From: Gilvimarinus algae
GTDB lineage: Bacteria; Pseudomonadota; Gammaproteobacteria; Pseudomonadales; Cellvibrionaceae
Length of the DNA stretch: 64,000 bases
Assembly (NCBI RefSeq): GCF_030518215.1
Contig: NZ_JAULRT010000032.1
Span: forward strand, 62,001-126,000
Direction of reading: 5' to 3'
Part shown: in pieces, positions 1 to 64,000 of the stretch
How positions within the stretch are numbered: position 1 is the first letter of the stretch
Layout of the letters: each line of letters starts with the position of its first letter
Program-made: the position numbers and the translations under genes
The notes under the pieces: model-generated
The model's database searches: none
Told to the model about the DNA's origin: nothing
What the model saw: only the letters and a program-made list of their open reading frames with translations

Positions 1-1047
1 GCGCTGCTGAAAGTTAAATTCCTCATCGGCCTGCATGGCGCGGGCATAGGCCTGGCGGCGCTGGCCCGAGGTGCGCAGGCCACTGAACAGTGGCACACGA
101 AGCTCCAGGCTCACCGAATGACCTTCACTTTCGTAGTAGCTGGTGGGCGTGCCCATGACGTCGGTTTCCGAATCGGTCTCGGTGTAGCCGGCGTTGGCAC
201 TCAGTGTCGGCAGGTGGTTGGAGCGTGCGGCTTTGGCCTGTTGCTCGGCGGCATTGGCCGCTTCACTGACGGCCTGCAAGGTAAAGTTGTTTTCCAGGGC
301 AAACTCCACCCAGGCGTGACGCTCTGAAGGTGAGGGCGGCACCACAGGGAAGTCTTCGTCCAGAGGCGCAATGGCATCGTGGGACTGGCCGGTCAGTACC
401 TCTAGGGCTTCGTAGCGGATACCCAGCTGGCCCCGCGCTTCCAGCGTGGCGGCCTGGGCGCTGTCAAAAGCGGCTTGGGCATCGTGCACGTCGGTAATGG
501 GGGTAAGTCCCACCTCAAAGCGCTGCTTGGTTTGTTCGAGTTGTTGCTCCAACGCCTTTTCTTCGGCGATGGTTGCCTCCAGGTTATCGATGGCCCGCAG
601 AACGTTGAAGTAGGCCTCGGCAACGCGCACGATCAGGCTCTGCTGGTCGGCGGAGTACTGCGCCTTGGCCTGCTCGCTCAGGGCAATGCCCTGCTGGTAG
701 GTGTGCCAGGCGTTGAGATCAACGAGGGCCTGGTCGAGGTTCAACCCCCAGCGCACCACATCGCTCTCCGATTCGCCGGGCGGCTGGGTGACGGCCTGTC
801 CATTGCTGATTTCGTAGGTGGTTTCCGACTCGCTCAGGGTGTAGCTGCCGCTGCCACTGATTTGCGGCAGGAGCCCGGCGCGGGCGATGGTCTTGTTTTC
901 CAGACCTGCCTCATAGGCGGCGCGGTCGGCCTTGAGCTGGGGGTCGTTTTCCAGCGCCAGCTGATAAATGTCCAGAATCGAGTTGGCCTGGGCGCTGCTG
1001 CTCAGTGCGACCAGCGCGGCGATTAGGTAGCGTTTCGTCTTCTTCAT
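1..1047 (-). CDS. tolC: TolC-family outer membrane efflux protein (3' end outside window)
   Basis: Outer-membrane channel of tripartite efflux pumps and type I secretion. The frame is open from an ATG at 1047 to the left edge, giving 349 codons. It begins with a Lys-rich n-region, a hydrophobic stretch and an AQA cleavage site near residue 22, then the family opening NSILDIYQLALENDPQLKA and LPQISGSGSY. Further in are the OEP-repeat segments VAEAYFNVLRA and QRFEVGLTPITDVHDAQA. The C-terminal part is cut off, so completeness cannot be judged. It is transcribed away from thiD-thiC. tolC divergent from nudF-yqiB-cpdA-yqiA-parE is the known enterobacterial arrangement, which supports the identification. 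Confidence 0.93.
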   Translation of the reverse strand, partial: MKKTKRYLIAALVALSSSAQANSILDIYQLALENDPQLKADRAAYEAGLENKTIARAGLLPQISGSGSYTLSESETTYEISNGQAVTQPPGESESDVVRWGLNLDQALVDLNAWHTYQQGIALSEQAKAQYSADQQSLIVRVAEAYFNVLRAIDNLEATIAEEKALEQQLEQTKQRFEVGLTPITDVHDAQAAFDSAQAATLEARGQLGIRYEALEVLTGQSHDAIAPLDEDFPVVPPSPSERHAWVEFALENNFTLQAVSEAANAAEQQAKAARSNHLPTLSANAGYTETDSETDVMGTPTSYYESEGHSVSLELRVPLFSGLRTSGQRRQAYARAMQADEEFNFQQR

Positions 1048-1320
1048 TTGGTTTCCCAGTTGGTCATTCTTCCGTTTGAAAGCGACTGCCGGACGTGGCT
1101 GCGCGGCAAAGTGTGCGGTGTCAGTGAGACGTCTTTCCCGCCAAAAAAGTTGCACTGCCTAAATTGGAGTAGGGAGAAGCCTCTGTAATCAGCCCCAAAG
1201 TTTATCCGTTTGGAGCTTTCAGGTCGATATGAATAAACGTTCATTTTCCGCTTGAGGGGTAAAAAACCGTAAATTGGCCGCTTTACAGGTGGGGGTCACT
1301 TTCACTAGACTGCCAGTCTT

Positions 1321-1402
1321 TCTTGTCGGGGTGCTTCGCGTAGCGAGGCTGAGAGAGTCCCGCCGACCTGATCCGGTTAGTACCGGCGTAGGGAACGAGA
1401 GC
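1321..1402 (+). promoter_or_regulatory. TPP riboswitch (THI element)
   Basis: The conserved THI-box blocks occur in order: GGGGTGC at 1328-1334, GGCTGAGAGAG at 1347-1357, CCTGATCCGGTTAGTACCGG at 1367-1386, and CGTAGGGAA at 1387-1395. TCTTGT at 1321 can pair with ACGAGA at 1395-1400 to close P1, and CCGG..CCGG forms the P4/P5 arm. It lies about 145 nt upstream of thiD and reads in the same direction, so thiamine pyrophosphate should repress thiD-thiC. The expression platform (terminator or RBS sequestration) is not obvious by eye. Confidence 0.95.
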
Positions 1403-1545
1403 TTTATGATGATCACAGCCAACGTTTATTTTCCCCTGTCTCCCGCCCCGGTTGTGGCCACGCCTACCCTTTGTTTAAACCTTGATTGTTCAGACATTGA
1501 TTCGGTGAAAGCTTTGGTTCCTGCGCTTATGCACAGGAGCTTGGC

Positions 1546-4274
<2,729 letters not shown>

Positions 4275-4287
4275 AAAAGGTGACGGC

Positions 4288-4926
4288 ATGACAGACAGTG
4301 CGCAGATTAAGCCCCCTGAGTTTGGGCGCGCGGATGTGGACATCCTTGAGCGCGAGGACTTGTACCGGGGATTTTTCCGCGCTGAAAAAGTCAGGCTCAG
4401 GCACCGGCTGTTTCGCGACGGTTCCTGGTGCCGCCCGCTCACGCGGGAGATCGTCTACCACAGCGAGGCCGTGGGTGTGCTGCTCTACGACCCGGCGCGC
4501 GATGAGGTGGCGCTGGTGGAGCAGTTTCGCATTGGTGCCATGGCTGAGGCTGCGGGCCCCTGGTGTCTGGAGGTGGTGGCGGGCATGGTCGAGCCCGGTG
4601 AAACGCCTGAAGAGGTGGCGCGCCGCGAGCTGGTGGAGGAGGCCGGTATGGCGTCGGTGGCACTCAGGTACATCGGCAACTACCTGGCCAGCCCCGGTGG
4701 CTGCGATGAAAAGCTGCACTTGTACTGCGGCTTGTGTGACCTGTCTGGCGCCGGTGGCATTTTTGGTCTGGATGAAGAAAACGAGGACATCAAGGTCCAT
4801 GTGCTGCCCGCCAAGGGTGTGTTTGCGCAGCTTTACACCGGCCGCTGGAACAATCCCGCTGCACTTATCACGCTGCAGTGGTTACAATGTCATAGAGACA
4901 CACTTCGGGCAGAACACGAGGGCTAA
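4288..4926 (+). CDS. nudF: ADP-ribose pyrophosphatase (Nudix)
   Basis: Hydrolyses ADP-ribose to AMP and ribose 5-phosphate. The 212-residue protein carries a perfect Nudix box (G-x5-E-x7-REUxEExGU) at residues 99-121, starting GMVEPGE and ending RELVEEAGM. The N-terminal QFRIGA and the central LEVVAGM agree with the NudF/ADPRP subfamily, as does the downstream E-rich loop. The start ATG at 4288 follows AAAAAAGG. It sits 13 nt after thiC and opens the nudF-yqiB-cpdA-yqiA-parE gene order known from Escherichia coli. Confidence 0.93.
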   Translation: MTDSAQIKPPEFGRADVDILEREDLYRGFFRAEKVRLRHRLFRDGSWCRPLTREIVYHSEAVGVLLYDPARDEVALVEQFRIGAMAEAAGPWCLEVVAGMVEPGETPEEVARRELVEEAGMASVALRYIGNYLASPGGCDEKLHLYCGLCDLSGAGGIFGLDEENEDIKVHVLPAKGVFAQLYTGRWNNPAALITLQWLQCHRDTLRAEHEG

Positions 4927-4929
4927 ACC

Positions 4930-5385
4930 ATCGCCTTAAAAGAGCGCTACAAAGTCGATTTTCCGCAGCACATGGCCCAGTGTGAGGCCAACTACTGGCT
5001 GCTGCGTAAATTGACCCCCGGGGTGGCGGCGCGCGAGCACTGGCAATTTGCCGTGGAGCGCGGCGAGAGCCGCTGGGAGATGCGCATCGATGTAACCGAG
5101 CGTATGCGCTACACCACTACCGTGAGAGTGCGCCGCGAAGACGAGGGCGGCAGCCACTGGCTGCAGCCACCTCAGTTGGTGGTGCGACTTTACCACGACG
5201 CCCAACTCGCCGAGGTACTGGCCTGGGAGGGGCACCGCCGCCTTGAGGCGCGCTACGATTACCCCAACGGTAAAATGTATCAGGCGGATGAAAAATCCCA
5301 GTTCAACCGCTTTCTCGGGGAGTGGTTGACCCACTGCCTGGAGCATGGCCACTCGCTCGACGACTTTAGTCTACTGGTCAAATAA
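4930..5385 (+). CDS. yqiB: YqiB-like DUF1249 protein, probable AUC start
   Basis: Small cytoplasmic protein of unknown biochemical role; E. coli YqiB has the same position after nudF. The family signature is present: CEANYWLLRKL near the N-terminus, then VVRLYHDAQLAEV, EARYDYPNGKMYQADEK, and a FL..WL.HCL tail. Family members begin with a KxRYxxDF segment. Here that segment (LKERYKVDFPQHM) lies upstream of the first ATG at 4972. The only start-like codon upstream is ATC at 4930, 3 nt after the nudF stop, with CGAGGG about 9 nt before it. I annotate from ATC; a conservative annotation would start at 4972 and lose 14 conserved residues. Confidence 0.85.
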   Translation: MALKERYKVDFPQHMAQCEANYWLLRKLTPGVAAREHWQFAVERGESRWEMRIDVTERMRYTTTVRVRREDEGGSHWLQPPQLVVRLYHDAQLAEVLAWEGHRRLEARYDYPNGKMYQADEKSQFNRFLGEWLTHCLEHGHSLDDFSLLVK

Positions 5386-5564
5386 TACCGCTTTATCTGA
5401 CGTAACCGTCGTTATCCGCTGGAATTTTGGGCAGATCGTCATAGTTTGTGTGCTTAACCCCCCGCCACCCCTAGCGCCATTTCCGGTTAGCGTTTATCGT
5501 TAGTGCCAACAGGCCTTAGCCGTTACGGACGATGTTTGACTCAAATTAAGGATCCGCAAGCACC

Positions 5565-6389
5565 ATGGTGGCGACTGCATCACCAACCGATAACCCCGGC
5601 ATGCCGGCCCGGTTGATCCAAATTACCGATACCCATCTGGGCTTGCTCGATGGGGAGACGCTGCTGGGGCTCAATACCGACCAGTCGCTGGAGGATGTAC
5701 TCGAGCTCATTGAGCACGAGCAGAGTGCGGTGGCGGCGGTGGTTTGCACTGGCGATGTGGCCAGCACCCCGGAGCCGGCCTGCTATCGGCGCTTTATCGA
5801 CACCATGGCCCGCTACTTTGACTGCCCTATGGGCTGGTTGCCCGGCAACCACGATCTGGCGGGGGTTATGGCCGCTATCAATCACCCCGGCAAGCCCGCG
5901 CACCGCACCATGGAGGTGGGCGGTTGGTTATTGGTACTGCTCGACACCAGCGTCCCCGGGTTTGTGCATGGCGATTTGTCCGCCCCCGAACTGGCTTTTT
6001 TACAGACCACTTTGGTGGCCAACAGTCAGCGGCCGACTCTGGTGATGTTGCATCATCAGCCGGTACCGGTGGGCAGTGAGTGGATTGACCAGTACATCGT
6101 GCGCAATCACGAGGCCTTTTTCGCGGTGGTAGACGAGCACCCGCAGGTAAAGGCCATTAGTTGGGGGCACGTACACCAGTTGTACGAGCGCCAGCGCAAG
6201 GGCCAGCTGATGCTGGCCACACCCTCGACCTGCGTGCAATTCAAACCCCAGTGCGACGACTTTACCGTCGATACGGTGATGCCGGGCTACCGGTGGTTTG
6301 ATCTCTACCCCGATGGCACGCTCAAAACGGGCATCTCCCGAGTTACAGGCAAGCAATATGGCATTGATTATCGATCGGCAGGATACTGA
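5565..6389 (+). CDS. cpdA: 3',5'-cyclic AMP phosphodiesterase CpdA
   Basis: Class III cyclic-nucleotide phosphodiesterase of the calcineurin-like metallophosphatase fold, lowering cAMP. Dimetal ligands are visible in order: D22-x-H24 (QITDTHL), the TGDVA motif, G94-N-H-D97 (LPGNHDLAG), MLHHQP, and SWGHVHQ. Length is 274 residues, usual for CpdA. The ATG at 5565 follows AAGGATC. It is separated from yqiB by about 180 nt without a recognisable gene, and yqiA begins 9 nt after its stop. Paralogous metallophosphatases exist, but the context fits CpdA. Confidence 0.92.
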   Translation: MVATASPTDNPGMPARLIQITDTHLGLLDGETLLGLNTDQSLEDVLELIEHEQSAVAAVVCTGDVASTPEPACYRRFIDTMARYFDCPMGWLPGNHDLAGVMAAINHPGKPAHRTMEVGGWLLVLLDTSVPGFVHGDLSAPELAFLQTTLVANSQRPTLVMLHHQPVPVGSEWIDQYIVRNHEAFFAVVDEHPQVKAISWGHVHQLYERQRKGQLMLATPSTCVQFKPQCDDFTVDTVMPGYRWFDLYPDGTLKTGISRVTGKQYGIDYRSAGY

Positions 6390-6398
6390 GCAGTTGTT

Positions 6399-6995
6399 AT
6401 GGCAGCGGTAATTTATCTGCACGGTTTTTTAAGCTCACCTCACTCGCACAAAGCGACTCAGGTGAAGCAGTGGATTGGCGCTCATGCGCCGGATGTGACG
6501 TTCCATTGTCCGCAATTAACCCCCTATCCGGCGCAAACCCAGGCTGAGCTGAAAGCGCTCATGGAATTTCTGCAGCCAGAGCCCATCTGGCTGATAGGCA
6601 GTTCGCTCGGCGGTTTCTGGGCCACCTGGCTGGCTGAGCACTACCACCGCCCTGCGGTGCTGGTGAACCCCTCGGTGGCGCCTTGGCAATTTATGCCACG
6701 TTATCTTGGAGTTGACCTGGACGCCTATCACACCGATGATAGCTACCGCCTGGAGCCCGAGCACCTGGAGCAAATCCGGGCGGCCGACTGTGCGGTGATT
6801 AAGCGCCCCGACAATTACTGGCTGATGGTGCAAACCGGCGATGAGACGCTGGACTACCGCGAAGCGGTGGCCAAGTATTCCGCGTGCCGGCAGTTGGTAG
6901 AAGAGGGCGGCGACCACAGTTTTGTTGGTTTTGAACGGCACCTGCCAGAGATTATCGAATTTTTCCGGGCGTTTGAAACGGCGTCCTCTGATTGA
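6399..6995 (+). CDS. yqiA: YqiA-type alpha/beta hydrolase (esterase)
   Basis: Small serine esterase of the UPF0227/YqiA family. The N-terminus MAAVIYLHGFLSSPHSHK is typical of the family. The nucleophile elbow is G67-S-S69-L-G (GSSLGGFWATWLAE), so Ser69 is the likely nucleophile. The catalytic His is probably in EGGDHSFVGFE near the C-terminus, and Asp in the VQTGDETLDY loop. The 198-residue length matches family members. Physiological substrate is unknown. It lies between cpdA and parE, as in E. coli. Confidence 0.9.
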   Translation: MAAVIYLHGFLSSPHSHKATQVKQWIGAHAPDVTFHCPQLTPYPAQTQAELKALMEFLQPEPIWLIGSSLGGFWATWLAEHYHRPAVLVNPSVAPWQFMPRYLGVDLDAYHTDDSYRLEPEHLEQIRAADCAVIKRPDNYWLMVQTGDETLDYREAVAKYSACRQLVEEGGDHSFVGFERHLPEIIEFFRAFETASSD

Positions 6996-7007
6996 ACAAC
7001 AACACCT

Positions 7008-8897
7008 ATGGCCAACTATTCCGCTGAAGATATTGAAGTCCTGACGGGGCTGGACCCCGTTAAAAAACGCCCCGGGATGTACACCGAAACCACACGTCCC
7101 AATCACTTAGCGCAAGAAGTCATCGACAACAGTGTCGACGAAGCTCTTGCTGGCCACGCCAAAACTCTGGAAGTGACCCTGCACAAAGACCAGTCGGTCA
7201 CCGTCACTGACGACGGTCGGGGTATGCCGGTGGATATCCACCCGGAGCAGGGCAAGCCGGGCGTCGAGGTGATTCTCTCTACCTTGCACGCCGGGGGTAA
7301 GTTCTCCAACAAAAACTACCAGTTCTCCGGTGGTTTGCACGGGGTGGGGGTGTCGGTGGTGAACGCCCTGTCGTCCCTGCTGGAAGTGACCATCAAGCGC
7401 GACGGCCAGGTGCATCGCATTGTTTTTGGCGACGGCGAAAAAAAATCTGACCTCGAAGTCATCGACACCTGCGGCAAGCGCAATACCGGCACCAGTGTGC
7501 GCTTTGTGCCCAACCCCAGTTATTTTGATTCGCCCAAATTTTCTGTCAGCCGTTTGCGTCACGTGCTGCGCGCCAAGGCAGTCCTCTGCCCGGGCCTGAC
7601 TGTCCTGTTCAATGACGAAACCTCTGGCGAAAAAGACACCTGGTACTACGAAGACGGCCTGCGCGATTACCTGCGTGGCAACACCCAGGGTTGGGAGGTG
7701 CTGCCCGAGTCGCCTTTTGTCGGTGAGTTTTCCGGCCCCACCGAGGCGGCGAGCTGGGCGGTGCAGTGGCTGCCCGAAGGTGGCGAACTGATTCAGGAAA
7801 GCTACGTTAATTTGATCCCCACGGCCCAAGGCGGCACTCATGTGAATGGTTTGCGCACCGGCCTGCTGGATGCGCTGCGCGATTACTGCGAATTTCGCAA
7901 CCTGGTCCCGCGCGGCGTCAAACTGGCGCCGGAAGACATCTGGAGCAACTGCGCCTATGTGCTCTCCTCCAAGCTGGCGGACCCGCAGTTTTCCGGCCAA
8001 ACGAAAGAGCGGTTAAGCTCGCGCGAGGCGGCGGCGTTTGTCTCCGGTGTGGCCAAAGACGCCTTTGCTTTGTGGCTGAACCAGCACACTGAAGAGGGCG
8101 ACAAGATCGCCGACTTATGCATCAATAATGCGCAAAAGCGGGTGCGCTCTTCCAAAAAAGTGGCGCGCAAGCGCATCACCCAGGGCCCGGCGCTGCCCGG
8201 AAAACTGGCGGATTGCTCCAACAACGATCCAGCCACAAGTGAACTGTTTTTGGTGGAGGGTGATTCGGCCGGCGGCTCGGCCAAGCAGGCGCGCGATCGC
8301 GACTACCAGGCGATCATGCCGCTGCGCGGAAAAATCCTAAACACCTGGGAGGTTGACTCCGGGCAAATTCTGGCGAGCCAGGAGGTGCACGATATCTCCG
8401 TCGCGCTTGGTATTGACCCAGCTACGGACTCCTTAGAGGGATTGCGCTACAACAAAATCTGCATCCTCGCCGATGCTGACTCCGATGGTCTACACATCGC
8501 CACCTTGCTCTGCGCCCTGTTTGTGCGCCACTTCCGCCCACTGGTAGCGGCCGGCCACGTTTACGTAGCCATGCCTCCGCTCTATCGTATTGATGTGGGC
8601 AAAGACGTTTACTATGCTCTCGATGACAGCGAAAAAGCCGGGATCCTCGAGCGCATAGAAGCCGAAAAGAAAAAGGGCAAAGTCGGCGTGCAGCGCTTTA
8701 AAGGTCTGGGTGAAATGAACCCACTACAACTGCGCGAAACTACTATGGCCCGCGACACCCGCCGCCTGGTGCAGTTGCGCATAGAAGACGGCGACGACAC
8801 CAACCAGATGATGGACATGCTCCTCGCCAAAAAAAGATCTTCTGACCGCAAGGCGTGGCTCGAGGAAAAAGGCAGTCTGGCCGATGTGATAGCCTGA
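7008..8897 (+). CDS. parE: DNA topoisomerase IV subunit B ParE
   Basis: ATPase subunit of topoisomerase IV, needed for chromosome decatenation with ParC. The GHKL ATPase domain shows DNSVDEALAG, DDGRGMPVDIH and GLHGVGVSVVNALS in the first 130 residues. The Toprim domain has the EGDSAGGSAKQARDR motif, a DADSDG metal site (LADADSDGLH), and the terminal RFKGLGEMNP. Length is 629 residues, typical of gammaproteobacterial ParE. The C-terminus (LLAKKRSSDRKAWLEEKGS) is intact, so the adjacent transposon did not damage it. The stop is at 8895-8897, one base before the transposon tip. This essential gene is the probable attachment site of the element. Confidence 0.97.
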   Translation: MANYSAEDIEVLTGLDPVKKRPGMYTETTRPNHLAQEVIDNSVDEALAGHAKTLEVTLHKDQSVTVTDDGRGMPVDIHPEQGKPGVEVILSTLHAGGKFSNKNYQFSGGLHGVGVSVVNALSSLLEVTIKRDGQVHRIVFGDGEKKSDLEVIDTCGKRNTGTSVRFVPNPSYFDSPKFSVSRLRHVLRAKAVLCPGLTVLFNDETSGEKDTWYYEDGLRDYLRGNTQGWEVLPESPFVGEFSGPTEAASWAVQWLPEGGELIQESYVNLIPTAQGGTHVNGLRTGLLDALRDYCEFRNLVPRGVKLAPEDIWSNCAYVLSSKLADPQFSGQTKERLSSREAAAFVSGVAKDAFALWLNQHTEEGDKIADLCINNAQKRVRSSKKVARKRITQGPALPGKLADCSNNDPATSELFLVEGDSAGGSAKQARDRDYQAIMPLRGKILNTWEVDSGQILASQEVHDISVALGIDPATDSLEGLRYNKICILADADSDGLHIATLLCALFVRHFRPLVAAGHVYVAMPPLYRIDVGKDVYYALDDSEKAGILERIEAEKKKGKVGVQRFKGLGEMNPLQLRETTMARDTRRLVQLRIEDGDDTNQMMDMLLAKKRSSDRKAWLEEKGSLADVIA

Positions 8898-8898
8898 A

Positions 8899-8966
8899 TG
8901 TAAATCCGCGCATAAGTTTGAACAATGCGACATAAGTTTGAACAAATGCAGCATAAGTTTGAACAA
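8899..8966 (+). repeat. Transposon left end with three TnsB-site-like repeats
   Basis: Three identical 15-mers CATAAGTTTGAACAA at 8911-8925, 8931-8945 and 8952-8966, spaced 20 and 21 bp, behind the tip TGTAAATCCGCG. Multiple spaced ~20-bp sites next to a TGT tip are the hallmark of Tn7-family ends, where TnsB binds. The tniQ gene starts 36 bp further in, so its promoter probably lies within the end. Confidence 0.85.
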
Positions 8967-9001
8967 AAGTGCGATTTTGGTGCATTTTTTCTGGATTTTG
9001 A

Positions 9002-10030
9002 GTGAAGGGGTGGCGGTTGGGGTTGCTGTATCGAGGGGAGAAGTACGTGGATGAGCTTCTTTCTGACTATATTGAGCGGTTAGCTGATAAGAACGGATTT
9101 TCTGGTGTCAAAGCTTTTAAAAGGTACCTAAAAAAATATTATCGCCTACACCCCAAGATTGGTGTTTATGAAAATCCGAAGGGAGAAAGTGACAGATGGT
9201 TACTAGAAGGGCTTCTGAGAAAGCATGTTTCTCCCGATACTATCAAGCCCGTTAGGGTTTATGAGGGTGGGATTTGGCTGAGAGAACACCGGAAATGTCC
9301 TGATTGCTATAGAGAAGCCCCTTACTTACGTTTCAATTGGCGACTTAAAGCTTACCGATTTTGTCATTTACATTACCAAAAGCTGGCGGAGACAAACGAC
9401 GAAGAAGCGAGTATACATGAGGGGGTCGTTCTAAAAGCTCTGAAATATTATGAAGGGACTGAGCAAGTCCAGCGGCTAGTCTTGTTTGAGATGAGCTGCC
9501 TCGATTACGAACTCGAGATATTGTCAGCTTTAGAAATAATGTTATTTGACATCTCTGAAATTAGGGAAAAGCTAGAAATTCTTCGTGCTGAAACTGTTGC
9601 GGGGGCTTTGGTGGGGCTTTCTGTTGAGGCGCGAGTGGATTATATGTCGGAGTTACTTCGCTCAGATGCCCCCAGTAAAGACGCCATTACACGACTGATA
9701 ATTTTAGTTCTTATTTGTAATGAAACTACTTTATATATTAGCTATAAAGGTGACAGTCACAAGGAAAGCTGCGCAAAATATAAAAAATACGCCGCAATAT
9801 TTATGGGGCTTGATCGGGTACTGCAATCAGTTTTTGAGCAGGATAACTTGGATTCAGTTAATAATATTGCGCAGATACGTGTTTCAGAGATCTACAAGCC
9901 AATAGCTGACAATAAAAAGCTCGCAGCAGGTGTTAGGCATCTAATTTACCTTGGAAGAATAATAAAAAGCTGGGAAAAGATAACATTGGGCTGGCCACCC
10001 GTTAACAAGCTTTCAGCTGTTATAAACTGA
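9002..10030 (+). CDS. TniQ/TnsD-type transposon targeting protein (tniQ1)
   Basis: Target-site selector of Tn7-like transposition. The 342-residue protein starts at GTG 9002 and has the TniQ N-terminal pattern (GEKYVDELLSDYIERLA..NGF). A TniQ zinc site follows, with Cys99, Cys102, Cys121 and His124 (KCPDCYREAPYLR, then FCHLHYQKL). The C-terminal part is helical and not otherwise recognised. It is the first gene inside the left end, reading away from parE, so it is a good candidate for the parE-specific targeting factor. Its last 18 nt overlap the convergent YgjP-like gene. Codon use is AT-rich, unlike parE. A second, longer TniQ is at 20159-21646. Confidence 0.82.
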   Translation: MKGWRLGLLYRGEKYVDELLSDYIERLADKNGFSGVKAFKRYLKKYYRLHPKIGVYENPKGESDRWLLEGLLRKHVSPDTIKPVRVYEGGIWLREHRKCPDCYREAPYLRFNWRLKAYRFCHLHYQKLAETNDEEASIHEGVVLKALKYYEGTEQVQRLVLFEMSCLDYELEILSALEIMLFDISEIREKLEILRAETVAGALVGLSVEARVDYMSELLRSDAPSKDAITRLIILVLICNETTLYISYKGDSHKESCAKYKKYAAIFMGLDRVLQSVFEQDNLDSVNNIAQIRVSEIYKPIADNKKLAAGVRHLIYLGRIIKSWEKITLGWPPVNKLSAVIN

Positions 10031-10780
10031 AGCCATCCCATCCAGCCGTTCTTTCGTCTTCTCCCACTTTGGCATTACCTGGTCCATTAACCGATAGAAC
10101 CGCTCGCTGTGGTTATGTTCAGCTATGTGGCAAAGCTCATGCAAAATCACGTAGTCAATACACTCACGAGGTGCTTTAACCAGGTGAGGGTTCAGGGTGA
10201 TTCGGCCATTGGGTGAGCAGCTGCCCCATTGAGTTTGCATGGTCAGTATGCGCAGCAGTGGTCGTTCCTCTACCCAAAGGGCTTGTCCTAGCATTGCATC
10301 GAGTCGCTTGGCGAAGGTTTCCTTGGCCCGCGCTTTGTACCAGTCTGTTAGTAGCTCTTTAACCTTGTCAGCGGACTTCGCTCGTACTGATACTTCCAGT
10401 TTTCCACGTAGTAGTTTCACGCCTTGAACCTGCTCAGGCGCTTCAATCACTTTCAGCAGGTACTGTTTTCCCAGGTAGTAATGGCTCTCACCACTGATGT
10501 ATTGCCGTGGTGTGGTGAATTCAAGCTGTTTGCGGAAATCCCGAAGCTGTTCGTATATCCAACGTCCACGCTTTTTAACAGCAGATAACACGGCTTTGCT
10601 CGCAGCCCCCTCAGGAGCCGATGCGATTACCCGACAGTCGGGATGAACCTTAATTAACACCTTGCCAGTCGCCTGCGGGCGCGTAACTCGCTCAAACGTA
10701 ATCTGCTCGTCGCCGTAGCGAAAGCTCATGGTCTGACTTTGAGGTTTAATCGGCACATTCATCTGGTTATACCCGTTCAA
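10013..10780 (-). CDS. YgjP-like (DUF45/M48-type) metallopeptidase
   Basis: Putative zinc metallopeptidase of the YgjP/WLM-like group. The 255-residue protein has the zinc motif H214-E-L-C-H218 followed by E221 in HELCHIAEH. Before it is the family segment TQWGSCSPNGRITLN, and the tail is HSERFYRLMDQVMP. Its start overlaps the hsdR stop by 4 nt, so it is the last gene of the restriction-modification operon. Genes of this family are often found directly after hsdR in type I systems; their role there is unknown. It ends convergently with tniQ1. Confidence 0.88.
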   Translation of the reverse strand: MNGYNQMNVPIKPQSQTMSFRYGDEQITFERVTRPQATGKVLIKVHPDCRVIASAPEGAASKAVLSAVKKRGRWIYEQLRDFRKQLEFTTPRQYISGESHYYLGKQYLLKVIEAPEQVQGVKLLRGKLEVSVRAKSADKVKELLTDWYKARAKETFAKRLDAMLGQALWVEERPLLRILTMQTQWGSCSPNGRITLNPHLVKAPRECIDYVILHELCHIAEHNHSERFYRLMDQVMPKWEKTKERLDGMASVYNS

Positions 10781-13700
10781 GCACCGTTCAACCCGACCCG
10801 AGTGATTTGAACAATCATCTCAACAATCTTCTTGGCCTGATCCATACCGCCACCAATGGCTTTGCATTCCTGGAACATGCGTGGCAGTAGCTTTTTACGG
10901 ATGTCGGCTTCAATGTTTTGGGGGTTGATGGAGTTCTCTGCAACGGAGGTTTCTACCGCCTGGTCAATTTCAAAGGCAACTTTGACCCACTTATCCTGAA
11001 CCTGCTGGTCGAAGACAGCCAAGGCTTCAGGCAGCACTTTCTTGAATACACCAAAGTAAGCCTGAGCATGGCGGTTCCCAGCAAAGGCATCGGGTATGTC
11101 GTTCAAGCGTCTGTCTTGAACTTGCTCTTCGAATTCACGGAACAGCATGTACTGTTTCAGAGGGTGGTCGAATAGTTTTTCAGCTTCCTCAATGGCCTGG
11201 CGCAGCAGCTTGGAGAACGCTTCCTGAGCATACGGATCGTCCCTTAGCTCTTGTTCTATCATGCGGGTTACGCGCGTTTTGATGATGTCGGTTTCGTTAC
11301 GGGTTTTATCTTCGCTCCAGTCTTCCGGCTGTTGCTTTTGCCCCATCTTGCCCACTTCATACACGCCACCAGGCTCTTTAACCTCGACACCCACCACATG
11401 CTTATCCAGCAGCTTTTTCACTTGTTCGGCGTATTCGTCGTAATCAATTCTCTCGCCCGCATCTTGCTGCACAAGTTGGCGCAGGCTGGAGAATTGCTTC
11501 ACGGTTTCTTTGTAGTGTCGACGATCCTGGTCGCTAAAGCTCTTGTCTTCAAAGAAGGTGGCGGATTGTAACGCTACCTTCAAGCAACTGGCGAAGGCTG
11601 TTAGGGCTTCGTAGAAGTCTTCACGCACCTTTAGATGCACGTCAACCAGCTCGCCTCCACGCTCTTCAATCTTTGGAACCAGCACCTGACGCAATTGCTC
11701 AATGTCGTTCTTGTTTTTAACGCCATCGAATATGGCCCATAGCTGCTTATAGAGCTGTGGCAGGCGCTTGTACTCGGTACTCATCTGGTTGTAGAGGCCG
11801 GCAATATCATTGATGTCGTAACCGCCCTGAGTGCGGGAGGCCAGATCCTGATATTTCTGGATGGTGGTATCCAGCTCAGCCAGAATGCCGCGATAGTCGA
11901 TGAGCAGACCAAACTTCTTCTTCGGGTGCAGGCGATTTACCCGTGCAATCGCCTGGATCAGGTTGTGCTCTTTCAGCGGTTTGTCGATATACAGCACAGC
12001 GTTTTTCGGCTCATCAAAGCCCGTGAGCAGCTTATCAACCACGATGAGTATCTTCAGTGAGTCATCTTTATCGAAGCGCTCTATCAGGTGTTTGGTGTAA
12101 GCCTGTTCATCCTGACTGCCTACGTTGTCTTTCCACCACTGAGTGACTTCCGGTGTGGTAGCCTCATCCACAGTCGTATTGCCTTCGCGACTATCTGGCG
12201 GGCTCATCACAACGGCCGATTCAAACAAGCCTGCTTCGTCGAGATACTTTTTGTACTTGATGGCAGATGCTTTGCTGTCGCAGGCTAACTGGCCTTTCAA
12301 ACCTTCGTCGATGTTCTTTACGAAATGGTTGGCAATATCCAGGGCAATCAAACGAATGCGGTCATCCGCACCGTATACCTGGCCTTTCTTGGCAAACTTG
12401 CGCTTTAGGTCGGCCTTTTGCTCCTCTGAAAGCCCTTCGGTAATACGCTCAAACCAACTGTCGATGGCGCGTTCATTCACATCCAGGTCGGGAATACGCT
12501 CTTCATACAGAAGCGGCGTTACCGTCTGGTCTTCCACCGCGCGTTGCATGGTGTAAGCATGCACAATGGGGCCAAACTTATTGGTGGTCTTGTCGTCTTT
12601 TAACAGTGGTGTGCCGGTGAAGGCGACAAAGGCAGCATTCGGCAGCGCCTGCTTCATACGAATATGGTTTTCACCACCTTGGCTGCGGTGGCCTTCATCA
12701 ATCAGCACAATGATGTCAGAGCTGTTGTTTACACACTCTGGCATTTTGGTAGCGGTATTAAACTTCTGGATGAGCGAGAAGATAATCCGCTCAGTGCCTT
12801 TGCCAATCTGTTCAGCCAAGCGTTTACCGGAGGTCGCCATGGCTGCTTCTTTGTCTTTCTTCCCGGCCAGTTCGCCGCCAGAGGCAAAGGTTTTGCTCAG
12901 CTGGGTTTCCAAATCTACCCGGTCAGTCACCACTACAATACGGCATTGCTTCAGGCTTTCGTGCAGGATCAGCGCCTTACTTAAAAACACCATAGTGAAT
13001 GACTTACCCGAACCCGTGGTGTGCCAAATCACACCGCCTTCACGGCCACCAGTGCTACTTCGGGTATTGATACGCTCAATTAGTCGCTTGATACCAAATA
13101 CCTGCTGATAACGGGCAACGATTTTGCCAGCCTTTTTATCGAACAAGGTGAAGTAACGGGTCATCTCCAGCAACCGAGTAGGGCTTAACAAGCTAATCAG
13201 TAATTGATCTTGCCCAGTAACCGCAAGTTCTCCCGCAGCAGTCAGGCTCTGGTACCAATCCAGGTCTTTTACCGGACGGTGGCTGAATAGGCCTGCCAAC
13301 TGTTCATCTTTGAGCGTTTTGTTTTTAATGGCGTACATCTCGGCATCTGTGATGTCTTCTTCACGCCAAGCAGCCCAGAACTTAGCGGGTGTGCCACAGG
13401 TACCATAACGGCCTTCGTTGCCGTTTATGGATAACAACATTTGGCTATAGGCGAACAATAACGGGATTTCATCATGGCGCTGATTACGCAGGCTTTGCGA
13501 AATGCCTTCGTCAATGGTGGGGCCTTTCTTGGCATTGCCATCCGGGCGCTTGGCTTCTATCACCACCAAAGGAATACCGTTTACAAAACACACAATATCG
13601 GGTCTGCGACTTTCCACTCCCCCCGAGCGGGTAACGGTAAATTCTTCGGTAAATACAAAGCTGTTATTCGCCGGGTTGTGCCAGTCAATCAGAGTGACAG

Positions 13701-14058
13701 TCGGGCTGGCCTTTTTACCATCCACAAACTCAGTGACGGAGATGCCATACAGCAGGTGGTTGTAGAGGCGCTCATTGGCAGATAACAGGCCTTCGTTAAG
13801 TGCGGGGCTACACACCTCGGCAATCAGGTTGTCGATAGCCTTTTCAGACAGCGGGTAGTTCTTACCCGCAAAGGTGAAAGTGCGCTTTTGCAGTTCACCA
13901 CGCAGTACCTGGCGTAACACCACCTCATCGGCCTTGCCACCACGAGCGGCTAACGCGAGTTCAGGAGAGAGGAACGACCACCCGAGGTTGGTCAATAACG
14001 TCAGGGCCGGTAACTTGGCACTGTATTCTTCCTGAAATTTGGGTGTGTATTGTGTCAT
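10777..14058 (-). CDS. hsdR: Type I restriction enzyme R subunit HsdR
   Basis: Restriction and DNA-translocation subunit, acting with HsdM2-HsdS. The 1093-residue protein has an N-terminal PD-(D/E)xK nuclease (RRPDIVCFVNGIPLVVIEAK, around residues 150-170). A SF2 helicase follows with Walker A TTGSGKSFTM near residue 348, a DEGHR box near 451, FTGTPL, and the motif VI-like QAIARVNRLHP. The C-terminal HsdR domain is complete. It starts 48 nt after the TIR-STAND gene rather than directly after hsdS, so the TIR-STAND gene is inside the operon. Confidence 0.96.
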   Translation of the reverse strand: MTQYTPKFQEEYSAKLPALTLLTNLGWSFLSPELALAARGGKADEVVLRQVLRGELQKRTFTFAGKNYPLSEKAIDNLIAEVCSPALNEGLLSANERLYNHLLYGISVTEFVDGKKASPTVTLIDWHNPANNSFVFTEEFTVTRSGGVESRRPDIVCFVNGIPLVVIEAKRPDGNAKKGPTIDEGISQSLRNQRHDEIPLLFAYSQMLLSINGNEGRYGTCGTPAKFWAAWREEDITDAEMYAIKNKTLKDEQLAGLFSHRPVKDLDWYQSLTAAGELAVTGQDQLLISLLSPTRLLEMTRYFTLFDKKAGKIVARYQQVFGIKRLIERINTRSSTGGREGGVIWHTTGSGKSFTMVFLSKALILHESLKQCRIVVVTDRVDLETQLSKTFASGGELAGKKDKEAAMATSGKRLAEQIGKGTERIIFSLIQKFNTATKMPECVNNSSDIIVLIDEGHRSQGGENHIRMKQALPNAAFVAFTGTPLLKDDKTTNKFGPIVHAYTMQRAVEDQTVTPLLYEERIPDLDVNERAIDSWFERITEGLSEEQKADLKRKFAKKGQVYGADDRIRLIALDIANHFVKNIDEGLKGQLACDSKASAIKYKKYLDEAGLFESAVVMSPPDSREGNTTVDEATTPEVTQWWKDNVGSQDEQAYTKHLIERFDKDDSLKILIVVDKLLTGFDEPKNAVLYIDKPLKEHNLIQAIARVNRLHPKKKFGLLIDYRGILAELDTTIQKYQDLASRTQGGYDINDIAGLYNQMSTEYKRLPQLYKQLWAIFDGVKNKNDIEQLRQVLVPKIEERGGELVDVHLKVREDFYEALTAFASCLKVALQSATFFEDKSFSDQDRRHYKETVKQFSSLRQLVQQDAGERIDYDEYAEQVKKLLDKHVVGVEVKEPGGVYEVGKMGQKQQPEDWSEDKTRNETDIIKTRVTRMIEQELRDDPYAQEAFSKLLRQAIEEAEKLFDHPLKQYMLFREFEEQVQDRRLNDIPDAFAGNRHAQAYFGVFKKVLPEALAVFDQQVQDKWVKVAFEIDQAVETSVAENSINPQNIEADIRKKLLPRMFQECKAIGGGMDQAKKIVEMIVQITRVGLNGA

Positions 14059-14106
14059 TCGTTATCTCTCTTCAACCCCTGATACTCGAGGTGCAGCAGC
14101 TCAGGG

Positions 14107-16644
14107 TTATCCAATACGTTTCTGTTTTTGCTCTATTAGTTGCTGTCCTTTGACTGACAGTCCAAGTAACTTTGATAGCTGTTGTTTCTCTTTATAATCG
14201 ACAGGGAACATATAAATATGTTGAATGACGAGCTCTTTCAAAATCCGAGTGCAAACAAAGTTTCCTTTTAACTTCTCAGCGCTTTGAGTGATGCTTTTCA
14301 TATCAATTCGCTTCAAAAAATGGAGTTCTATAGATTGTTTAAGAAGTAGCAGGGCTGGGGTCGATTCTTTCTCTTCTATTGCTTTATATATTTCCATTGC
14401 CTCTTTAGACCCGACTGATGTGGCAATTTTTCGAACTACGCTATTTATTACGCCGTAGGTTAGGTGAAGGTAAGCATTCTCTGCATGCTTCTCAATTTCT
14501 CCGTTTGTAAGTCCGGGATTCTCCGATAGATGAGCAGAAATAACTTTAACTATTTCATTTTTGGCTACATCAGATATGGCAATAAAGTACTTTAGAAACC
14601 TAAGTCCAGCATTAATGCCGTTTTCAGCAAGGATATTTAGAGAATCCCTTTTTAAAGATGCATGGCGATTTCTAATAATTTGACCAGCTATCTCCATTCC
14701 TTTAAAGGTTTTGTTTATGTCAGCTAGTATGTCTGGCGATTCGGATTCATCCAAATCATCGTGAGATCGTTCATTAGTATCAAGTTTTTCGTTATAAGCA
14801 TCTCGCTCCTTCTGAACTTCTCTCTGCTCCAAAATAAGCTCAGGAATTTGTTTCATGAAATCATCCATAAAAGAAAGCTGCTCTTTTTCAAGTGTTGCAG
14901 ATGGGTGTTCATTGAATAATTCAGAGAGTACATTCTGGAGGAGATTTATCACCCAACCATCCTTGGTGTGATGAGCAACAAATATCAAAATGTTGGCGAA
15001 ATCTTCTCTGTGGAGATTTTCTAAAAGGTAATTTACTTGTCTTTGGATGTCTGTATTTTCCAAATAGGACTCAGAAATCTTTTTCCCAACGAAAAAATAG
15101 TATATGTATGGGTATTTAAATCCTGTTCTAAATTCTTTCACTTGTAAGATTGAATGATTTGATAGTTTGGAGATGACATTCTCTTTGTTTACATCAAGGT
15201 ACACTTTGCAATAGTCTTCAAAAAAACTATCCAGTTGCGCCTCGTTGGGGTTTTGGTTGTTTGAAAATATCCACCAAGCAAGCTCAGTCAATACGTTCAA
15301 ATATTTATCAAATTCCCTCTCATTTATCTTGGCATTTTCGAATGACTGATAAATAAGTTGTTGATAGCAATGCCCGTGCGAAGAAAGCTCAAGATTTAAC
15401 TTGGAGTGTGCTTCAAACATTTGGAGCAACATTAAAATGTAAATAGGCTTCGGCGGGACTATATTTTTCTTTACAATTGAGTTTATCGTTTCCTTGAGTT
15501 CATCACATCTAGTATAGAGATCTTCTTCAGATATGGTTTGTTCTATTCCAAGCGATATCCATCGCTGAATAATTTCTTCTCTTTTTTTATTTCCAAGTCC
15601 TATAAGCTCGGCTCGCCCGAAATCATCGAGTGCAGGAATTTCATCCACAAGCAAAGAGAAAGCTAGCTGATGCGTAAATATACACTTATCAGCAAAAAGG
15701 CATATATCACTTATGAATTTATCTCGATATCTTCGGTTGAGCCCTATTTCATCAATATTGTCAATTATTATAATTTTTTCTTGTGAGGCCATGAAATCTT
15801 CATATGTTAGTCCCTCATACTGCCGATCCAGCTCTTTCTTAATTATAACCTCAGGGTTTGCATCCTTAACCTTGCTACCTTCCAGTATTAAGGGAGTTTT
15901 TGATTGAGTAAGAAATGATTTGTAGTAGTGTTTTAAAAGTGAGGTTTTACCTTGCTGTTCCTCGCCAAATACGAGGAACCTTTCAAATTTGTTCGGTAAA
16001 GAGCAAGCGCTCCTATATATTCTTAATTCGTTCCTCGCGTCGTCATTAATTTCAACGTCAGGAATGATGTAGATATCTGGAAGTCTTATTCTGTCTACTT
16101 TTCTGTGGGTTAGTGTTATTTCTGTGTCGTCTAGCCATTCCCGTATGGATTCGGATGGAGATATTTTTCCTTCTTTGACCAAATTAATGGATTCATTTGC
16201 TTTTGGCTGGAACTCACTTATATGTCTTTTAATCCCCTGAATGACGTCAACCCAGGCTTCATCATTATTCGGTGATGCTACTGGCTTAACATCTTTGGGG
16301 AGGCCTTGTAATTTAGAAAGTGGTGAATCCGACCACTCAACGGCTCGAATAACAATAGGTATAAGTTGCGCTTCTCCCGAGTTGTGCATTGATAAAGCTG
16401 TTTCTGCTTCAATATTCACGCAATAGTCAGAACTCAAGAACGATGAGCTGATTAAAAATAAAATCAAATCAGAATTTTTAAGGTTTCCATTGATTTCATG
16501 GCTCCAATCAGTTCCGGGGATTATTTTTCTATCATTCCATTCACTGATAGCTCCCGATCTTACAAGACCGGACAAGTGTTCAGTTAAGCTGTTCTTAAAC
16601 TCTTCATCTTTATGTGAGTAGCTGATAAAAACTTTTGTAGGCAT
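14107..16644 (-). CDS. TIR-domain STAND-like NTPase (putative anti-phage effector)
   Basis: Predicted immune protein: an N-terminal TIR domain (about residues 1-130) with FISYSHKDEEF, SDLILFLISSSFLSSDYC and candidate catalytic Glu79 or Glu81. After it comes a P-loop NTPase with Walker A GEEQQGKTSL near residue 226 and Walker B IIIIDNIDEIG near 287. The remaining ~500 residues are helical with an acidic segment near 620-660. TIR domains in bacterial immunity cleave NAD+; STAND modules act as phage sensors. It lies between hsdS (14 nt upstream) and hsdR on the same strand with SD GGA before ATG 16644. Base composition is much more AT-rich than the hsd genes, suggesting separate acquisition. Function is inferred from domain architecture. 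Confidence 0.85.
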   Translation of the reverse strand: MPTKVFISYSHKDEEFKNSLTEHLSGLVRSGAISEWNDRKIIPGTDWSHEINGNLKNSDLILFLISSSFLSSDYCVNIEAETALSMHNSGEAQLIPIVIRAVEWSDSPLSKLQGLPKDVKPVASPNNDEAWVDVIQGIKRHISEFQPKANESINLVKEGKISPSESIREWLDDTEITLTHRKVDRIRLPDIYIIPDVEINDDARNELRIYRSACSLPNKFERFLVFGEEQQGKTSLLKHYYKSFLTQSKTPLILEGSKVKDANPEVIIKKELDRQYEGLTYEDFMASQEKIIIIDNIDEIGLNRRYRDKFISDICLFADKCIFTHQLAFSLLVDEIPALDDFGRAELIGLGNKKREEIIQRWISLGIEQTISEEDLYTRCDELKETINSIVKKNIVPPKPIYILMLLQMFEAHSKLNLELSSHGHCYQQLIYQSFENAKINEREFDKYLNVLTELAWWIFSNNQNPNEAQLDSFFEDYCKVYLDVNKENVISKLSNHSILQVKEFRTGFKYPYIYYFFVGKKISESYLENTDIQRQVNYLLENLHREDFANILIFVAHHTKDGWVINLLQNVLSELFNEHPSATLEKEQLSFMDDFMKQIPELILEQREVQKERDAYNEKLDTNERSHDDLDESESPDILADINKTFKGMEIAGQIIRNRHASLKRDSLNILAENGINAGLRFLKYFIAISDVAKNEIVKVISAHLSENPGLTNGEIEKHAENAYLHLTYGVINSVVRKIATSVGSKEAMEIYKAIEEKESTPALLLLKQSIELHFLKRIDMKSITQSAEKLKGNFVCTRILKELVIQHIYMFPVDYKEKQQLSKLLGLSVKGQQLIEQKQKRIG

Positions 16645-16658
16645 ATTTAGTCCTTTAA

Positions 16659-17909
16659 TTAATTGATAACCCGTCGCTTACCCGTTAACAGCTGCTGCAT
16701 CAGGGCTTTTTTCTCTTGCTTCAAGCGATCCAACTTCTGTTGCAAGCTGGTAATCTTTTGGTCTGCGATCGAAATTACATCTGCAATTTTTTGCTGCTCC
16801 TCAAGGGGAGGGATCCGAAAATGAACTTTATTGATCCCGCCGATAGAAAGGCCAAACCTGGTTGCACCTGTCGCCAAGGTAAAGAAGTAATATCTAGTTT
16901 TTGGCAATGAAAACAGATAATTCAGAAAAGCCCCTTTTGCTGTTTCAGTTTTAGGTCTCACGATCGCAAGGTGATAGCCACATACCACTCCTCCAAGATC
17001 CTCCGATACCAATGCAGGCACTGCAATGTCTCCAGGAGTCTCTGAGTCTTTAGTAATAATCACATCGTTAATTTGCAAAGTATATTTTTCAATCTCAGCA
17101 GGCTTCGCAGTGGCTTTCATAAAGTTCAAGCCGCGCGTAATGTGATGGTTGTAGTAAACATCGGTGTAGTTACAGAGCTCTACAGGAATCTCACCATCTA
17201 TAGTTTTTTTATCAACTGGGCTTACAATTACCTGTGCGGCATCAGTCAAAAAGTGATCTTTCCACTCCCCGCTAAACCTAACCCCATTCTTATCCAGTAG
17301 GCGCTTTTTGCCGGTGAGCAGTTGTTGCATCAGGGCTTTTTTCTGTTGCTGACTGTTTGTGAGCAGCTGTTCGGTGGTGTTGATAGCCTTATCCCAGGCG
17401 GAAAGGATTTGGGCGATTTTCTTTTGTTCGGGATATGGGGGTATCGGTGCCGGGAGATCCTGAACTTGCTTGGCTGATAAATTTGCTTGCTTCGTCCCGC
17501 CAGGGAAGGAATAGAGACGCGATAATATTATTTCGCTTCTCAAAAGGCTGAGTAGAAAGCCCGTACTAGTCTTATCTTTAGGGACGAACTTCATCACTCG
17601 TTGATTAAGAAGTGATTCCGGCGCACTTTTAGGAATTTCAACAGTGAATCCATAATCTCGCTTACCCATTGTGCCAGTCATCGACATGACTAGGTCACCA
17701 GGTTTTACGACGAATCGCTTGTATTCGTCTTTATACGTCGCGGGAAGAAATACTGGGCTACGTTCAAAATCAAGAGTATTTTGGTACAGATTTCCCATCC
17801 TTAATAGAGGAATCCCATTTGGCGTAAAGTCCGTACTTTTGAATGCATAACCCATAACAGTATCTGCAAGGTCACTCAGTGAACCAATCGTCCAATCCCT
17901 AGGCACCAT
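16659..17909 (-). CDS. hsdS: Type I restriction enzyme specificity subunit HsdS
   Basis: DNA-recognition subunit. Two target-recognition domains are each followed by a conserved coiled-coil: first IPPYPEQKKIAQILSAWDKA near residues 155-175, then IPPLEEQQKIADVISIADQK near 370-390, each ending with QEKKALMQQLLTGK-type repeats (QQKKALMQQLLTGKKR; KALMQQLLTGKRR). The 416-residue length is normal. The start ATG at 17909 overlaps the hsdM stop by 11 nt. TRD regions are more AT-rich than the coiled-coil parts, as usual for exchanged TRDs. Confidence 0.95.
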   Translation of the reverse strand: MVPRDWTIGSLSDLADTVMGYAFKSTDFTPNGIPLLRMGNLYQNTLDFERSPVFLPATYKDEYKRFVVKPGDLVMSMTGTMGKRDYGFTVEIPKSAPESLLNQRVMKFVPKDKTSTGFLLSLLRSEIILSRLYSFPGGTKQANLSAKQVQDLPAPIPPYPEQKKIAQILSAWDKAINTTEQLLTNSQQQKKALMQQLLTGKKRLLDKNGVRFSGEWKDHFLTDAAQVIVSPVDKKTIDGEIPVELCNYTDVYYNHHITRGLNFMKATAKPAEIEKYTLQINDVIITKDSETPGDIAVPALVSEDLGGVVCGYHLAIVRPKTETAKGAFLNYLFSLPKTRYYFFTLATGATRFGLSIGGINKVHFRIPPLEEQQKIADVISIADQKITSLQQKLDRLKQEKKALMQQLLTGKRRVIN

Positions 17910-19443
17910 ATCCCAACTCCTCCAGATACTTAGCCATCTCGGTTTCCAGCTCGCTCAGTTGAGCTTTTAGCTGTTCACGCTCTGCACGTACCGCCATCAA
18001 GTCGATTTCTTCCTCTTCTTCAAAGGTATCGACATAACGCGGGATGTTCAGGTTGTAGTCGTTCTCTTTGATCTCTTCGAGGCTGGCGACGTAGGCGTAT
18101 TTATCGATATCTTTACCTGCACGATACGTCTCAACTACTTTGGCGATATTGTCTTCAGTTAGCAGATTCTGGTTTTTACCGGCTTTGAAGTCGCGGCTGG
18201 CATCAATAAACATAACCCCTGGATTCCCGCCTTCGCGGGAATGACGGTCGGTACGGAAGATCAGAATCGCCGCTGGAATACCGGTGCCGTAAAACAGCTT
18301 TTCTGGCAGGCCGATCACCGCATCTAGCAGGTTTTCGTCAATCAGTTGCTGGCGAATTTTTCCCTCAGACGAGCCACGGAATAACACGCCGTGCGGCACT
18401 ACCACGCCCATTCTTCCGCTTTTGGGCTTGAGGGTTTCGATCATGTGCAGGATAAAGGCGTAGTCGCCTTTGGTTTTTGGCGGTACACCTCGGCGGAAGC
18501 GGCTGAACTTGTCGTGCTCGGCTTCGTCGTGACCCCATTTATCCAGACTGAACGGAGGGTTGGCGGTTACGATGTCAAACAGCATCAAGTCGCCATTTTT
18601 ATCGAGCAGCTTGGGGTTGCGGATGGTGTCGCCCCATTCAATTTTGTGGTTGTCTTCGCCGTGTAGGAACATGTTCATTTTTGCCAGTGACCAGGTGGAG
18701 CCAATGGCCTCTTGCCCATACAGGGCGTATTGCTTGCTGCCGTGGTTGGCCACGACCTTGCGGCCACACTTCATCAGCAGCGAGCCAGAACCGCAGGCGG
18801 GGTCGCAAATGCTGTCACCCGGTTGTGGGTCTAACAACTCGGCGATCAGGTCACTGACTTCGGGCGGGGTATAAAACTCACCGGCTTTCTGGCCACCACT
18901 GGCCGCGAAGTTTTTAATCAGGTATTCATAGGCGTTACCAATCACATCCAGCGTACCGACGCGGCTGGGTTTAAGGTTAAGCTCGGGTTTGGCAAAGTCT
19001 TCCAACAGGTGACGCAGAATAGTGTTCTTTTGCTTTTCTTCACCCAATTTGTCGGTATTAAAGCTGATGTCCTGGAATACGCTCTTACCAGCATCTTTTA
19101 ACTTTGTGCCGTTGGCTTCTTCAATGGCGTGCAACGCCTGGTCGATACGCTCACCGTTACCGGGTTCGTGGCGGTGCTCCCACAGCGTGTAAAAACTTGC
19201 GATTTTAGGTAGAACGAAGCGCTCATTCTTCATCATTTCTTCGATGAGTTCCGGCTCGTCGCCGTATTCGGCTTTGTAGCCATCGTAGTGATCCTGCCAT
19301 ACATCGGAGATGTATTTGAGGAACAGCATGGTAAGGATGAAGTCTTTATAGGTGTCGGCGCTGATGGTGCCACGGAAGGTATCGCAGGCGTTCCAGAGCG
19401 CTTTGTTAATACTGTCTTGGTTGATTGTGTCGATAGTGCTCAT
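17899..19443 (-). CDS. hsdM: Type I restriction enzyme methylase HsdM
   Basis: N6-adenine methyltransferase subunit. The 514-residue protein has the N-terminal HsdM helical domain (SINKALWNACDTFRGTISA). The SAM motif DPACGSGSLL is near residue 212 and the catalytic NPPF is near residue 295. An unusual point is residues about 399-410 (DRHSREGGNPGV), an in-frame insert encoded by a palindromic repeat, between IPAAILIFRT and MFIDASRDF, which are normally almost adjacent. The frame is preserved, and the site is a surface loop by family alignment from memory. It sits 15 nt after the single-TRD HsdS-like gene and overlaps hsdS. Confidence 0.95.
   Translation of the reverse strand: MSTIDTINQDSINKALWNACDTFRGTISADTYKDFILTMLFLKYISDVWQDHYDGYKAEYGDEPELIEEMMKNERFVLPKIASFYTLWEHRHEPGNGERIDQALHAIEEANGTKLKDAGKSVFQDISFNTDKLGEEKQKNTILRHLLEDFAKPELNLKPSRVGTLDVIGNAYEYLIKNFAASGGQKAGEFYTPPEVSDLIAELLDPQPGDSICDPACGSGSLLMKCGRKVVANHGSKQYALYGQEAIGSTWSLAKMNMFLHGEDNHKIEWGDTIRNPKLLDKNGDLMLFDIVTANPPFSLDKWGHDEAEHDKFSRFRRGVPPKTKGDYAFILHMIETLKPKSGRMGVVVPHGVLFRGSSEGKIRQQLIDENLLDAVIGLPEKLFYGTGIPAAILIFRTDRHSREGGNPGVMFIDASRDFKAGKNQNLLTEDNIAKVVETYRAGKDIDKYAYVASLEEIKENDYNLNIPRYVDTFEEEEEIDLMAVRAEREQLKAQLSELETEMAKYLEELGYGA
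18221..18247. repeat. REP-like palindrome inside hsdM
   Basis: ATTCCCGC (18223-18230), loop CTTC, GCGGGAAT (18235-18242): a perfect 8-bp inverted repeat within GGATTCCCGC..GCGGGAATGACGG. This is the widespread gammaproteobacterial/proteobacterial intergenic repeat, whose translation reads HSREGGNP. Here it lies in a coding sequence and keeps the frame. Confidence 0.85.
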
Positions 19444-19458
19444 CCACTTGTTCCTTAA

Positions 19459-20088
19459 TCAGGCTTTTGCCGAGTTCTTGTTAGTTGATGTGTGGTTGCC
19501 AGATTTCGCCTCTTGGCTATAAAGGTCTAGGGCGATAGCTGTCATTATCTTTTTGCTATTTCGTAGTAGTTGCTCGGCTAGCTGCTGCTCATTGCTCATT
19601 GCGGTGCTGAGTCCAATGATGGCATGTTGATCTTCTATGGGGGGTACCATTATCGGAGCGTTTTCCAGTACGGACCGTCGAATGCTTTTAGCTAAAGTGC
19701 CTTCTGCGCCCTGCTCAAAGTGCTTCTGGCAGGGTTGTTGGTTTAGTAGCCAGGCTAGGTAGCCTGGCAGCACTAGGTTGTTTTTTGTCCTAACAATAAA
19801 AAAATGTGGGGCGGCTACGGCTTGCTTCTTGGCCTTTAATAGTGTGCCATCCACTAATACGGCGTAATTTTGGCTTCCTTTGGCTGCTACTAAAATGTCG
19901 CCTTCTTGCAGCCAGTTTGGGGATTTCTTGCCGGCCAGGCTGGTTGGAGTACATGAGTCCCAGTTAATGCCTTTTTGTGGCTGGACATCCTTAAGTTGTA
20001 GTGCAACTACGACGGAGTCTTCCGTATGCACGATTCTTCCGCGAAATGGATGGCCGGCGGTTATTTTGGCGACTTCGGAGAGTTTCAT
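19459..20088 (-). CDS. Single-TRD HsdS-like protein (restriction endonuclease subunit S family)
   Basis: A 209-residue protein with one target-recognition domain only. It opens MKLSEVAKITAGHPFRGR and contains LQLKDVQPQKGINW, LQEGDILVAAKGS, LPGYLAWLLNQ, and IMVPPIEDQHAIIGLSTAM followed by a short helical tail. These match half of an HsdS. It is the first gene of the operon, 15 nt ahead of hsdM, and a full hsdS is also present. So it could act as an alternative specificity half, or as a DNA-binding regulator of the operon; neither is shown. No Shine-Dalgarno is visible because the start codon sits at the edge of a 14-bp palindrome. Confidence 0.82.
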   Translation of the reverse strand: MKLSEVAKITAGHPFRGRIVHTEDSVVVALQLKDVQPQKGINWDSCTPTSLAGKKSPNWLQEGDILVAAKGSQNYAVLVDGTLLKAKKQAVAAPHFFIVRTKNNLVLPGYLAWLLNQQPCQKHFEQGAEGTLAKSIRRSVLENAPIMVPPIEDQHAIIGLSTAMSNEQQLAEQLLRNSKKIMTAIALDLYSQEAKSGNHTSTNKNSAKA

Positions 20089-20121
20089 ATATTTGCATCA
20101 TTGGTGTTGATGCAAATATAT
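20087..20121. promoter_or_regulatory. Perfect 14-bp palindrome over the RM-operon promoter and start codon
   Basis: ATATATTTGCATCA (20087-20100), 7-nt spacer, TGATGCAAATATAT (20108-20121). The ATG of the first RM gene (20086-20088, minus strand) begins at the edge of one arm. The other arm overlaps the likely -10 region. Acts either as a repressor operator or as a hairpin at the 5' end of the transcript. Confidence 0.8.
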
Positions 20122-20146
20122 TGGGGGTTATTTGTCTGAGTGTCAA
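20118..20146 (-). promoter_or_regulatory. Predicted sigma70 promoter of the RM operon
   Basis: On the minus strand, TTGACA (20146-20141) is followed after about 17-18 nt by an AT-rich -10 candidate (CAATAT/AATATA, about 20123-20117). Transcription would begin inside the palindrome, so the mRNA would be nearly leaderless. Confidence 0.5.
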
Positions 20147-20151
20147 TAAAA

Positions 20152-20171
20152 ATGTGCATCATCCTTGATGC
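20152..20171 (-). terminator. Putative terminator of tniQ2
   Basis: Minus strand GCATCA, AGGA, TGATGC (20171-20156), followed by ACATTTTTATT. It overlaps the tniQ2 stop codon. The stem uses the same GCATCA/TGATGC words as the RM-operon palindrome. Confidence 0.5.
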
Positions 20172-21646
20172 TGCTTTTTAGTGTGTGTATTTATCTGTCT
20201 TAACTGCTTGATACTAAACGGTTTCGCTGTATTGGGATTGAATTCGTAAGTAAGAGAGCCTTTTTTCAATAATTTAAACACTTTAACGATGTCGAACCCC
20301 TGCTTTTGAAACCCTGCCAAGGTATAGCCGATACAGTCTGGTTGGGCTTTTTTTTGAAAGGATTGGATTTGCTTTATCCAGGCCTGTTTGTCGATAAGCC
20401 AGTCCCGATTTTGGTGGTTCGGGCGTTGGAGTGTTTTGATTAGCTTGCTTCTGAGCAATTGTAGTAGTTGGTGTCTTGATAGTTCGGTCTCCTTGCATGC
20501 TTGTGCGAAGCTCCAGTTTTCCTGATAAAGGTTGGCTAAAGCCTGAACCTCTGCTCTGTTGAAATAAGCTTTCCCCTTGAACGCTTGTAGTGTGAGTTTG
20601 CGTTGCTCAATGAGCTTTTTGAGCCGCGGCTCCCGACACTCCAATATAGCCAGGGCTTCTTTTTGTGAAATAAGAGGCCGATCTTCGGTTGTTACATCGA
20701 GTCTTGTCAGGTTTTTGGTTTGCAGAGCTGTTGGCCAATTTAGGTCGATGTATTGGTCAAATGCGGCCTTGAGCCGCTTAATACCATTGTTTGCTTGTTG
20801 CTGATAGAGCTTTTCGTGGATGTCCCGGTAGTGCTTGTTAATGCCAAAGTGGCCTCGGCTGCTCATCGGGTTAACCAGGTATTGACTTAGTAGCTGGTGG
20901 AAGCCTCTTGGCCAGTACTTGAGAGACTCCACGGCCGTTGAATAATGTTGGGATATGGTTAGATTGTCCATTTGGGCGGGGTTGAACCGCCCGCCTTCCG
21001 TAAGCCTATGTTGGTAATGGGCGATAAACTGCACCATGCTCACTACTTCAGATAGGTTAAGGTCTTGGAGTGCGGCTGGGTGGCCCTTGAGAGCAGGCCT
21101 ACCTTCGGCAAGTCGGTAGATCAGTGAGCTCAAGCTTAATGCGCTGGAGTTGGCACTCTGCGTAGGAGCGTCGATTATAGGAGAATCTTCACTGAACTCC
21201 CGTAGGTGAGTGCGGTACCAGCTCAGCCGTTTGTGGGAGCTTGGGTCAGTGTCAACCAGCATCACCCTGTGATTATGGCACGCTGTGTACGCAATAATAC
21301 TCCATAGATATGAGCTGTACCCGTTCTCCTCTAGGCAAATTGAACAGACTTTGGGGTGCTTGACGAACAGTTTGGCTGAAGAGGTTGATTTTTTGTGCTG
21401 TCGATGCAGTGGGGCTGTTGGAGAGTTGGGTGTTTGGTTGATCCTCATTGCTGACAAGTACGTGTTCAAATCCTGCTCGCCAGTTATGAACTCAAGTGTC
21501 GGTATTCTCAAATTTTTCCAGTTGAGGCCTGCAAATTGGAGTAGATGACCAATGTGCAGAAAGCCGTTCGCTTCGCTCAGTCGGATAAGGTGGCTGATGA
21601 CACATTCGTCACCGTGTCTGTACGGACGGGCTAGTAACTTTCCCAT
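20159..21646 (-). CDS. TniQ/TnsD-type transposon targeting protein, long form (tniQ2)
   Basis: Second targeting protein of the element, 495 residues from ATG 21646. I chose this start because MGKLLARPYRHGDECVISHL is the canonical TniQ opening; an upstream in-frame ATG at 21676 adds 10 residues. The zinc site is Cys101, Cys104, Cys123, His126 (CSICLEENGYSSYLW, then ACHNHRVML). The C-terminal ~200 residues, with repeated helix-turn-helix-like segments (SQKEALAILECREPRLKKLI, then SFAQACKETELSRHQLLQLL), fit a TnsD-type DNA-binding extension. It is divergent from the regulator-tnsABC block. With tniQ1 present too, the element may have two target pathways. Confidence 0.85.
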   Translation of the reverse strand: MGKLLARPYRHGDECVISHLIRLSEANGFLHIGHLLQFAGLNWKNLRIPTLEFITGEQDLNTYLSAMRINQTPNSPTAPLHRQHKKSTSSAKLFVKHPKVCSICLEENGYSSYLWSIIAYTACHNHRVMLVDTDPSSHKRLSWYRTHLREFSEDSPIIDAPTQSANSSALSLSSLIYRLAEGRPALKGHPAALQDLNLSEVVSMVQFIAHYQHRLTEGGRFNPAQMDNLTISQHYSTAVESLKYWPRGFHQLLSQYLVNPMSSRGHFGINKHYRDIHEKLYQQQANNGIKRLKAAFDQYIDLNWPTALQTKNLTRLDVTTEDRPLISQKEALAILECREPRLKKLIEQRKLTLQAFKGKAYFNRAEVQALANLYQENWSFAQACKETELSRHQLLQLLRSKLIKTLQRPNHQNRDWLIDKQAWIKQIQSFQKKAQPDCIGYTLAGFQKQGFDIVKVFKLLKKGSLTYEFNPNTAKPFSIKQLRQINTHTKKQHQG

Positions 21647-21917
21647 GTCGCAATCTCGCTTGCCCCGCAATAGCATTGAATATGAGAATTATTGCTAATT
21701 AGGATGAGCTCTAGTCTCGCGTTGACTGCTGGTCAGCTATTCTCGCTGCCGAGCTTGGAGCTCCCCGCTCATGAGTATGCGGCGTCTTAAAATGTCATTA
21801 TCGTTACACGATGATGATATAAGTGATTGATATTGTTGAAATATTTTATCTCGGGCGAGTTGACAAGTGAAGTTAACCTACCTAAATTGCATAGCTTTTA
21901 TTAGCCGAGTTAATGTA

Positions 21918-22277
21918 ATGAGCCCGTTTGGAAGCCTGCTAAAGGAGTATTTGAGGTCTAGTAATTGTCAGCAAAAGGAGCTGGCTCGCTGCATGGGCTG
22001 GAGTCCCAGCTATATCTCTTTAATGGTCAATGGAAAGCGACAGCCGCCTGCGAAAGATAAGGTGCGCCAAATAGCGATAGCTCTTGATATGTCCGGAGAG
22101 GGGTATAAGAAGCTTAAAAAGGCAGCCGCTGAGTCAAGACGCTTAGTCGTAGCTCCCGGCGAGGTGTCCGCCGAACATATTGTGGCTATGAACCGTATGA
22201 ATGAATACTTACGAGAGGCCCCTGCTGAGAAGCAGGGGCGGATATTGTCAATTCTAGAGGGAGATGCCGGTATGTAA
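21918..22277 (+). CDS. XRE-family HTH regulator
   Basis: A 119-residue DNA-binding protein with a Cro/CI helix-turn-helix in the N-terminal half: GSLLKEYLRSSNCQQKELAR then WSPSYISLMVNGKR. The C-terminal helical tail is not recognised. An in-frame upstream ATG at 21867 would add 17 residues, but MSPFGSLLKEYL fits the family N-terminus better. Located between tniQ2 and tnsA, reading with tnsABC. Small XRE regulators are found in the same position in other Tn7-like elements, where they control targeting or transposition genes; that role is inferred here. Confidence 0.82.
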   Translation: MSPFGSLLKEYLRSSNCQQKELARCMGWSPSYISLMVNGKRQPPAKDKVRQIAIALDMSGEGYKKLKKAAAESRRLVVAPGEVSAEHIVAMNRMNEYLREAPAEKQGRILSILEGDAGM

Positions 22278-22287
22278 AACGAAAAAA

Positions 22288-22320
22288 CCGAAACAAACTG
22301 ACGCTTGCTTCGGCTTTTAA
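22288..22320 (+). terminator. Putative terminator after XRE gene
   Basis: CCGAAACAA (22288-22296) pairs with TTGCTTCGG (22305-22313) with one mismatch, followed by CTTTTAA. The remaining ~160 nt before tnsA hold no convincing gene. Confidence 0.5.
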
Positions 22321-22483
22321 GGAAGGATGGACCTTCGTCGCAGAACTCATTCTCACCTCAATATGGCCCGTCGTCAAGCCCCCGAAAACGCGAATTTGGT
22401 TGTCGAGGGGAAAGCTCCGCCAGCAAAAAGCGCTAGCACCCGCCCCTTGAGCCAACTCACACTTTTGATTGAGAGTGAATCCT

Positions 22484-23107
22484 ATGGCCACGCCTGCAAG
22501 AAAGATTAAGTCTTCTACCGTAAAAAATTTGTTCAAATTTCCATCAACCAAGACGCCACCTTACGAGTCTTCACTGACTCCCTACAAAATGGTTTTGGTC
22601 GAGTCGGCCCTAGAAAAGGATTTTTGCTACCACCTGGAGGCCGACTCTGACGTGTCAGAATACTATCCTCAGCCTAGAACTTTTACCTCTCCAAAGGGTG
22701 AGATACCGAAGTGGAGTTATACACCGGATTTCATAGTTATCTTCAAGGATGGTGTTTCTGTCTATGTAGAGGTGAAGCGAAGTGTTGATGAGCTGAAAGA
22801 GATATATTGGTACAAGCTTGGCCGCGTGGCGGAGCTGCTTCGTGTCGAGAAATCAACACTGGTTGTCGCTGATGCAGAGTTGATTCGAGCACCGGAAACT
22901 CTTCACGATCTCAAGATAGCTCATCGATATCGGTCTCGTAACGCTAAGATCTCACCCAAAGGTGTCCAGGTTCCAGCTCCTATAGACTTACCTGAAAGAA
23001 TAGCTGACCTATGTGCGCGCTTGCCGCAAGAGCTGGTCGGGTCTGTTCGTGACTACGTTTCTAAGAGTGCAGTCACCCCTGTACTCCTACATATTCAGAG
23101 CTCTTGA
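22484..23107 (+). CDS. tnsA: Tn7-like transposase endonuclease subunit TnsA
   Basis: Cuts the 5' ends of the transposon, enabling cut-and-paste movement with TnsB. The 207-residue protein has the restriction-endonuclease-like core: VESALEKDFCYHLE (Glu40/Glu44), YTPDFIV with Asp82, and VEVK with Glu96 and Lys98. The ATG at 22484 follows GAGAG; in-frame GTG and TTG codons lie 9 and 15 nt upstream. Active-site residues appear intact, so the element should leave its donor site rather than form cointegrates. tnsB starts 10 nt downstream. Confidence 0.9.
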   Translation: MATPARKIKSSTVKNLFKFPSTKTPPYESSLTPYKMVLVESALEKDFCYHLEADSDVSEYYPQPRTFTSPKGEIPKWSYTPDFIVIFKDGVSVYVEVKRSVDELKEIYWYKLGRVAELLRVEKSTLVVADAELIRAPETLHDLKIAHRYRSRNAKISPKGVQVPAPIDLPERIADLCARLPQELVGSVRDYVSKSAVTPVLLHIQSS

Positions 23108-23117
23108 GGTGTAAAAA

Positions 23118-25040
23118 ATGAGAAAAGATACTCGTTGGGCGCCAGGCCTAATTGTTCGCATTGAGGATGAGTCACTAAATGGTTCTTGGATGATACGAAG
23201 TGCATCAAGGGAAACGATTCGTTTAGCCTGTTTAGATGGCCGCACTGTAGTAAACGAAAACTGCGAAAAGCTAGAGCAATTATCGGAGCGTGGTTCGGTA
23301 ACATTTTTATCGGAGGAGTACTGGAAGGGTGACATTGTATTTCGAGATTATCCCGAGCATATTCAGTATGAAGTAGCCCGTCGCTTGAAATATGTCCAGG
23401 GGTTTCTGGCAAGTGATCATAGAAAAAAGTCTAGGAAAAAACTAGAGCCAATAATCTCAAGGGTTTCTTGCGAAATTGAAGATCAATCCCCCCCTAAGCC
23501 ATCTACGCTAATAAATTGGATTAATAGCTACGAGAAACAAGGTATGAAGGCGAAGGGCCTCATACCACTGCACGCCAAAAAAGGGAATAGATTAATAAAA
23601 TTACACCCTATTGTTGTTGGGATTATTAAGGCGGTAAAAGAGCAGTTTTACAATAAGAACAAAATGTCTGCGAAAACCGCGTGGAGAAAAGTTGAAGCAA
23701 AGGTCCTTCAGCATAACCTAAACTTGGAAGAGCATAATTATCTTAAAATACCTGCTTATAGCACAGTTAAATATCACCTAGATAAGGTGCGGTATGTTGA
23801 CAAAGTTAGAACAAGATCGGGCGAAAATATTGGTCGCTACGAGGGCGCAGATTACGAGATTGCCCCTGTTAGCACTAGAATACTGGAGCGAGTGGAGGCG
23901 GACCATACGAAGCTTGATATATTTGTACTAGATGATGACCGTAAGACTCTTTTAGGAAAGCCTTGCTTAAGCGCTCTTATAGACCACTACTCAAAAATGA
24001 TTGTAGGAATTCAGGTTTCGTTTGAGGAGCCTAGTTATGCATCCGTTTCCTTGGCGATTGCTTCCTCGTTATTAAGTAAGGAAAAGATCTTACGAGACCA
24101 TGGTGTTTTGGGAGAGTGGCCTGCGCATGGGCTGATGGAGGAGTTGGTCACGGACAATGGTCCGGAATTCTGGGGGAATGATTTGGAAGCTACCCTAGAG
24201 ACAATTGGTACTGTACTTCACTACGCTCCAGTCAGGTCGCCAAACTACAAAGGTTCTATAGAAAGGTTTTTTCGAACTGTTAATACAGTGTTTCTTGATG
24301 CCCAGCCTGGAAAAACGAACGGAAACAAGGATTCAAAGAGTGAATACAAAGCTCAGTTTGAAGCAGACTTAACATTTTCAGAGTTCAGAACTAAGTTTCT
24401 TGACTGGATAGTAAATCATTACCACTTGAGTCCAGGGGAGGACGGGGTTTCTCCGCTGGATAAGTGGAAAGCGTGTTTGTGTGATTTTCCTGTTCCTGAA
24501 GAGGATGAAAAGTTCGTTGAAACCTCATTGATGTGTACTGATGTAAGGACTTTACAACGATGGGGTATACAATTTGAAAAATTAAAATACAACTCAGCTC
24601 TACTGCGGGATATATATCGTCGAGATGGTGTTTCGGAGCTAAGAATTAAATATAGCCCATTTGATCTTTCTCATATATATGTAGAGGATGACTTGAACGG
24701 GATGTACATAAAGGTTCCGTGTGAAAATTACGAATACGCTTCCGGATTGACACTCTACGCCCACAAGAGAGTTCTTAAGAGGGTTCGCGATAAGTCAAGG
24801 GAAACGCTAAGTAATGCTGTTTTGCAGGAAGCCAAAATTCGACTGTATGCCGATGCCGAGTCAATTCATCAGAGAAACGCTCGCCGAAAAACGCAAGTTG
24901 TGGCGAATAAGGAAGCTCGATTGGCTGGAGTTGGTATTTCTTCGAATATTGAATCAGTCAATCTAGAACCTACGAGAGAGGTCGTTGTTGTGGGTATGAA
25001 CGATGAAGGGTTTTATGAAGTGGAGGTGTGGAATGACTGA
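23118..25040 (+). CDS. tnsB: Tn7-like DDE transposase TnsB
   Basis: Binds the transposon ends and catalyses 3'-end cleavage and strand transfer. The 640-residue protein has an N-terminal HTH region (KMSAKTAWRKVEAKV), then an RNase H fold with catalytic Asp262 (VEADHTKLD), Asp346 (VTDNGPEF) and Glu382 (GSIERFF), i.e. D-D-35-E. The C-terminal Mu-type beta-barrel segment follows (ELRIKYSPFDLSHIYV), then a helical tail that usually contacts TnsC. It is apparently intact. The stop overlaps the tnsC start by 8 nt. Confidence 0.94.
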   Translation: MRKDTRWAPGLIVRIEDESLNGSWMIRSASRETIRLACLDGRTVVNENCEKLEQLSERGSVTFLSEEYWKGDIVFRDYPEHIQYEVARRLKYVQGFLASDHRKKSRKKLEPIISRVSCEIEDQSPPKPSTLINWINSYEKQGMKAKGLIPLHAKKGNRLIKLHPIVVGIIKAVKEQFYNKNKMSAKTAWRKVEAKVLQHNLNLEEHNYLKIPAYSTVKYHLDKVRYVDKVRTRSGENIGRYEGADYEIAPVSTRILERVEADHTKLDIFVLDDDRKTLLGKPCLSALIDHYSKMIVGIQVSFEEPSYASVSLAIASSLLSKEKILRDHGVLGEWPAHGLMEELVTDNGPEFWGNDLEATLETIGTVLHYAPVRSPNYKGSIERFFRTVNTVFLDAQPGKTNGNKDSKSEYKAQFEADLTFSEFRTKFLDWIVNHYHLSPGEDGVSPLDKWKACLCDFPVPEEDEKFVETSLMCTDVRTLQRWGIQFEKLKYNSALLRDIYRRDGVSELRIKYSPFDLSHIYVEDDLNGMYIKVPCENYEYASGLTLYAHKRVLKRVRDKSRETLSNAVLQEAKIRLYADAESIHQRNARRKTQVVANKEARLAGVGISSNIESVNLEPTREVVVVGMNDEGFYEVEVWND

Positions 25041-26004
25041 GAAAAACCGCTACCCATTTATTGTTTCCCCTGAGGTTCGAAGCATTTACAGAAAATTTGA
25101 CATGCTAAGGCGGGTTCCCTATGTGTCCGAGGGGAATTTAAACTTGTTGCTAACAGGTGAGTCTGGCCTTGGTAAGTCGGAGCTGTTGAAGCGTTATGAG
25201 CGTAGGAATTTCCGGGTGGATGAAGGGTTTAGGACAAGGGTTCCTGTACTTTACGTAAATATCCGATCTCCGAAAACCATGAAGGCATTTCTAAGTGAAA
25301 TATTGATTAGTCTGGGTGACCCTCAAAATGGGGTCGCAAAAGATAGCCGTACTGCTTTAAAAACGCTTTCTATGCTCTGCTCTACGTGCGGGGTTGAGCT
25401 TATTCTTTTGGATGAAGCTCAGACCTTGATGCAAAATCGATCTTTAGGGGTTCTTGCAACCATTGCGGATTGGGTGCGAGATTTGGCTGACGCTGTAGGT
25501 GTCCCTATTGTGTTGACGGGAATGCCTTGGTGCGAGGGGTTTGTGGATAGCTATGAGCAGATTTCGACGAGATTTGGCTATCGTCACCGTTTAGATGATT
25601 ACATGGTTTCTAAGAGGTTTAATCGGTATGTAACCTTTACCGGTAAATACCTGGCTGCTCTCAGTGAAGATAACAAAGTTGATGTGTCGGACAAGGATTT
25701 CGCTTTTCGTATGTTTTCGCATACATCAGGTCGGCTTCGTGCAACGACAGGATTGCTAAATGTGGCGCATGAGCTTTCCAAAGAGGCTGGTCGACCGCTG
25801 AATAAACAGTATGTCATAGGCGCGGCGGTCCTGCAGAAAGGTGACATGAATAGCTTTACTGAGTCCATTGGCAAGATTACTCTCCAAGAGGTGGTCAGTC
25901 CTTCTCAGTGGGTTAACCAAAAGGGCTATAGCCGAGAGCGGCATATTCCGCCCGTGTACGATACTTATAAAGTAAATAATGATTATACGCTAGTAAGGCA
26001 GTAG
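25033..26004 (+). CDS. tnsC: Tn7-like AAA+ regulator TnsC
   Basis: ATPase that links the target selector (TniQ/TnsD) to the TnsAB transposase. The 323-residue protein starts at ATG 25033, after GGAGGTG inside tnsB. Walker A is G42-E-S-G-L-G-K48-S49 and Walker B is LILLDEAQT with Asp127 and Glu128. A sensor-like VLTGMPWCEG segment and an arginine-containing region (ISTRFGYRHRL) follow. It is the last gene of the tnsABC operon, with a strong terminator 14 nt downstream. Confidence 0.93.
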   Translation: MTEKNRYPFIVSPEVRSIYRKFDMLRRVPYVSEGNLNLLLTGESGLGKSELLKRYERRNFRVDEGFRTRVPVLYVNIRSPKTMKAFLSEILISLGDPQNGVAKDSRTALKTLSMLCSTCGVELILLDEAQTLMQNRSLGVLATIADWVRDLADAVGVPIVLTGMPWCEGFVDSYEQISTRFGYRHRLDDYMVSKRFNRYVTFTGKYLAALSEDNKVDVSDKDFAFRMFSHTSGRLRATTGLLNVAHELSKEAGRPLNKQYVIGAAVLQKGDMNSFTESIGKITLQEVVSPSQWVNQKGYSRERHIPPVYDTYKVNNDYTLVRQ

Positions 26005-26017
26005 GCGTTGTATCGTC

Positions 26018-26053
26018 AGGAGGCTAACGTGAATTTTACGGGCCTCCTTTTTA
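26018..26053 (+). terminator. Rho-independent terminator of tnsABC
   Basis: AGGAGGC (26018-26024) pairs with GCCTCCT (26042-26048), followed by TTTTATTT. An inner CGT/ACG pairing extends the stem. Confidence 0.85.
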
Positions 26054-26237
26054 TTTATAACGGTTGGCAAGTTCTAGTATAGTATTATTGAGTCAATAAC
26101 CCCATGGTACGTATTTTCACTATTTGTGATCTTTGTCGACAGGTGCTGGCATGATTGGTCTCTGCTTCGATAGGGTATCCCAAACTTACTCTGGAAGGTA
26201 TCGCTGGCGCGGCGTAAACACAAGGTGAGAGACTTAA

Positions 26238-27335
26238 TTACAGATCAAATAGGCTCGGCGTTTCATTGAGGCTATCTTCCTGAAGTGCGAGTATATGCAG
26301 ACCTTGAAAGTCGATAAGTTGCAATGTAACAGCGGCTAATGTAAATGGATCATCGACTGAGACGTTGTACCCAAGAAATTGACACATCTCCTGCAGCTCT
26401 ACTCTTTTTGACGACCAGAGGAAACTGTTGATGGTGTTTTTATTCAGAGGAACGATATTGATATCAGATAAAAATTGATTCCATTCATTCGGGAAAAAAT
26501 TGATTATGTGTAAGGTGTTGTCCTTTTTCTCGGCGCCACCAACCAATTTTCTGTCTTTATAGATTAGAAACCGATCTATCGACAGATCGATCGGTGGAAG
26601 CTCGTCTGGCACGTGATCGACATCGACCAATACCTTTTTGAACACTTCCGGTCGAAAAGGCAACGGTTTGTGACTCTGGTTATTAAACGCGGCCACAGCA
26701 AGTTGGCGAATGTGTTCTTCTCGGGTAGTTTCATGCCAGTATTGCTCGCGAAGCTCGACCAGCGATCGACGCCCTATATATTTCAGCTTCTCGATGACTG
26801 AGATTAGCTCTGAGTCTTCAGCCCAGTATTTGTTGGTCACATAAAATGGGGAAATACTAATAACCGCGTCGGGATGTACGTGAATATCACGCGAGTCATC
26901 AACGACCACGATATCCTTCAGGTTGTACCCTAGGTCAACGAATTGACTGACGTCTTTGATTTTTCCGCCGCCGCAGGGTCTAAGTGTTTCCTTGCCTATA
27001 ACCTCGACAAATCTGTCCAGTTGTACTTCACAAGCCGGCAGAACTGAATGAATATACGCTTCTGTTGCCGTGCTAAAGAGTGCTAGGTCATAACCAAGCG
27101 CTTGGACGTTGCTTAAAAACTCCTGAAGATGGGGCCGAGGGTATACTTTGAGCGGTGAATTTCTCTCGATTTCGATACCACCCTCGGGCAAAGAGTCGTA
27201 GAACGACGACTTACTTTGAGGTAATCCAGCCAGTAGACTGGTCGTCGGGTCATAGACCGGAGTGTGCAGTAAGGTGTTATCAACATCCAGTACCAGCAAG
27301 CGTCTATTTCTGTCTTCAATTGCCATACTCTTCAT
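26238..27335 (-). CDS. FCP1-like HAD phosphatase
   Basis: HAD-superfamily phosphatase resembling the NIF/FCP1 C-terminal-domain phosphatases. The N-terminus has LDVDNTLLHTP with catalytic Asp17 and Asp19. The family continues with YPRPHLQEFL, YDLALFSTATEAY and the acidic motif VVVDDSRD. The C-terminal half (about 200-365) has no domain I recognise. The 365-residue reading starts at ATG 27335 after AAAGG; an upstream ATG would add 21 residues. Substrate unknown: in eukaryotes these act on phosphoproteins, but bacterial members are uncharacterised. Last gene of the SPFH-NADK-HAD operon. Confidence 0.82.
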   Translation of the reverse strand: MKSMAIEDRNRRLLVLDVDNTLLHTPVYDPTTSLLAGLPQSKSSFYDSLPEGGIEIERNSPLKVYPRPHLQEFLSNVQALGYDLALFSTATEAYIHSVLPACEVQLDRFVEVIGKETLRPCGGGKIKDVSQFVDLGYNLKDIVVVDDSRDIHVHPDAVISISPFYVTNKYWAEDSELISVIEKLKYIGRRSLVELREQYWHETTREEHIRQLAVAAFNNQSHKPLPFRPEVFKKVLVDVDHVPDELPPIDLSIDRFLIYKDRKLVGGAEKKDNTLHIINFFPNEWNQFLSDINIVPLNKNTINSFLWSSKRVELQEMCQFLGYNVSVDDPFTLAAVTLQLIDFQGLHILALQEDSLNETPSLFDL

Positions 27336-27357
27336 CTTACCTTTGGACCCAGGTGAC

Positions 27358-28284
27358 TTACGCCGCGACCAGTGCACCTTGATGTTGAGCCACACCAATG
27401 GTCAATATACACCCGGAGTTAAACGCTAAGTAGTCTTGCTCTACACCGTCTGAGAAAACCACACCATTTTCCGGCATGAAAGACTCCAGCTGAAGAGGTT
27501 TACTCTCAGTGACTTCACCAAACACCAAAGATGTCCCTGTGGTTTGACTCGGGAAGGGTTCGCGAACGGCAAACTGCAGCCAACGGTCGTCCCAGGCAAA
27601 GCCGCCAGATAAAGGGTGCCCGAATTTTCCGGTTACCCCCATAGCGCCGGCTAAAATGGACTGAAACCAACCGCTGGAACCCATGCCTGTCGATACGATG
27701 ACTCCGGAAGAAGAGTGACTTTCTGACTGGCCGTTCCAGCTTAGCCGGTATCGAGCCGATGTATGTGTTTTGGGGCCAATAAACAGGTCATTGACCGCCA
27801 GAAGCGTCTGTCCGTCATTAGTCGAGGCTTTTGCAAAGGTAACCGCTTTTATATTGGATTGTTTGGCCTGGACTTGGGCTACAATTTCTGCGAGGTCATT
27901 GACCCGAAAAGGCAACAATTGACCATCCCAACGTTCAGGGTCCGGGTTAATCGCAATGACCGGCTGGCCTTTCAGGTATTTCAGCGTATTCGCTACCAAA
28001 CCATCTTGACCAATCACCACCACGATATCGTCAGGGCTGAACTGGTAGGTCGGCAGCAGGTTGCGCTCCAGCCACTGAAAACGGCCGCGCTCCTTCAGGC
28101 AGCGCTCTACCTCATTGAGCCGTTGCTGATACAGGTCGTGCTCATCCAGGTAGTCCTGAACATCCACCTGATTGTGCTCAAGGTAGAACCTGGCCTGGGG
28201 CCAGGTGTTGAACCGTTCTACCAGTTCTTGCATCCGCGTCTTGCGATGAACGACGACAAACCGCTGTTGACTGCGCCGGCTCAT
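27358..28284 (-). CDS. NAD kinase-like protein with altered active-site motif
   Basis: Resembles the NAD(P) kinase / diacylglycerol kinase fold. The GGDGT nucleotide motif reads G92-Q-D94-G-L96 (VVVIGQDGLVANTLKYL); the NE-type motif reads LLAVNDLFIG; and the STPTGSTAY-type glycine-rich segment reads VSTGMGSSGWFQS. Asp94 is kept, but other positions deviate. A ~80-residue N-terminal extension precedes the core. It may phosphorylate or merely bind NAD or another substrate. It overlaps the SPFH gene by 4 nt and precedes the HAD phosphatase gene by 22 nt, so the three are probably co-expressed. Confidence 0.78.
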   Translation of the reverse strand: MSRRSQQRFVVVHRKTRMQELVERFNTWPQARFYLEHNQVDVQDYLDEHDLYQQRLNEVERCLKERGRFQWLERNLLPTYQFSPDDIVVVIGQDGLVANTLKYLKGQPVIAINPDPERWDGQLLPFRVNDLAEIVAQVQAKQSNIKAVTFAKASTNDGQTLLAVNDLFIGPKTHTSARYRLSWNGQSESHSSSGVIVSTGMGSSGWFQSILAGAMGVTGKFGHPLSGGFAWDDRWLQFAVREPFPSQTTGTSLVFGEVTESKPLQLESFMPENGVVFSDGVEQDYLAFNSGCILTIGVAQHQGALVAA

Positions 28285-29303
28285 TGGCGGACCGCCTTTT
28301 TCATCATGTTGGTGAATACCTCAGGGCCAATGTTGAGTTCCCCGATTTTCCCAGCGTTCTGTGCCATAGCCTCCATGGCCATCGCCATCATCTGCTCGGG
28401 TTGCATATTGGCCAATGCCATAGCTTTAAGGTTCTCTACAGGCAACTCGCTAAAGGCCTTCATACGGGCGGCGATGGCGTAGGCTTCAGAGTCGGCCTCT
28501 TGTTTGCTATTTTCGACATTGAGCAATACCAACTCTTTTCGTTGGTTTTCCGCTTCAATCTCCGCCTTAATACGCTCTTGCTCAGTCTGAGCGTTACCTC
28601 GCATGATCGCTCGTTCGTTGTTAATGCGAGATTCGGCGATTTCCTGCTCTTTCTGCTGAATGGCAAGCTCGGTCTGCAGCTCCGCGTCTTTGATTGTGCG
28701 TTCTTGCTCGACCGCCGACTTACGGCGAGCGTAGATGGCATCATCGGCCTCTTTGAGGATAGATTCACGGGCCTCGGCTTCCAGAGCTTTGCTGGTCTCG
28801 GGTGAAGGGGTGATGGCTGCCACCGAGGCATCAACCAACGCAATACCCAGCTCCTCCAGAACGGGCTGAACCGCCAGCTCGGTTTTCATGAGCTCGACAA
28901 GTGGCTGGCTCAAGGCTAAGGAGTCCCTCAAGGCTACCGATTGCACCTTATTCTGGACGATAGATTGTGCCGCTCGTACGACCCGATCCGTCAGTTTCAG
29001 CGGGTCCTCAGAGGCGTACGACTGCCCGTCAGCTTTGAGGTTAAAGTTCAGCACATCCGCAATCTTGTCTGGGTCAATTACGCGGAAGCTGATTTGCCCT
29101 TGTATACGAACGGATTGGTAATCGGCGGTTTGCAGATTAAAGATAAAGGGGGCTTCCTGCACACTAACGGGAATGGCGGCGATTGAGCTGGTGGCCTGTA
29201 TATAGAAAAAGCTTAAGCCTTTGCCCTTTTTGCGTACTTTGCCGCCAGAGGTCTTAATCACGTAGGTGGCGGAATCTGCCTTGTAGTATTGAAATCCGAA
29301 CAT
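28281..29303 (-). CDS. SPFH/Band-7 domain protein
   Basis: Stomatin/flotillin-type protein of 340 residues from ATG 29303, which has a good AAGGAG (the longer in-frame ATG at 29348 has none). The SPFH domain covers about residues 15-190, followed by a charged Glu/Ala-rich coiled coil (KDAELQTELAIQQKEQEIAE and neighbours) and a hydrophobic methionine-rich tail (MQPEQMMAMAMEAMAQNA). No clear transmembrane helix is present, so membrane attachment would be peripheral. SPFH proteins form ring-like scaffolds. First gene of the operon with the NAD-kinase-like and HAD genes; divergent from the Nudix-HTH regulator. Confidence 0.86.
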   Translation of the reverse strand: MFGFQYYKADSATYVIKTSGGKVRKKGKGLSFFYIQATSSIAAIPVSVQEAPFIFNLQTADYQSVRIQGQISFRVIDPDKIADVLNFNLKADGQSYASEDPLKLTDRVVRAAQSIVQNKVQSVALRDSLALSQPLVELMKTELAVQPVLEELGIALVDASVAAITPSPETSKALEAEARESILKEADDAIYARRKSAVEQERTIKDAELQTELAIQQKEQEIAESRINNERAIMRGNAQTEQERIKAEIEAENQRKELVLLNVENSKQEADSEAYAIAARMKAFSELPVENLKAMALANMQPEQMMAMAMEAMAQNAGKIGELNIGPEVFTNMMKKAVRQ

Positions 29304-29317
29304 GCCGTTCTCCTTGG

Positions 29318-29456
29318 ATAGTGTCTTTAGGTCACTTTGTTGATGCAATAGTGTCTCAAGGTCACTATGACTGTCAAGGTTATTTTGTGTCTTTTAGACA
29401 AAAAGTTTGTCCTAGCCCATCAGTCGTCGTAGAATAAGTGTCAAACAGACACTAAT
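29318..29456. promoter_or_regulatory. Repeated operator-like sites between SPFH operon and Nudix regulator
   Basis: Two direct copies of TAGTGTCT..AGGTCACT (29319-29336 and 29349-29366), 30 bp apart, are followed by palindromes TTGTCTAAAAGACA-like (GTGTCTTTTAGACAA, 29387-29401) and AGTGTCAAACAGACACT (29437-29453). All share GTGTC half-sites. The last lies just before the regulator gene. This suggests cooperative autoregulation and control of the divergent operon. Confidence 0.7.
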
Positions 29457-29467
29457 AGAGAGCCACC

Positions 29468-30181
29468 ATGACCGAAGAAGCGTATTTGCGTGACTATGAC
29501 CCCAAGGCCTTCGACTCGCCGTTGCTGAGTGTGGACGCAGTACTTTTTACCTACCGTGAAGGGCAGTTGAAGGTGCTATTGGTGGAGCGATCCAATCACC
29601 CAGAGATGGGTAAATGGGGCCTGCCAGGCGGCTTTGTTGACCTCGAGGCAGATGGAACCCTTGAAGACACTGTAATCCGTAAGCTGCAGGAAAAAACAGG
29701 CGTTGTCCCCCCGTACGTAGAGCAGCTCTCAACCATAGGAAATCGCAGCCGAGATAAGCGTGGATGGTCAGTGACGGTATGCTACACCGCACTCATCGCT
29801 CATCAGGAGTGTGAAACCCATATAGACACCGTATCCGATGCCAAGTGGGTCAACCTAAAGGACTTGGAAAAGCTGGATCTGGCCTTTGACCACAAGAGTA
29901 TCATCGCAGCCGGCCGCGAACGACTCAAACAGAAGGCACTGTATTCAATCGTCCCGGCCTATACCCTGCCCGAGAAGTTCACCCTTTCAGACCTACAGCA
30001 TGTCCATGAGGTGCTGCTGGGGAAACCGTTGCAGAAAAAGTCGTTTCGCCGCCGAATTGAGCAGGCGGATCTAATCGTCGACACCGGTGAGAAGTCGGCC
30101 GAGAAAGGCCGGCCAGCCATTCTCTACCGCTTGAAGCCTGAGGCGAGCCGGCACACATTCATTCGTAACCTCGAGCTTTAA
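29468..30181 (+). CDS. NrtR-like Nudix-HTH transcriptional regulator
   Basis: Nudix domain (about residues 15-150) joined to a C-terminal winged-helix domain (about 155-237, YTLPEKFTLSDLQHVHEVLL). This is the architecture of NrtR, the ADP-ribose-responsive repressor of NAD genes. The Nudix box is degenerate: GGFVDLEADGTLEDT then RKLQEKTGV, where REUxEE is expected. So a sensor rather than a hydrolase role is likely. ATG at 29468 follows AGAGAGCC. Repeated GTGTC palindromes lie directly upstream. The neighbouring NAD-kinase-like gene supports a link to NAD-derived ligands, but the effector is not proven. Confidence 0.85.
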   Translation: MTEEAYLRDYDPKAFDSPLLSVDAVLFTYREGQLKVLLVERSNHPEMGKWGLPGGFVDLEADGTLEDTVIRKLQEKTGVVPPYVEQLSTIGNRSRDKRGWSVTVCYTALIAHQECETHIDTVSDAKWVNLKDLEKLDLAFDHKSIIAAGRERLKQKALYSIVPAYTLPEKFTLSDLQHVHEVLLGKPLQKKSFRRRIEQADLIVDTGEKSAEKGRPAILYRLKPEASRHTFIRNLEL

Positions 30182-30191
30182 GGGCTATTCC

Positions 30192-30647
30192 ATGCGCTTT
30201 GACGGTAAGAAGATTGTCTACATCGATATGGACCACGTGCTTTGTGACTACGAGGCCGGTTTCAATGCTCACCAGACGAAATACCCCGAGCTGGCGTTTC
30301 CACAAAGCCAACCGGGCTTGTATATCGGCCTGGCCCCCATGCCGGGTGCCGTCGACGCTTTCAAATGGCTGTCCGCGCAGCCTGAGCTCGAAGTGTTTAT
30401 TCTCACTTCTCCGTCAGAGATGAACCCCCATTGTTACAGTGAGAAACGACAGTGGGTTGAACAACACCTGGGAATGGCGGCCGTTAATCGGCTGATCATC
30501 AGCCCCCACAAGGATCTCAATCGGGGCGACTATCTGATTGATGATAATGTCGCAGGAAAGGGCCAAGATCATTTTGAGGGGGAGTTGATTCACTTTGGCT
30601 CGGAGCAATACCCGGATTGGCGGAGTGTGGTGGCGTACTTTCAATGA
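30192..30647 (+). CDS. 5'(3')-deoxyribonucleotidase-like HAD phosphatase
   Basis: A 151-residue HAD phosphatase of the NT5C family. It has the DxD nucleophile pair Asp12/Asp14 (YIDMDHVLCDYEAGF), motif II in IFILTSPS-like FILTSPSEMNPHCYSEK, and motif III/IV in KDLNRGDYLIDDN. Family members dephosphorylate nucleoside 5'-monophosphates. It starts 10 nt after the Nudix-HTH regulator and is probably in the same transcript. So this divergent module has two HAD phosphatases, a NAD-kinase-like protein and a Nudix sensor. Confidence 0.85.
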   Translation: MRFDGKKIVYIDMDHVLCDYEAGFNAHQTKYPELAFPQSQPGLYIGLAPMPGAVDAFKWLSAQPELEVFILTSPSEMNPHCYSEKRQWVEQHLGMAAVNRLIISPHKDLNRGDYLIDDNVAGKGQDHFEGELIHFGSEQYPDWRSVVAYFQ

Positions 30648-30671
30648 TTGACCTCAGCCTAAAAAGCGGCA

Positions 30672-30694
30672 GCACCTGCGCTTAGAGCAGGTGC
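30672..30694 (+). repeat. Perfect hairpin downstream of nucleotidase gene
   Basis: GCACCTGC, 7-nt loop, GCAGGTGC. It is 24 nt after the stop codon and could end the transcript, although no T-run follows. Confidence 0.5.
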
Positions 30695-30846
30695 AACACG
30701 GCAGTGAAGGTTAGATCTAATATAGAGCAGTATTTTTTTACCTGAATCGTTTAGAAAGGAGTGTTCGTCCAACAGTGGGCGTGTGCATCCTCCCAACTAA
30801 GACGGAGAATGCTGTGGGCTCAAAGGAGAGCCGCTGATATCAATAA

Positions 30847-30924
30847 AACTGCCGCCCCGGCAACATCCATGCGAGATCCCTGGCACACTCAATCCTTGAA
30901 CGAGGCGCCGGTGGGGCGGCAGTT
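30847..30924. repeat. Long-range 12-bp inverted repeat next to IS3 insertion
   Basis: AACTGCCGCCCC (30847-30858) and GGGGCGGCAGTT (30913-30924) form perfect arms enclosing 54 bp. The right arm ends 3 bp before the IS3 tip. No gene is seen in 30695-30927. Nature unknown; it might be a small non-autonomous element or an older IS end. Confidence 0.55.
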
Positions 30925-30958
30925 GTTTGGACTTCCCACGATACCGAGGACACTCTGG

Positions 30959-31816
30959 CTAATAGCCTGCGGCCCTCTCGAATGCCTCTGGGCTGATATT
31001 TCCTAGGTGTTTATGGCGGCGAGCACGATTATAAAACACCTCAATATAATCAAAGATTTCTGACTTGGCTTCTTCTCGTGTACGGTAAATGTGCCGCCGT
31101 ATTTTCTCCTTCTTCAAGCTGCTAAAAAATGATTCGGCGACCGCATTATCTTGACAGTTGCCTCGCCGACTCATACTTGGTTTCAATCCGTGATCTTGGC
31201 AAAATCGCTGCCAGGCATCGCTTCCATACTGTGAGCCTTGATCTGAATGAATCAGCACCTCCCCACTTGGCTTTCGTCTCCAAACAGCCATGATAAGCGC
31301 GTCAAGAACAATCTCCTTCGCAAGCGTGGCTTTCATCGACCATCCAACAACCTTTCTGGAAAATAAATCCAAGACTACAGCGAGGTAAAGCCACCCTTGG
31401 TACGTTCGAATATAGGTGATGTCTGTGACCCAAGCAATATCCGGCCGTTCTGTCGTGAAGTTTCGCCGCAAGTGGTTGGGGAAAGCTTCGGCCGGTGGAG
31501 TGTATTTTGCTCTGGGTGCCTTATACCCCCGTTGTGCTTTCAGCTTATATTCGCGCATGATTCTAGCGACTCTATGGATGCCGCACACCTCGCCAAGCTC
31601 ACGTAGATCCATGAAGACTCGAGGACTACCATACACGCGGCCACTGGCCTCATGCGACTCCCGAATGAGCTCCAGCAAGCGTTGATCTTCGTAGTACCGG
31701 TCAGAAAAGGGCTTGTCCAGCCATTTGTAATAGCCGCTCCTAGTGGCACCCAGAAGGCGACAGAGCCGCTTGACCGGCCAACGATGCTTCTGCTCCAAAA
31801 TGAACGCGTACTTCAC
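30959..31816 (-). CDS. IS3-family transposase OrfB (DDE domain)
   Basis: 285-residue integrase-core protein with the HTH_21 opening (WPVKRLCRLLGATRSGYYKW) and the DDE triad in WVTDITYI, IHSDQGSQY and NAVAESFFSSLKKE. The ORF begins with GTG 31816, overlapping the orfA stop. It is normally made as an OrfAB fusion by -1 frameshifting. Nothing truncates it, so the element may be active. Confidence 0.93.
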   Translation of the reverse strand: MKYAFILEQKHRWPVKRLCRLLGATRSGYYKWLDKPFSDRYYEDQRLLELIRESHEASGRVYGSPRVFMDLRELGEVCGIHRVARIMREYKLKAQRGYKAPRAKYTPPAEAFPNHLRRNFTTERPDIAWVTDITYIRTYQGWLYLAVVLDLFSRKVVGWSMKATLAKEIVLDALIMAVWRRKPSGEVLIHSDQGSQYGSDAWQRFCQDHGLKPSMSRRGNCQDNAVAESFFSSLKKEKIRRHIYRTREEAKSEIFDYIEVFYNRARRHKHLGNISPEAFERAAGY

Positions 31817-32091
31817 CCTTGCTCTTTGGCAAAGTACGCGGCCTTTTTTAAGATATCCCGGTCTTCCTGTGCTCGCCTCAGCTCCGCTTTTAGGCGAAGG
31901 TTCTCTCGCTTAACCTCTGAAACCTCCCGCTCTAGCTCGTTCTCCTTCGTGGGTGAGGCTGCTTTCACCCATTTATACAAGCTTTGGGCTGACACCCCTA
32001 GACGCTTCGAGACATCATTGACAGAATACCCCCTGTCGATGACTTGCTTGACCGCCTCGGCGCGAAATTCATCGTCATATTGCTTGCTCAT
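31813..32091 (-). CDS. IS3-family OrfA (HTH protein)
   Basis: 92-residue DNA-binding protein from ATG 32091 (GGAGGGTCT upstream). The helix-turn-helix is GYSVNDVSKRLGVSAQSLYK, followed by a leucine-zipper-like coil. Near the end, the heptamer A AAA AAG (31849-31843) is in the zero frame, the standard -1 slippery site producing OrfAB. Confidence 0.92.
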   Translation of the reverse strand: MSKQYDDEFRAEAVKQVIDRGYSVNDVSKRLGVSAQSLYKWVKAASPTKENELEREVSEVKRENLRLKAELRRAQEDRDILKKAAYFAKEQG

Positions 32092-32428
32092 AGACCCTCC
32101 ACTTGGGCAGTTTATTATCAATCATAAAACTGTCCTCAATATCGTGGGAAGTCCAGTACATCCAAAAATCTTCAGTGAGAAATTGGCTGTAATTTGCTAA
32201 GACAAACCCAACAGAAAATCAAAGGTACGAAATAAGATTCATGTAAAACCATCTCTAGATCGTGCAAATGGGATGTAACCCTTCCGTCGTAAACGGGTTT
32301 GTCGATTTTTTGCGGATACATGCGATGATGAATAATGCCGAACTAAATGTCTTGTGGTGTCCAGTAGATGCTATTGCTAGTTTCCCATTGAATCATGTCG
32401 CTTGAGATCATTTAGATTACCAAAAAAA

Positions 32429-33661
32429 TCAGGCTGGTTGAGTTGGCTTTGATATGGACCGTCGGTATTGTGACGGAGTAGAGCCGGTTACTCGCCTAAA
32501 CGCTTCATAGAAAGCTGTTTTGGAGTTAAATCCCACCTCGAAAGCAAGCTGCAAAACGTTGACATCTGGGTCATCTGCCAATAAAACTTTTGCATCTTGT
32601 ATTCTGTAGTCATTAATAAACTCCATAAAGTTCTTTTTTAGACAACTATTAATAGCTTTAGAAATATCTTTTGTGGGGAGGCCAGCCGCTTCAGAAAGCT
32701 CGCCGATATTTAGTTTTGGGTTGAGGTACAATTTTTTTTGCTCCATCAAGTTTACGATATGAGAAGCAATTTGGTCGAGGAGTTGGTCATCATGTGGCTG
32801 ACTATCCCGTCCAATAATTGGTTCTGATTGTTCGATATTCTCAGATGGGGCGACGTCAATATTAAGATACTCATTACGCGCTATGGATAAAATAGGACGT
32901 TGAGTTACACCAAAAAAAGCGAAAATCGAGATAAAAGAGCAGCCCGTTACGACGCTGGCTATCCAGAATAAATTCGGATTCCTATTGAATATAGGAAAAT
33001 ACTTGAGAAGAGGGTATGCAATGTACAAAGCAAATATAGTGAAGCTGATATATTTTAGCCAGGCTAGGTTAACGCCCTCCATATATGAAAATCTATTGGA
33101 TATGCTGGACTCGTGCTTTCTAATTAATCTAACTATCAAGTATGTATAGCAAAGTCCATGGCCGACTATGGCGATAATTAGAAGTGGAATTACACGAGAA
33201 GTAAAAACTTGGGTGTCCGACATGGTAATGTAATTACTATTTCTGAAAAATAACCACTCAATCTTCTCTATGCCAGGCAGGAAATAAAAAGGTAGCATCG
33301 CCATGAAAACGATGAGGCAAGGTAAAAAGTGTGCTCCAAGCGCCCAAGTATGTCGAAAGCGATTGGAGGAGGTTATCGCTCGCGTATACAAGTAAAGGCT
33401 AACGGGAACTGCAGGTAACAGTGGCGTGTAGGATAGAATAAAATGGGGGAGCTCACGGAGCCAGAAGTCGAATAAATAGTAAAGACTTAGTATGGAGCAT
33501 GTTGTCACCATAAAAAAGAATAAGTACAAATTGGCAACATTTCTTTCACGGAAAAAGGACTTCAATAAAAGTGAGGATGAAAAAAGCGTTTGACCAACGC
33601 ACAAGAACAAGGAAAAAACAACAATCATGCCAATTGGGCTAATTGTTTGCATTTTGATCAC
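32429..33661 (-). CDS. AraC-family regulator with seven-helix membrane domain
   Basis: 410-residue membrane-anchored regulator. About seven hydrophobic segments fill residues 8-250 (for example IGMIVVFSLFLCVGQTLF and FWIASVVTGCSFISIFAFFG). A linker and a C-terminal AraC HTH pair follow, with VLQLAFEVGFNSKTAFYEAF and RVTGSTPSQYRR. This architecture is common in marine gammaproteobacteria, often controlling TonB receptors. The start lies within the next upstream gene (23-nt overlap in the longest form; ATG 33652 is an alternative). AT-rich composition. Confidence 0.86.
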   Translation of the reverse strand: MIKMQTISPIGMIVVFSLFLCVGQTLFSSSLLLKSFFRERNVANLYLFFFMVTTCSILSLYYLFDFWLRELPHFILSYTPLLPAVPVSLYLYTRAITSSNRFRHTWALGAHFLPCLIVFMAMLPFYFLPGIEKIEWLFFRNSNYITMSDTQVFTSRVIPLLIIAIVGHGLCYTYLIVRLIRKHESSISNRFSYMEGVNLAWLKYISFTIFALYIAYPLLKYFPIFNRNPNLFWIASVVTGCSFISIFAFFGVTQRPILSIARNEYLNIDVAPSENIEQSEPIIGRDSQPHDDQLLDQIASHIVNLMEQKKLYLNPKLNIGELSEAAGLPTKDISKAINSCLKKNFMEFINDYRIQDAKVLLADDPDVNVLQLAFEVGFNSKTAFYEAFRRVTGSTPSQYRRSISKPTQPA

Positions 33662-34244
33662 CTATAAAACGATCATCCAGAAAGTATATTTCTTCAGTCG
33701 TTAGGCCAAAGGGAAGATCCCTGTAACCCTCATCAAGCCAAAGCATTCTAGCCCCCTCTTTCCAGTCAGTAGGAAACCAGTCGCCCTGAAGCAATAGCAG
33801 ATCGCCCTTCCGCTCAAATGATAGAATCATTTTGCTTCCGACCATGTTTTCGGGGCTTATGCTGATCAACTGATTATGTTTTGCATATCTAAGTTCGGGC
33901 CTGGCGTCCGGATAAAAAAAATCGACAATAAGGACTGCTTCATTATTTGTCGCGCTCTCAAGATGACCGCCGTAAAACATTAGTATTCTTCCCTCGCGAT
34001 CTTGTTCATAGAATTGGAAGTAGCCGTTGGTGAGGGTGAAAAACTGTAAAGATCCCCGCCAGTTGGGGCGGAGGTTGTCGTAGTGGTCCTGGCCGTGCGG
34101 CCTACCAATTTCGCCGACCCAGTTACCCTCGGGTAGGGCCGGTTCGAGATGTTTGCTGTCAGAATTCGCGTTGGCGTCAGTGGATACTAACAAGCTCATA
34201 GCCATAGCTACAGCTATAGCCAAATAATACAGATTAGTTTTCAC
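33639..34244 (-). CDS. Secreted hypothetical protein
   Basis: I do not recognise the family. From GTG 34244 (AGGTAAG 8 nt upstream) the protein starts VKTNLYYLAIAVAMAMSLLV, then ANA, a typical signal peptide. ATG 34277 would add an atypical 11-residue leader. The mature ~175 residues are rich in aromatic and charged residues (GNWVGEIGRPHGQDHYDNL, LLLQGDWFPTDWKEG) and look beta-rich, possibly a lipocalin-like or calycin-like sandwich; that is a guess. It overlaps the AraC regulator gene, suggesting a functional pair. Confidence 0.65.
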   Translation of the reverse strand: MKTNLYYLAIAVAMAMSLLVSTDANANSDSKHLEPALPEGNWVGEIGRPHGQDHYDNLRPNWRGSLQFFTLTNGYFQFYEQDREGRILMFYGGHLESATNNEAVLIVDFFYPDARPELRYAKHNQLISISPENMVGSKMILSFERKGDLLLLQGDWFPTDWKEGARMLWLDEGYRDLPFGLTTEEIYFLDDRFIGDQNANN

Positions 34245-34277
34245 AAAATGCTTACCTGAATAGCCGAATGAACACAT

Positions 34278-34791
34278 TCAATTATAGCCCAAACTGGGCA
34301 TATATAACTGCCGTCAGGATATCATTACACTAAGCAAAAATTTAAAAGTAGACGTCCGGATTCCGGATTCCGGGATTTTACTGCTCCGCCTGAAGAGTTG
34401 GTCGGAAAATTCTATAAAAACAAAAAGATACAAGTGGTGTGCGCGGCGCCGTTGAGCAAAAACGGACGAAATACATATCACCAAGGAATAGAATCTTAGT
34501 CAACCTAAAGCAGCTATAAAGCGATTGATTGCCTGAGAGGCTAGAGGGAGGATAATCGAAAAGAAACGAATTGCCTCAATAAATCAAACAATAAATCAGA
34601 TAAAAGGAACTAACATAGGGTCAGCTTGTGTCTGAGGAATAGTCCAAAGTCTGGTCAGAAGCCTTGCAGAAGTCTCGTTCATATCAAGGAATTAGGCAAC
34701 TTCTGGCTCGGATGGGAAGTCTGATATGAATTTGTGATTACACCTGGTGTCAAGGCGAAGAGCGCATAAAACAGAAACTTCTGGGAAAAAA
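34278..34791. other. AT-rich non-coding stretch
   Basis: No convincing gene. Contains the tandem motif TCCGGATTCCGGATTCCGGG at 34355-34374, part of which recurs at 40962. Confidence 0.5.
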
Positions 34792-35527
34792 ATGTTAGAA
34801 CACAGTAATAATAAGTATTCTAAATCGGTTCGTATTTCTCTGCTTTGTACATTGCCCCTGTTTATCTTTGGTTGCGGAGGGGGGTATGACGGTGGAGAAG
34901 TTCCTGTACCGATGTTTGATGATAGTCCCGAATCATCTTCTTTCATTGAGTTGATGATTGCTGAATTTGCCGACAAAGTTCGGTCAGAAACCATCACCGT
35001 TATGGGCACTAACATGAGTGTGCCTGTGTCAGTAACCGTCGGAGAATATTCATTAAACGGCTCAGACTGTACTGAAGAAGATGGGGCGTTGAATGCTGGA
35101 GATGTAATGGCGCTACAGGTAGTTGCTCCCTCCGTCTCTTTGGTTTTGCCAATGTAGAAGTGGCTGTCGGTCAGGGTGGTGCCCAATTTCAAGTGACCAC
35201 CAACAACCGCCCAGTTGAAATAGTTCACATCGAAGCAGAGGACACAATTTTGAATCATTCCGCCATGGTCGTTAGCAATGAGAACGCGTCAGTCAGCGAA
35301 GCTGTTTCTTTTGGCTACCCATCAACAATTACATTCCTTTCACCCCAGCCGGTCTATGGATCGATTCCGAAGACAACGTTTATGTTGGTATGTATAACGG
35401 TGGTCAGAACAGCTCTGTTTACGAATTCACACCTGATGGAGATGGCTGGCTCTACGCTAGCGCGCCAGAGCTGACTGATGTGATTGGAGTTACAGGCTCG
35501 TATGATCCAAAGATTCCAAACGCGTGA
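34792..35527 (+). pseudogene. Broken secreted lipoprotein: repeat domain + CBM6-like + SMP-30-like remnant
   Basis: From ATG 34792 there is a lipoprotein signal (LLCTLPLFIFGCGGG) and an Ig-like repeat (ITVMGTNMSVPVSVTVGEYS). This runs into a stop at 35157. In a shifted frame the repeat continues (NVEVAVGQGGAQFQVTT) and leads to a CBM6-like stretch (VEIVHIEAEDTILNHSAMVV). After a second frame change, 35345-35524 encodes AGLWIDSEDNVYVGMYNGG and PELTDVIGVTG, clearly similar to the beta-propeller protein at 44484. At least two frameshifts are needed to join the parts, so the gene is dead. Confidence 0.72.
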
Positions 35528-35767
35528 GATTGTACTAATTTTCTGAAAAAGCGATACGTATATGCGTGAAGTTTGAGCTCAGTGTGGTGACTGTGAGGCT
35601 AGGAAGAGCGCATTGTGAAATGCAATCCTTGGGGTTTAATTTATCGATCAATCCAAAAAATGACGGACTGGCGAGAACTAAGAGCATATACCAAAGGGCC
35701 GAATCATCAATTATAAAAAACCAAATAGGAGATTTGGATAATGTTCTGAAAATATGGGAGTTTCCAG

Positions 35768-36094
35768 TTAATGGGTATGATCAGAAAGAAATTCCATAAG
35801 TTCGACTGGGATATTGTTTATTTCAATAAACGCCACTAATAAACCCTCGCTAGGCGAGTTTGGAGGAATTATGACTTTTCTGTGTTTAAGCTCGCTCTCT
35901 AGACTATCAACTGAAAATGCAATATGTGGTACGGATTTTACCAATTCTGGATAAGGCGCTCCAGGCCAGTACCTCTGTAACTGTATACGATATGGGTTAG
36001 CTAGGTGGTCAGACACAGTCATTTTTAAGTGTGGCAAATCAATCTCTCCCTCAAAACGCTCAGTAGTAGGAACACCATAATGATTAAAACGCAT
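35768..36094 (-). CDS. VOC (glyoxalase-like) family protein
   Basis: 108-residue protein from ATG 36094 (GGAGT 8 nt upstream), probably a vicinal-oxygen-chelate fold. It has LPHLKMTVSDHLANPYRIQL, then VPHIAFSVDSLESEL and VAFIEINNIPVELMEF, the usual H and E metal positions of the C-terminal beta-alpha-beta-beta-beta unit. The N-terminal half seems shorter than typical two-module members. Substrate unknown. It lies alone in an AT-rich region. Confidence 0.7.
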   Translation of the reverse strand: MRFNHYGVPTTERFEGEIDLPHLKMTVSDHLANPYRIQLQRYWPGAPYPELVKSVPHIAFSVDSLESELKHRKVIIPPNSPSEGLLVAFIEINNIPVELMEFLSDHTH

Positions 36095-36246
36095 ATTTAC
36101 TCCAGTAAAAACGGCGACCCTAAGGTACACAGGGTCGCCTTGAAATACTATTTAATAAAAAAGATAAGTCGAGCCGGCGCTACTCAAGCTCCACTTACAA
36201 ATATACGTGAACTGTTTAGATATGTGTAGCATGTATGGAATAAATC

Positions 36247-36672
36247 TTATTCAAAACTATATCTTAGGCTGCTTAGGTGTTGGTCCCAACCGGCATCGAG
36301 TGCTTGTAACATTCGCATGGCTTCTGAACCACTAGCTTCATAAATACCAGAATGCTTCACGGAGACACGAGTTCCACCTGCGGCAGGTTCCAGAATCCAG
36401 GTAACTATTGTTTCATTACCAGAAAAGGGCGAAATGCTAAAGGTGGTGCACAATCTAGATGGTTTATTCCACTCTAGAACACGGCCCCATACCTGTGGAC
36501 GAAGATTACCGCCATTGTCACGTGCCAGTAGAATGTAATCCGAATCTGGCTTCAGGTCTTCTTCTGCTGGGTGGTACCACTCGGCTAGCTTGTCTTTCTC
36601 TACAAGGAAGGGCCATACGTCTTCCGGTGATGCATTGATAAAAATTGATTTTTCAATATTCGTTGAGTTCAT
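36247..36672 (-). CDS. SRPBCC / AHSA1-type domain protein
   Basis: 141-residue START-like protein: IEKSIFINASPEDVWPFLVE at the start, KLAEWYHP, WGRVLEWNKPSRL and WILEPAAGGTRVSVKHSG. This matches activators-of-Hsp90-type SRPBCC proteins. It overlaps the ArsR-family regulator by 4 nt; ArsR-SRPBCC pairs are a common two-gene unit in bacteria. Function otherwise unknown; possibly binding a small hydrophobic ligand. Confidence 0.85.
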   Translation of the reverse strand: MNSTNIEKSIFINASPEDVWPFLVEKDKLAEWYHPAEEDLKPDSDYILLARDNGGNLRPQVWGRVLEWNKPSRLCTTFSISPFSGNETIVTWILEPAAGGTRVSVKHSGIYEASGSEAMRMLQALDAGWDQHLSSLRYSFE

Positions 36673-37025
36673 TGTTTTTTCCTTTTTGGATTAGTGGGGG
36701 TACGTTGTTCTATCGCGGTTTTAAGGTTTCTGAGATTATTGTCCCAGAATTGTTCAAAATATTGCAGCCAGCTGTTCACGGAATGTAGAGCGCTTGGTTC
36801 TAGACGATTTATTCGTTCTCTCCCTCTGGTATGAATGGAAATTAGACCTCCTTCTTCCAGAATAACTAGGTGCTTTTTGATTGCCCCGCGCGTAACATCA
36901 AACTGGTCGACCACCTCACCAATTGAGCTTTCGTGCTGACTCAGAAATACAAGGATTTCTCTGCGGGTTGGGTCGGCGAGTGCGCGGAACGTGCTTTGAA
37001 GGTCTGGAGTTCGTGCTGCCTTCAT
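36669..37025 (-). CDS. ArsR-family HTH regulator
   Basis: 118-residue winged-helix repressor: FRALADPTRREILVFLSQHE, GEVVDQFDVTRGAIKKHLVI and LEEGGLISIHTRGRE. No cysteine metal-binding motif is visible, so ligand sensing is probably not metal-based. It sits between a cupin gene (shared A of the TAATG junction) and the SRPBCC gene in one operon. It probably binds the repeats 5' of the cupin gene. Confidence 0.88.
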   Translation of the reverse strand: MKAARTPDLQSTFRALADPTRREILVFLSQHESSIGEVVDQFDVTRGAIKKHLVILEEGGLISIHTRGRERINRLEPSALHSVNSWLQYFEQFWDNNLRNLKTAIEQRTPTNPKRKKQ

Positions 37026-37486
37026 TATTGCTGTACCAGGTTAAAGTCAAATTTACCGTCTTGGTATAGAAAAGTTACACAATCTATATCAGAGATACAT
37101 TTACTTACATGAGGAATGTCAGCAGGAATTATGTAAAAAGAGCCGGCCGGTAAAGCAATCTCATCTGCAGCGCTAGTGCCTAGTAGCGAGTGTGTCATTT
37201 CGCCCTGAACGATAACGCCGTACATTGCTGCTGTTTTAGTGTGAGGAGGGCTAACAAGGCCAGCTGGCAGGCGAACCATGGCCATGTAGGGTTCCTCAAA
37301 TCGATTGCCTTTGAGCGGGGCAAATGCGACGCCTTCCGGCGTTACGTCATATCCCAATTGATCGACTGGGGTACTGGTAATGCCATTCGCCGCGGCGCTA
37401 AGAGAAAAGAGGACTAGTGGTGTAGCGCACAGCGACGAAAGTATCGCGTCGACGATTAGGGAGAACGAAGATTTTCGATTTGACAT
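37025..37486 (-). CDS. Exported cupin-domain protein
   Basis: 153-residue protein from ATG 37486, with a strong GGAGGGG 8 nt upstream; a longer in-frame reading to 37552 lacks an RBS. A hydrophobic signal sequence (LIVDAILSSLCATPLVLFSL..AAANG) is followed by a single cupin barrel with VSPPHTKTAAMYGVIVQGEM and LPAGSFYIIPADIPHVSK as the two cupin motifs. One Cys pair is near the end (KCISDIDC). First gene of the cupin-ArsR-SRPBCC operon. Substrate unknown. Confidence 0.78.
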   Translation of the reverse strand: MSNRKSSFSLIVDAILSSLCATPLVLFSLSAAANGITSTPVDQLGYDVTPEGVAFAPLKGNRFEEPYMAMVRLPAGLVSPPHTKTAAMYGVIVQGEMTHSLLGTSAADEIALPAGSFYIIPADIPHVSKCISDIDCVTFLYQDGKFDFNLVQQ

Positions 37487-37518
37487 GTAAACCCCTCCAG
37501 AGGGATAGCTAACTAAAG

Positions 37519-37561
37519 TGATACCATAAGGTATTGCATAATATGGCACCAAAAGGTATCA
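37519..37561. promoter_or_regulatory. Operator-like repeats upstream of cupin-arsR operon
   Basis: TGATACCATAAGGTATTG (37519-37536) and TGGCACCAAAAGGTATCA (37544-37561), each an imperfect palindrome around ACCAWAAGGT, 25 bp apart. Likely binding sites of the ArsR-type regulator. Confidence 0.65.
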
Positions 37562-38009
37562 TGTCAAGCGATGTCTTCAGTAGAAAAGCAACATAGTCAA
37601 TAAGTGGTAATAGTTAATGGTGCTCTGGTCCCGGAGCATACCCGATGGATGATGGCAATAAAAAATATCCGAAATGAGTACTGGAGTTTGGCCTATAATT
37701 TAGTCTTATGATGCCGCCCCAGTAGGTTGGCGATATAGATCTTTGCCGGGTAATGGCAAAGGCGCAGGGCGGTTGTGGCCCGATTTCAGGGGGGGGAGGT
37801 CTTGCAAAAAGTTCTGAGAGCCCATTAACCAGTTTAAGCTAGCTGACGATGTGCTTAGGTAAATTCAAGAAACCGAACTCGGATGGGCGCAAAGGTAAGA
37901 ACAAATGGTAGTGGTTTAAGGTGTAAGACCGAGTATAACTTGTATATCTGTTGAGGACGATTTTTGGAATAAAAGGTTGTATTGTGAGAAGCCGAGAAGG
38001 ATATAGAAC
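37562..38009. other. Intergenic region without recognisable gene
   Basis: About 450 nt between divergent genes. I see no supported ORF; one G-rich run (GGGGGGGGAGG near 37790). Confidence 0.45.
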
Positions 38010-38633
38010 ATGGAAAATTTCGAAAGTCAGGTAGCATTCTGGGACAGAGTTTCCAGCCTCGCTGGAGAGAAAAAACGTGGTTTTTCTGCTCGAGAAGTTC
38101 TTGCCGCCGCGGAGCCGTTTTTACTACCATCCAAAAAAGTGCTTGATGTGGGCTGTGGCCAAGGTGGAATCTCGAAAGCAATGGCCCGTCACGTCCACTC
38201 TGTACGCGCAATTGACATCTCTTCTGGCATGATAGCTGTAGCTAAGTCAGATAATGAAGGTGCCCCAATCTCCAATATCAGTTTTGAAGTAGGGTCTGTT
38301 TTCTCACTCTCGGACAACGAAAATGACTGGAATATGATTACGTCTTTCAATGTTCTCCCGTATATTATCAACCTAGAAAGAATGCTATGCAGATTGTCAA
38401 ATATGTTGCCGCCAGGTGGATTATTTTTGATTTCGTCCGCTTGCCTAGGTGAGCGGATGTCGCTATTAAGAATGCTTGTCGTAACATTGTCGAAGTTGGA
38501 AATAATGCCGAAATTGCATCAATTTAAATCTAGAAATCTGGTTAACCTTCTAAATGATGCGGGTTTCGAAATTTTGGAAATAAAGAAAATATCGAGACTT
38601 CCGGAATACTTTATTGCATGTAAGAAAAGATAA
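38010..38633 (+). CDS. Class I SAM-dependent methyltransferase
   Basis: 207 residues with Rossmann-type motif I VLDVGCGQGG near residue 45 and motif II-like VRAIDISSGMIAVAK. The motif IV region is WNMITSFNVLPYI, and LPPGGLFLISSACLGE is the post-motif strand. Resembles UbiE/biotin-type methyltransferases with an unknown acceptor. The ATG at 38010 follows AAGGA. It is alone, with ~200 nt on either side. Confidence 0.85.
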   Translation: MENFESQVAFWDRVSSLAGEKKRGFSAREVLAAAEPFLLPSKKVLDVGCGQGGISKAMARHVHSVRAIDISSGMIAVAKSDNEGAPISNISFEVGSVFSLSDNENDWNMITSFNVLPYIINLERMLCRLSNMLPPGGLFLISSACLGERMSLLRMLVVTLSKLEIMPKLHQFKSRNLVNLLNDAGFEILEIKKISRLPEYFIACKKR

Positions 38634-38834
38634 ACTTTGTGTGCTTTGGTAGAGAACACAATTTGCCTCAACGTTTAAGGTGCTTGTTACACTAAGCGAC
38701 TTCCCGATAAAAGAAAGGAAAATACAGATGAAGAGAGTCAGTTACCTTGTTTAATCCGAGAAGTAACCGACAGTTGAATCATAATTACTCCCCCTAGAGT
38801 CACTAATATTGACTAATCCTTTAAGGAAAGTAAT

Positions 38835-39695
38835 ATGAAATACCTTTCTGTGAAGTTGATCTATCTACTTTTTATATACTTTGCTGCTGATGCTTTGTGT
38901 GCCGTTGAGAAAGAAGACCCTCATTACAAAGAGCGAGCACAATTCTATAAATGGTTTTTATTGTTTGAGCGCCCAAATCTTGTTAAAGAGGACGAGTATA
39001 TTCGCTCAATTACCAGCGAAGATGTTGTATTGGACATCTATGGGAATCGATCCCGAGGGCGAGAAGGTGTTCACGCGTTACTCAACCACGTTCGAAATTG
39101 GAATAATTCACATCACATAAAAAAGATCGATACGATAAAAACTACCGGAGAGCTAAATTTACTATCTGCAGACGTGCTTTACCAGAATGTTTTTCCTAGT
39201 GGGGCCAGAAATAATATTCTAATAAGGTATAAAGTTGGGTTTGAATATAGCGATCCTCACACTCCAGTCTTTAATACCATTCAGTTATCGGAGATAAAAA
39301 AGCAGGAAGGAGGGGGCTACGTGGATGCATATAATACCAATGTTGCCTATTCAATCGTATATGCGTGGTTGGCTATGCTAAGCGGTGAAACGCCAGTAAA
39401 GCAGTTTAGTAGCGAGTATATGGAAGATAAGTTCAGATGCAGTTCGCTGAGTAGCGCCACCGAGGACGATTCACTGTGCCTTTCTGCCTACCATTTTAAT
39501 CCAAAAATGTATGAAATTGAAAGCGTTACAATTACCGAAAATGTGGGGAAAGCAATTGGATTTCGGGTAGTTTTTCAGCCTAATGATAAGAATAAAAAGC
39601 TGACTTCACTAGCTACGGATTGGTCGCTAACAGTATTGGACGAGGGAGACTATAAAGTATCATCAATAAAGTTTCTAAGTACTAATACCCAATAG
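38835..39695 (+). CDS. Secreted protein with NTF2/SnoaL-like features
   Basis: 286-residue protein with an N-terminal signal peptide (YLSVKLIYLLFIYFAADALC) and SD AAGGAAAG before ATG 38835. Residues 30-165 (for example DVVLDIYGNRSRGREGVHA and YKVGFEYSDPHTPVFNTI) have the character of an NTF2-like fold. A second, weaker copy may be present in the C-terminal half. I do not recognise a specific family; the export signal and neighbourhood suggest a periplasmic accessory protein. Confidence 0.65.
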   Translation: MKYLSVKLIYLLFIYFAADALCAVEKEDPHYKERAQFYKWFLLFERPNLVKEDEYIRSITSEDVVLDIYGNRSRGREGVHALLNHVRNWNNSHHIKKIDTIKTTGELNLLSADVLYQNVFPSGARNNILIRYKVGFEYSDPHTPVFNTIQLSEIKKQEGGGYVDAYNTNVAYSIVYAWLAMLSGETPVKQFSSEYMEDKFRCSSLSSATEDDSLCLSAYHFNPKMYEIESVTITENVGKAIGFRVVFQPNDKNKKLTSLATDWSLTVLDEGDYKVSSIKFLSTNTQ

Positions 39696-40059
39696 TGGGA
39701 GGTTCGATGAGTAGCGTTTCTGTTGCTGGTGTAAGGACATATATTAAAGCACGACTCTATTAAAGTTTAGCTATTAAACACCATGGTTGCGCCATCGGTA
39801 AGGTGGTTTCGGCAACGCATGCTTCGGGATAGGTATTTTTACCGGGGAGCCAACCTATGCAGCATAGGTTGAACAAATATTATATCTATTAGCTGTGCGC
39901 TTCTAATCAATTAGTTAAATTGATCTCGTGATGCTTATTGTTTAAAACATCTGTAATAGGTGTACGTATTCCTCTTTCCGGACTGGTTTAGCGAAGAAAG
40001 CATGTAGATTCTTCCTTTCTTGGGGCTTTTCAGATTTGTTTAGATTTCGCGAGGAATTA
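39696..40059. other. Intergenic region with one perfect hairpin
   Basis: 364 nt without a supported gene. CAACCTATG (39851-39859), loop CAG, CATAGGTTG (39863-39871) forms a 9-bp hairpin. Confidence 0.5.
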
Positions 40060-40749
40060 ATGAAGAACTTATTATTACTTGTCTCAGTGTTATTTGGCGC
40101 TCATGTGTTTGCCGAGAGCTATACAAGCTCGTGGCCATTAGTGGGCACTGAAAACACCCAGGCGCACAATGTAATAGCCAAACCAATGAGATACCATAGT
40201 TTTGACTCATTAAATGTGGTAACGACTCCGGACCTGAAAGGTCCACAAGAGGGAGGGTGCGACAATTGCACCTATTTAGAGTTAAAAGGTATTGAGTTCA
40301 AAAACGGTACTATTGAAATTGAGGTGGCTGGTAAGCCACTCCCCAATTCTCCCGATTGGGCCCGGGGCTTTGTCGGAGTCATTTTTCGGGTGCATGATGA
40401 CTCATTTGAAGGTTTCTATATCCGCCCGCTGAATTCTAACTCCAGGTCACAGCTACAGAGGAATCATAGTGTTCAGTATTTTTCAAAGCCAGGCTATCCA
40501 TGGCATGTTCTCCGTGAGCAGTCCCCAGGAAAATATGAATCTTGGGCGCCACTCGTCTCGGGTGAATGGACACGACTAAGAATTGAAGTCAGTGGCGGAA
40601 AAGCGGAACTTTATATCAACGGAGCCATAGAGCCCTCTTTGGTGGTGAATGAGCTTAAGCTAGGCGCTGACAGATCCGGAACAATAGGCCTGTACTCTGA
40701 ACGAACATCAGACGCTTATTTCAGAAACTTGGTTGTAACCCATCGATAG
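40060..40749 (+). CDS. Secreted concanavalin-A-like (DUF1080/LamG-type) protein
   Basis: 229 residues from ATG 40060 (GAGG 6 nt upstream). The signal peptide KNLLLLVSVLFGAHVFA is followed by a jelly-roll domain: YLELKGIEFKNGTIEIEVAG, FVGVIFRVHDDSFEGFYIRP, SGEWTRLRIEVSGGKAELYI, and the closing GTIGLYSERTSDAYFRNL. This is the pattern of 3-keto-disaccharide hydrolase-like or LamG domains, suggesting sugar binding or hydrolysis in the periplasm. Cys pair CDNC near residue 65. Confidence 0.82.
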   Translation: MKNLLLLVSVLFGAHVFAESYTSSWPLVGTENTQAHNVIAKPMRYHSFDSLNVVTTPDLKGPQEGGCDNCTYLELKGIEFKNGTIEIEVAGKPLPNSPDWARGFVGVIFRVHDDSFEGFYIRPLNSNSRSQLQRNHSVQYFSKPGYPWHVLREQSPGKYESWAPLVSGEWTRLRIEVSGGKAELYINGAIEPSLVVNELKLGADRSGTIGLYSERTSDAYFRNLVVTHR

Positions 40750-41771
40750 TTTACCCCGATAGCTCCCGGGCGCCAAGTGTAAGTCACGATGCGCGCTCAC
40801 AGGGAGATTGCTGCTTCCAATCCTTCCAATCTACTATTCTACTAGCACGTGGTTCACTTGTTGATTATTCGACAGTTTCTCCTCTCGATTACTAAAACCT
40901 ACATGTTGCTAATCCTCTAAAGAAAATCAAGGTAGGGCTTTTTCGAGCAACATAGCGAACATCCGGATTCCGGATATGGGGATACATACTAAGATATGAG
41001 TGTTGTATAAAAATTTATTAATAGTCATGAAGATTTGTCCGGAATAATTTACTGTAACTATCCCGAAAACCGGACGTCACTCTCATTTTCATGTGATAAC
41101 TTTCGAATTGTAGTACATGAGCATAGGCTCTCCGCCTATACCAGCTTTTCCCCGGTCGAAAGGCCGGGGGGATTTTTATCTGAGTATTGGTATGCGCCTA
41201 CACTTATCGTATTAGAAATCTCGATAAATTCGTGGAAGAAATTTTATTCCATCTAGTTAGAGGAAGATATCGTCTAGATTGGGAAGGTGACATATATTTA
41301 TTTATCACTGCCTAGAGCGGGCCTTGGACGTAGTTGTCTTTCAAGGAGCTAAGTTGATTCAAGCTGAATACTTTGTATCGTAAATCTTAGCTAATCAGGG
41401 CCGACAAGATACTGCGACCTAAGTGGATAATAAAACCACTAAATATCTAAGATAGACCTCCGGAAATCTCAATAAAGGCGTAGTGGGTTGTTGGGATAAG
41501 GGCCTTTTATGCCTTGGAGTAGGATCTATAAATATGAGGGAGTATCCCATTGCGCATGCTCTACCCGAACTCCTAAAAGGAGATCTCGTTCCAATTTGTT
41601 AGCAAGAGGATTTAGTTCCTAATGTTAAGTCAGACATGAAAAGTATAGTGCTGAAATTAAATGTGACTGACGTGAAGCGATTTTAGTTATAAATTCGCAA
41701 CTTCACAAATGAAATTAAATTGTCTGAGAGTTATCTTTGACTAGCTTTATAGCTAATGAAAGGAGAATCAC
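40750..41771. other. Long non-coding stretch (about 1 kb)
   Basis: No supported gene. It holds TCCGGATTCCGGAT at 40962-40975, and a hairpin pair at 41123-41176 described separately. The rest appears to be AT-rich unconstrained DNA. Confidence 0.5.
41123..41176 (+). ncRNA. Candidate structured RNA 3' end / terminator
   Basis: Two hairpins in tandem: ATAGGC-TCTCC-GCCTAT (41123-41139), then CCCCGGTC-GAAA-GGCCGGGG (41150-41169) with a GNRA tetraloop, followed by GGATTTTTA. The second looks like a rho-independent terminator, yet no coding gene precedes it for 400 nt, so a small RNA is possible. Confidence 0.35.
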
Positions 41772-42383
41772 GTGTACAAATTGTATAGTTATCCGTTTTC
41801 ACAGTACAGCCGACGAGCCGTGTCTTTGATGGAACAGGTCGGAATTGAGTATGAAAATCATTTGATTAACCTTAAAGAAAAGGAGCAAATGAGCGAAAAA
41901 TACATTGCAATCAATCCGAATCATCAGGTCCCGACTCTGTTAGACGGTGATATAAAAATACACGAATCCAATGCGATACTACGCTACTTATGTGTCAAGC
42001 ATGAGCTGTTCGACTGGTATCCGAGAGATTACGCCGCGTTGGCGAAAGTGGAGCAGTGGCTAGATTGGACGCAATGCCAGCTTTGCCCATTAGTGGAAAC
42101 CATAGTGGTTAATCGGATCTTGCTAGGTGAAGATGGAGATATTAATGCTGCTAGCGAAGAAGAAGCTAAACTCGTTTCCAGATTTGAGGTTCTTGAAGAT
42201 AATCTGAAAGGTCAAAAATTTCTTGTTAATGAAAATCCCACGATTGCAGACCTATCTTTAGCGTCGAGTATATTCCAGCTAAAGTTCGCCAGTGTAACTC
42301 TGGAATCATCTCTCATCATCCGTTGGTATGAGTCTGTAGAAATGTTGCCGGGTTTCCAAAAGTCATTACCTAAAGAACAATAA
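41772..42383 (+). CDS. Glutathione S-transferase family protein
   Basis: 203-residue GST: thioredoxin-like N-terminal domain (YPFSQYSRRAVSLMEQVGIE, NPNHQVPTLLDGD, IHESNAILRYL) and helical C-terminal domain (NPTIADLSLASSIFQLKF). The Ser near residue 10-13 could be the catalytic residue. SD AAAGGAGA before ATG 41772. Neighbours are other stand-alone small enzymes, so the substrate cannot be guessed. Confidence 0.88.
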   Translation: MYKLYSYPFSQYSRRAVSLMEQVGIEYENHLINLKEKEQMSEKYIAINPNHQVPTLLDGDIKIHESNAILRYLCVKHELFDWYPRDYAALAKVEQWLDWTQCQLCPLVETIVVNRILLGEDGDINAASEEEAKLVSRFEVLEDNLKGQKFLVNENPTIADLSLASSIFQLKFASVTLESSLIIRWYESVEMLPGFQKSLPKEQ

Positions 42384-43037
42384 ATATAATTGGCTGCGAA
42401 TAAGCTAGTCTCAATTCAGCTAACGTAGTGATAGAAAAAAGCTTAATAATGCGGTGAGATGAGATCGAAATATTTGATTTGTACCACTGCTAGAATTACA
42501 TGTTCGGTAAGAATTGGTGGTAAAAGTACTATTGCACTTATCGGAAGTATTTGAGATTGGAAAATATACTTCATTAAGACAAAATATGGTTATTGGTTAA
42601 GGATATAAAGCTCAGGTTCGTTTTGGCATCTGTGAAATCGATAAGAACGCTGGAAAATTGGTGGCTAAGAATTCGATATGTTAAGAAACAATCTTAAAGG
42701 GGGTGGCTACATTATACTAAGTTACCTCGACATAGAGAAAGAAATATTATACTTATACTTTCTTTAACGGTTGAGACAAATATAAATAGCTGGCTCTGTA
42801 ATGATAAGGCGGATTGTTGAGGATTCTCATTTTCCGCGGCGATTGTTCGAAGTGACATGAGCGGTGGCGTTAGTCCATGAATTATTCTAACGAAAACATT
42901 AACAGATTTTGTAGTAATCTTATACAGGCTATGAAATCTAAATTATCTTCAAGATTATATGCTCAAAGAAATCCTTGAAATTTTTATGGCTTATTGTCTA
43001 GAGATGGACGATCTCTTCATTATATAGGAGAAAATCT
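42384..43037. other. Non-coding stretch
   Basis: About 650 nt of AT-rich sequence with no supported gene, RNA or repeat. Confidence 0.45.
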
Positions 43038-43493
43038 ATGGGTGAACTATATCACTCGATTGAGATCGAGGCGCCTAAAGCATTTGTTTATGCTCTATTG
43101 TCGAATCTCGAATCGGTTGCAGACTATAATCCCCTGGTGGAGCACGCCCGATACGTATCTGAAAAACTCACGGGTCCAGGCGCGTCCAGGGAATGCTCAT
43201 TAGGTAAGCACGGTATAGTAAGGGAGCGCGTAATAGACAGTGTAGAAGGGTTTAGTATCAGTATGGAAGTATTTGAACACAAATGGCCGATAGAGTACTT
43301 CCGGTGGACCACTACTCTTGAGGAAATGGCTGGTAAAACAAACCTAACACAGTTTACAGAGTATCAGCTAAAGTTCGGCATTTTAGGGTACATTATGGAC
43401 AAGCTGATTGTTAATCGGATCATGGCAAAGCAGATTGAAAACATTCTAACCGGAATGCGATCACATATAAGTAAGCATTGTAATTTCTCGTAA
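43038..43493 (+). CDS. SRPBCC (polyketide cyclase-like) protein
   Basis: 151-residue START-like domain: HSIEIEAPKAFVYALLSNLE, YNPLVEHARYVSEK, VEGFSISMEVFEHKWPIEYF and LTQFTEYQLKFGILGYIMDK, then MAKQIENILTGMRSHI. This is the pattern of polyketide cyclase/dehydrase-type SRPBCC proteins. SD AGGAG 8 nt before the ATG. Isolated between two long gaps. Confidence 0.8.
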   Translation: MGELYHSIEIEAPKAFVYALLSNLESVADYNPLVEHARYVSEKLTGPGASRECSLGKHGIVRERVIDSVEGFSISMEVFEHKWPIEYFRWTTTLEEMAGKTNLTQFTEYQLKFGILGYIMDKLIVNRIMAKQIENILTGMRSHISKHCNFS

Positions 43494-44483
43494 CTATATA
43501 CTAATACGGAATAGATTTTATCTTGGATTAATTGAAGACAACCCGGCTCTGATGATCGAGATATACTGCAGTTGAAGTAATTTTTTAACGAACTTTGCAT
43601 GTTTGGAGGTCTTCTGTAATTCGGAGTGTTTGATATTTTTATCGAAACATTAGAAAGCAAGTAAAGTGGTGTGTTTGAATGTTATGTTTTGAGGCAGTAA
43701 TCGCAGTCGTTTGATGTGCATCGATTCCGTAGAAGATCCTTATCCATCATAAAAGCAAGCCGAAAATTGACAAGTAAATCCCCCCCCTCCCCCACTCCCC
43801 CACTTTTTTTCTACCTAAGGTTGTCGGCAACGTATTGGTCAGTCCCGACTGAGTTTTTGGAATGAATCTATGACTCAAATATACAACTATATGCGGAGCT
43901 TCAAGCTAAGGTAATGCTGGAATGAAGGCGAAGTTACGTACCGGCTAGACGAATAGCAATGTAGCCACACAACCTACATTTCAGAGTTAAATCAAGCGCT
44001 TGTTAACCCGGCTTTACTGCAATGGATGGCAATGCTATGAATCGACACCAAGAATATTATTACGATGTTTATCTTCCACCAACACGAAATCTCAGGATTA
44101 ATTTGCTGTTTTATAAGGTCTTGGGAGTCTCTTAGAGAAAATATTAAAAACAGAATTGATGCTCTGGGGACAGTTTATAGGCTGGGGCTCTATGGTTTCA
44201 CATCGGGTTATGTAGATAGTGTTGTCCGGATTTCAAGAAAACTCCGTTTTCCGGGTTTTTTGCGCAAATTATGTGAGGCGTTAGAATAAACACAATAAAA
44301 ACAATGACATACAGATCGGTGTGCATCGTATTATAGGGTAGAGAAAAAATATCCGGACGAATCGTCTCGCGCCTCAGTATTAAAATTCCTCTCGAAGCTT
44401 AAGTCTTTTGCTCAATGCTTTACGCACTTCTATGAGAAAACACAGGCAAGGGACTTCGTACAGGAATTTCTATAGGGATACAA
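43494..44483. other. Long non-coding stretch with C-tract
   Basis: About 990 nt without a supported gene. It includes a C-rich tract at 43780-43802 (potential G-quadruplex on the minus strand), and a terminator-like CCGG..CCGG followed by T6 near 44225-44263. Confidence 0.5.
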
Positions 44484-45383
44484 ATGAGAAGTCTTCTCTT
44501 AAATGCTATTGCTTGTTCAGTTGTATGCATGATGCCGCTACTTGCCCAATGGTGTAATGCTGCCGGTAGGCCGGTAGAAGTAAGCACAATACTGCAAGGT
44601 TCTAACGCGGCGTTTGATGGTCTTAGTGTCGGCCCAGATGACAATATTTATGTATCAACGGGGCGAGACGCACGAGTGTTGAGGGTGACGCCAAGCGGAG
44701 CCGTGTCGGTATTTTGTGAAGGTCTTGGAGGCTCAGCGAATGGTTCAGGTTTCGACTCAGAGGGGAACCTCTATGTTGCAGCATATTACTCAAATGAAAT
44801 CTACAAAGTAACACCAGATGGAAAAAAGACAGTATTTGCCAATGGTCTTGATGGACCAGCAGGTATCTGGATCGATGATCAGGATTACATATTTGTAAGT
44901 ATGTTTAATGGCGGAAAAAATAGTTCGGTCTGGCGATTTGATACGGATGGCAGATCAAACGTTTATGCCAGTATCCCTGAGATGACGGATGTAATCGGTA
45001 TTACAGGTGACAATCAAGGCCGAATTTGGGTAGCAAACTGGTCTACAGGAAGAGTATGGGAGGTTAGTGCTGATCTAGGTATCCAGTCCGTTAGCGGTCC
45101 TATTCTTACTAACGGGAATGTCAATATGATCCAGTATCGCGATGGGAGTGTGTATATCCCAGTAGTAAGTATGAATCATCTAGTCGTCAAAAATCCAGCT
45201 AGTAGTGAAGTTCGCGTGTTCGTAGGGAAAGTCGGGTTAAACAGGGGGCGAGATGAACCGGCGCTTTCTGCTGAGTTCACGATGCCCAATGCGGTCGCCT
45301 TCTCAAATGATGGAACCAGAATGTATGTTCTAGAACGGTCTGGCGCAATAAAGAAAATTGAGATTGACGTTGATGAAAACTAG
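44484..45383 (+). CDS. Secreted SMP-30/NHL-type beta-propeller protein
   Basis: 299 residues with a signal peptide (LLLNAIACSVVCMMPLLAQW..NA) and repeated propeller blades: SVGPDDNIYVSTGRDARVLR, FDSEGNLYVAAYYSNEIYKV, DGPAGIWIDDQDYIFVSMF, DNQGRIWVANWSTGRVWEV and NAVAFSNDGTRMYVLERSG. It may be a lactonase-like or ligand-binding periplasmic protein. SD AGGG before ATG 44484. It lies upstream of the TonB receptor. A decayed paralogous segment is present at 35345-35524. Confidence 0.82.
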   Translation: MRSLLLNAIACSVVCMMPLLAQWCNAAGRPVEVSTILQGSNAAFDGLSVGPDDNIYVSTGRDARVLRVTPSGAVSVFCEGLGGSANGSGFDSEGNLYVAAYYSNEIYKVTPDGKKTVFANGLDGPAGIWIDDQDYIFVSMFNGGKNSSVWRFDTDGRSNVYASIPEMTDVIGITGDNQGRIWVANWSTGRVWEVSADLGIQSVSGPILTNGNVNMIQYRDGSVYIPVVSMNHLVVKNPASSEVRVFVGKVGLNRGRDEPALSAEFTMPNAVAFSNDGTRMYVLERSGAIKKIEIDVDEN

Positions 45384-45791
45384 ATGCAGTAGGCTAAATC
45401 CAACGAAACTAAGAGTAAGCTCGCGCCGCAGGGCGGCCGCTCCCTTTAAGTTCATACCTCTTATTAAGTGACTCAATATATATCTTTTTGCTGGCTTAAT
45501 TCTAGTCAAACTCGTTATTAAGTTTATATGTAAATGTATGTTGTGTGTTGAACAAATCCGGTCGCGATATCTCTGGCTGGAACAGTATTCGAGTGTATAG
45601 CAATAGCTCTTAACCGGGTTTCCCCAGTCGGGCGGTACTATCAGTCCCTGGGGATTCTTGATCAAGTTACTCGTGTTTAGAGTGAGTCTATGCATTCGAA
45701 CTGGGGTGTACGTTTGCCCGAATGCTCTCCTAAAGGGTATACAGCTCGGTAGGAGCGCAAAACAATAAAAACCTGACTTTGAGGAAAAGCT
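45384..45791. other. Leader region of the TonB-receptor cluster
   Basis: About 400 nt without a supported gene; probably holds the promoter of the TonB receptor cluster, but no site is clear. Confidence 0.4.
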
Positions 45792-48700
45792 ATGAAAGTT
45801 GATTCAAATAACCGTAAACAAAAATATAGTTTTAAACGAAAATTTCTCGCATCGAGTATTTCCTCCTGCGTTTTGGCCAGCGCCGGCGCTATGGCCCAGG
45901 ACGACCAAATGTTGGAAGAAGTAGTTGTAACCGGTATTCGTGCGTCGTTAGAGCGTGCAATGGATATCAAGCGTGATTCAGCGGGTATAGTTGATGCAAT
46001 TTCTGCGGAAGATATAGGTAAGTTTCCAGACACTAATCTGGCGGAATCCCTGCAGCGAATTACAGGGGTTTCAATTGAGCGAAATAACGGTGAGGGGTCG
46101 CGCATAACGGTTCGAGGCTTTGGTCCGGATACTAACATGGTAACTCTGAATGGTCGAACTCTGCCCGGCGGAACCGCATACGGTGGTAGTTCGGGTGCCG
46201 ACTCCAGTAGTCGTGGCGGTAACTTTCGCGCATTTGATTTCGCGAATTTAGCCTCAGAAGCAGTTTCAGGTATCCAAGTTTACAAAACTAGCAAAGCTAA
46301 TATTACCACCGGTGGCATTGGGGCAACCGTAAATATTTCAACCACTCGTCCTTTAGAAAATCCCGGCCTCACTGCCAGCCTTGGTGCCAAGGCAGTACAT
46401 GACACCACTACTATCAGCGGTGATGATTTTACTCCTGAAGTCTCTGGCATATTTAGCTGGTCTGATGATTCTGAAGTTTTTGGTGTATCCTTGAGCGCAA
46501 GCCATCAAATTCGTCATTCAGGATTTATCGGCGCTACCGTCAACGACTGGGGTGTTCAAGCTTGGCCTGAGGCTGATGGTCAGACGTTGTATAACAACCC
46601 GGCGGACAGCGATATTTTTGTTAACGCGCCCGAGGCCGGACAACTTTATTCTCGCCCGAATGACGTTCGGTACACGTTCTCTGATCGTGAGCGCGAGCGA
46701 ACGAATGCCCAACTCACTCTTCAATTCCGGCCGATGGAGAATCTGACTGGTACTCTGGACTATGTATACACAAAAAATGATCAAACAGAGCACCGTGGCG
46801 AGTTAACGACCTGGGTGAATAATGGTGGGTTCATTACCGATGTAGAGTTTGACGACTCAGAAATTAAAACGCCAATATTCATAAATGAGGTGTATGGAAC
46901 CGCAGGGGACCCCACTACGTCGAGAAGGGATGTGGGCTTTTCACAGCAATATCGTTCTCAGGAAGACACTCTGGAGCAAGCGGGCCTGAATCTGAAGTGG
47001 GCGGTTAATGATCATTTGACCATGACGTTTGATGCGCACAGCTCTACCATGGAAAGTGTTCCTACCGGCCCTGGACACGCAGGTTCAGTTGACGTAGGAG
47101 TCGGCTCAAACATTAAGACCGGTGCAAGCTGGTGGTTTAGTGGCCGGGATATCCCTACATGGACACATACGATAGATGGTGACCTGGAAGAAAATCTCAG
47201 TTCATCGGTCTTGCGTATTTGGTCCGCCGAGCAAATATCCGAGGTGGATCAGTTTAAACTGGACGGTAGTTGGGAGTTCGATGACGACAGTCGGTTTGAT
47301 TTTGGTATTGAACGTCGCGAAATGAGCTCTAACTCAATTAACTACAACGGTAACAATCCGCAAATTCTGGGTGGCTGGGGTGCTACTGCGTCAGGCGAGT
47401 TCCCTGATGGTTTGTTTGATGCTTTTGATTTGCCTGGCGAGTTTGAGGACCCTGATGTCGGTAACACACCCCGTATCGGCTTCCGAGCTGACGCTCGTGA
47501 TCTCGCAGCCTTCCTTGTGGAGGAGTATGATCATCTAAATACCTTTATTGGTGTCGAAAATAATGAAAATCCTTCCGGAACAAGAAATAGCAGAAGTAAT
47601 AACCTTATTGAGGAAGATACCGATGCTGTTTATGTTCAGTTCGCCACTAAAGGCAAAATGGGGGGTGTTGACGTGGATGTTCTTGCTGGTCTGCGCTACG
47701 AAACAACAGACCAGGTGTCTTCTTCGGATACCCCGCCCCTGGCCTACTATATATGGTCATCAGACAACGACTTTACTGCCGTAAGTGAGCCCCCCGGTAA
47801 CCCAACAGTCGCATATAACAACTATGACGCGATGTTGCCAAATCTGGATGTTTCTATCCATATCAGAGATGATCTGATAGGTAGAGTTTCATTCAGTAAA
47901 ACGCTTGCTCGTCCAAACCTATCTAGCCTCGGTTCGGTAATTTCATTCGGAAGTCCAAACGGTTCTACGCTTAATGAGGGTACAACTGTTCAGGCTACAG
48001 GACAGAATCCAGAGCTGAAGCCGCTTATCTCAAACAATGTGGATATTTCATTGGAGTGGTATTTTGACGATGCTAGCTATGTATCTGGTGGTTTGTTCGA
48101 AAAACGTGTTATTAATTTTACCGGCTCCACCATCACAACTCAAACGTTTAATGTTCGGGATCAGACTTCTGGCCCAAGAGCACGCGCCGCTTTATCAGCA
48201 TTACAGGATATTGGCGCAAACCAAGACGACGCCAGCCTCTACGCAATGATGCAGATTCTGGCGAACCCTAATAGGTATCCTGGTGGGGCATCTGAGTTCA
48301 ATAGCGTTTTAGTGAATGATCTCAACGACCAAGAGGGCTATGAGTTCATCACTCCAAATGCAGATGATCCTTTGATGGAATACCAATTCAGTACCACCAT
48401 CAATAATCGCGAAGCAAAACTTTATGGGGCTGAGTTTGCTGGTCAACACTTCTTTGGTGACACTGGCTTTGGCATTCAGGCAAACTATACTATTGTAAGA
48501 GGGGATGTGAAGTTTGATGATCTTGACCTTTCTTCAGATCAGTTTGCGTTAATTGGTCTTAGTGACACTGCGAACCTGGTTCTTATGTATGAGAATTATG
48601 GAATTGAAGCGCGTCTTGCGTACAACTGGCGTGATAAGTATCTAAACCAAATTGGTTGGGGTGCCAACAATCCAGGATATGTTGAGGCTTATGAACAAAT

Positions 48701-48866
48701 TGATCTTAACTTGAGTTATAACTTTACGGACAATTTTGTTGTATCTTTCGAAGGAATCAATATGACAGGTGAGGATTATCGGGAGCATGCTCGTAACGAA
48801 AATATGTTGATATTCTACAACGATCTTGGAGCACGCTACCAGATAGGCGCTCGATACACCTTCTAG
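45792..48866 (+). CDS. TonB-dependent receptor
   Basis: 1024-residue outer-membrane receptor for energised uptake. SD GAGGAAAAG before ATG 45792. A signal peptide (FLASSISSCVLASAGAMAQ) is followed by the TonB-box region LEEVVVTGIRASLERAM. The plug has ISAEDIGKFPDTNLAESLQR, ITGVSIERNNGEG and RGFGPDTNMVTLNGRTLP. The barrel ends with an aromatic residue (GARYQIGARYTF). This subgroup accompanies tryptophan-halogenase/SapC genes in Xanthomonas, Caulobacter and Cellvibrio-like genomes and is thought to import plant-derived glycans or related compounds. Confidence 0.93.
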   Translation: MKVDSNNRKQKYSFKRKFLASSISSCVLASAGAMAQDDQMLEEVVVTGIRASLERAMDIKRDSAGIVDAISAEDIGKFPDTNLAESLQRITGVSIERNNGEGSRITVRGFGPDTNMVTLNGRTLPGGTAYGGSSGADSSSRGGNFRAFDFANLASEAVSGIQVYKTSKANITTGGIGATVNISTTRPLENPGLTASLGAKAVHDTTTISGDDFTPEVSGIFSWSDDSEVFGVSLSASHQIRHSGFIGATVNDWGVQAWPEADGQTLYNNPADSDIFVNAPEAGQLYSRPNDVRYTFSDRERERTNAQLTLQFRPMENLTGTLDYVYTKNDQTEHRGELTTWVNNGGFITDVEFDDSEIKTPIFINEVYGTAGDPTTSRRDVGFSQQYRSQEDTLEQAGLNLKWAVNDHLTMTFDAHSSTMESVPTGPGHAGSVDVGVGSNIKTGASWWFSGRDIPTWTHTIDGDLEENLSSSVLRIWSAEQISEVDQFKLDGSWEFDDDSRFDFGIERREMSSNSINYNGNNPQILGGWGATASGEFPDGLFDAFDLPGEFEDPDVGNTPRIGFRADARDLAAFLVEEYDHLNTFIGVENNENPSGTRNSRSNNLIEEDTDAVYVQFATKGKMGGVDVDVLAGLRYETTDQVSSSDTPPLAYYIWSSDNDFTAVSEPPGNPTVAYNNYDAMLPNLDVSIHIRDDLIGRVSFSKTLARPNLSSLGSVISFGSPNGSTLNEGTTVQATGQNPELKPLISNNVDISLEWYFDDASYVSGGLFEKRVINFTGSTITTQTFNVRDQTSGPRARAALSALQDIGANQDDASLYAMMQILANPNRYPGGASEFNSVLVNDLNDQEGYEFITPNADDPLMEYQFSTTINNREAKLYGAEFAGQHFFGDTGFGIQANYTIVRGDVKFDDLDLSSDQFALIGLSDTANLVLMYENYGIEARLAYNWRDKYLNQIGWGANNPGYVEAYEQIDLNLSYNFTDNFVVSFEGINMTGEDYREHARNENMLIFYNDLGARYQIGARYTF

Positions 48867-48890
48867 GTTATAAAAGTGAAGGTTGCATGT

Positions 48891-48928
48891 TTGAAAAGAG
48901 TCGCGTAAGCGACTCTTTTCAAGTTTTA
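48891..48928 (+). terminator. Strong terminator after TonB receptor
   Basis: TTGAAAAGAGTCGC (48891-48904), loop GTAA, GCGACTCTTTTCAA (48909-48922), then GTTTTATT. Perfect 14-bp stem; may attenuate rather than end the cluster transcript. Confidence 0.88.
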
Positions 48929-48972
48929 TTCATGTGGCTACTTAGAGAGTGTCAACAAATCGGTATAAGCAA

Positions 48973-49734
48973 ATGAGCAAAATAGAATCACTAAATAATA
49001 TCGATCATGAAAATCTGAAAGTGAATCCAGGGTATTCTGCTGAGCTCGGTGATGACGTGTCGAGCACGGTCACATTTATAACCGAGTTTTCTGAAGTCCA
49101 AAAAGAGTACCCAATCCTTTGTCGTAAAGATCCGGATTCAGGAAATTATCAAGCCGTTGTTTTATTCGGGCTTCAGAAAGATGAAAATCTGTATTTATCC
49201 GAGGTTGACCCGACAAGGCAAAAGCATCATGGGTGGTGCGCTGAATATGTACCAGCCGCTTTGGCGAGAGGCCCCTTTTTTATCGGCGTTAAGCGCGATT
49301 CCTATAATGTAAAAGAAGACCCGAGGCCAGTGGTGCAGATTGATTTGGCGCACCCAAAGGCGAGATGTGATGATGGGCGAATTCTTTTCCAGAAGAATGG
49401 TGGCCACAGTTCTTATCTTATTTATATCACGGCGGTTTTGAATACCATTAATGATGGCGTAAGCCTTACAAAGTCGATGTTCGAAGCATTTAATAGGTAT
49501 GACCTACTTGAAGCTGTAACAATTGATGTGGAGCTCTTGAATAAAGATAGAATTAAGATTAAGGGTTTTGAAACTGTTAGTACGGAAAGATTGTCTAATT
49601 TGAGTGGGGATGTGCTTGAGGAGCTTAACAAATCTGGATTTCTTCAGGCGGCGTATTTTATGGCTACGTCGATGTCTAATGTTAAAAAGCTGATTGGTTG
49701 GAAAAATAGAAAGAACTCGGAAGGTGTAAAATAA
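48973..49734 (+). CDS. SapC family protein
   Basis: 253-residue SapC-like protein from ATG 48973; an in-frame GTG at 48949 would add 8 residues. Family features: SLNNIDHENLKVNPGYSAEL at the N-terminus, EFSEVQKEYPILCRKDPDSG, VLFGLQKDENLYL and AEYVPAALARGPFFIG. The original SapC name comes from an S-layer/secretion study, and the biochemical role is unclear. Such genes are commonly linked to tryptophan halogenases and TonB receptors, as here. Confidence 0.87.
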   Translation: MSKIESLNNIDHENLKVNPGYSAELGDDVSSTVTFITEFSEVQKEYPILCRKDPDSGNYQAVVLFGLQKDENLYLSEVDPTRQKHHGWCAEYVPAALARGPFFIGVKRDSYNVKEDPRPVVQIDLAHPKARCDDGRILFQKNGGHSSYLIYITAVLNTINDGVSLTKSMFEAFNRYDLLEAVTIDVELLNKDRIKIKGFETVSTERLSNLSGDVLEELNKSGFLQAAYFMATSMSNVKKLIGWKNRKNSEGVK

Positions 49735-49751
49735 TACCGTGAAAAATAAAG

Positions 49752-50756
49752 ATGATTAGTGAAGTCAATTCAAAGAATATTTCCCTAGAAATTCTAGGTT
49801 CGTCTGAGCCGGTGGTCATTAGACAGTTGGTTAGTAATTGGCCTGCTGTTAAATATGGTCGAATTTCAGATTCGGCCTCGGTTGACTACCTTAAATCTTA
49901 TTACAATGGAACTCCAACCGTTGTTTGTAAAATACCTCCAGAGAATAACGGGAGGATGTTTTACAATGATAGCTATACAGAACTTAATTATGAAAGTTAC
50001 AAAGGTTATATTGATGAAACAATGGACGCGATTCTAGCGGGTCTAGATTGCCGAGGTTCGCCTGCATACTATATCGCATCTAATGTAATCAATACTCACT
50101 TTCCTGGATTCAGTGATGAAAATGGTCTTGTAATACCGCGTGATAAACACCCAGAAGCCTTGAATGAAAGGGTCAGCATTTGGATTGGTGGTGAAACTAC
50201 CGCTACTTGTCATTTTGACGCATTAGAAAATATAGCTTGTTGCGTCGCAGGAAAGCGCAGGTTTACGCTTTTTCCTCCTAACCAAATAGGCAATCTCTAT
50301 CCAGGACCTCTCGACCCAACACCAGGGGGGCAAGTTATCAGTCTGGTTGATTTTAAAAATCCTGATTTTGATAAATTTCCACGTTTCGGAAATGCGCTAC
50401 TGGCGGCTCAGGTTGTTGACTTGGAGCCTGGAGATGCATTGTATATTCCGACTATGTGGTGGCACCATGTGGAAAGCTTAGCTTCTTATAACGTCCTGGT
50501 AAATTACTGGTGGGAAGATACTCCAGATTTTCTAACCTCGGGTATGAACTCGCTTTACTTTGCTATGTTGGGTATACGTGACAAGTCTTCTCGCGAGCGG
50601 GAAGCTTGGAAGCACATATTTGAGTATTATATTTTTAGTGGATCGGAAATGTCTAATGCCCACCTCCCGCCAGAATCGAGAGGATTTTTGCGTACTTTAG
50701 ATAGGCTCGCAGCTAGGAAGCTGCGGGCCATGCTCAGCAACAAGTTGAATCGCTAA
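49752..50756 (+). CDS. Cupin-like (JmjC-type) Fe(II)/2-oxoglutarate protein
   Basis: 334 residues of the Cupin_8 family. The predicted iron ligands are His154 and Asp156 in CHFDALEN and His238 or His239 in MWWHHVES. Family motifs: EPVVIRQLVSNWPAV at the start, KRRFTLFPPNQIGNLYPGPL, and DLEPGDALYIPTMWWHH. Probable oxygenase/hydroxylase with unknown substrate. Gap to sapC is 17 nt and to the halogenase 25 nt, so it is in one operon with them. Confidence 0.87.
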   Translation: MISEVNSKNISLEILGSSEPVVIRQLVSNWPAVKYGRISDSASVDYLKSYYNGTPTVVCKIPPENNGRMFYNDSYTELNYESYKGYIDETMDAILAGLDCRGSPAYYIASNVINTHFPGFSDENGLVIPRDKHPEALNERVSIWIGGETTATCHFDALENIACCVAGKRRFTLFPPNQIGNLYPGPLDPTPGGQVISLVDFKNPDFDKFPRFGNALLAAQVVDLEPGDALYIPTMWWHHVESLASYNVLVNYWWEDTPDFLTSGMNSLYFAMLGIRDKSSREREAWKHIFEYYIFSGSEMSNAHLPPESRGFLRTLDRLAARKLRAMLSNKLNR

Positions 50757-50781
50757 TCCCATTAAAATTGGAATACAGAAA

Positions 50782-52263
50782 ATGTCAGGTAGCATGAAGA
50801 GAGTAGTAATAGCAGGTGGTGGCACCGCCGGCTGGATTGTGGCAGCGGCGCTCTCTCATCAGCTTGGGGAGCTGCTGGATATAACGCTGGTAGAGTCAGA
50901 GGAGATTAGTACTGTCGGTGTTGGCGAAGCTACCATACCACCTATGAGAACTTTTCACCGTCTGCTGGGTATTGATGAGCAAGAGTTTATGAAGGCAACT
51001 GACGCTACCTTCAAGCTCGGTATTCAATTTGAAGATTGGAAACAAATTGGTGAAAAATACTTTCATTCCTTTGGTTTCACGGGAAAGCATACGTTAATTA
51101 CTGACTTCATCCACTTTTGGCTTAGGGGTAAAAAGTTGGGAGTGGCCCGCGATTTTGGTAGTTACTGCCTTGAATTTAAAGCTGCCTTGAATGGACGTTT
51201 TTCTTTAGGGAAGCGTAGCAACCTAAATTATGCATTTCATATTGATGCTGGTCGGTACGCAAGTTTTCTCAAAAAGCTATCTGAAGCGCGAGGTGTAAAG
51301 TGGGTTGAGGGGAAGATAGCTCAAGTAAACCAGGAGCCCGTTTTTGGATACATTTCGTCTTTGACCATGGAGACTGGCGAGCAACTACCCGGGGATTTGT
51401 TTATAGATTGTACAGGTATGAGGGGGTTGCTAATTGAGAAGGCTTTGGAAACCGGTTTTGAAGACTGGGGCCATTGGTTACCATGCGACACCGCTATTGT
51501 AGTCCAGACGCAGCGTAAAGGGGCGGTGCCACCTTATACGAGATCAGTTGCTCAGCAAGCAGGTTGGCGCTGGCAAATTCCTCTGCAGTACCGGGTAGGG
51601 AATGGAGTGGTTTTTTCTAGTCAGTATATGTCCTGTGATGAAGCGAAAGATATCTTACTTTCGAACGTAGATGGAATGCTTCTAACAGAGCCAAGATTAG
51701 TTAAGTTTAAAACGGGAAGAAGGAAGAAGACATGGAACAAAAATTGTATTGCGATAGGTCTTTCTTCTGGCTTTTTGGAGCCACTCGAGTCTACTAGTAT
51801 CCACATGATCATGACTGCAGTAACTCGTTTGCTGCAGTTGTTTCCGAGTGACGAAATAAAACAGTCTTATGTCGAGGAATACAACTCTCAGACAAAGTGC
51901 GAGTATGAGAGAATTAGGGATTTTATTATCCTGCATTATAAGGTGACTGAGCGCGATGACAGTCCTTTTTGGAACTACTGCAGGAATATGTGCGTACCAC
52001 CTGATTTGCAACACCGAATAGACCTTTTTAAAGAATCCGGTCGATCCATTCAGGTTGAGGGTGAGTTATTTAGGCTTGATTCATGGACACAGGTAATGTT
52101 GGGCCAGGGTATTATTCCTGAGTTATATCATCCTATCGTAGAGCTTATGTCTGAAGATTCGCTTAAAAAAATGTTGGACGATATCGCGACAGGCGTTGAT
52201 AGCAGTATGGCAACGATGTCGACACATGACGAGTTTATTCAAAAGTATTGTACAGCTGGCTAA
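50782..52263 (+). CDS. Flavin-dependent tryptophan halogenase family protein
   Basis: 493 residues. FAD-binding GGGTAGW (residues 12-18), the family WxWxIP motif W262-R-W264-Q-I-P267, and Lys78 in FKLGIQFEDW at the position of the catalytic Lys79 of PrnA. A conserved SGFLEPLESTSIHM follows. These support an active FADH2-dependent halogenase fold, though the substrate of such TonB-linked members is unknown and need not be tryptophan. Start ATG 50782; MKRVV at 50794 is an alternative. No flavin reductase gene is visible in the window. Confidence 0.92.
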   Translation: MSGSMKRVVIAGGGTAGWIVAAALSHQLGELLDITLVESEEISTVGVGEATIPPMRTFHRLLGIDEQEFMKATDATFKLGIQFEDWKQIGEKYFHSFGFTGKHTLITDFIHFWLRGKKLGVARDFGSYCLEFKAALNGRFSLGKRSNLNYAFHIDAGRYASFLKKLSEARGVKWVEGKIAQVNQEPVFGYISSLTMETGEQLPGDLFIDCTGMRGLLIEKALETGFEDWGHWLPCDTAIVVQTQRKGAVPPYTRSVAQQAGWRWQIPLQYRVGNGVVFSSQYMSCDEAKDILLSNVDGMLLTEPRLVKFKTGRRKKTWNKNCIAIGLSSGFLEPLESTSIHMIMTAVTRLLQLFPSDEIKQSYVEEYNSQTKCEYERIRDFIILHYKVTERDDSPFWNYCRNMCVPPDLQHRIDLFKESGRSIQVEGELFRLDSWTQVMLGQGIIPELYHPIVELMSEDSLKKMLDDIATGVDSSMATMSTHDEFIQKYCTAG

Positions 52264-52381
52264 GCCTGTTTTGAATTCATGAAATTAATATAGTATTGAA
52301 GTACTTTTCTGATCCCGCTTTGTTTATTTTTCCAGAGTTAGAGTTTATGCGTGACATCGATAATGTATTTGAGGCGCCTTT

Positions 52382-53113
52382 TTGAGTCAGAAGAATATGA
52401 TGACAAATTTCCTGTCCCGGTTAGATTTACATCCAGAAATGTCTATCGAAAAGATCACTATCGGGAGTGAGCGTTCGCCAATTTTAGTAGTAGATAATTT
52501 TATAAAGCAGGCTAATTCTTTGGTTGATGTTGCAGTGCGTATGGAGTTTTCCGAGCAAGGACATGTTTTTCCTGGAGTCAGAGCCTTTGCGCCACACATC
52601 TATATGCAAAAGGCATTTGTTGAGATTCAGCCAGAAATTACAGAGCACTTTGGATTGAATAGCTGTACATTTAAGCTTTCGATGTGCCATTACTCATTGG
52701 TCACTACGCCACCCGAGCGCCTTGGGCTACTTCAGCGAATTCCCCATGTTGATAGCTTTGAGAGTAGAGGTTTAGCTGCTGTTCATTACTTGTTCCACGG
52801 TAACTTTGGCGGTACGGCTTTCTATCGGCATCGTAAAACTGGATTCGAGTACCTCGATGAGTCTAGAAGGCTTGTATATTTTCGTTCTCTTGAATCTGAA
52901 AATGGTGGGCCGAACATTCCCGGTGCGGAGTATATAAATGGTGATACGTCACTATTTCAGCAGATCGATAGAAGGGAAGGCGTGTTTAATAGATTGTTAG
53001 TTTATCGTCGAAACTCTCTACACTCTGGATGTATCGACAAGAATTTTTCACTTGATCCGAACCCCTTGAGCGGAAGGCTATCAATAAATAGTTTTATCGA
53101 TCCTATTTTATGA
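52382..53113 (+). CDS. DUF6445-like protein
   Basis: About 243 residues: ILVVDNFIKQANSLVDVAVR at the start, VFPGVRAFAPHIY, HVDSFESRGLAAVHYLFHG, GTAFYRHRKTGFEYL, then RLLVYRRNSLHSGCI. The HxD..H arrangement resembles 2-oxoglutarate/Fe(II) dioxygenases, consistent with DUF6445. I start at TTG 52382 because GAGG lies 7 nt upstream; ATG 52397 is the conventional alternative. It follows the halogenase by 118 nt and probably belongs to the same pathway. Confidence 0.78.
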   Translation: MSQKNMMTNFLSRLDLHPEMSIEKITIGSERSPILVVDNFIKQANSLVDVAVRMEFSEQGHVFPGVRAFAPHIYMQKAFVEIQPEITEHFGLNSCTFKLSMCHYSLVTTPPERLGLLQRIPHVDSFESRGLAAVHYLFHGNFGGTAFYRHRKTGFEYLDESRRLVYFRSLESENGGPNIPGAEYINGDTSLFQQIDRREGVFNRLLVYRRNSLHSGCIDKNFSLDPNPLSGRLSINSFIDPIL

Positions 53114-53215
53114 CTTGTCATACATTTGGCAAGCAGTAACTATTTGGCCGTCGATACAGCATTTATTTAACAAATTAAATGACCGAAAGGTCATGTATAT
53201 ATAAGGAATATATGC

Positions 53216-55579
53216 ATGGGGACTTACTTTCAAACAGTCGAATTCGGAGCGTCGAAGTTGGCGCGCTGGATTATTCGCCATCGCTGGGCAGCCATTTGCT
53301 TCTCGCTGGCCTTGGCGATTGTGGTTGGTAGTGGAGCAAGCCAGCTCGAATTTTCAACGAACTACCGCGTTTTCTTTTCCAGCGCCAATCCGGAACTTCA
53401 AGCATTCGAAAACCTGCAAAATACCTATGCCAAGAACGACAATTTTCTCTTTGTGATCGTCACCAAACAGGGCCGAGTGTTCGATCCCCAAACCCTGCTC
53501 GCGGTGGAGGAGCTGACCGAACGCGCATGGAAAATACCCTACGCGATACGGGTGGATTCTATTACCAACTTCCAATACAGCTACGCCAGGGGCGACGACC
53601 TTGTCGTCGAAGACTTAATAAGCAAGCCCGCCGAGCGTCCGGTAGCCTACCTGCGGTCGCGTGAACAAATTGCTATGGATGAGCCCCTTCTGCGCAATCA
53701 GCTATTAAGCCCGGACGGCTTAGCAACCGCAGTCAATGTGGTTTTGCAATACCCAGAAGTAGGCCATATGGAGGTGCCAGAATCGGTGTCAGTTGCACGC
53801 GAAATTCGCGATGCCTTGGCCAAAAACTACCCAGGGATGGACTTTCACATCACAGGCGTGTCCATGTTGAACAACGCCTTCGCCGAAACCGGCATGCTGG
53901 ATGGCCAAACGCTAATTCCGATAATGTTTGGGCTCATCTTTCTGGCTGTATGGATGGTATTGCGGTCCTTGGTGGGAAGCTTGGTAGTCTTCAGTGTGAT
54001 CACATTGTCCACCGTAGTTGCCATGGGCTATGCCGGGTTCATCGGTATCAAACTGACGCCTATTTCAATGTCGGCGCCGATAATTGTCCTGACACTGGCG
54101 ATTGCAGACTCAATTCACATCCTGATCTCATACCGCGGATTAATGCGTGAAGGTATGAATAAAATCGATGCACTGGTTGAAGCCGTGCGCGTTAACTTTC
54201 TCCCTGTCACGATTACCTCGCTGACCACTATAGTCGGTTTTTTAATGTTGAACTTCTCCGACTCGCCGCCTTACTGGCACCTCGGCAACATGACCGCAGT
54301 TGGGATCGGAAGTGCGTGGTTTTACTCGCTGGTGCTCATCCCCGCACTATTTAGCATGCTACGCTACTCGGCAGCGGAAAACAGCGACGCGTTGCGTTCG
54401 CAACGCTGGATGGAATCCTTCGCCAATTTCGTAATTGCGCGCCGCAAACCGCTTTTGGTCGCAATCTCGTTGGGCACAGCGATGTTAGTCAGCTTTATCC
54501 CACAGTTGAATTTTAATGACCAATGGGTCAAATATTTTGACGAGAGTATAGAATTCCGTCGCGATTCAGACAGCGCCCAACAGTACTTCGGCCTATACCC
54601 GATTGAATTTTCGGTACCTGCGATGGGGCCCGGAGGCATCAGTGAGCCGGAATACCTTCACAACCTGGAGGATTTTGCCGATTTCCTGCGGGGGCAAAAA
54701 ATCGTGTCACACGTATATTCGATTTCGGATATCATGAAGCGCCTTAACCGCAACATGCATAGGGATCAGTCCGACTATTACCGCATTCCGAACGACCGTG
54801 AATTGTCTGCTCAGTACTTGCTGCTATATGAACTGTCATTGCCTTACGGTTTGGACCTGAACGACCGCATAAACATTGATAAGTCCGCCAGCCGAATCAC
54901 TGCCACTCTGGACCGGAGTGGCACCGATGAGGCCAAAGCTTTCTTCGTTGCCACACAGAACTGGCAGACGCAGCACTGGCCGAAATACATGCGCGCTGAG
55001 CCAACCAGTGCGTCGGTAATGTTTACCTACATTGCGCAGCGTAATTTTGACAACATGATTATCGGTACGGCTTTAGGAATTGGCGCTATTGCGATCATCA
55101 TGATGTTGAGCCTTCGAAGTTTCGGTTTAGGCTTGCTCAGCCTGATCCCCAATTCCCTACCTATTCTGGCGGCTTTCGGTGCCTGGGCATTGCTCGTGGG
55201 TGAAGTTGGCTTCTCCGTGGCAACTGTCGCGTCGATTTCTCTGGGTATAGTAGTTGACGACACAGTGCACTTCCTTGCCAAGTACCTGCGTGGCCGACGG
55301 GAACGCGGCCTTAGTAGGGAGGACGCAATCCGTTACGCGTTTCAGAGTGTGGGGCACGCCATTATTGTCAACACCGTTATTCTGTCGCTCGGCTTCTTAG
55401 TCTTGTACAGCTCCGCGTTCAAGCTCAATGCAGACCTTGGCCTAATGACTCTGCTGTCAATAAATTTCGCGCTGATTCTGGATTTTTTGTTGCTGCCCGC
55501 ACTGTTGCTGCTGAAAACGGAAAAAAAGTCGAGTCTGGACCGAGTTTCCCTCATTTCGGGCGACACCGAAACTAACTAA
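53216..55579 (+). CDS. RND/MMPL-family transporter
   Basis: 787-residue inner-membrane exporter with two six-helix halves. TM1 is near residue 22 (WAAICFSLALAIVVGSGASQ), followed by a periplasmic loop (about 45-215). TM2-6 include PIMFGLIFLAVWMVLRSLVG and the MMPL motif PIIVLTLAIADSIHILISYR. The second half has GVAISLG-like MLVSFIPQLNF, then ATVASISLGIVVDDTVHFLA. GIVVDDTVHF contains the acidic residues expected for proton relay. SD AAGGAA. It begins a three-gene operon of higher GC than the preceding cluster. Confidence 0.9.
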   Translation: MGTYFQTVEFGASKLARWIIRHRWAAICFSLALAIVVGSGASQLEFSTNYRVFFSSANPELQAFENLQNTYAKNDNFLFVIVTKQGRVFDPQTLLAVEELTERAWKIPYAIRVDSITNFQYSYARGDDLVVEDLISKPAERPVAYLRSREQIAMDEPLLRNQLLSPDGLATAVNVVLQYPEVGHMEVPESVSVAREIRDALAKNYPGMDFHITGVSMLNNAFAETGMLDGQTLIPIMFGLIFLAVWMVLRSLVGSLVVFSVITLSTVVAMGYAGFIGIKLTPISMSAPIIVLTLAIADSIHILISYRGLMREGMNKIDALVEAVRVNFLPVTITSLTTIVGFLMLNFSDSPPYWHLGNMTAVGIGSAWFYSLVLIPALFSMLRYSAAENSDALRSQRWMESFANFVIARRKPLLVAISLGTAMLVSFIPQLNFNDQWVKYFDESIEFRRDSDSAQQYFGLYPIEFSVPAMGPGGISEPEYLHNLEDFADFLRGQKIVSHVYSISDIMKRLNRNMHRDQSDYYRIPNDRELSAQYLLLYELSLPYGLDLNDRINIDKSASRITATLDRSGTDEAKAFFVATQNWQTQHWPKYMRAEPTSASVMFTYIAQRNFDNMIIGTALGIGAIAIIMMLSLRSFGLGLLSLIPNSLPILAAFGAWALLVGEVGFSVATVASISLGIVVDDTVHFLAKYLRGRRERGLSREDAIRYAFQSVGHAIIVNTVILSLGFLVLYSSAFKLNADLGLMTLLSINFALILDFLLLPALLLLKTEKKSSLDRVSLISGDTETN

Positions 55580-55594
55580 ATCAAGGAGAGACAT

Positions 55595-56377
55595 ATGCTT
55601 AAATGCCTTATTTTTATTTCGGTTCTTGGTCTTTCCGCCTTGACTCTCGCGCAAAGCGACGACAAAGGATTTGAAATAGCCGCACGCAGCGACCGCAGTG
55701 ACCTGGGCTTTTCTGACAGCGAAGTAGAGCTGAGTATGGTATTACGCAACGCGGCTGGGGAGGAGTCCAGCCGGCGCCTTCGAATAGCCACTTTAGAAAA
55801 AGAAAATGAAGAGGTCGGGGATAAAAGCGTTGTGGTATTTAGCACCCCCAAAGACATAGAAGGCACTGCATTGCTGTCGCACGCAAAAATACTTGAGCCC
55901 GACGACCAGTGGCTGTTCTTGCCGGCATTAAAGCGCGTGAAGCGCATATCTTCGGCAAACAAGAGCGGGCCCTTTGTCGGTTCTGAATTCGCATTCGAGG
56001 ATTTCACTGCAATAGAACTGAATAAATTCGAATATCGCTTTTTGCGGACCGAATCCTGTGGCTCGCTGCAGTGCGACGTATTGGAGCGCCGACCCCGCTA
56101 CGACAGCTCGGGCTACACTAAGCAAATATCCTGGGTGGATCAAACCGACTTTCAGATCCGAAAGGTTGAATTCTACGACCGCCGTGGTGACCTGCTGAAG
56201 GTACTGAGCCTTGAAGACTATCGCCAGTATAGTAATGGCGCATGGCGCCCTCATACCCTGCATATGGAGAATAAGCAGACAAATAAGCAAACTACCTTGC
56301 GTTACGGAAACTATGTGTTTAACCAAGGCCTGGACGATCGTGATTTTGTAAAAAGCAAACTACAGCGACTGCGGTGA
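55595..56377 (+). CDS. LolA-like outer-membrane lipoprotein-sorting family protein
   Basis: 260 residues with signal peptide (LKCLIFISVLGLSALTLAQ). The LolA-like domain has ELSMVLRNAAGEESSRRLRI, VVFSTPKDIEGTALLSHAKI, DDQWLFLPALKRVKRISSAN and EFAFEDFTAIELNKFEYRFL. Together with MMPL transporters, this family is proposed to carry lipids or other hydrophobic cargo across the periplasm. SD AAGGAGAG before ATG 55595, 15 nt after the transporter. Confidence 0.86.
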   Translation: MLKCLIFISVLGLSALTLAQSDDKGFEIAARSDRSDLGFSDSEVELSMVLRNAAGEESSRRLRIATLEKENEEVGDKSVVVFSTPKDIEGTALLSHAKILEPDDQWLFLPALKRVKRISSANKSGPFVGSEFAFEDFTAIELNKFEYRFLRTESCGSLQCDVLERRPRYDSSGYTKQISWVDQTDFQIRKVEFYDRRGDLLKVLSLEDYRQYSNGAWRPHTLHMENKQTNKQTTLRYGNYVFNQGLDDRDFVKSKLQRLR

Positions 56378-57576
56378 ATACATTAAGAGGGGCGGTCTAT
56401 ACTTTACTTGTGTTGCTCAGCGCGCCGACGCTGGGTGGTGAATGGGACTGGCACGCCGACGCGGAACTGGAACTACGTGCCTTCTCGGACACACCGAAAT
56501 GGCCGGGGCAGAGCGATAAAAGCGTGCATAGCGCGATCGCTCTTTCCGGCGAGTTGTATTGGCTCAGCGAAAGCGGTGATCAGCGCGCGGCGCTGGTCCC
56601 TTACCTGCGCCACGATGCAATTGACGAGGAGCGCAACCTGGTTGATCTCAAGCAGGCGTATTGGGCCATGGAGTACGGTTCGGGTGCTCTGGATCTGCTG
56701 ATTGGCGTGGATAAAGTGTTCTGGGGCGTGGCCGAATCCACGCATCTTGTAGACATAGTAAACCAGACAGACGCGGTTGCCGATATTGATGGCGAACAAA
56801 AGCTTGGCCAGCTGATGCTAAAACTATCGTGGCAAGAGGACTGGGGCTTGCTCAGTGTGTTTGCGTTGCCGATGTTCCGCGAACGCAATTTCGCCGGAAC
56901 GGAAGGCCGCCTGCGTGCAGGCGCCGTAATTGATTCCGACTACGCGCAGTATGAACATGCAGCCGAAGACAGACACCTCGACTGGGCACTTCGTTACAGC
57001 CACTACTTCGGAGATCTGGACCTGGGGCTCAGCGCCTTCAAGGGCACGCTACGCGATCCACTTTTATTACCCAACGCAGACGGCTCGGTGCTAGTGCCCC
57101 ATTATCAGCAAGTTGACCAGGTGGGCATTGATGCACAGTACACTCGCAACGCATGGTTGTGGAAGTTGGAGGCCGTATGGCGCTCGAGCAGCTTAGATAA
57201 CTATATCGCGGCGGTAGCCGGCTTTGAATACACCCACTTCGGCCTATTCGACAGCGCCGCCGACCTGGGCTACTTATTGGAATACCAGTACGACAACCGA
57301 CACGACACTGAACCGCCAAGCATCGCCGACAACGATGTGTTCATCGCACTACGACTTGCCCTAAACGACGTGCAAGACAGTAGCGTGCTAACAGGCTTAC
57401 TTATTGATATCGAAAGCGATGCGGTTCTGTTTAACGTAGAGGCGGAGCGCCGTTTCGGCAGTAACACTGTGGGTAAGCTGCGTCTGCGCGTGATAGAGGC
57501 GCCGCAAGAGGATTTGATTCTATACTCACTTCAGCACGATAGCTATTTGCAGGTATCTTTGCAGCGCTATTTTTAA
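56374..57576 (+). CDS. Outer-membrane beta-barrel protein of an RND-linked operon
   Basis: 400 residues starting at GTG 56374, overlapping the previous stop by 4 nt. Signal peptide (RGAVYTLLVLLSAPTLGG) and alternating strands, for example ELELRAFSDTPKWPGQ, AIALSGELYWLSESGDQRAA and GYLLEYQYDNRHD. The C-terminal SYLQVSLQRYF ends in Phe, the usual BAM signal. Resembles DUF1302-type barrels. With the transporter and LolA-like protein it could form an envelope-spanning export line; cargo unknown. Confidence 0.8.
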   Translation: MNTLRGAVYTLLVLLSAPTLGGEWDWHADAELELRAFSDTPKWPGQSDKSVHSAIALSGELYWLSESGDQRAALVPYLRHDAIDEERNLVDLKQAYWAMEYGSGALDLLIGVDKVFWGVAESTHLVDIVNQTDAVADIDGEQKLGQLMLKLSWQEDWGLLSVFALPMFRERNFAGTEGRLRAGAVIDSDYAQYEHAAEDRHLDWALRYSHYFGDLDLGLSAFKGTLRDPLLLPNADGSVLVPHYQQVDQVGIDAQYTRNAWLWKLEAVWRSSSLDNYIAAVAGFEYTHFGLFDSAADLGYLLEYQYDNRHDTEPPSIADNDVFIALRLALNDVQDSSVLTGLLIDIESDAVLFNVEAERRFGSNTVGKLRLRVIEAPQEDLILYSLQHDSYLQVSLQRYF

Positions 57577-58543
57577 ACTAGGCATTAGAAGGCAATCGAG
57601 GAGTGGGAGAGTTATCCAAAACCTGCCTTAGACGCTCACTATATCGTGAGGTCACAAACTGGTCACGCTAACTTGATCGTAATCGAGCCTTAGTGCATCT
57701 ATTTCACCTTGTATTAAGGAGCTGATTTTCGTTAAAATAAGCTTGGCATAGGACGAGCCGCTATCGCAATTAGGCCTCTGAGCTATCGAATTGTTAACCG
57801 CAAAAGGCTCCAGCACAGATCGAATAGGAGCTTGCTCTCAGCTTTACAATCACGCGCTTGGTTTATACAGGCGCGGGTGATTACCTCTTCAGAAAACGGT
57901 GAAGCGATTGTGGTCGGGGCCGAGTATTTTTTCCCAATATCGGTTTGCAATACTGGGTAGCGGGTATTGGTCCAGAAATTCCGTTTGAGAAAATCAGAGT
58001 GTTCTTCGATCTCTATATTGTCTATGCAGTAACAATCGCCGGTCCGCCGGCTACGACGGTTGTCAATATTAGCCGTTGTTACTGATTTTCGCCGGCCCTT
58101 CATTCAGAAATCCACGCGTTCCCAGTCCTAGTCGGTTGTAGTCAGCATAAATTGAGCGGTTTGCAACTTCATTTGTGACTCTATTTCCTCAAGGTAAAAG
58201 CTAGGCGCAGTGAACTAACCACCGATGTATCCTGCTCAGCAATAATGGCGCTTGCATTTCTAAGAAAATTCTGGTAGGGGTGGGAGCTCAGGAATGGACT
58301 TTTCGTCGACGTCCGCGGCCTGAATTTGGCTAAGATCTACCCATTTACCATTCAGCGGATCCTGGCTTCTTCAATCGAGAAAATCGCGGGCTATTAGCCA
58401 GAGCGCCTTCGGTATAGTATGAAGTCAAAATAACCTATTCGAAGATGTTGGCAAGGTAAAATCTATGTTTCCCTCCGCCAACTGTTAACTAGCGACCAAT
58501 ATTTGAGGGGATGTTGAGAGTGAAATTTACGAAAGTGCGGAAT
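57577..58543. other. Gene-poor region before the right end
   Basis: About 970 nt. A 106-codon minus-strand ORF (57783-58103) has no recognisable domain and no clear RBS. No repeats or RNA genes seen. Confidence 0.45.
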
Positions 58544-58602
58544 TTGTTCAAGCTTATGTAGTATAAGTTGTTCAATATTATGTTGAACAGGGCGGTTTTA
58601 CT
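58544..58602 (-). repeat. Transposon right end
   Basis: TTGTTCAAGCTTATG (58544-58558, one mismatch to the left-end repeat in inverted orientation) and TTGTTCAATATTATG (58568-58582, two mismatches). The tip GGGCGGTTTTACT ends at 58602, whose complement matches the left tip at 10 of 13 positions. Divergence of the repeats suggests an old or exchanged end. Confidence 0.78.
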
Positions 58603-58652
58603 GGACCTACAGAGGGATTCTGTTCAGGCATATGAGCGAATTTACACTGAAA

Positions 58653-58680
58653 AAACGCGGCGTCTGCCGCGTTTGCTCTT
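58653..58680 (+). terminator. Rho-independent terminator, probably the original parE terminator
   Basis: AAACGCGGC (58653-58661), loop GTCT, GCCGCGTTT (58666-58674): perfect 9-bp stem followed by GCTCTT. No gene on the plus strand precedes it within 1 kb. It lies 50 bp outside the right transposon end, so it most likely served parE before insertion. Confidence 0.75.
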
Positions 58681-59223
58681 GTGCGGGGGGACTCTTCCCG
58701 CCCCTGTGCTTCGCGTGTAGGATGTCGACCTCTGAGTCTATCCACTCCGTGCCCCTGCACCCACTGACATTGACAAAACACCCGCAGATTAAAAAAGCAA
58801 AAGTCAATTCGCGTCAAGCCGGCGGGATTCTAACGTTCAGCGATAGCGGTTCTTGGTAAAAAAAGGGTTTACCTTATTTTTGTCGCACAGGCGGCTGCTC
58901 AATCGCGGAATCAAAAGAGACGCTCGCGCTGAGTTCAGCAAAAGCGCCGTGGCCAACGGGGTATTGTTGAGAGAAGCCGGTGGTCCCGTGGCTGGCTTAT
59001 GGCGCCTCCTTAAACTCGCGGCACATGTACTTTGGCTCAGGGGTGTGGCATTGTTAAGCTTGTTACTGCCCTGTAGATTAGACCTACATGTTTAATGGTA
59101 GATGGGTAGGCCGCATCGACCGTCATTAGATCAAGTTGCTGAGTCAGGGGTAGTCAGGCGCGTAGGCCGAACCTACCAATTAAATACGTGTGAAAGTTTC
59201 AATTACGCCAACTGTGAGAAAAC
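58681..59223. other. Chromosomal intergenic region
   Basis: About 540 nt between the terminator and the sensor kinase. Short ORFs here lack RBS or domain signal; nothing else recognised. Confidence 0.45.
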
Positions 59224-61611
59224 ATGCCTTCACCTCCCTTATCTGCAGCTACTCATTTTGGCGATGGCGCGGTTGCCTCTCTAATGCGTACTCACGACTG
59301 GAGTCAATCGCCGCTCGGGCACCCTGACACTTGGCCGCAAGTGCTGCGCACGGTGGCCAGTTTGATCCTGAACTCCAAGTTTCCCATGTTTTTGGCCTGG
59401 GGGCCGCAATTGGCGCTGTTGTATAACGACGCTTATGTGGACATGCTGGCGAACAAGCATCCAGCGTCATTGGGGCGTCCGTTTCAAGAGGTTTGGTCGG
59501 AGATATGGCAAGACATTGTACCCATTGTCGATCAAGCGATGGTGGGTCAGTCCTCGTTTCACGAGAACTTGCCTTTGACCATGACACGCAAAGGTTACCA
59601 AGAGTCAGCGTGGTTCACCTTTTCATATTCTTCTATTTATGATGAGCGCGGTAGCGTTGCGGGCATGTACTGCGCGTGCACTGAAACCACTCAGCAAGTC
59701 TTGGCTGCTCGCGAACGCAAGACCGAAAACGAACATCTGCGACAGTTATTCCAGCAGGCTCCCGGTATCATGGCGGTATTGCGGGATAAAGACCATGTAT
59801 TTGAGTTGGCAAACGAAGCTTACCACCAGTTAGTGGGGCATCGCGAATTACTGGGAAAGTCGATACGCGAAGCGCTGCCTGAAATCAAAGGGCAGGGGCT
59901 GTATGAGTTGCTCGATTCGGTGTACCAGTCGGGCGAACCCTATGTCGGGCGAGCCGTTCCGGTAAAGTTGCGTCGCCCGCAAAGCGACCAACTTGACGAA
60001 TACTATATAGATTTTATCTACCAGCCGATACGCGATGCGAGCGGTCAAGTCACTGGTATTTTTATTGAAGGCAGTGATGTGACTGAGGTGGTGACAGCTA
60101 CCCAGGCATTGCGTGAACGTGAAAAGCACCTAAGGCAGATGTGTAATACGCTACCGCATTTGGCCTGGCTGGCCGAACCCGACGGACAAATTTTTTGGTT
60201 TAATGATCGCTGGTACGAATACACGGGTACTACCCCAGAGCAGATGACAGGCTGGGGTTGGCAAAGTCTTCATGATCCTGAGCTCTTGCCTGCGGTGTTG
60301 GCGTATTACCGGCACTGCCTTGACTCCGGGGAGCCATTTGAAATGAGCTTTCCGCTACGCTCTGCGTCGGGCGAGTACCGAACATTTTTTACCCGCACTA
60401 CACCACTGCGTGATAAAAACGGTACCATTTTGCAATGGTTAGGCACCAACACCGATATTCATGAAATTGAAAAAGTTCAGGAGGAACTTAAGGCTTCCAA
60501 CCGCCGGAAAGACGAATTTCTGGCTATGCTTGCCCATGAGCTGCGTAACCCGCTAGCCCCTATAGGCTCTGCAGCAGAACTGCTTAAGCATTCCAGTGCA
60601 GAGCCTGCAATAGTTATAAAAACCGCTGACATTATTTCCCGCCAAGTTGGTCATATGACGGGCTTGATTGATGACCTTCTCGACGTTTCACGCGTGACCC
60701 GTGGATTAGTGACACTTCAGCGGCAGCCAGTGAACCTTAAGGCGGTGATCGACGATGCAGTAGAGCAGGTCAGCGCGATGATTGAGCTTAAGCGGCAACG
60801 GTTAAGTGTGGAAGTGCGAGAAAGCCAGCCAATCGTTGAGGGTGATCGAACTCGATTAACGCAAGTGATTGCGAACATTCTTAATAATGCCAACCGATAC
60901 ACACCTGAGCAGGGTAGCATTCTTCTGCGCCTTGAGGCTGATGCGCAGTATATCGAAATTACAGTGCAGGACAATGGCGTCGGTATTGATGAAAAGCTAT
61001 TGCCGCATATATTCGATCTTTTTACTCAGGCCGAGCGCTCGCCTGATCGTGCCCAGGGTGGATTAGGTGTCGGCTTGGCGCTGGTTAGAAGCTTGGTCGA
61101 GCTTCACGACGGTAGTGTTAGAGGGAAAAGTGGAGGGGTGAATAAAGGCAGTCTATTCACAGTGAGGTTGCCACGCTCATGGCAGGAGCGGCTGTCAGAC
61201 ACGCCTTCTGACTGCGAAAGCCAAAAGAATACAAGGTCGCTCGATATTTTGATTGTGGACGACAATATCGATGCCGCAGAATCGTTGGCCATGTTGCTGG
61301 AGGTGCACGGGCATCGCCCGCGTGTTGACAGTCGGGGCGATACAGCACTGAAAAAATTGGTAGAAAATATGCCGCACGCGATGATTTTAGACATTGGTCT
61401 GCCCGATATGGATGGCTATGAGTTGGCAAGAAGAATTCGCGAACTTACCGGTGCAGATGAGGCAACACTGATCGCACTCACCGGTTACGGTAAAAATGAA
61501 GATCGAGAGCGTTCCAAACGTGCCGGCTTCGACCATCACTTGGTTAAACCCGTGGTAATCAAAGAGCTTATTGGCATTCTTAATGATGTGGCGAGTCACC
61601 AGCATCGTTAA
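59224..61611 (+). CDS. PAS-domain hybrid sensor histidine kinase
   Basis: 795-residue cytoplasmic signalling protein without obvious membrane segments. Three PAS-like modules: about residues 30-170 (GAF/PAS-like FPMFLAWGPQLALLYNDAYV), 180-300 (LRQLFQQAPGIMAVLRDKD), 305-420 (PHLAWLAEPDGQIFWFNDRW). The HisKA H-box is at His438 (LAHELRNPLAP) and HATPase_c has NILNNANRYTPEQG and GLGVGLALVRSLVE. A C-terminal receiver follows: DILIVDDNIDAAESL, phospho-acceptor Asp723 (LDIGLPDMDGYE), Thr in LTGYG and Lys in HLVKPV. No DNA-binding output, so it relies on phosphotransfer. First gene beyond the transposon. Confidence 0.93.
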   Translation: MPSPPLSAATHFGDGAVASLMRTHDWSQSPLGHPDTWPQVLRTVASLILNSKFPMFLAWGPQLALLYNDAYVDMLANKHPASLGRPFQEVWSEIWQDIVPIVDQAMVGQSSFHENLPLTMTRKGYQESAWFTFSYSSIYDERGSVAGMYCACTETTQQVLAARERKTENEHLRQLFQQAPGIMAVLRDKDHVFELANEAYHQLVGHRELLGKSIREALPEIKGQGLYELLDSVYQSGEPYVGRAVPVKLRRPQSDQLDEYYIDFIYQPIRDASGQVTGIFIEGSDVTEVVTATQALREREKHLRQMCNTLPHLAWLAEPDGQIFWFNDRWYEYTGTTPEQMTGWGWQSLHDPELLPAVLAYYRHCLDSGEPFEMSFPLRSASGEYRTFFTRTTPLRDKNGTILQWLGTNTDIHEIEKVQEELKASNRRKDEFLAMLAHELRNPLAPIGSAAELLKHSSAEPAIVIKTADIISRQVGHMTGLIDDLLDVSRVTRGLVTLQRQPVNLKAVIDDAVEQVSAMIELKRQRLSVEVRESQPIVEGDRTRLTQVIANILNNANRYTPEQGSILLRLEADAQYIEITVQDNGVGIDEKLLPHIFDLFTQAERSPDRAQGGLGVGLALVRSLVELHDGSVRGKSGGVNKGSLFTVRLPRSWQERLSDTPSDCESQKNTRSLDILIVDDNIDAAESLAMLLEVHGHRPRVDSRGDTALKKLVENMPHAMILDIGLPDMDGYELARRIRELTGADEATLIALTGYGKNEDRERSKRAGFDHHLVKPVVIKELIGILNDVASHQHR

Positions 61612-61951
61612 AGGTCAGCGGAGTCACAGTTATCTTTGTTGGTATGTCTTAAGCATAAATCGTCATGTCTGGAATCGTAAATTTTTATTTGTCCGATAAC
61701 TGCAAAAGTGTGATCATCTCAGGGCCATGAATGGCGTCAATTGCTATGATTAAAGTTAGAAATGAAGATGCTGGGTAAGCTTGATGCGTCGTCCTCTATT
61801 GCATGGAAGAGTGTGTCTCTACGATTCTTTGACACCGGAAAGGATTTTCTGTGTTGACTTTTGTTTCTCCGGAAAATTCTACTCCGGACTTGGTTTTGGT
61901 AGAGTGTCATTGGGTTGAGGGGACTGAATTTGTATTAGGAGGAAGGCTTTT
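61612..61951. other. Intergenic region
   Basis: 340 nt. Contains CCGGA-rich words (CCGGAAAATTCTACTCCGGA at 61871-61890) but no supported gene. Confidence 0.45.
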
Positions 61952-62302
61952 ATGAAATGCCCGAAATGTTCAGAGAGGTTCAGTGCGAGAACGGCATTGT
62001 GCGAAGACTGGAAGAATCCTGAAAGGTCATTCGGTTGCCCTCATTGTGGTACTTTTTTTGTAAGAAAGGAGGAAAATAAAAGGAAAAGCCTTATTAATAC
62101 TATCCTCTTTGTTGGTGTCGGTCTCCAGGCTTTCAATATTTTTGTCAGGCACCTAAAAGACGTTGGAGACTTTCTGACCATGATTTACTCTCTGGTAATT
62201 CTCATTTCTCTTTTGCTAGTATTTGTTTTGTCAACCTGGCCCCTTTTCAGGGAGCTGAAAGAGTCCCCGACGAATCAGCATGATTATAGAAATTCGCCCT
62301 AA
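61952..62302 (+). CDS. Small zinc-ribbon membrane protein
   Basis: 116 residues: an N-terminal zinc ribbon with CPKCSERFSAR and CPHCGTFFVRK (two CxxC pairs). Two hydrophobic segments follow (INTILFVGVGLQAFNIFV, then FLTMIYSLVILISLLLVFVL) and a short charged tail. SD AGGAGG 10 nt before the ATG. Function unknown; such proteins are common in gammaproteobacteria. Confidence 0.8.
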   Translation: MKCPKCSERFSARTALCEDWKNPERSFGCPHCGTFFVRKEENKRKSLINTILFVGVGLQAFNIFVRHLKDVGDFLTMIYSLVILISLLLVFVLSTWPLFRELKESPTNQHDYRNSP

Positions 62303-62723
62303 GATTTTTCTGGGAAGTCCGTTTCCGCTTATCGTTACTAGCGGTTCAGATAGTCTGTGGGACGCTGCATCGCTGTGGGCTGCAGGCCATTTCTGAACCT
62401 CAGCCCTTTTCCTTAGCGCAAAGTGACTCCCATTATATAGCCTCAGAGGGGCGTTACGACTACCGAGGTTGGGATGGGCTGAAGACTTGCCCTGGTATCT
62501 ACTCCAGCTGCAGCTGGTCTTTGAATTTTTGAATGTCATATTTGAAATATGTACGGCAGCAGGCGCAATGCAGTGATTTGTCCAGAACTTCATTATATCT
62601 GGCTTAAAAACGCTTTTAGGTGACGCCTCTGGCCCACTTTGCAAGCAATAAATTTTCTACGTAGAACCTGGTTTTCCGTCGATACGCAATGCCAGGTTCT
62701 GCGATTATTTTCAGGTTAAGAAT
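62303..62723. other. Intergenic region
   Basis: About 420 nt. A minus-strand ORF (62231-62644) overlaps the zinc-ribbon gene and lacks domain signal. CCTGGTTTTCC..GCCAGGTTC near 62668-62699 may form a terminator-like fold. Confidence 0.45.
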
Positions 62724-63656
62724 TTAACTTGTTAGCCACTCTACTATTGCTTTATTTGTTTCTTTAGGTTTTTCCTGCTGAATCCAGTGCCCGCAATCGA
62801 GGCTGATGACATCGACATTGGGAACGAAGTGACTGAGGCTGTTGGATTTTGGAATCGAGTCTCGTTCGCCATAGATCATTAGCGAGGGCTGGTGAATAAC
62901 GGGGTCAACGTCAGCCAATAGGTGCCAGTTGCGATTGAGGCACCTGTACCAATTAATGCTGCCTGTGAATCCACTTTTCTCGAAAGCTGACACAAAAATC
63001 TCCAAGTCGCTATCGCTCATAACGGGGGCTCCAGCCGGTGCTTGCGCTTCTGCCAAGTTAATCATGATCATGCCTGGCTCGGGAAGCATTTCAGGTAAGT
63101 TCTTGCGAAAGAGGTTTCTCAGAAAACGACGGCAATTTTTGTTTAAAATGTCATCGGCAACCCCTGGTTTTCGGTTGAAATGTACAAAGTAATTATCTTC
63201 TCCGAACAGCTCCTCCATAAAATCAATCCATGGCTTTTCTGTTCTGGCCTGGTGGGGCAAGGCCAGGTTGATCACTTTTTCGACCCGCTCTGGGTGTAAC
63301 AGCGCCATACCCCATACAACATTGGCGCCCCAATCGTGACCGACAAAAACGGCGTTTTGATACCCATAGTGATCAAGCAGGGCAGTTAAGTCACCGGTTA
63401 GACGGGTTATGTCATACGCTGTGATCTCATCGGGGCAAGACGAGTTGCCATAACCTCTCTGGTTCGGGACGATGACATGGTAACCAGCCGCCACAAGAGC
63501 CGGAAGTTGGTACCGCCAGGAATACGCATGCTCCGGCCAGCCGTGGCAAAGTACGATGGGGTTGCCGGCATTTTCCTTACCGGCCTCGAACACTTCCAGC
63601 TGTACGCCGTTAACCCGAATCAGTTCGGGTTTTGGGAAATTGATTATTTCGCTCAT
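62724..63656 (-). CDS. Alpha/beta hydrolase (epoxide hydrolase-like)
   Basis: 310 residues from ATG 63656 with AGGAAAA upstream; a longer in-frame start at 63734 adds 26 residues without an RBS. Oxyanion-hole HGWPEHAYSW, nucleophile elbow VGHDWGANVVWG with Asp as nucleophile (typical of epoxide hydrolases/haloalkane dehalogenases), and catalytic His in LDCGHWIQQE. The MIYGERDSI segment carries the third acidic residue. Cap domain residues NWYRCLNRNW also fit. Substrate unknown. Divergent from a HTH regulator. Confidence 0.9.
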   Translation of the reverse strand: MSEIINFPKPELIRVNGVQLEVFEAGKENAGNPIVLCHGWPEHAYSWRYQLPALVAAGYHVIVPNQRGYGNSSCPDEITAYDITRLTGDLTALLDHYGYQNAVFVGHDWGANVVWGMALLHPERVEKVINLALPHQARTEKPWIDFMEELFGEDNYFVHFNRKPGVADDILNKNCRRFLRNLFRKNLPEMLPEPGMIMINLAEAQAPAGAPVMSDSDLEIFVSAFEKSGFTGSINWYRCLNRNWHLLADVDPVIHQPSLMIYGERDSIPKSNSLSHFVPNVDVISLDCGHWIQQEKPKETNKAIVEWLTS

Positions 63657-63778
63657 AGCATTTTTTCCTGAAGAGGTTGACTTAGTTCTATGCTCGAGCA
63701 TTGCAAGGCACAGACTGTTATGAGAATGTGCCACTGCTTTGCAGAGGATTTATCTCTATGACGGGTGTTTTATATTCT

Positions 63779-63807
63779 ATAATGATGCCAAATATTGACA
63801 CCATTAT
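63779..63807. promoter_or_regulatory. Operator-like palindrome between hydrolase and HTH regulator
   Basis: ATAATGATGCCAAATA then TTGACACCATTAT, an imperfect palindrome centred near 63793. Located between divergent genes, so probably bound by the regulator at 63822. Confidence 0.5.
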
Positions 63808-63821
63808 GAGAGGTTGCAGCA

Positions 63822-64000
63822 GTGAATGTCCGCATACGACAAGACGCTATAGTGCGAATTCTGCGCCGCAGTGGTAGCACAACGGTCGCCAACTTGGCTG
63901 CAGCGGTTGGCGCATCAAGGCGTACAGTCTTGCGCGATATCAGCGTCTTGCGAAGTGAAGGGTTTGTTATTTTTTCTGAACCTGGGCCGGGTGGTGGGGT
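63822..64000 (+). CDS. HTH transcriptional regulator, N-terminal part (cut by window edge)
   Basis: Starts at GTG 63822 (GAGAGG upstream) and runs off the right edge after 59 codons. The opening VNVRIRQDAIVRILRRSGST, VANLAAAVGASRRTVLRDIS and VLRSEGFVI form a winged helix of the HTH_11/DeoR type, often followed by a WYL domain in such proteins. Divergent from the alpha/beta hydrolase, which it may regulate. Confidence 0.75.
   Translation, partial: MNVRIRQDAIVRILRRSGSTTVANLAAAVGASRRTVLRDISVLRSEGFVIFSEPGPGGG

What the first reader, a model, noticed from the sequence alone, without database searches (positions are those of the whole stretch)
20087..20146. Perfect 14-bp palindrome overlaps the promoter and start codon of the RM operon
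ATATATTTGCATCA and TGATGCAAATATAT surround 7 nt; TTGACA lies just upstream and the ATG at the lower edge. There is no Shine-Dalgarno. The first gene encodes a single-TRD HsdS-like protein, which as a dimer could in principle recognise a symmetric site. An autoregulatory loop (the short S protein, or the XRE regulator, as repressor) or an RNA hairpin blocking translation would both delay restriction after transfer of the element.
Basis: partly seen in the sequence, partly recalled or inferred. Interest (0 to 1): 0.65.

Follow-up and report, generated by a model that had tools for sequence, protein, structure and literature searches.

The report
Half specificity subunit as operon repressor
The palindrome is one of two matching DNA sites that flank the promoter of a bacterial DNA-cutting defence operon, and comparison of many genomes suggests that the operon's first gene, half of a normal DNA-recognition subunit, has become the switch that binds these sites and turns its own operon down.

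Summary
The palindrome is real: 20087-20121, perfect 14-bp arms, overlapping the ATG, found once in its 4.2-Mb genome. It is one of a pair. A second, weaker copy lies at 20155-20175, and TTGACA sits between them. The module (site 1, -35, site 2; centres mostly about 61 bp apart) recurs upstream of homologous single-TRD HsdS genes: 39 of 69 closer loci, 5 of 46 distant loci, 4 of 8 held-out loci, and 0 of 22 hsdM loci without the short gene. Some other lineages appear to carry a different word at both sites. Full-length HsdS TRDs are swapped between loci that keep the GCATCA operators, no upstream gene family recurs in more than 4 of 55 loci, and XRE is found in none of 128 other loci. Best reading: a half-HsdS autorepressor built into a type I restriction-modification subfamily. 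'Delays restriction' is doubtful, as the presumed repressor heads the same operon. No binding or expression data exist.

The parts
20087..20121 (.). Operator site 2: perfect 14-bp palindrome (core TGCATCA-N7-TGATGCA at 20094-20114), at the expected transcription start and overlapping the start codon
   Evidence: similar position in homologous loci
20155..20175 (.). Operator site 1: AGCAGCATCAAGGATGATGCA on the - strand, 12 of 14 matches to the core; centre 61 bp from site 2; overlaps the tniQ stop codon. A GCATCA-AGGA-TGATGC hairpin inside it (20156-20171) resembles a weak terminator
20141..20146 (-). -35 element TTGACA between the two sites; the -10 at 20118-20123 (CAATAT) is weak
   Evidence: TTGACA-like (5 or 6 of 6) between the sites in 31 of 39 loci
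19459..20088 (-). Short HsdS-like protein, 209 aa: one TRD plus one C-terminal helix (half-HsdS); proposed autorepressor
   Evidence: Pfam Methylase_S; AF2 pLDDT 94.5; fold match to TRD proteins
17899..19443 (-). HsdM methyltransferase
16659..17909 (-). Full-length HsdS with two TRDs (the specificity subunit of the enzyme)
14107..16644 (-). TIR plus STAND-NTPase protein inside the operon
10777..14058 (-). HsdR restriction subunit
20159..21676 (-). TniQ of the Tn7-like element (context; a weak relative in only 1 of 128 other loci, L104)
21867..22277 (+). XRE-type HTH protein (context; found in none of 128 other loci)

Best explanation
The palindrome is the promoter-proximal one of two operators that flank the promoter of a type I restriction-modification operon. 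The operon's first gene encodes a half-sized HsdS (one target-recognition domain plus one conserved-region helix). Two copies pair through the helix, as the two halves of a normal HsdS do, and so read a two-fold symmetric split site, TGCATCA-N7-TGATGCA. Bound at site 2, over the transcription start, and at site 1, upstream of the -35, the dimers shut off the promoter of their own operon. This is a homeostatic loop that caps short S, HsdM, HsdS and HsdR together. Shown here (computation): the paired sites, their geometry, their conservation with the short gene, and the exclusion of full HsdS and of conserved upstream genes as readers. Inferred: dimerisation, binding, the sign of regulation, and whether HsdM takes part.
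For: Two GCATCA-N7 dyads 50-80 bp apart: 39 of 69 loci with short S of at least 37% identity (shuffles: mean 0.05, max 1), 5 of 46 below that, 4 of 8 held-out plasmid and E. coli loci (shuffle mean 0.02, max 1), 0 of 22 hsdM loci without short S. A test blind to the word: 34 to 36 of 69 loci at no more than 2 of 200 shuffles for spacers 3, 5 and 7, and 0 of 22 controls. Geometry: among the 31 of 39 with a TTGACA-like -35, 16 have 29 nt from site 1 to the -35 and 17 have 32 nt from the -35 to site 2. Of 30 HsdM loci fetched, 8 of 8 with about 51% identity or more have a short S directly upstream (L138 only by a weak match), and 22 of 22 with 36-43% have none in the upstream DNA held. Six loci with short S 81-97% and HsdM 92-96% identical keep GCATCA operators, while in 14 of 15 pairs both full-HsdS TRDs are 15-33% identical. 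In 55 loci the families found nearly everywhere are HsdM (54) and full HsdS (52); no upstream family is in more than 4 of 55. Six operator classes need 6 changes on the short-S tree (minimum 5; shuffled mean 33.7). The model is a TRD plus a 47-residue helix. Engineered half-HsdS dimerises and, with HsdM, methylates the palindrome ACCN5GGT (PMC6158711, passages).
Against: No binding, footprint or expression data. 30 of 69 closer loci, 41 of 46 distant loci and 4 of 8 held-out loci fail the fixed-word test. Part of this is the N6 and GCAGTA classes, but 36 of 127 loci got no operator call at all. With a looser cut-off (9 of 14) 1 of 22 controls passes. Near-copies inflate the counts. In pairs with HsdM 85-90% identical, same-class and different-class pairs differ little in short-S identity (median 60 against 55), so short S and HsdM are only weakly separated. 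Four of the six operator classes were assigned by eye. A role for HsdM as partner is not excluded, and activation by site 1 is possible.
Confidence: 0.74

Rival explanations
1. Short S acts only together with HsdM: an M2-S2 complex binds, and perhaps methylates, the operators, so that the promoter senses free methyltransferase or the methylation state of the site.
For: Half-HsdS with HsdM gives an active palindromic methyltransferase when engineered (PMC6158711, passages); in the loci fetched, short S goes with one HsdM subfamily; the half-sites hold adenines.
Against: Nothing here requires HsdM. The rarity of the sites (8 within 2 mismatches in the genome) does not suggest a genome-wide methylation system.
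Confidence: 0.2
2. C-protein-like logic: short S bound at distal site 1 activates the promoter at low level, and binding at site 2 represses at high level, which would delay late genes.
For: Two-site layout with the distal site centred upstream of the -35, as in C-protein promoters (review PMC12707154, passages).
Against: In the window the proximal, blocking site is the perfect one and the distal site the weaker one; the -35 is consensus, so activation seems less needed, although the -10 is weak.
Confidence: 0.12
3. The XRE protein of the Tn7-like element is the repressor.
For: It is a predicted DNA-binding regulator 1.8 kb away.
Against: Found in none of 128 other short-S loci, many of which keep the operators; no copy of the arm within 3 mismatches between tniQ and xre.
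Confidence: 0.02
4. An RNA hairpin at the start codon blocks translation.
For: Strong fold in the window, -15.8 kcal/mol, z -6.0.
Against: Not kept at that strength in the five homologues folded (L003 z +1.6, L064 +0.1, L012 -0.8, L097 -1.4, L074 -1.6; L012 and L097 do keep a short stem); site 1 lies upstream of the promoter; the start site expected from the -35 would cut the left arm.
Confidence: 0.03
5. The dyads are recognition sites of the full-length enzyme, or chance AT-rich symmetry.
For: The full enzyme also reads split sites.
Against: Full-HsdS TRDs are swapped while the operators stay; shuffles and controls exclude chance.
Confidence: 0.02

Closest known systems
C (controller) proteins of type II systems; C-like protein upstream of a Mycoplasma gallisepticum type I locus (PMC12707154, passages; PMC5282649, search listing only)
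   Same: Small protein encoded upstream, operator sites at its own promoter, autogenous control
   Different: C proteins are HTH proteins; here the candidate reader has the fold of a restriction-enzyme TRD, and Pfam gives no HTH hit for it
RptR (PMC12255303, abstract and passages)
   Same: First gene of a type I operon, represses its own promoter through two or more palindromic sites
   Different: RptR is a 79-aa all-helical protein that reads TAGCTA; here a 209-aa half-HsdS and a split 21-bp site
Half-HsdS subunits (engineered; PMC6158711, passages)
   Same: One TRD plus conserved region; dimer reads a split palindrome
   Different: Those form active methyltransferases and replace HsdS; here the half protein exists beside a full HsdS and its TRD does not vary with it. 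That paper likens half-HsdS dimers to the repressor BmrR as an analogy only
Esub1 (PDB 8VSQ, and 8VSR with 'Prx')
   Same: Closest solved structure; stand-alone protein of about the same size (Z 20.5, 181 residues aligned, 3.1 A)
   Different: 17% identity; its function was not read. That Prx is the streptococcal phage protein paratox is recalled, and the paper is not held
Methyltransferases that repress their own genes through an added HTH (for example M.SsoII; recalled)
   Same: RM protein that regulates its own operon
   Different: They use a separate HTH domain, not the target-recognition domain

Membership tests
Type I specificity subunit (HsdS) | TRD fold | tested here: met
   AF2 pLDDT 94.5; PacII S Z 18.6, type I S subunit 1YF2 Z 14.8
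Type I specificity subunit (HsdS) | Two TRDs and two conserved regions in one chain | tested here: not met
   209 aa, one TRD and one helix; the operon has a separate full HsdS
Type I specificity subunit (HsdS) | TRDs vary between otherwise similar operons | tested here: not met
   Six loci: short-S identity 81-97%, while in 14 of 15 pairs both full-HsdS TRDs are 15-33%
Type I specificity subunit (HsdS) | Directs HsdM to methylate a target | not testable with these tools
   Needs a methylome
C proteins | XRE-type HTH fold | tested here: not met
   Only Methylase_S in Pfam; model is a TRD
C proteins | Two operator sites at own promoter | tested here: met
   Two sites by sequence; binding not tested
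C proteins | Activates at low and represses at high level | not testable with these tools
   Needs reporter assays
RptR | About 79-aa all-helical dimer | tested here: not met
   209 aa, mixed strands and helices
RptR | TAGCTA-type sites at the promoter | not tested
   No scan for that word was run

The most novel reading that the evidence does not exclude
Half-HsdS dimers are a separate class of sequence-specific transcription factor, derived from the restriction enzyme's own DNA reader and spread over several phyla. In this class the operator words (GCATCA, GCACTA, GCAGTA, CAGTAG, TTTGTA) and the spacer (N7 or N6) evolve with the TRD. At least some of them use HsdM as co-repressor, so that the promoter reads how much methyltransferase is free.
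Probability: 0.25. Interest if true: 0.85.

Novelty: new variant of a known kind. Interest (0 to 1): 0.72.

Why it matters
[quoted passage not shown] Here a gene that NCBI records mostly name 'restriction endonuclease subunit S' would be a regulator. Relatives were found in 25 of 293 genomes sampled from the order and 21 of 398 from the phylum, the window's own genome included in both. It would show a restriction specificity domain turned into a transcription factor, give a natural set of TRDs whose target words can be read from promoters (TRD specificity is otherwise found by methylome), and give a handle for switching these operons.

Tried and rejected
XRE as reader: rejected by its absence from 128 other loci (the earlier scan looked at one strand only and could not have seen it). 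Full HsdS as reader: rejected by TRD swaps. RNA hairpin: strong in the window, not kept. Chance: rejected by shuffles and hsdM controls. 'Delay' model: not testable, judged unlikely from gene order. Separating short S from HsdM by pairwise identity: nearly no power. In the close gamma group a register with spacer 4 scores about as well as 7, because ATGAA continues the symmetry; N4 and tied calls were counted as N7.

Rows dropped before counts: one search kept 121 distinct loci (duplicates removed; L050 had no hit); searches used 116 (protein 150-260 aa, at least 125 nt upstream); one search used 115 plus 8 held-out. The held-out 8 were picked by hand from 60 records (59 plasmid, 1 E. coli); their promoters were looked at before the test, with the word unchanged, and L172 (E. 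coli) is a near-copy of L057. The tree used 87 of 127: 36 loci without a called operator and 4 weak calls (L037, L067, L109, L111) left out; 25 loci without a call were labelled by eye and L072 relabelled by eye. In Bacteroidota the TTTGTAG word may partly be the promoter's own -7 element (recalled TAnnTTTG), so that class is the least sure. The module listing took only 17 loci with exact spacing. One search covers the 30 HsdM loci fetched, not all matches; some hold only about 0.8 kb upstream. A structural match list is not evidence of absence (note).

Papers: ten searches listed no paper whose title or shown abstract describes an HsdS-derived or TRD-only repressor; they cover the held open-access library only, and their listings were capped. 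I read passages of three papers and one section. The paper for Esub1 is not held.

Full report
What is there. The palindrome stands as described; its two arms occur together once in the genome. It lies upstream of a type I restriction-modification operon on the - strand: short HsdS-like gene, hsdM, full hsdS, a TIR/STAND gene, hsdR. The operon sits beside a Tn7-like element (TnsA-, TnsB- and TnsC-like genes, tniQ, XRE). With the core TGCATCA-N7-TGATGCA the whole 4.2-Mb genome has one exact place (site 2, 20094-20114) and 8 places within two mismatches, of which two are here: site 2 and site 1 (20155-20175). TTGACA lies between them.

Homologues. Relatives of the short protein were found in 25 of 293 genomes of the order, 21 of 398 of the phylum (own genome counted in both), 59 plasmid records and 91 loci of the genome collection, of which 80 were kept. 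Where annotated, records call it restriction endonuclease subunit S or hypothetical protein. In 109 of 116 loci an hsdM match lies on the same strand close downstream, and in most loci with enough sequence a full hsdS follows. From a class-wide HsdM search (65 of 229 genomes with a match), 30 loci were fetched: 8 of 8 HsdM with about 51% identity or more have a short S directly upstream (L138 only by a weak match), and 22 of 22 with 36-43% have none in the upstream DNA held.

The operators are conserved. The upstream regions show the same arrangement in many loci: dyad, TTGACA, dyad, start codon. A test blind to the word (two dyads sharing one half-site, against 200 dinucleotide shuffles each) puts 34 to 36 of 69 closer loci at no more than 2 of 200 for spacers of 3, 5 and 7, falling to 8 of 69 at 11; 4 to 12 of 47 distant loci for spacers 3 to 7; and 0 of 22 control promoters of hsdM without short S. 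With the word fixed: 39 of 69, 5 of 46, 0 of 22 controls, and 4 of 8 held-out loci (Acinetobacter junii plasmid, Proteus plasmid, Sphaerotilus plasmid, E. coli PM22, the last a near-copy of L057). Against this, 30 of the closer, 41 of the distant and 4 of the held-out loci fail, and at a looser cut-off 1 of 22 controls passes. TTGAC stands at -70 to -45 in 51 of 119 loci, against 3 of 119 in a stretch further upstream and 0 of 22 controls. Geometry is tight: among 31 loci with a TTGACA-like -35 between the sites, 16 have 29 nt from site 1 to the -35 and 17 have 32 nt from the -35 to site 2. Over all 39 loci the centre distances cluster at 57-64 (32 loci) and 70-77 (6 loci), with one at 52 and none at 65-69.

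The word changes, the pair stays. Other short-S lineages appear to carry other paired words: GCACTA, CAGTAG, GCAGTA, and TTTGTA in Bacteroidota and Chlorobiota, and a clade with the spacer one base shorter (N6). Placed on a tree of 87 of 127 short proteins, six operator classes need 6 changes, where 5 is the least possible and shuffled labels need 33.7. The clades cross taxonomic orders (for example Photobacterium, Methylophaga, Hahella and E. coli in one clade). Four of the six classes were labelled by eye, 40 loci were left out, and clustering on a tree also follows from plain descent, so this supports but does not prove co-evolution. Class consensus sequences differ at the PFRG and SIRR stretches of the TRD; whether these touch DNA was not tested.

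Who reads them. Full HsdS is excluded: in six loci with short S 81-97% and HsdM 92-96% identical, GCATCA operators are kept, but in 14 of 15 pairs both TRDs are 15-33% identical; the fifteenth pair shares TRD1 (91%) only. Two further groups agree (3 and 5 loci, TRDs 14-28%). In 55 loci with 3 kb held on both sides the families found nearly everywhere are HsdM (54) and full HsdS (52). Antisense shadow ORFs follow with 31 to 50 loci, and other downstream families on the operon's strand are in at most 19. No upstream family is in more than 4 of 55. XRE is found in the window only, in none of 128 other loci; weak TniQ or Tns relatives occur in L104, L107, L108, L167 and L169. That leaves the short protein, alone or with HsdM. 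Pairwise identities give nearly no power to separate short S from HsdM.

The protein. AF2 gives a confident model (pLDDT 94.5) of one TRD followed by a 47-residue helix. The best solved matches are Esub1, about the same size (Z 20.5), then PacII S with DNA (Z 18.6) and other S subunits. An engineered half-HsdS dimerises and, with HsdM, methylates a palindromic split site, ACCN5GGT (PMC6158711, passages). A dimer of the short protein reading TGCATCA-N7-TGATGCA fits that precedent. Dimerisation itself was not tested.

How it probably works. The -35 and the expected -10 lie between the sites, and site 2 covers the expected start of transcription, so a dimer there should block initiation. Site 1, upstream of the -35, may add cooperativity or looping; the gap in centre distances hints at phasing but is also limited by promoter length. 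Because the repressor is the first gene of the operon, the loop should cap expression and allow a burst in a naive cell. It does not by itself delay R relative to M. The RNA hairpin is strong in the window (z -6.0) but is not kept at that strength in the five homologues folded (z +1.6 to -1.6).

Known and new. RptR (PMC12255303, abstract and passages) is the nearest in logic, C proteins the nearest in layout; neither has a TRD. Ten searches of the held open-access library listed no paper on an HsdS-derived repressor; this does not cover subscription papers, and listings were capped. Verdict: a new variant of a known kind (self-regulated restriction-modification operon), with an unexpected protein as the regulator.

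Noticed in passing
L027, L054, L057, L172 about 150 nt upstream of the start codon: A third GCATCA-N6-ATGA dyad further upstream of site 1 in several loci of the close gamma group, possibly for an upstream promoter or a larger repression complex.
   Followed up: no
L064:8591-9433 (hsdM is also about 0.8 kb away in L005, L063, L065, L073): A gene of 280 aa, resembling DinD (recalled, not searched), sits between short S and hsdM in L064; similar gaps in four other loci were not read.
   Followed up: partly
window 14107-16644: TIR plus STAND-NTPase protein (padloc PDC-S60 and ThsB-like hits) lies between hsdS and hsdR and so may share the same promoter control.
   Followed up: no
window 20156-20171: Site 1 overlaps the tniQ stop codon and contains a hairpin followed by T-rich sequence, so it may double as a weak tniQ terminator.
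   Followed up: no
L165 (Gluconobacter oxydans pGOX1), upstream of the short S: A dyad GCATGA-N7-TCATGC, one base off the gamma word, stands upstream of TTGACA: a possible further operator class.
   Followed up: no
L104, L107, L108, L167 (and weakly L169): Relatives of the window's TnsB, and in L104 also of TnsA, TnsC and TniQ, lie near the short-S operon, and L167 has genes annotated as TnsD-family transposase and DDE integrase: the operon may often travel with Tn7-like elements. The short S of L167 falls in the N6 clade but its operators score N7.
   Followed up: partly
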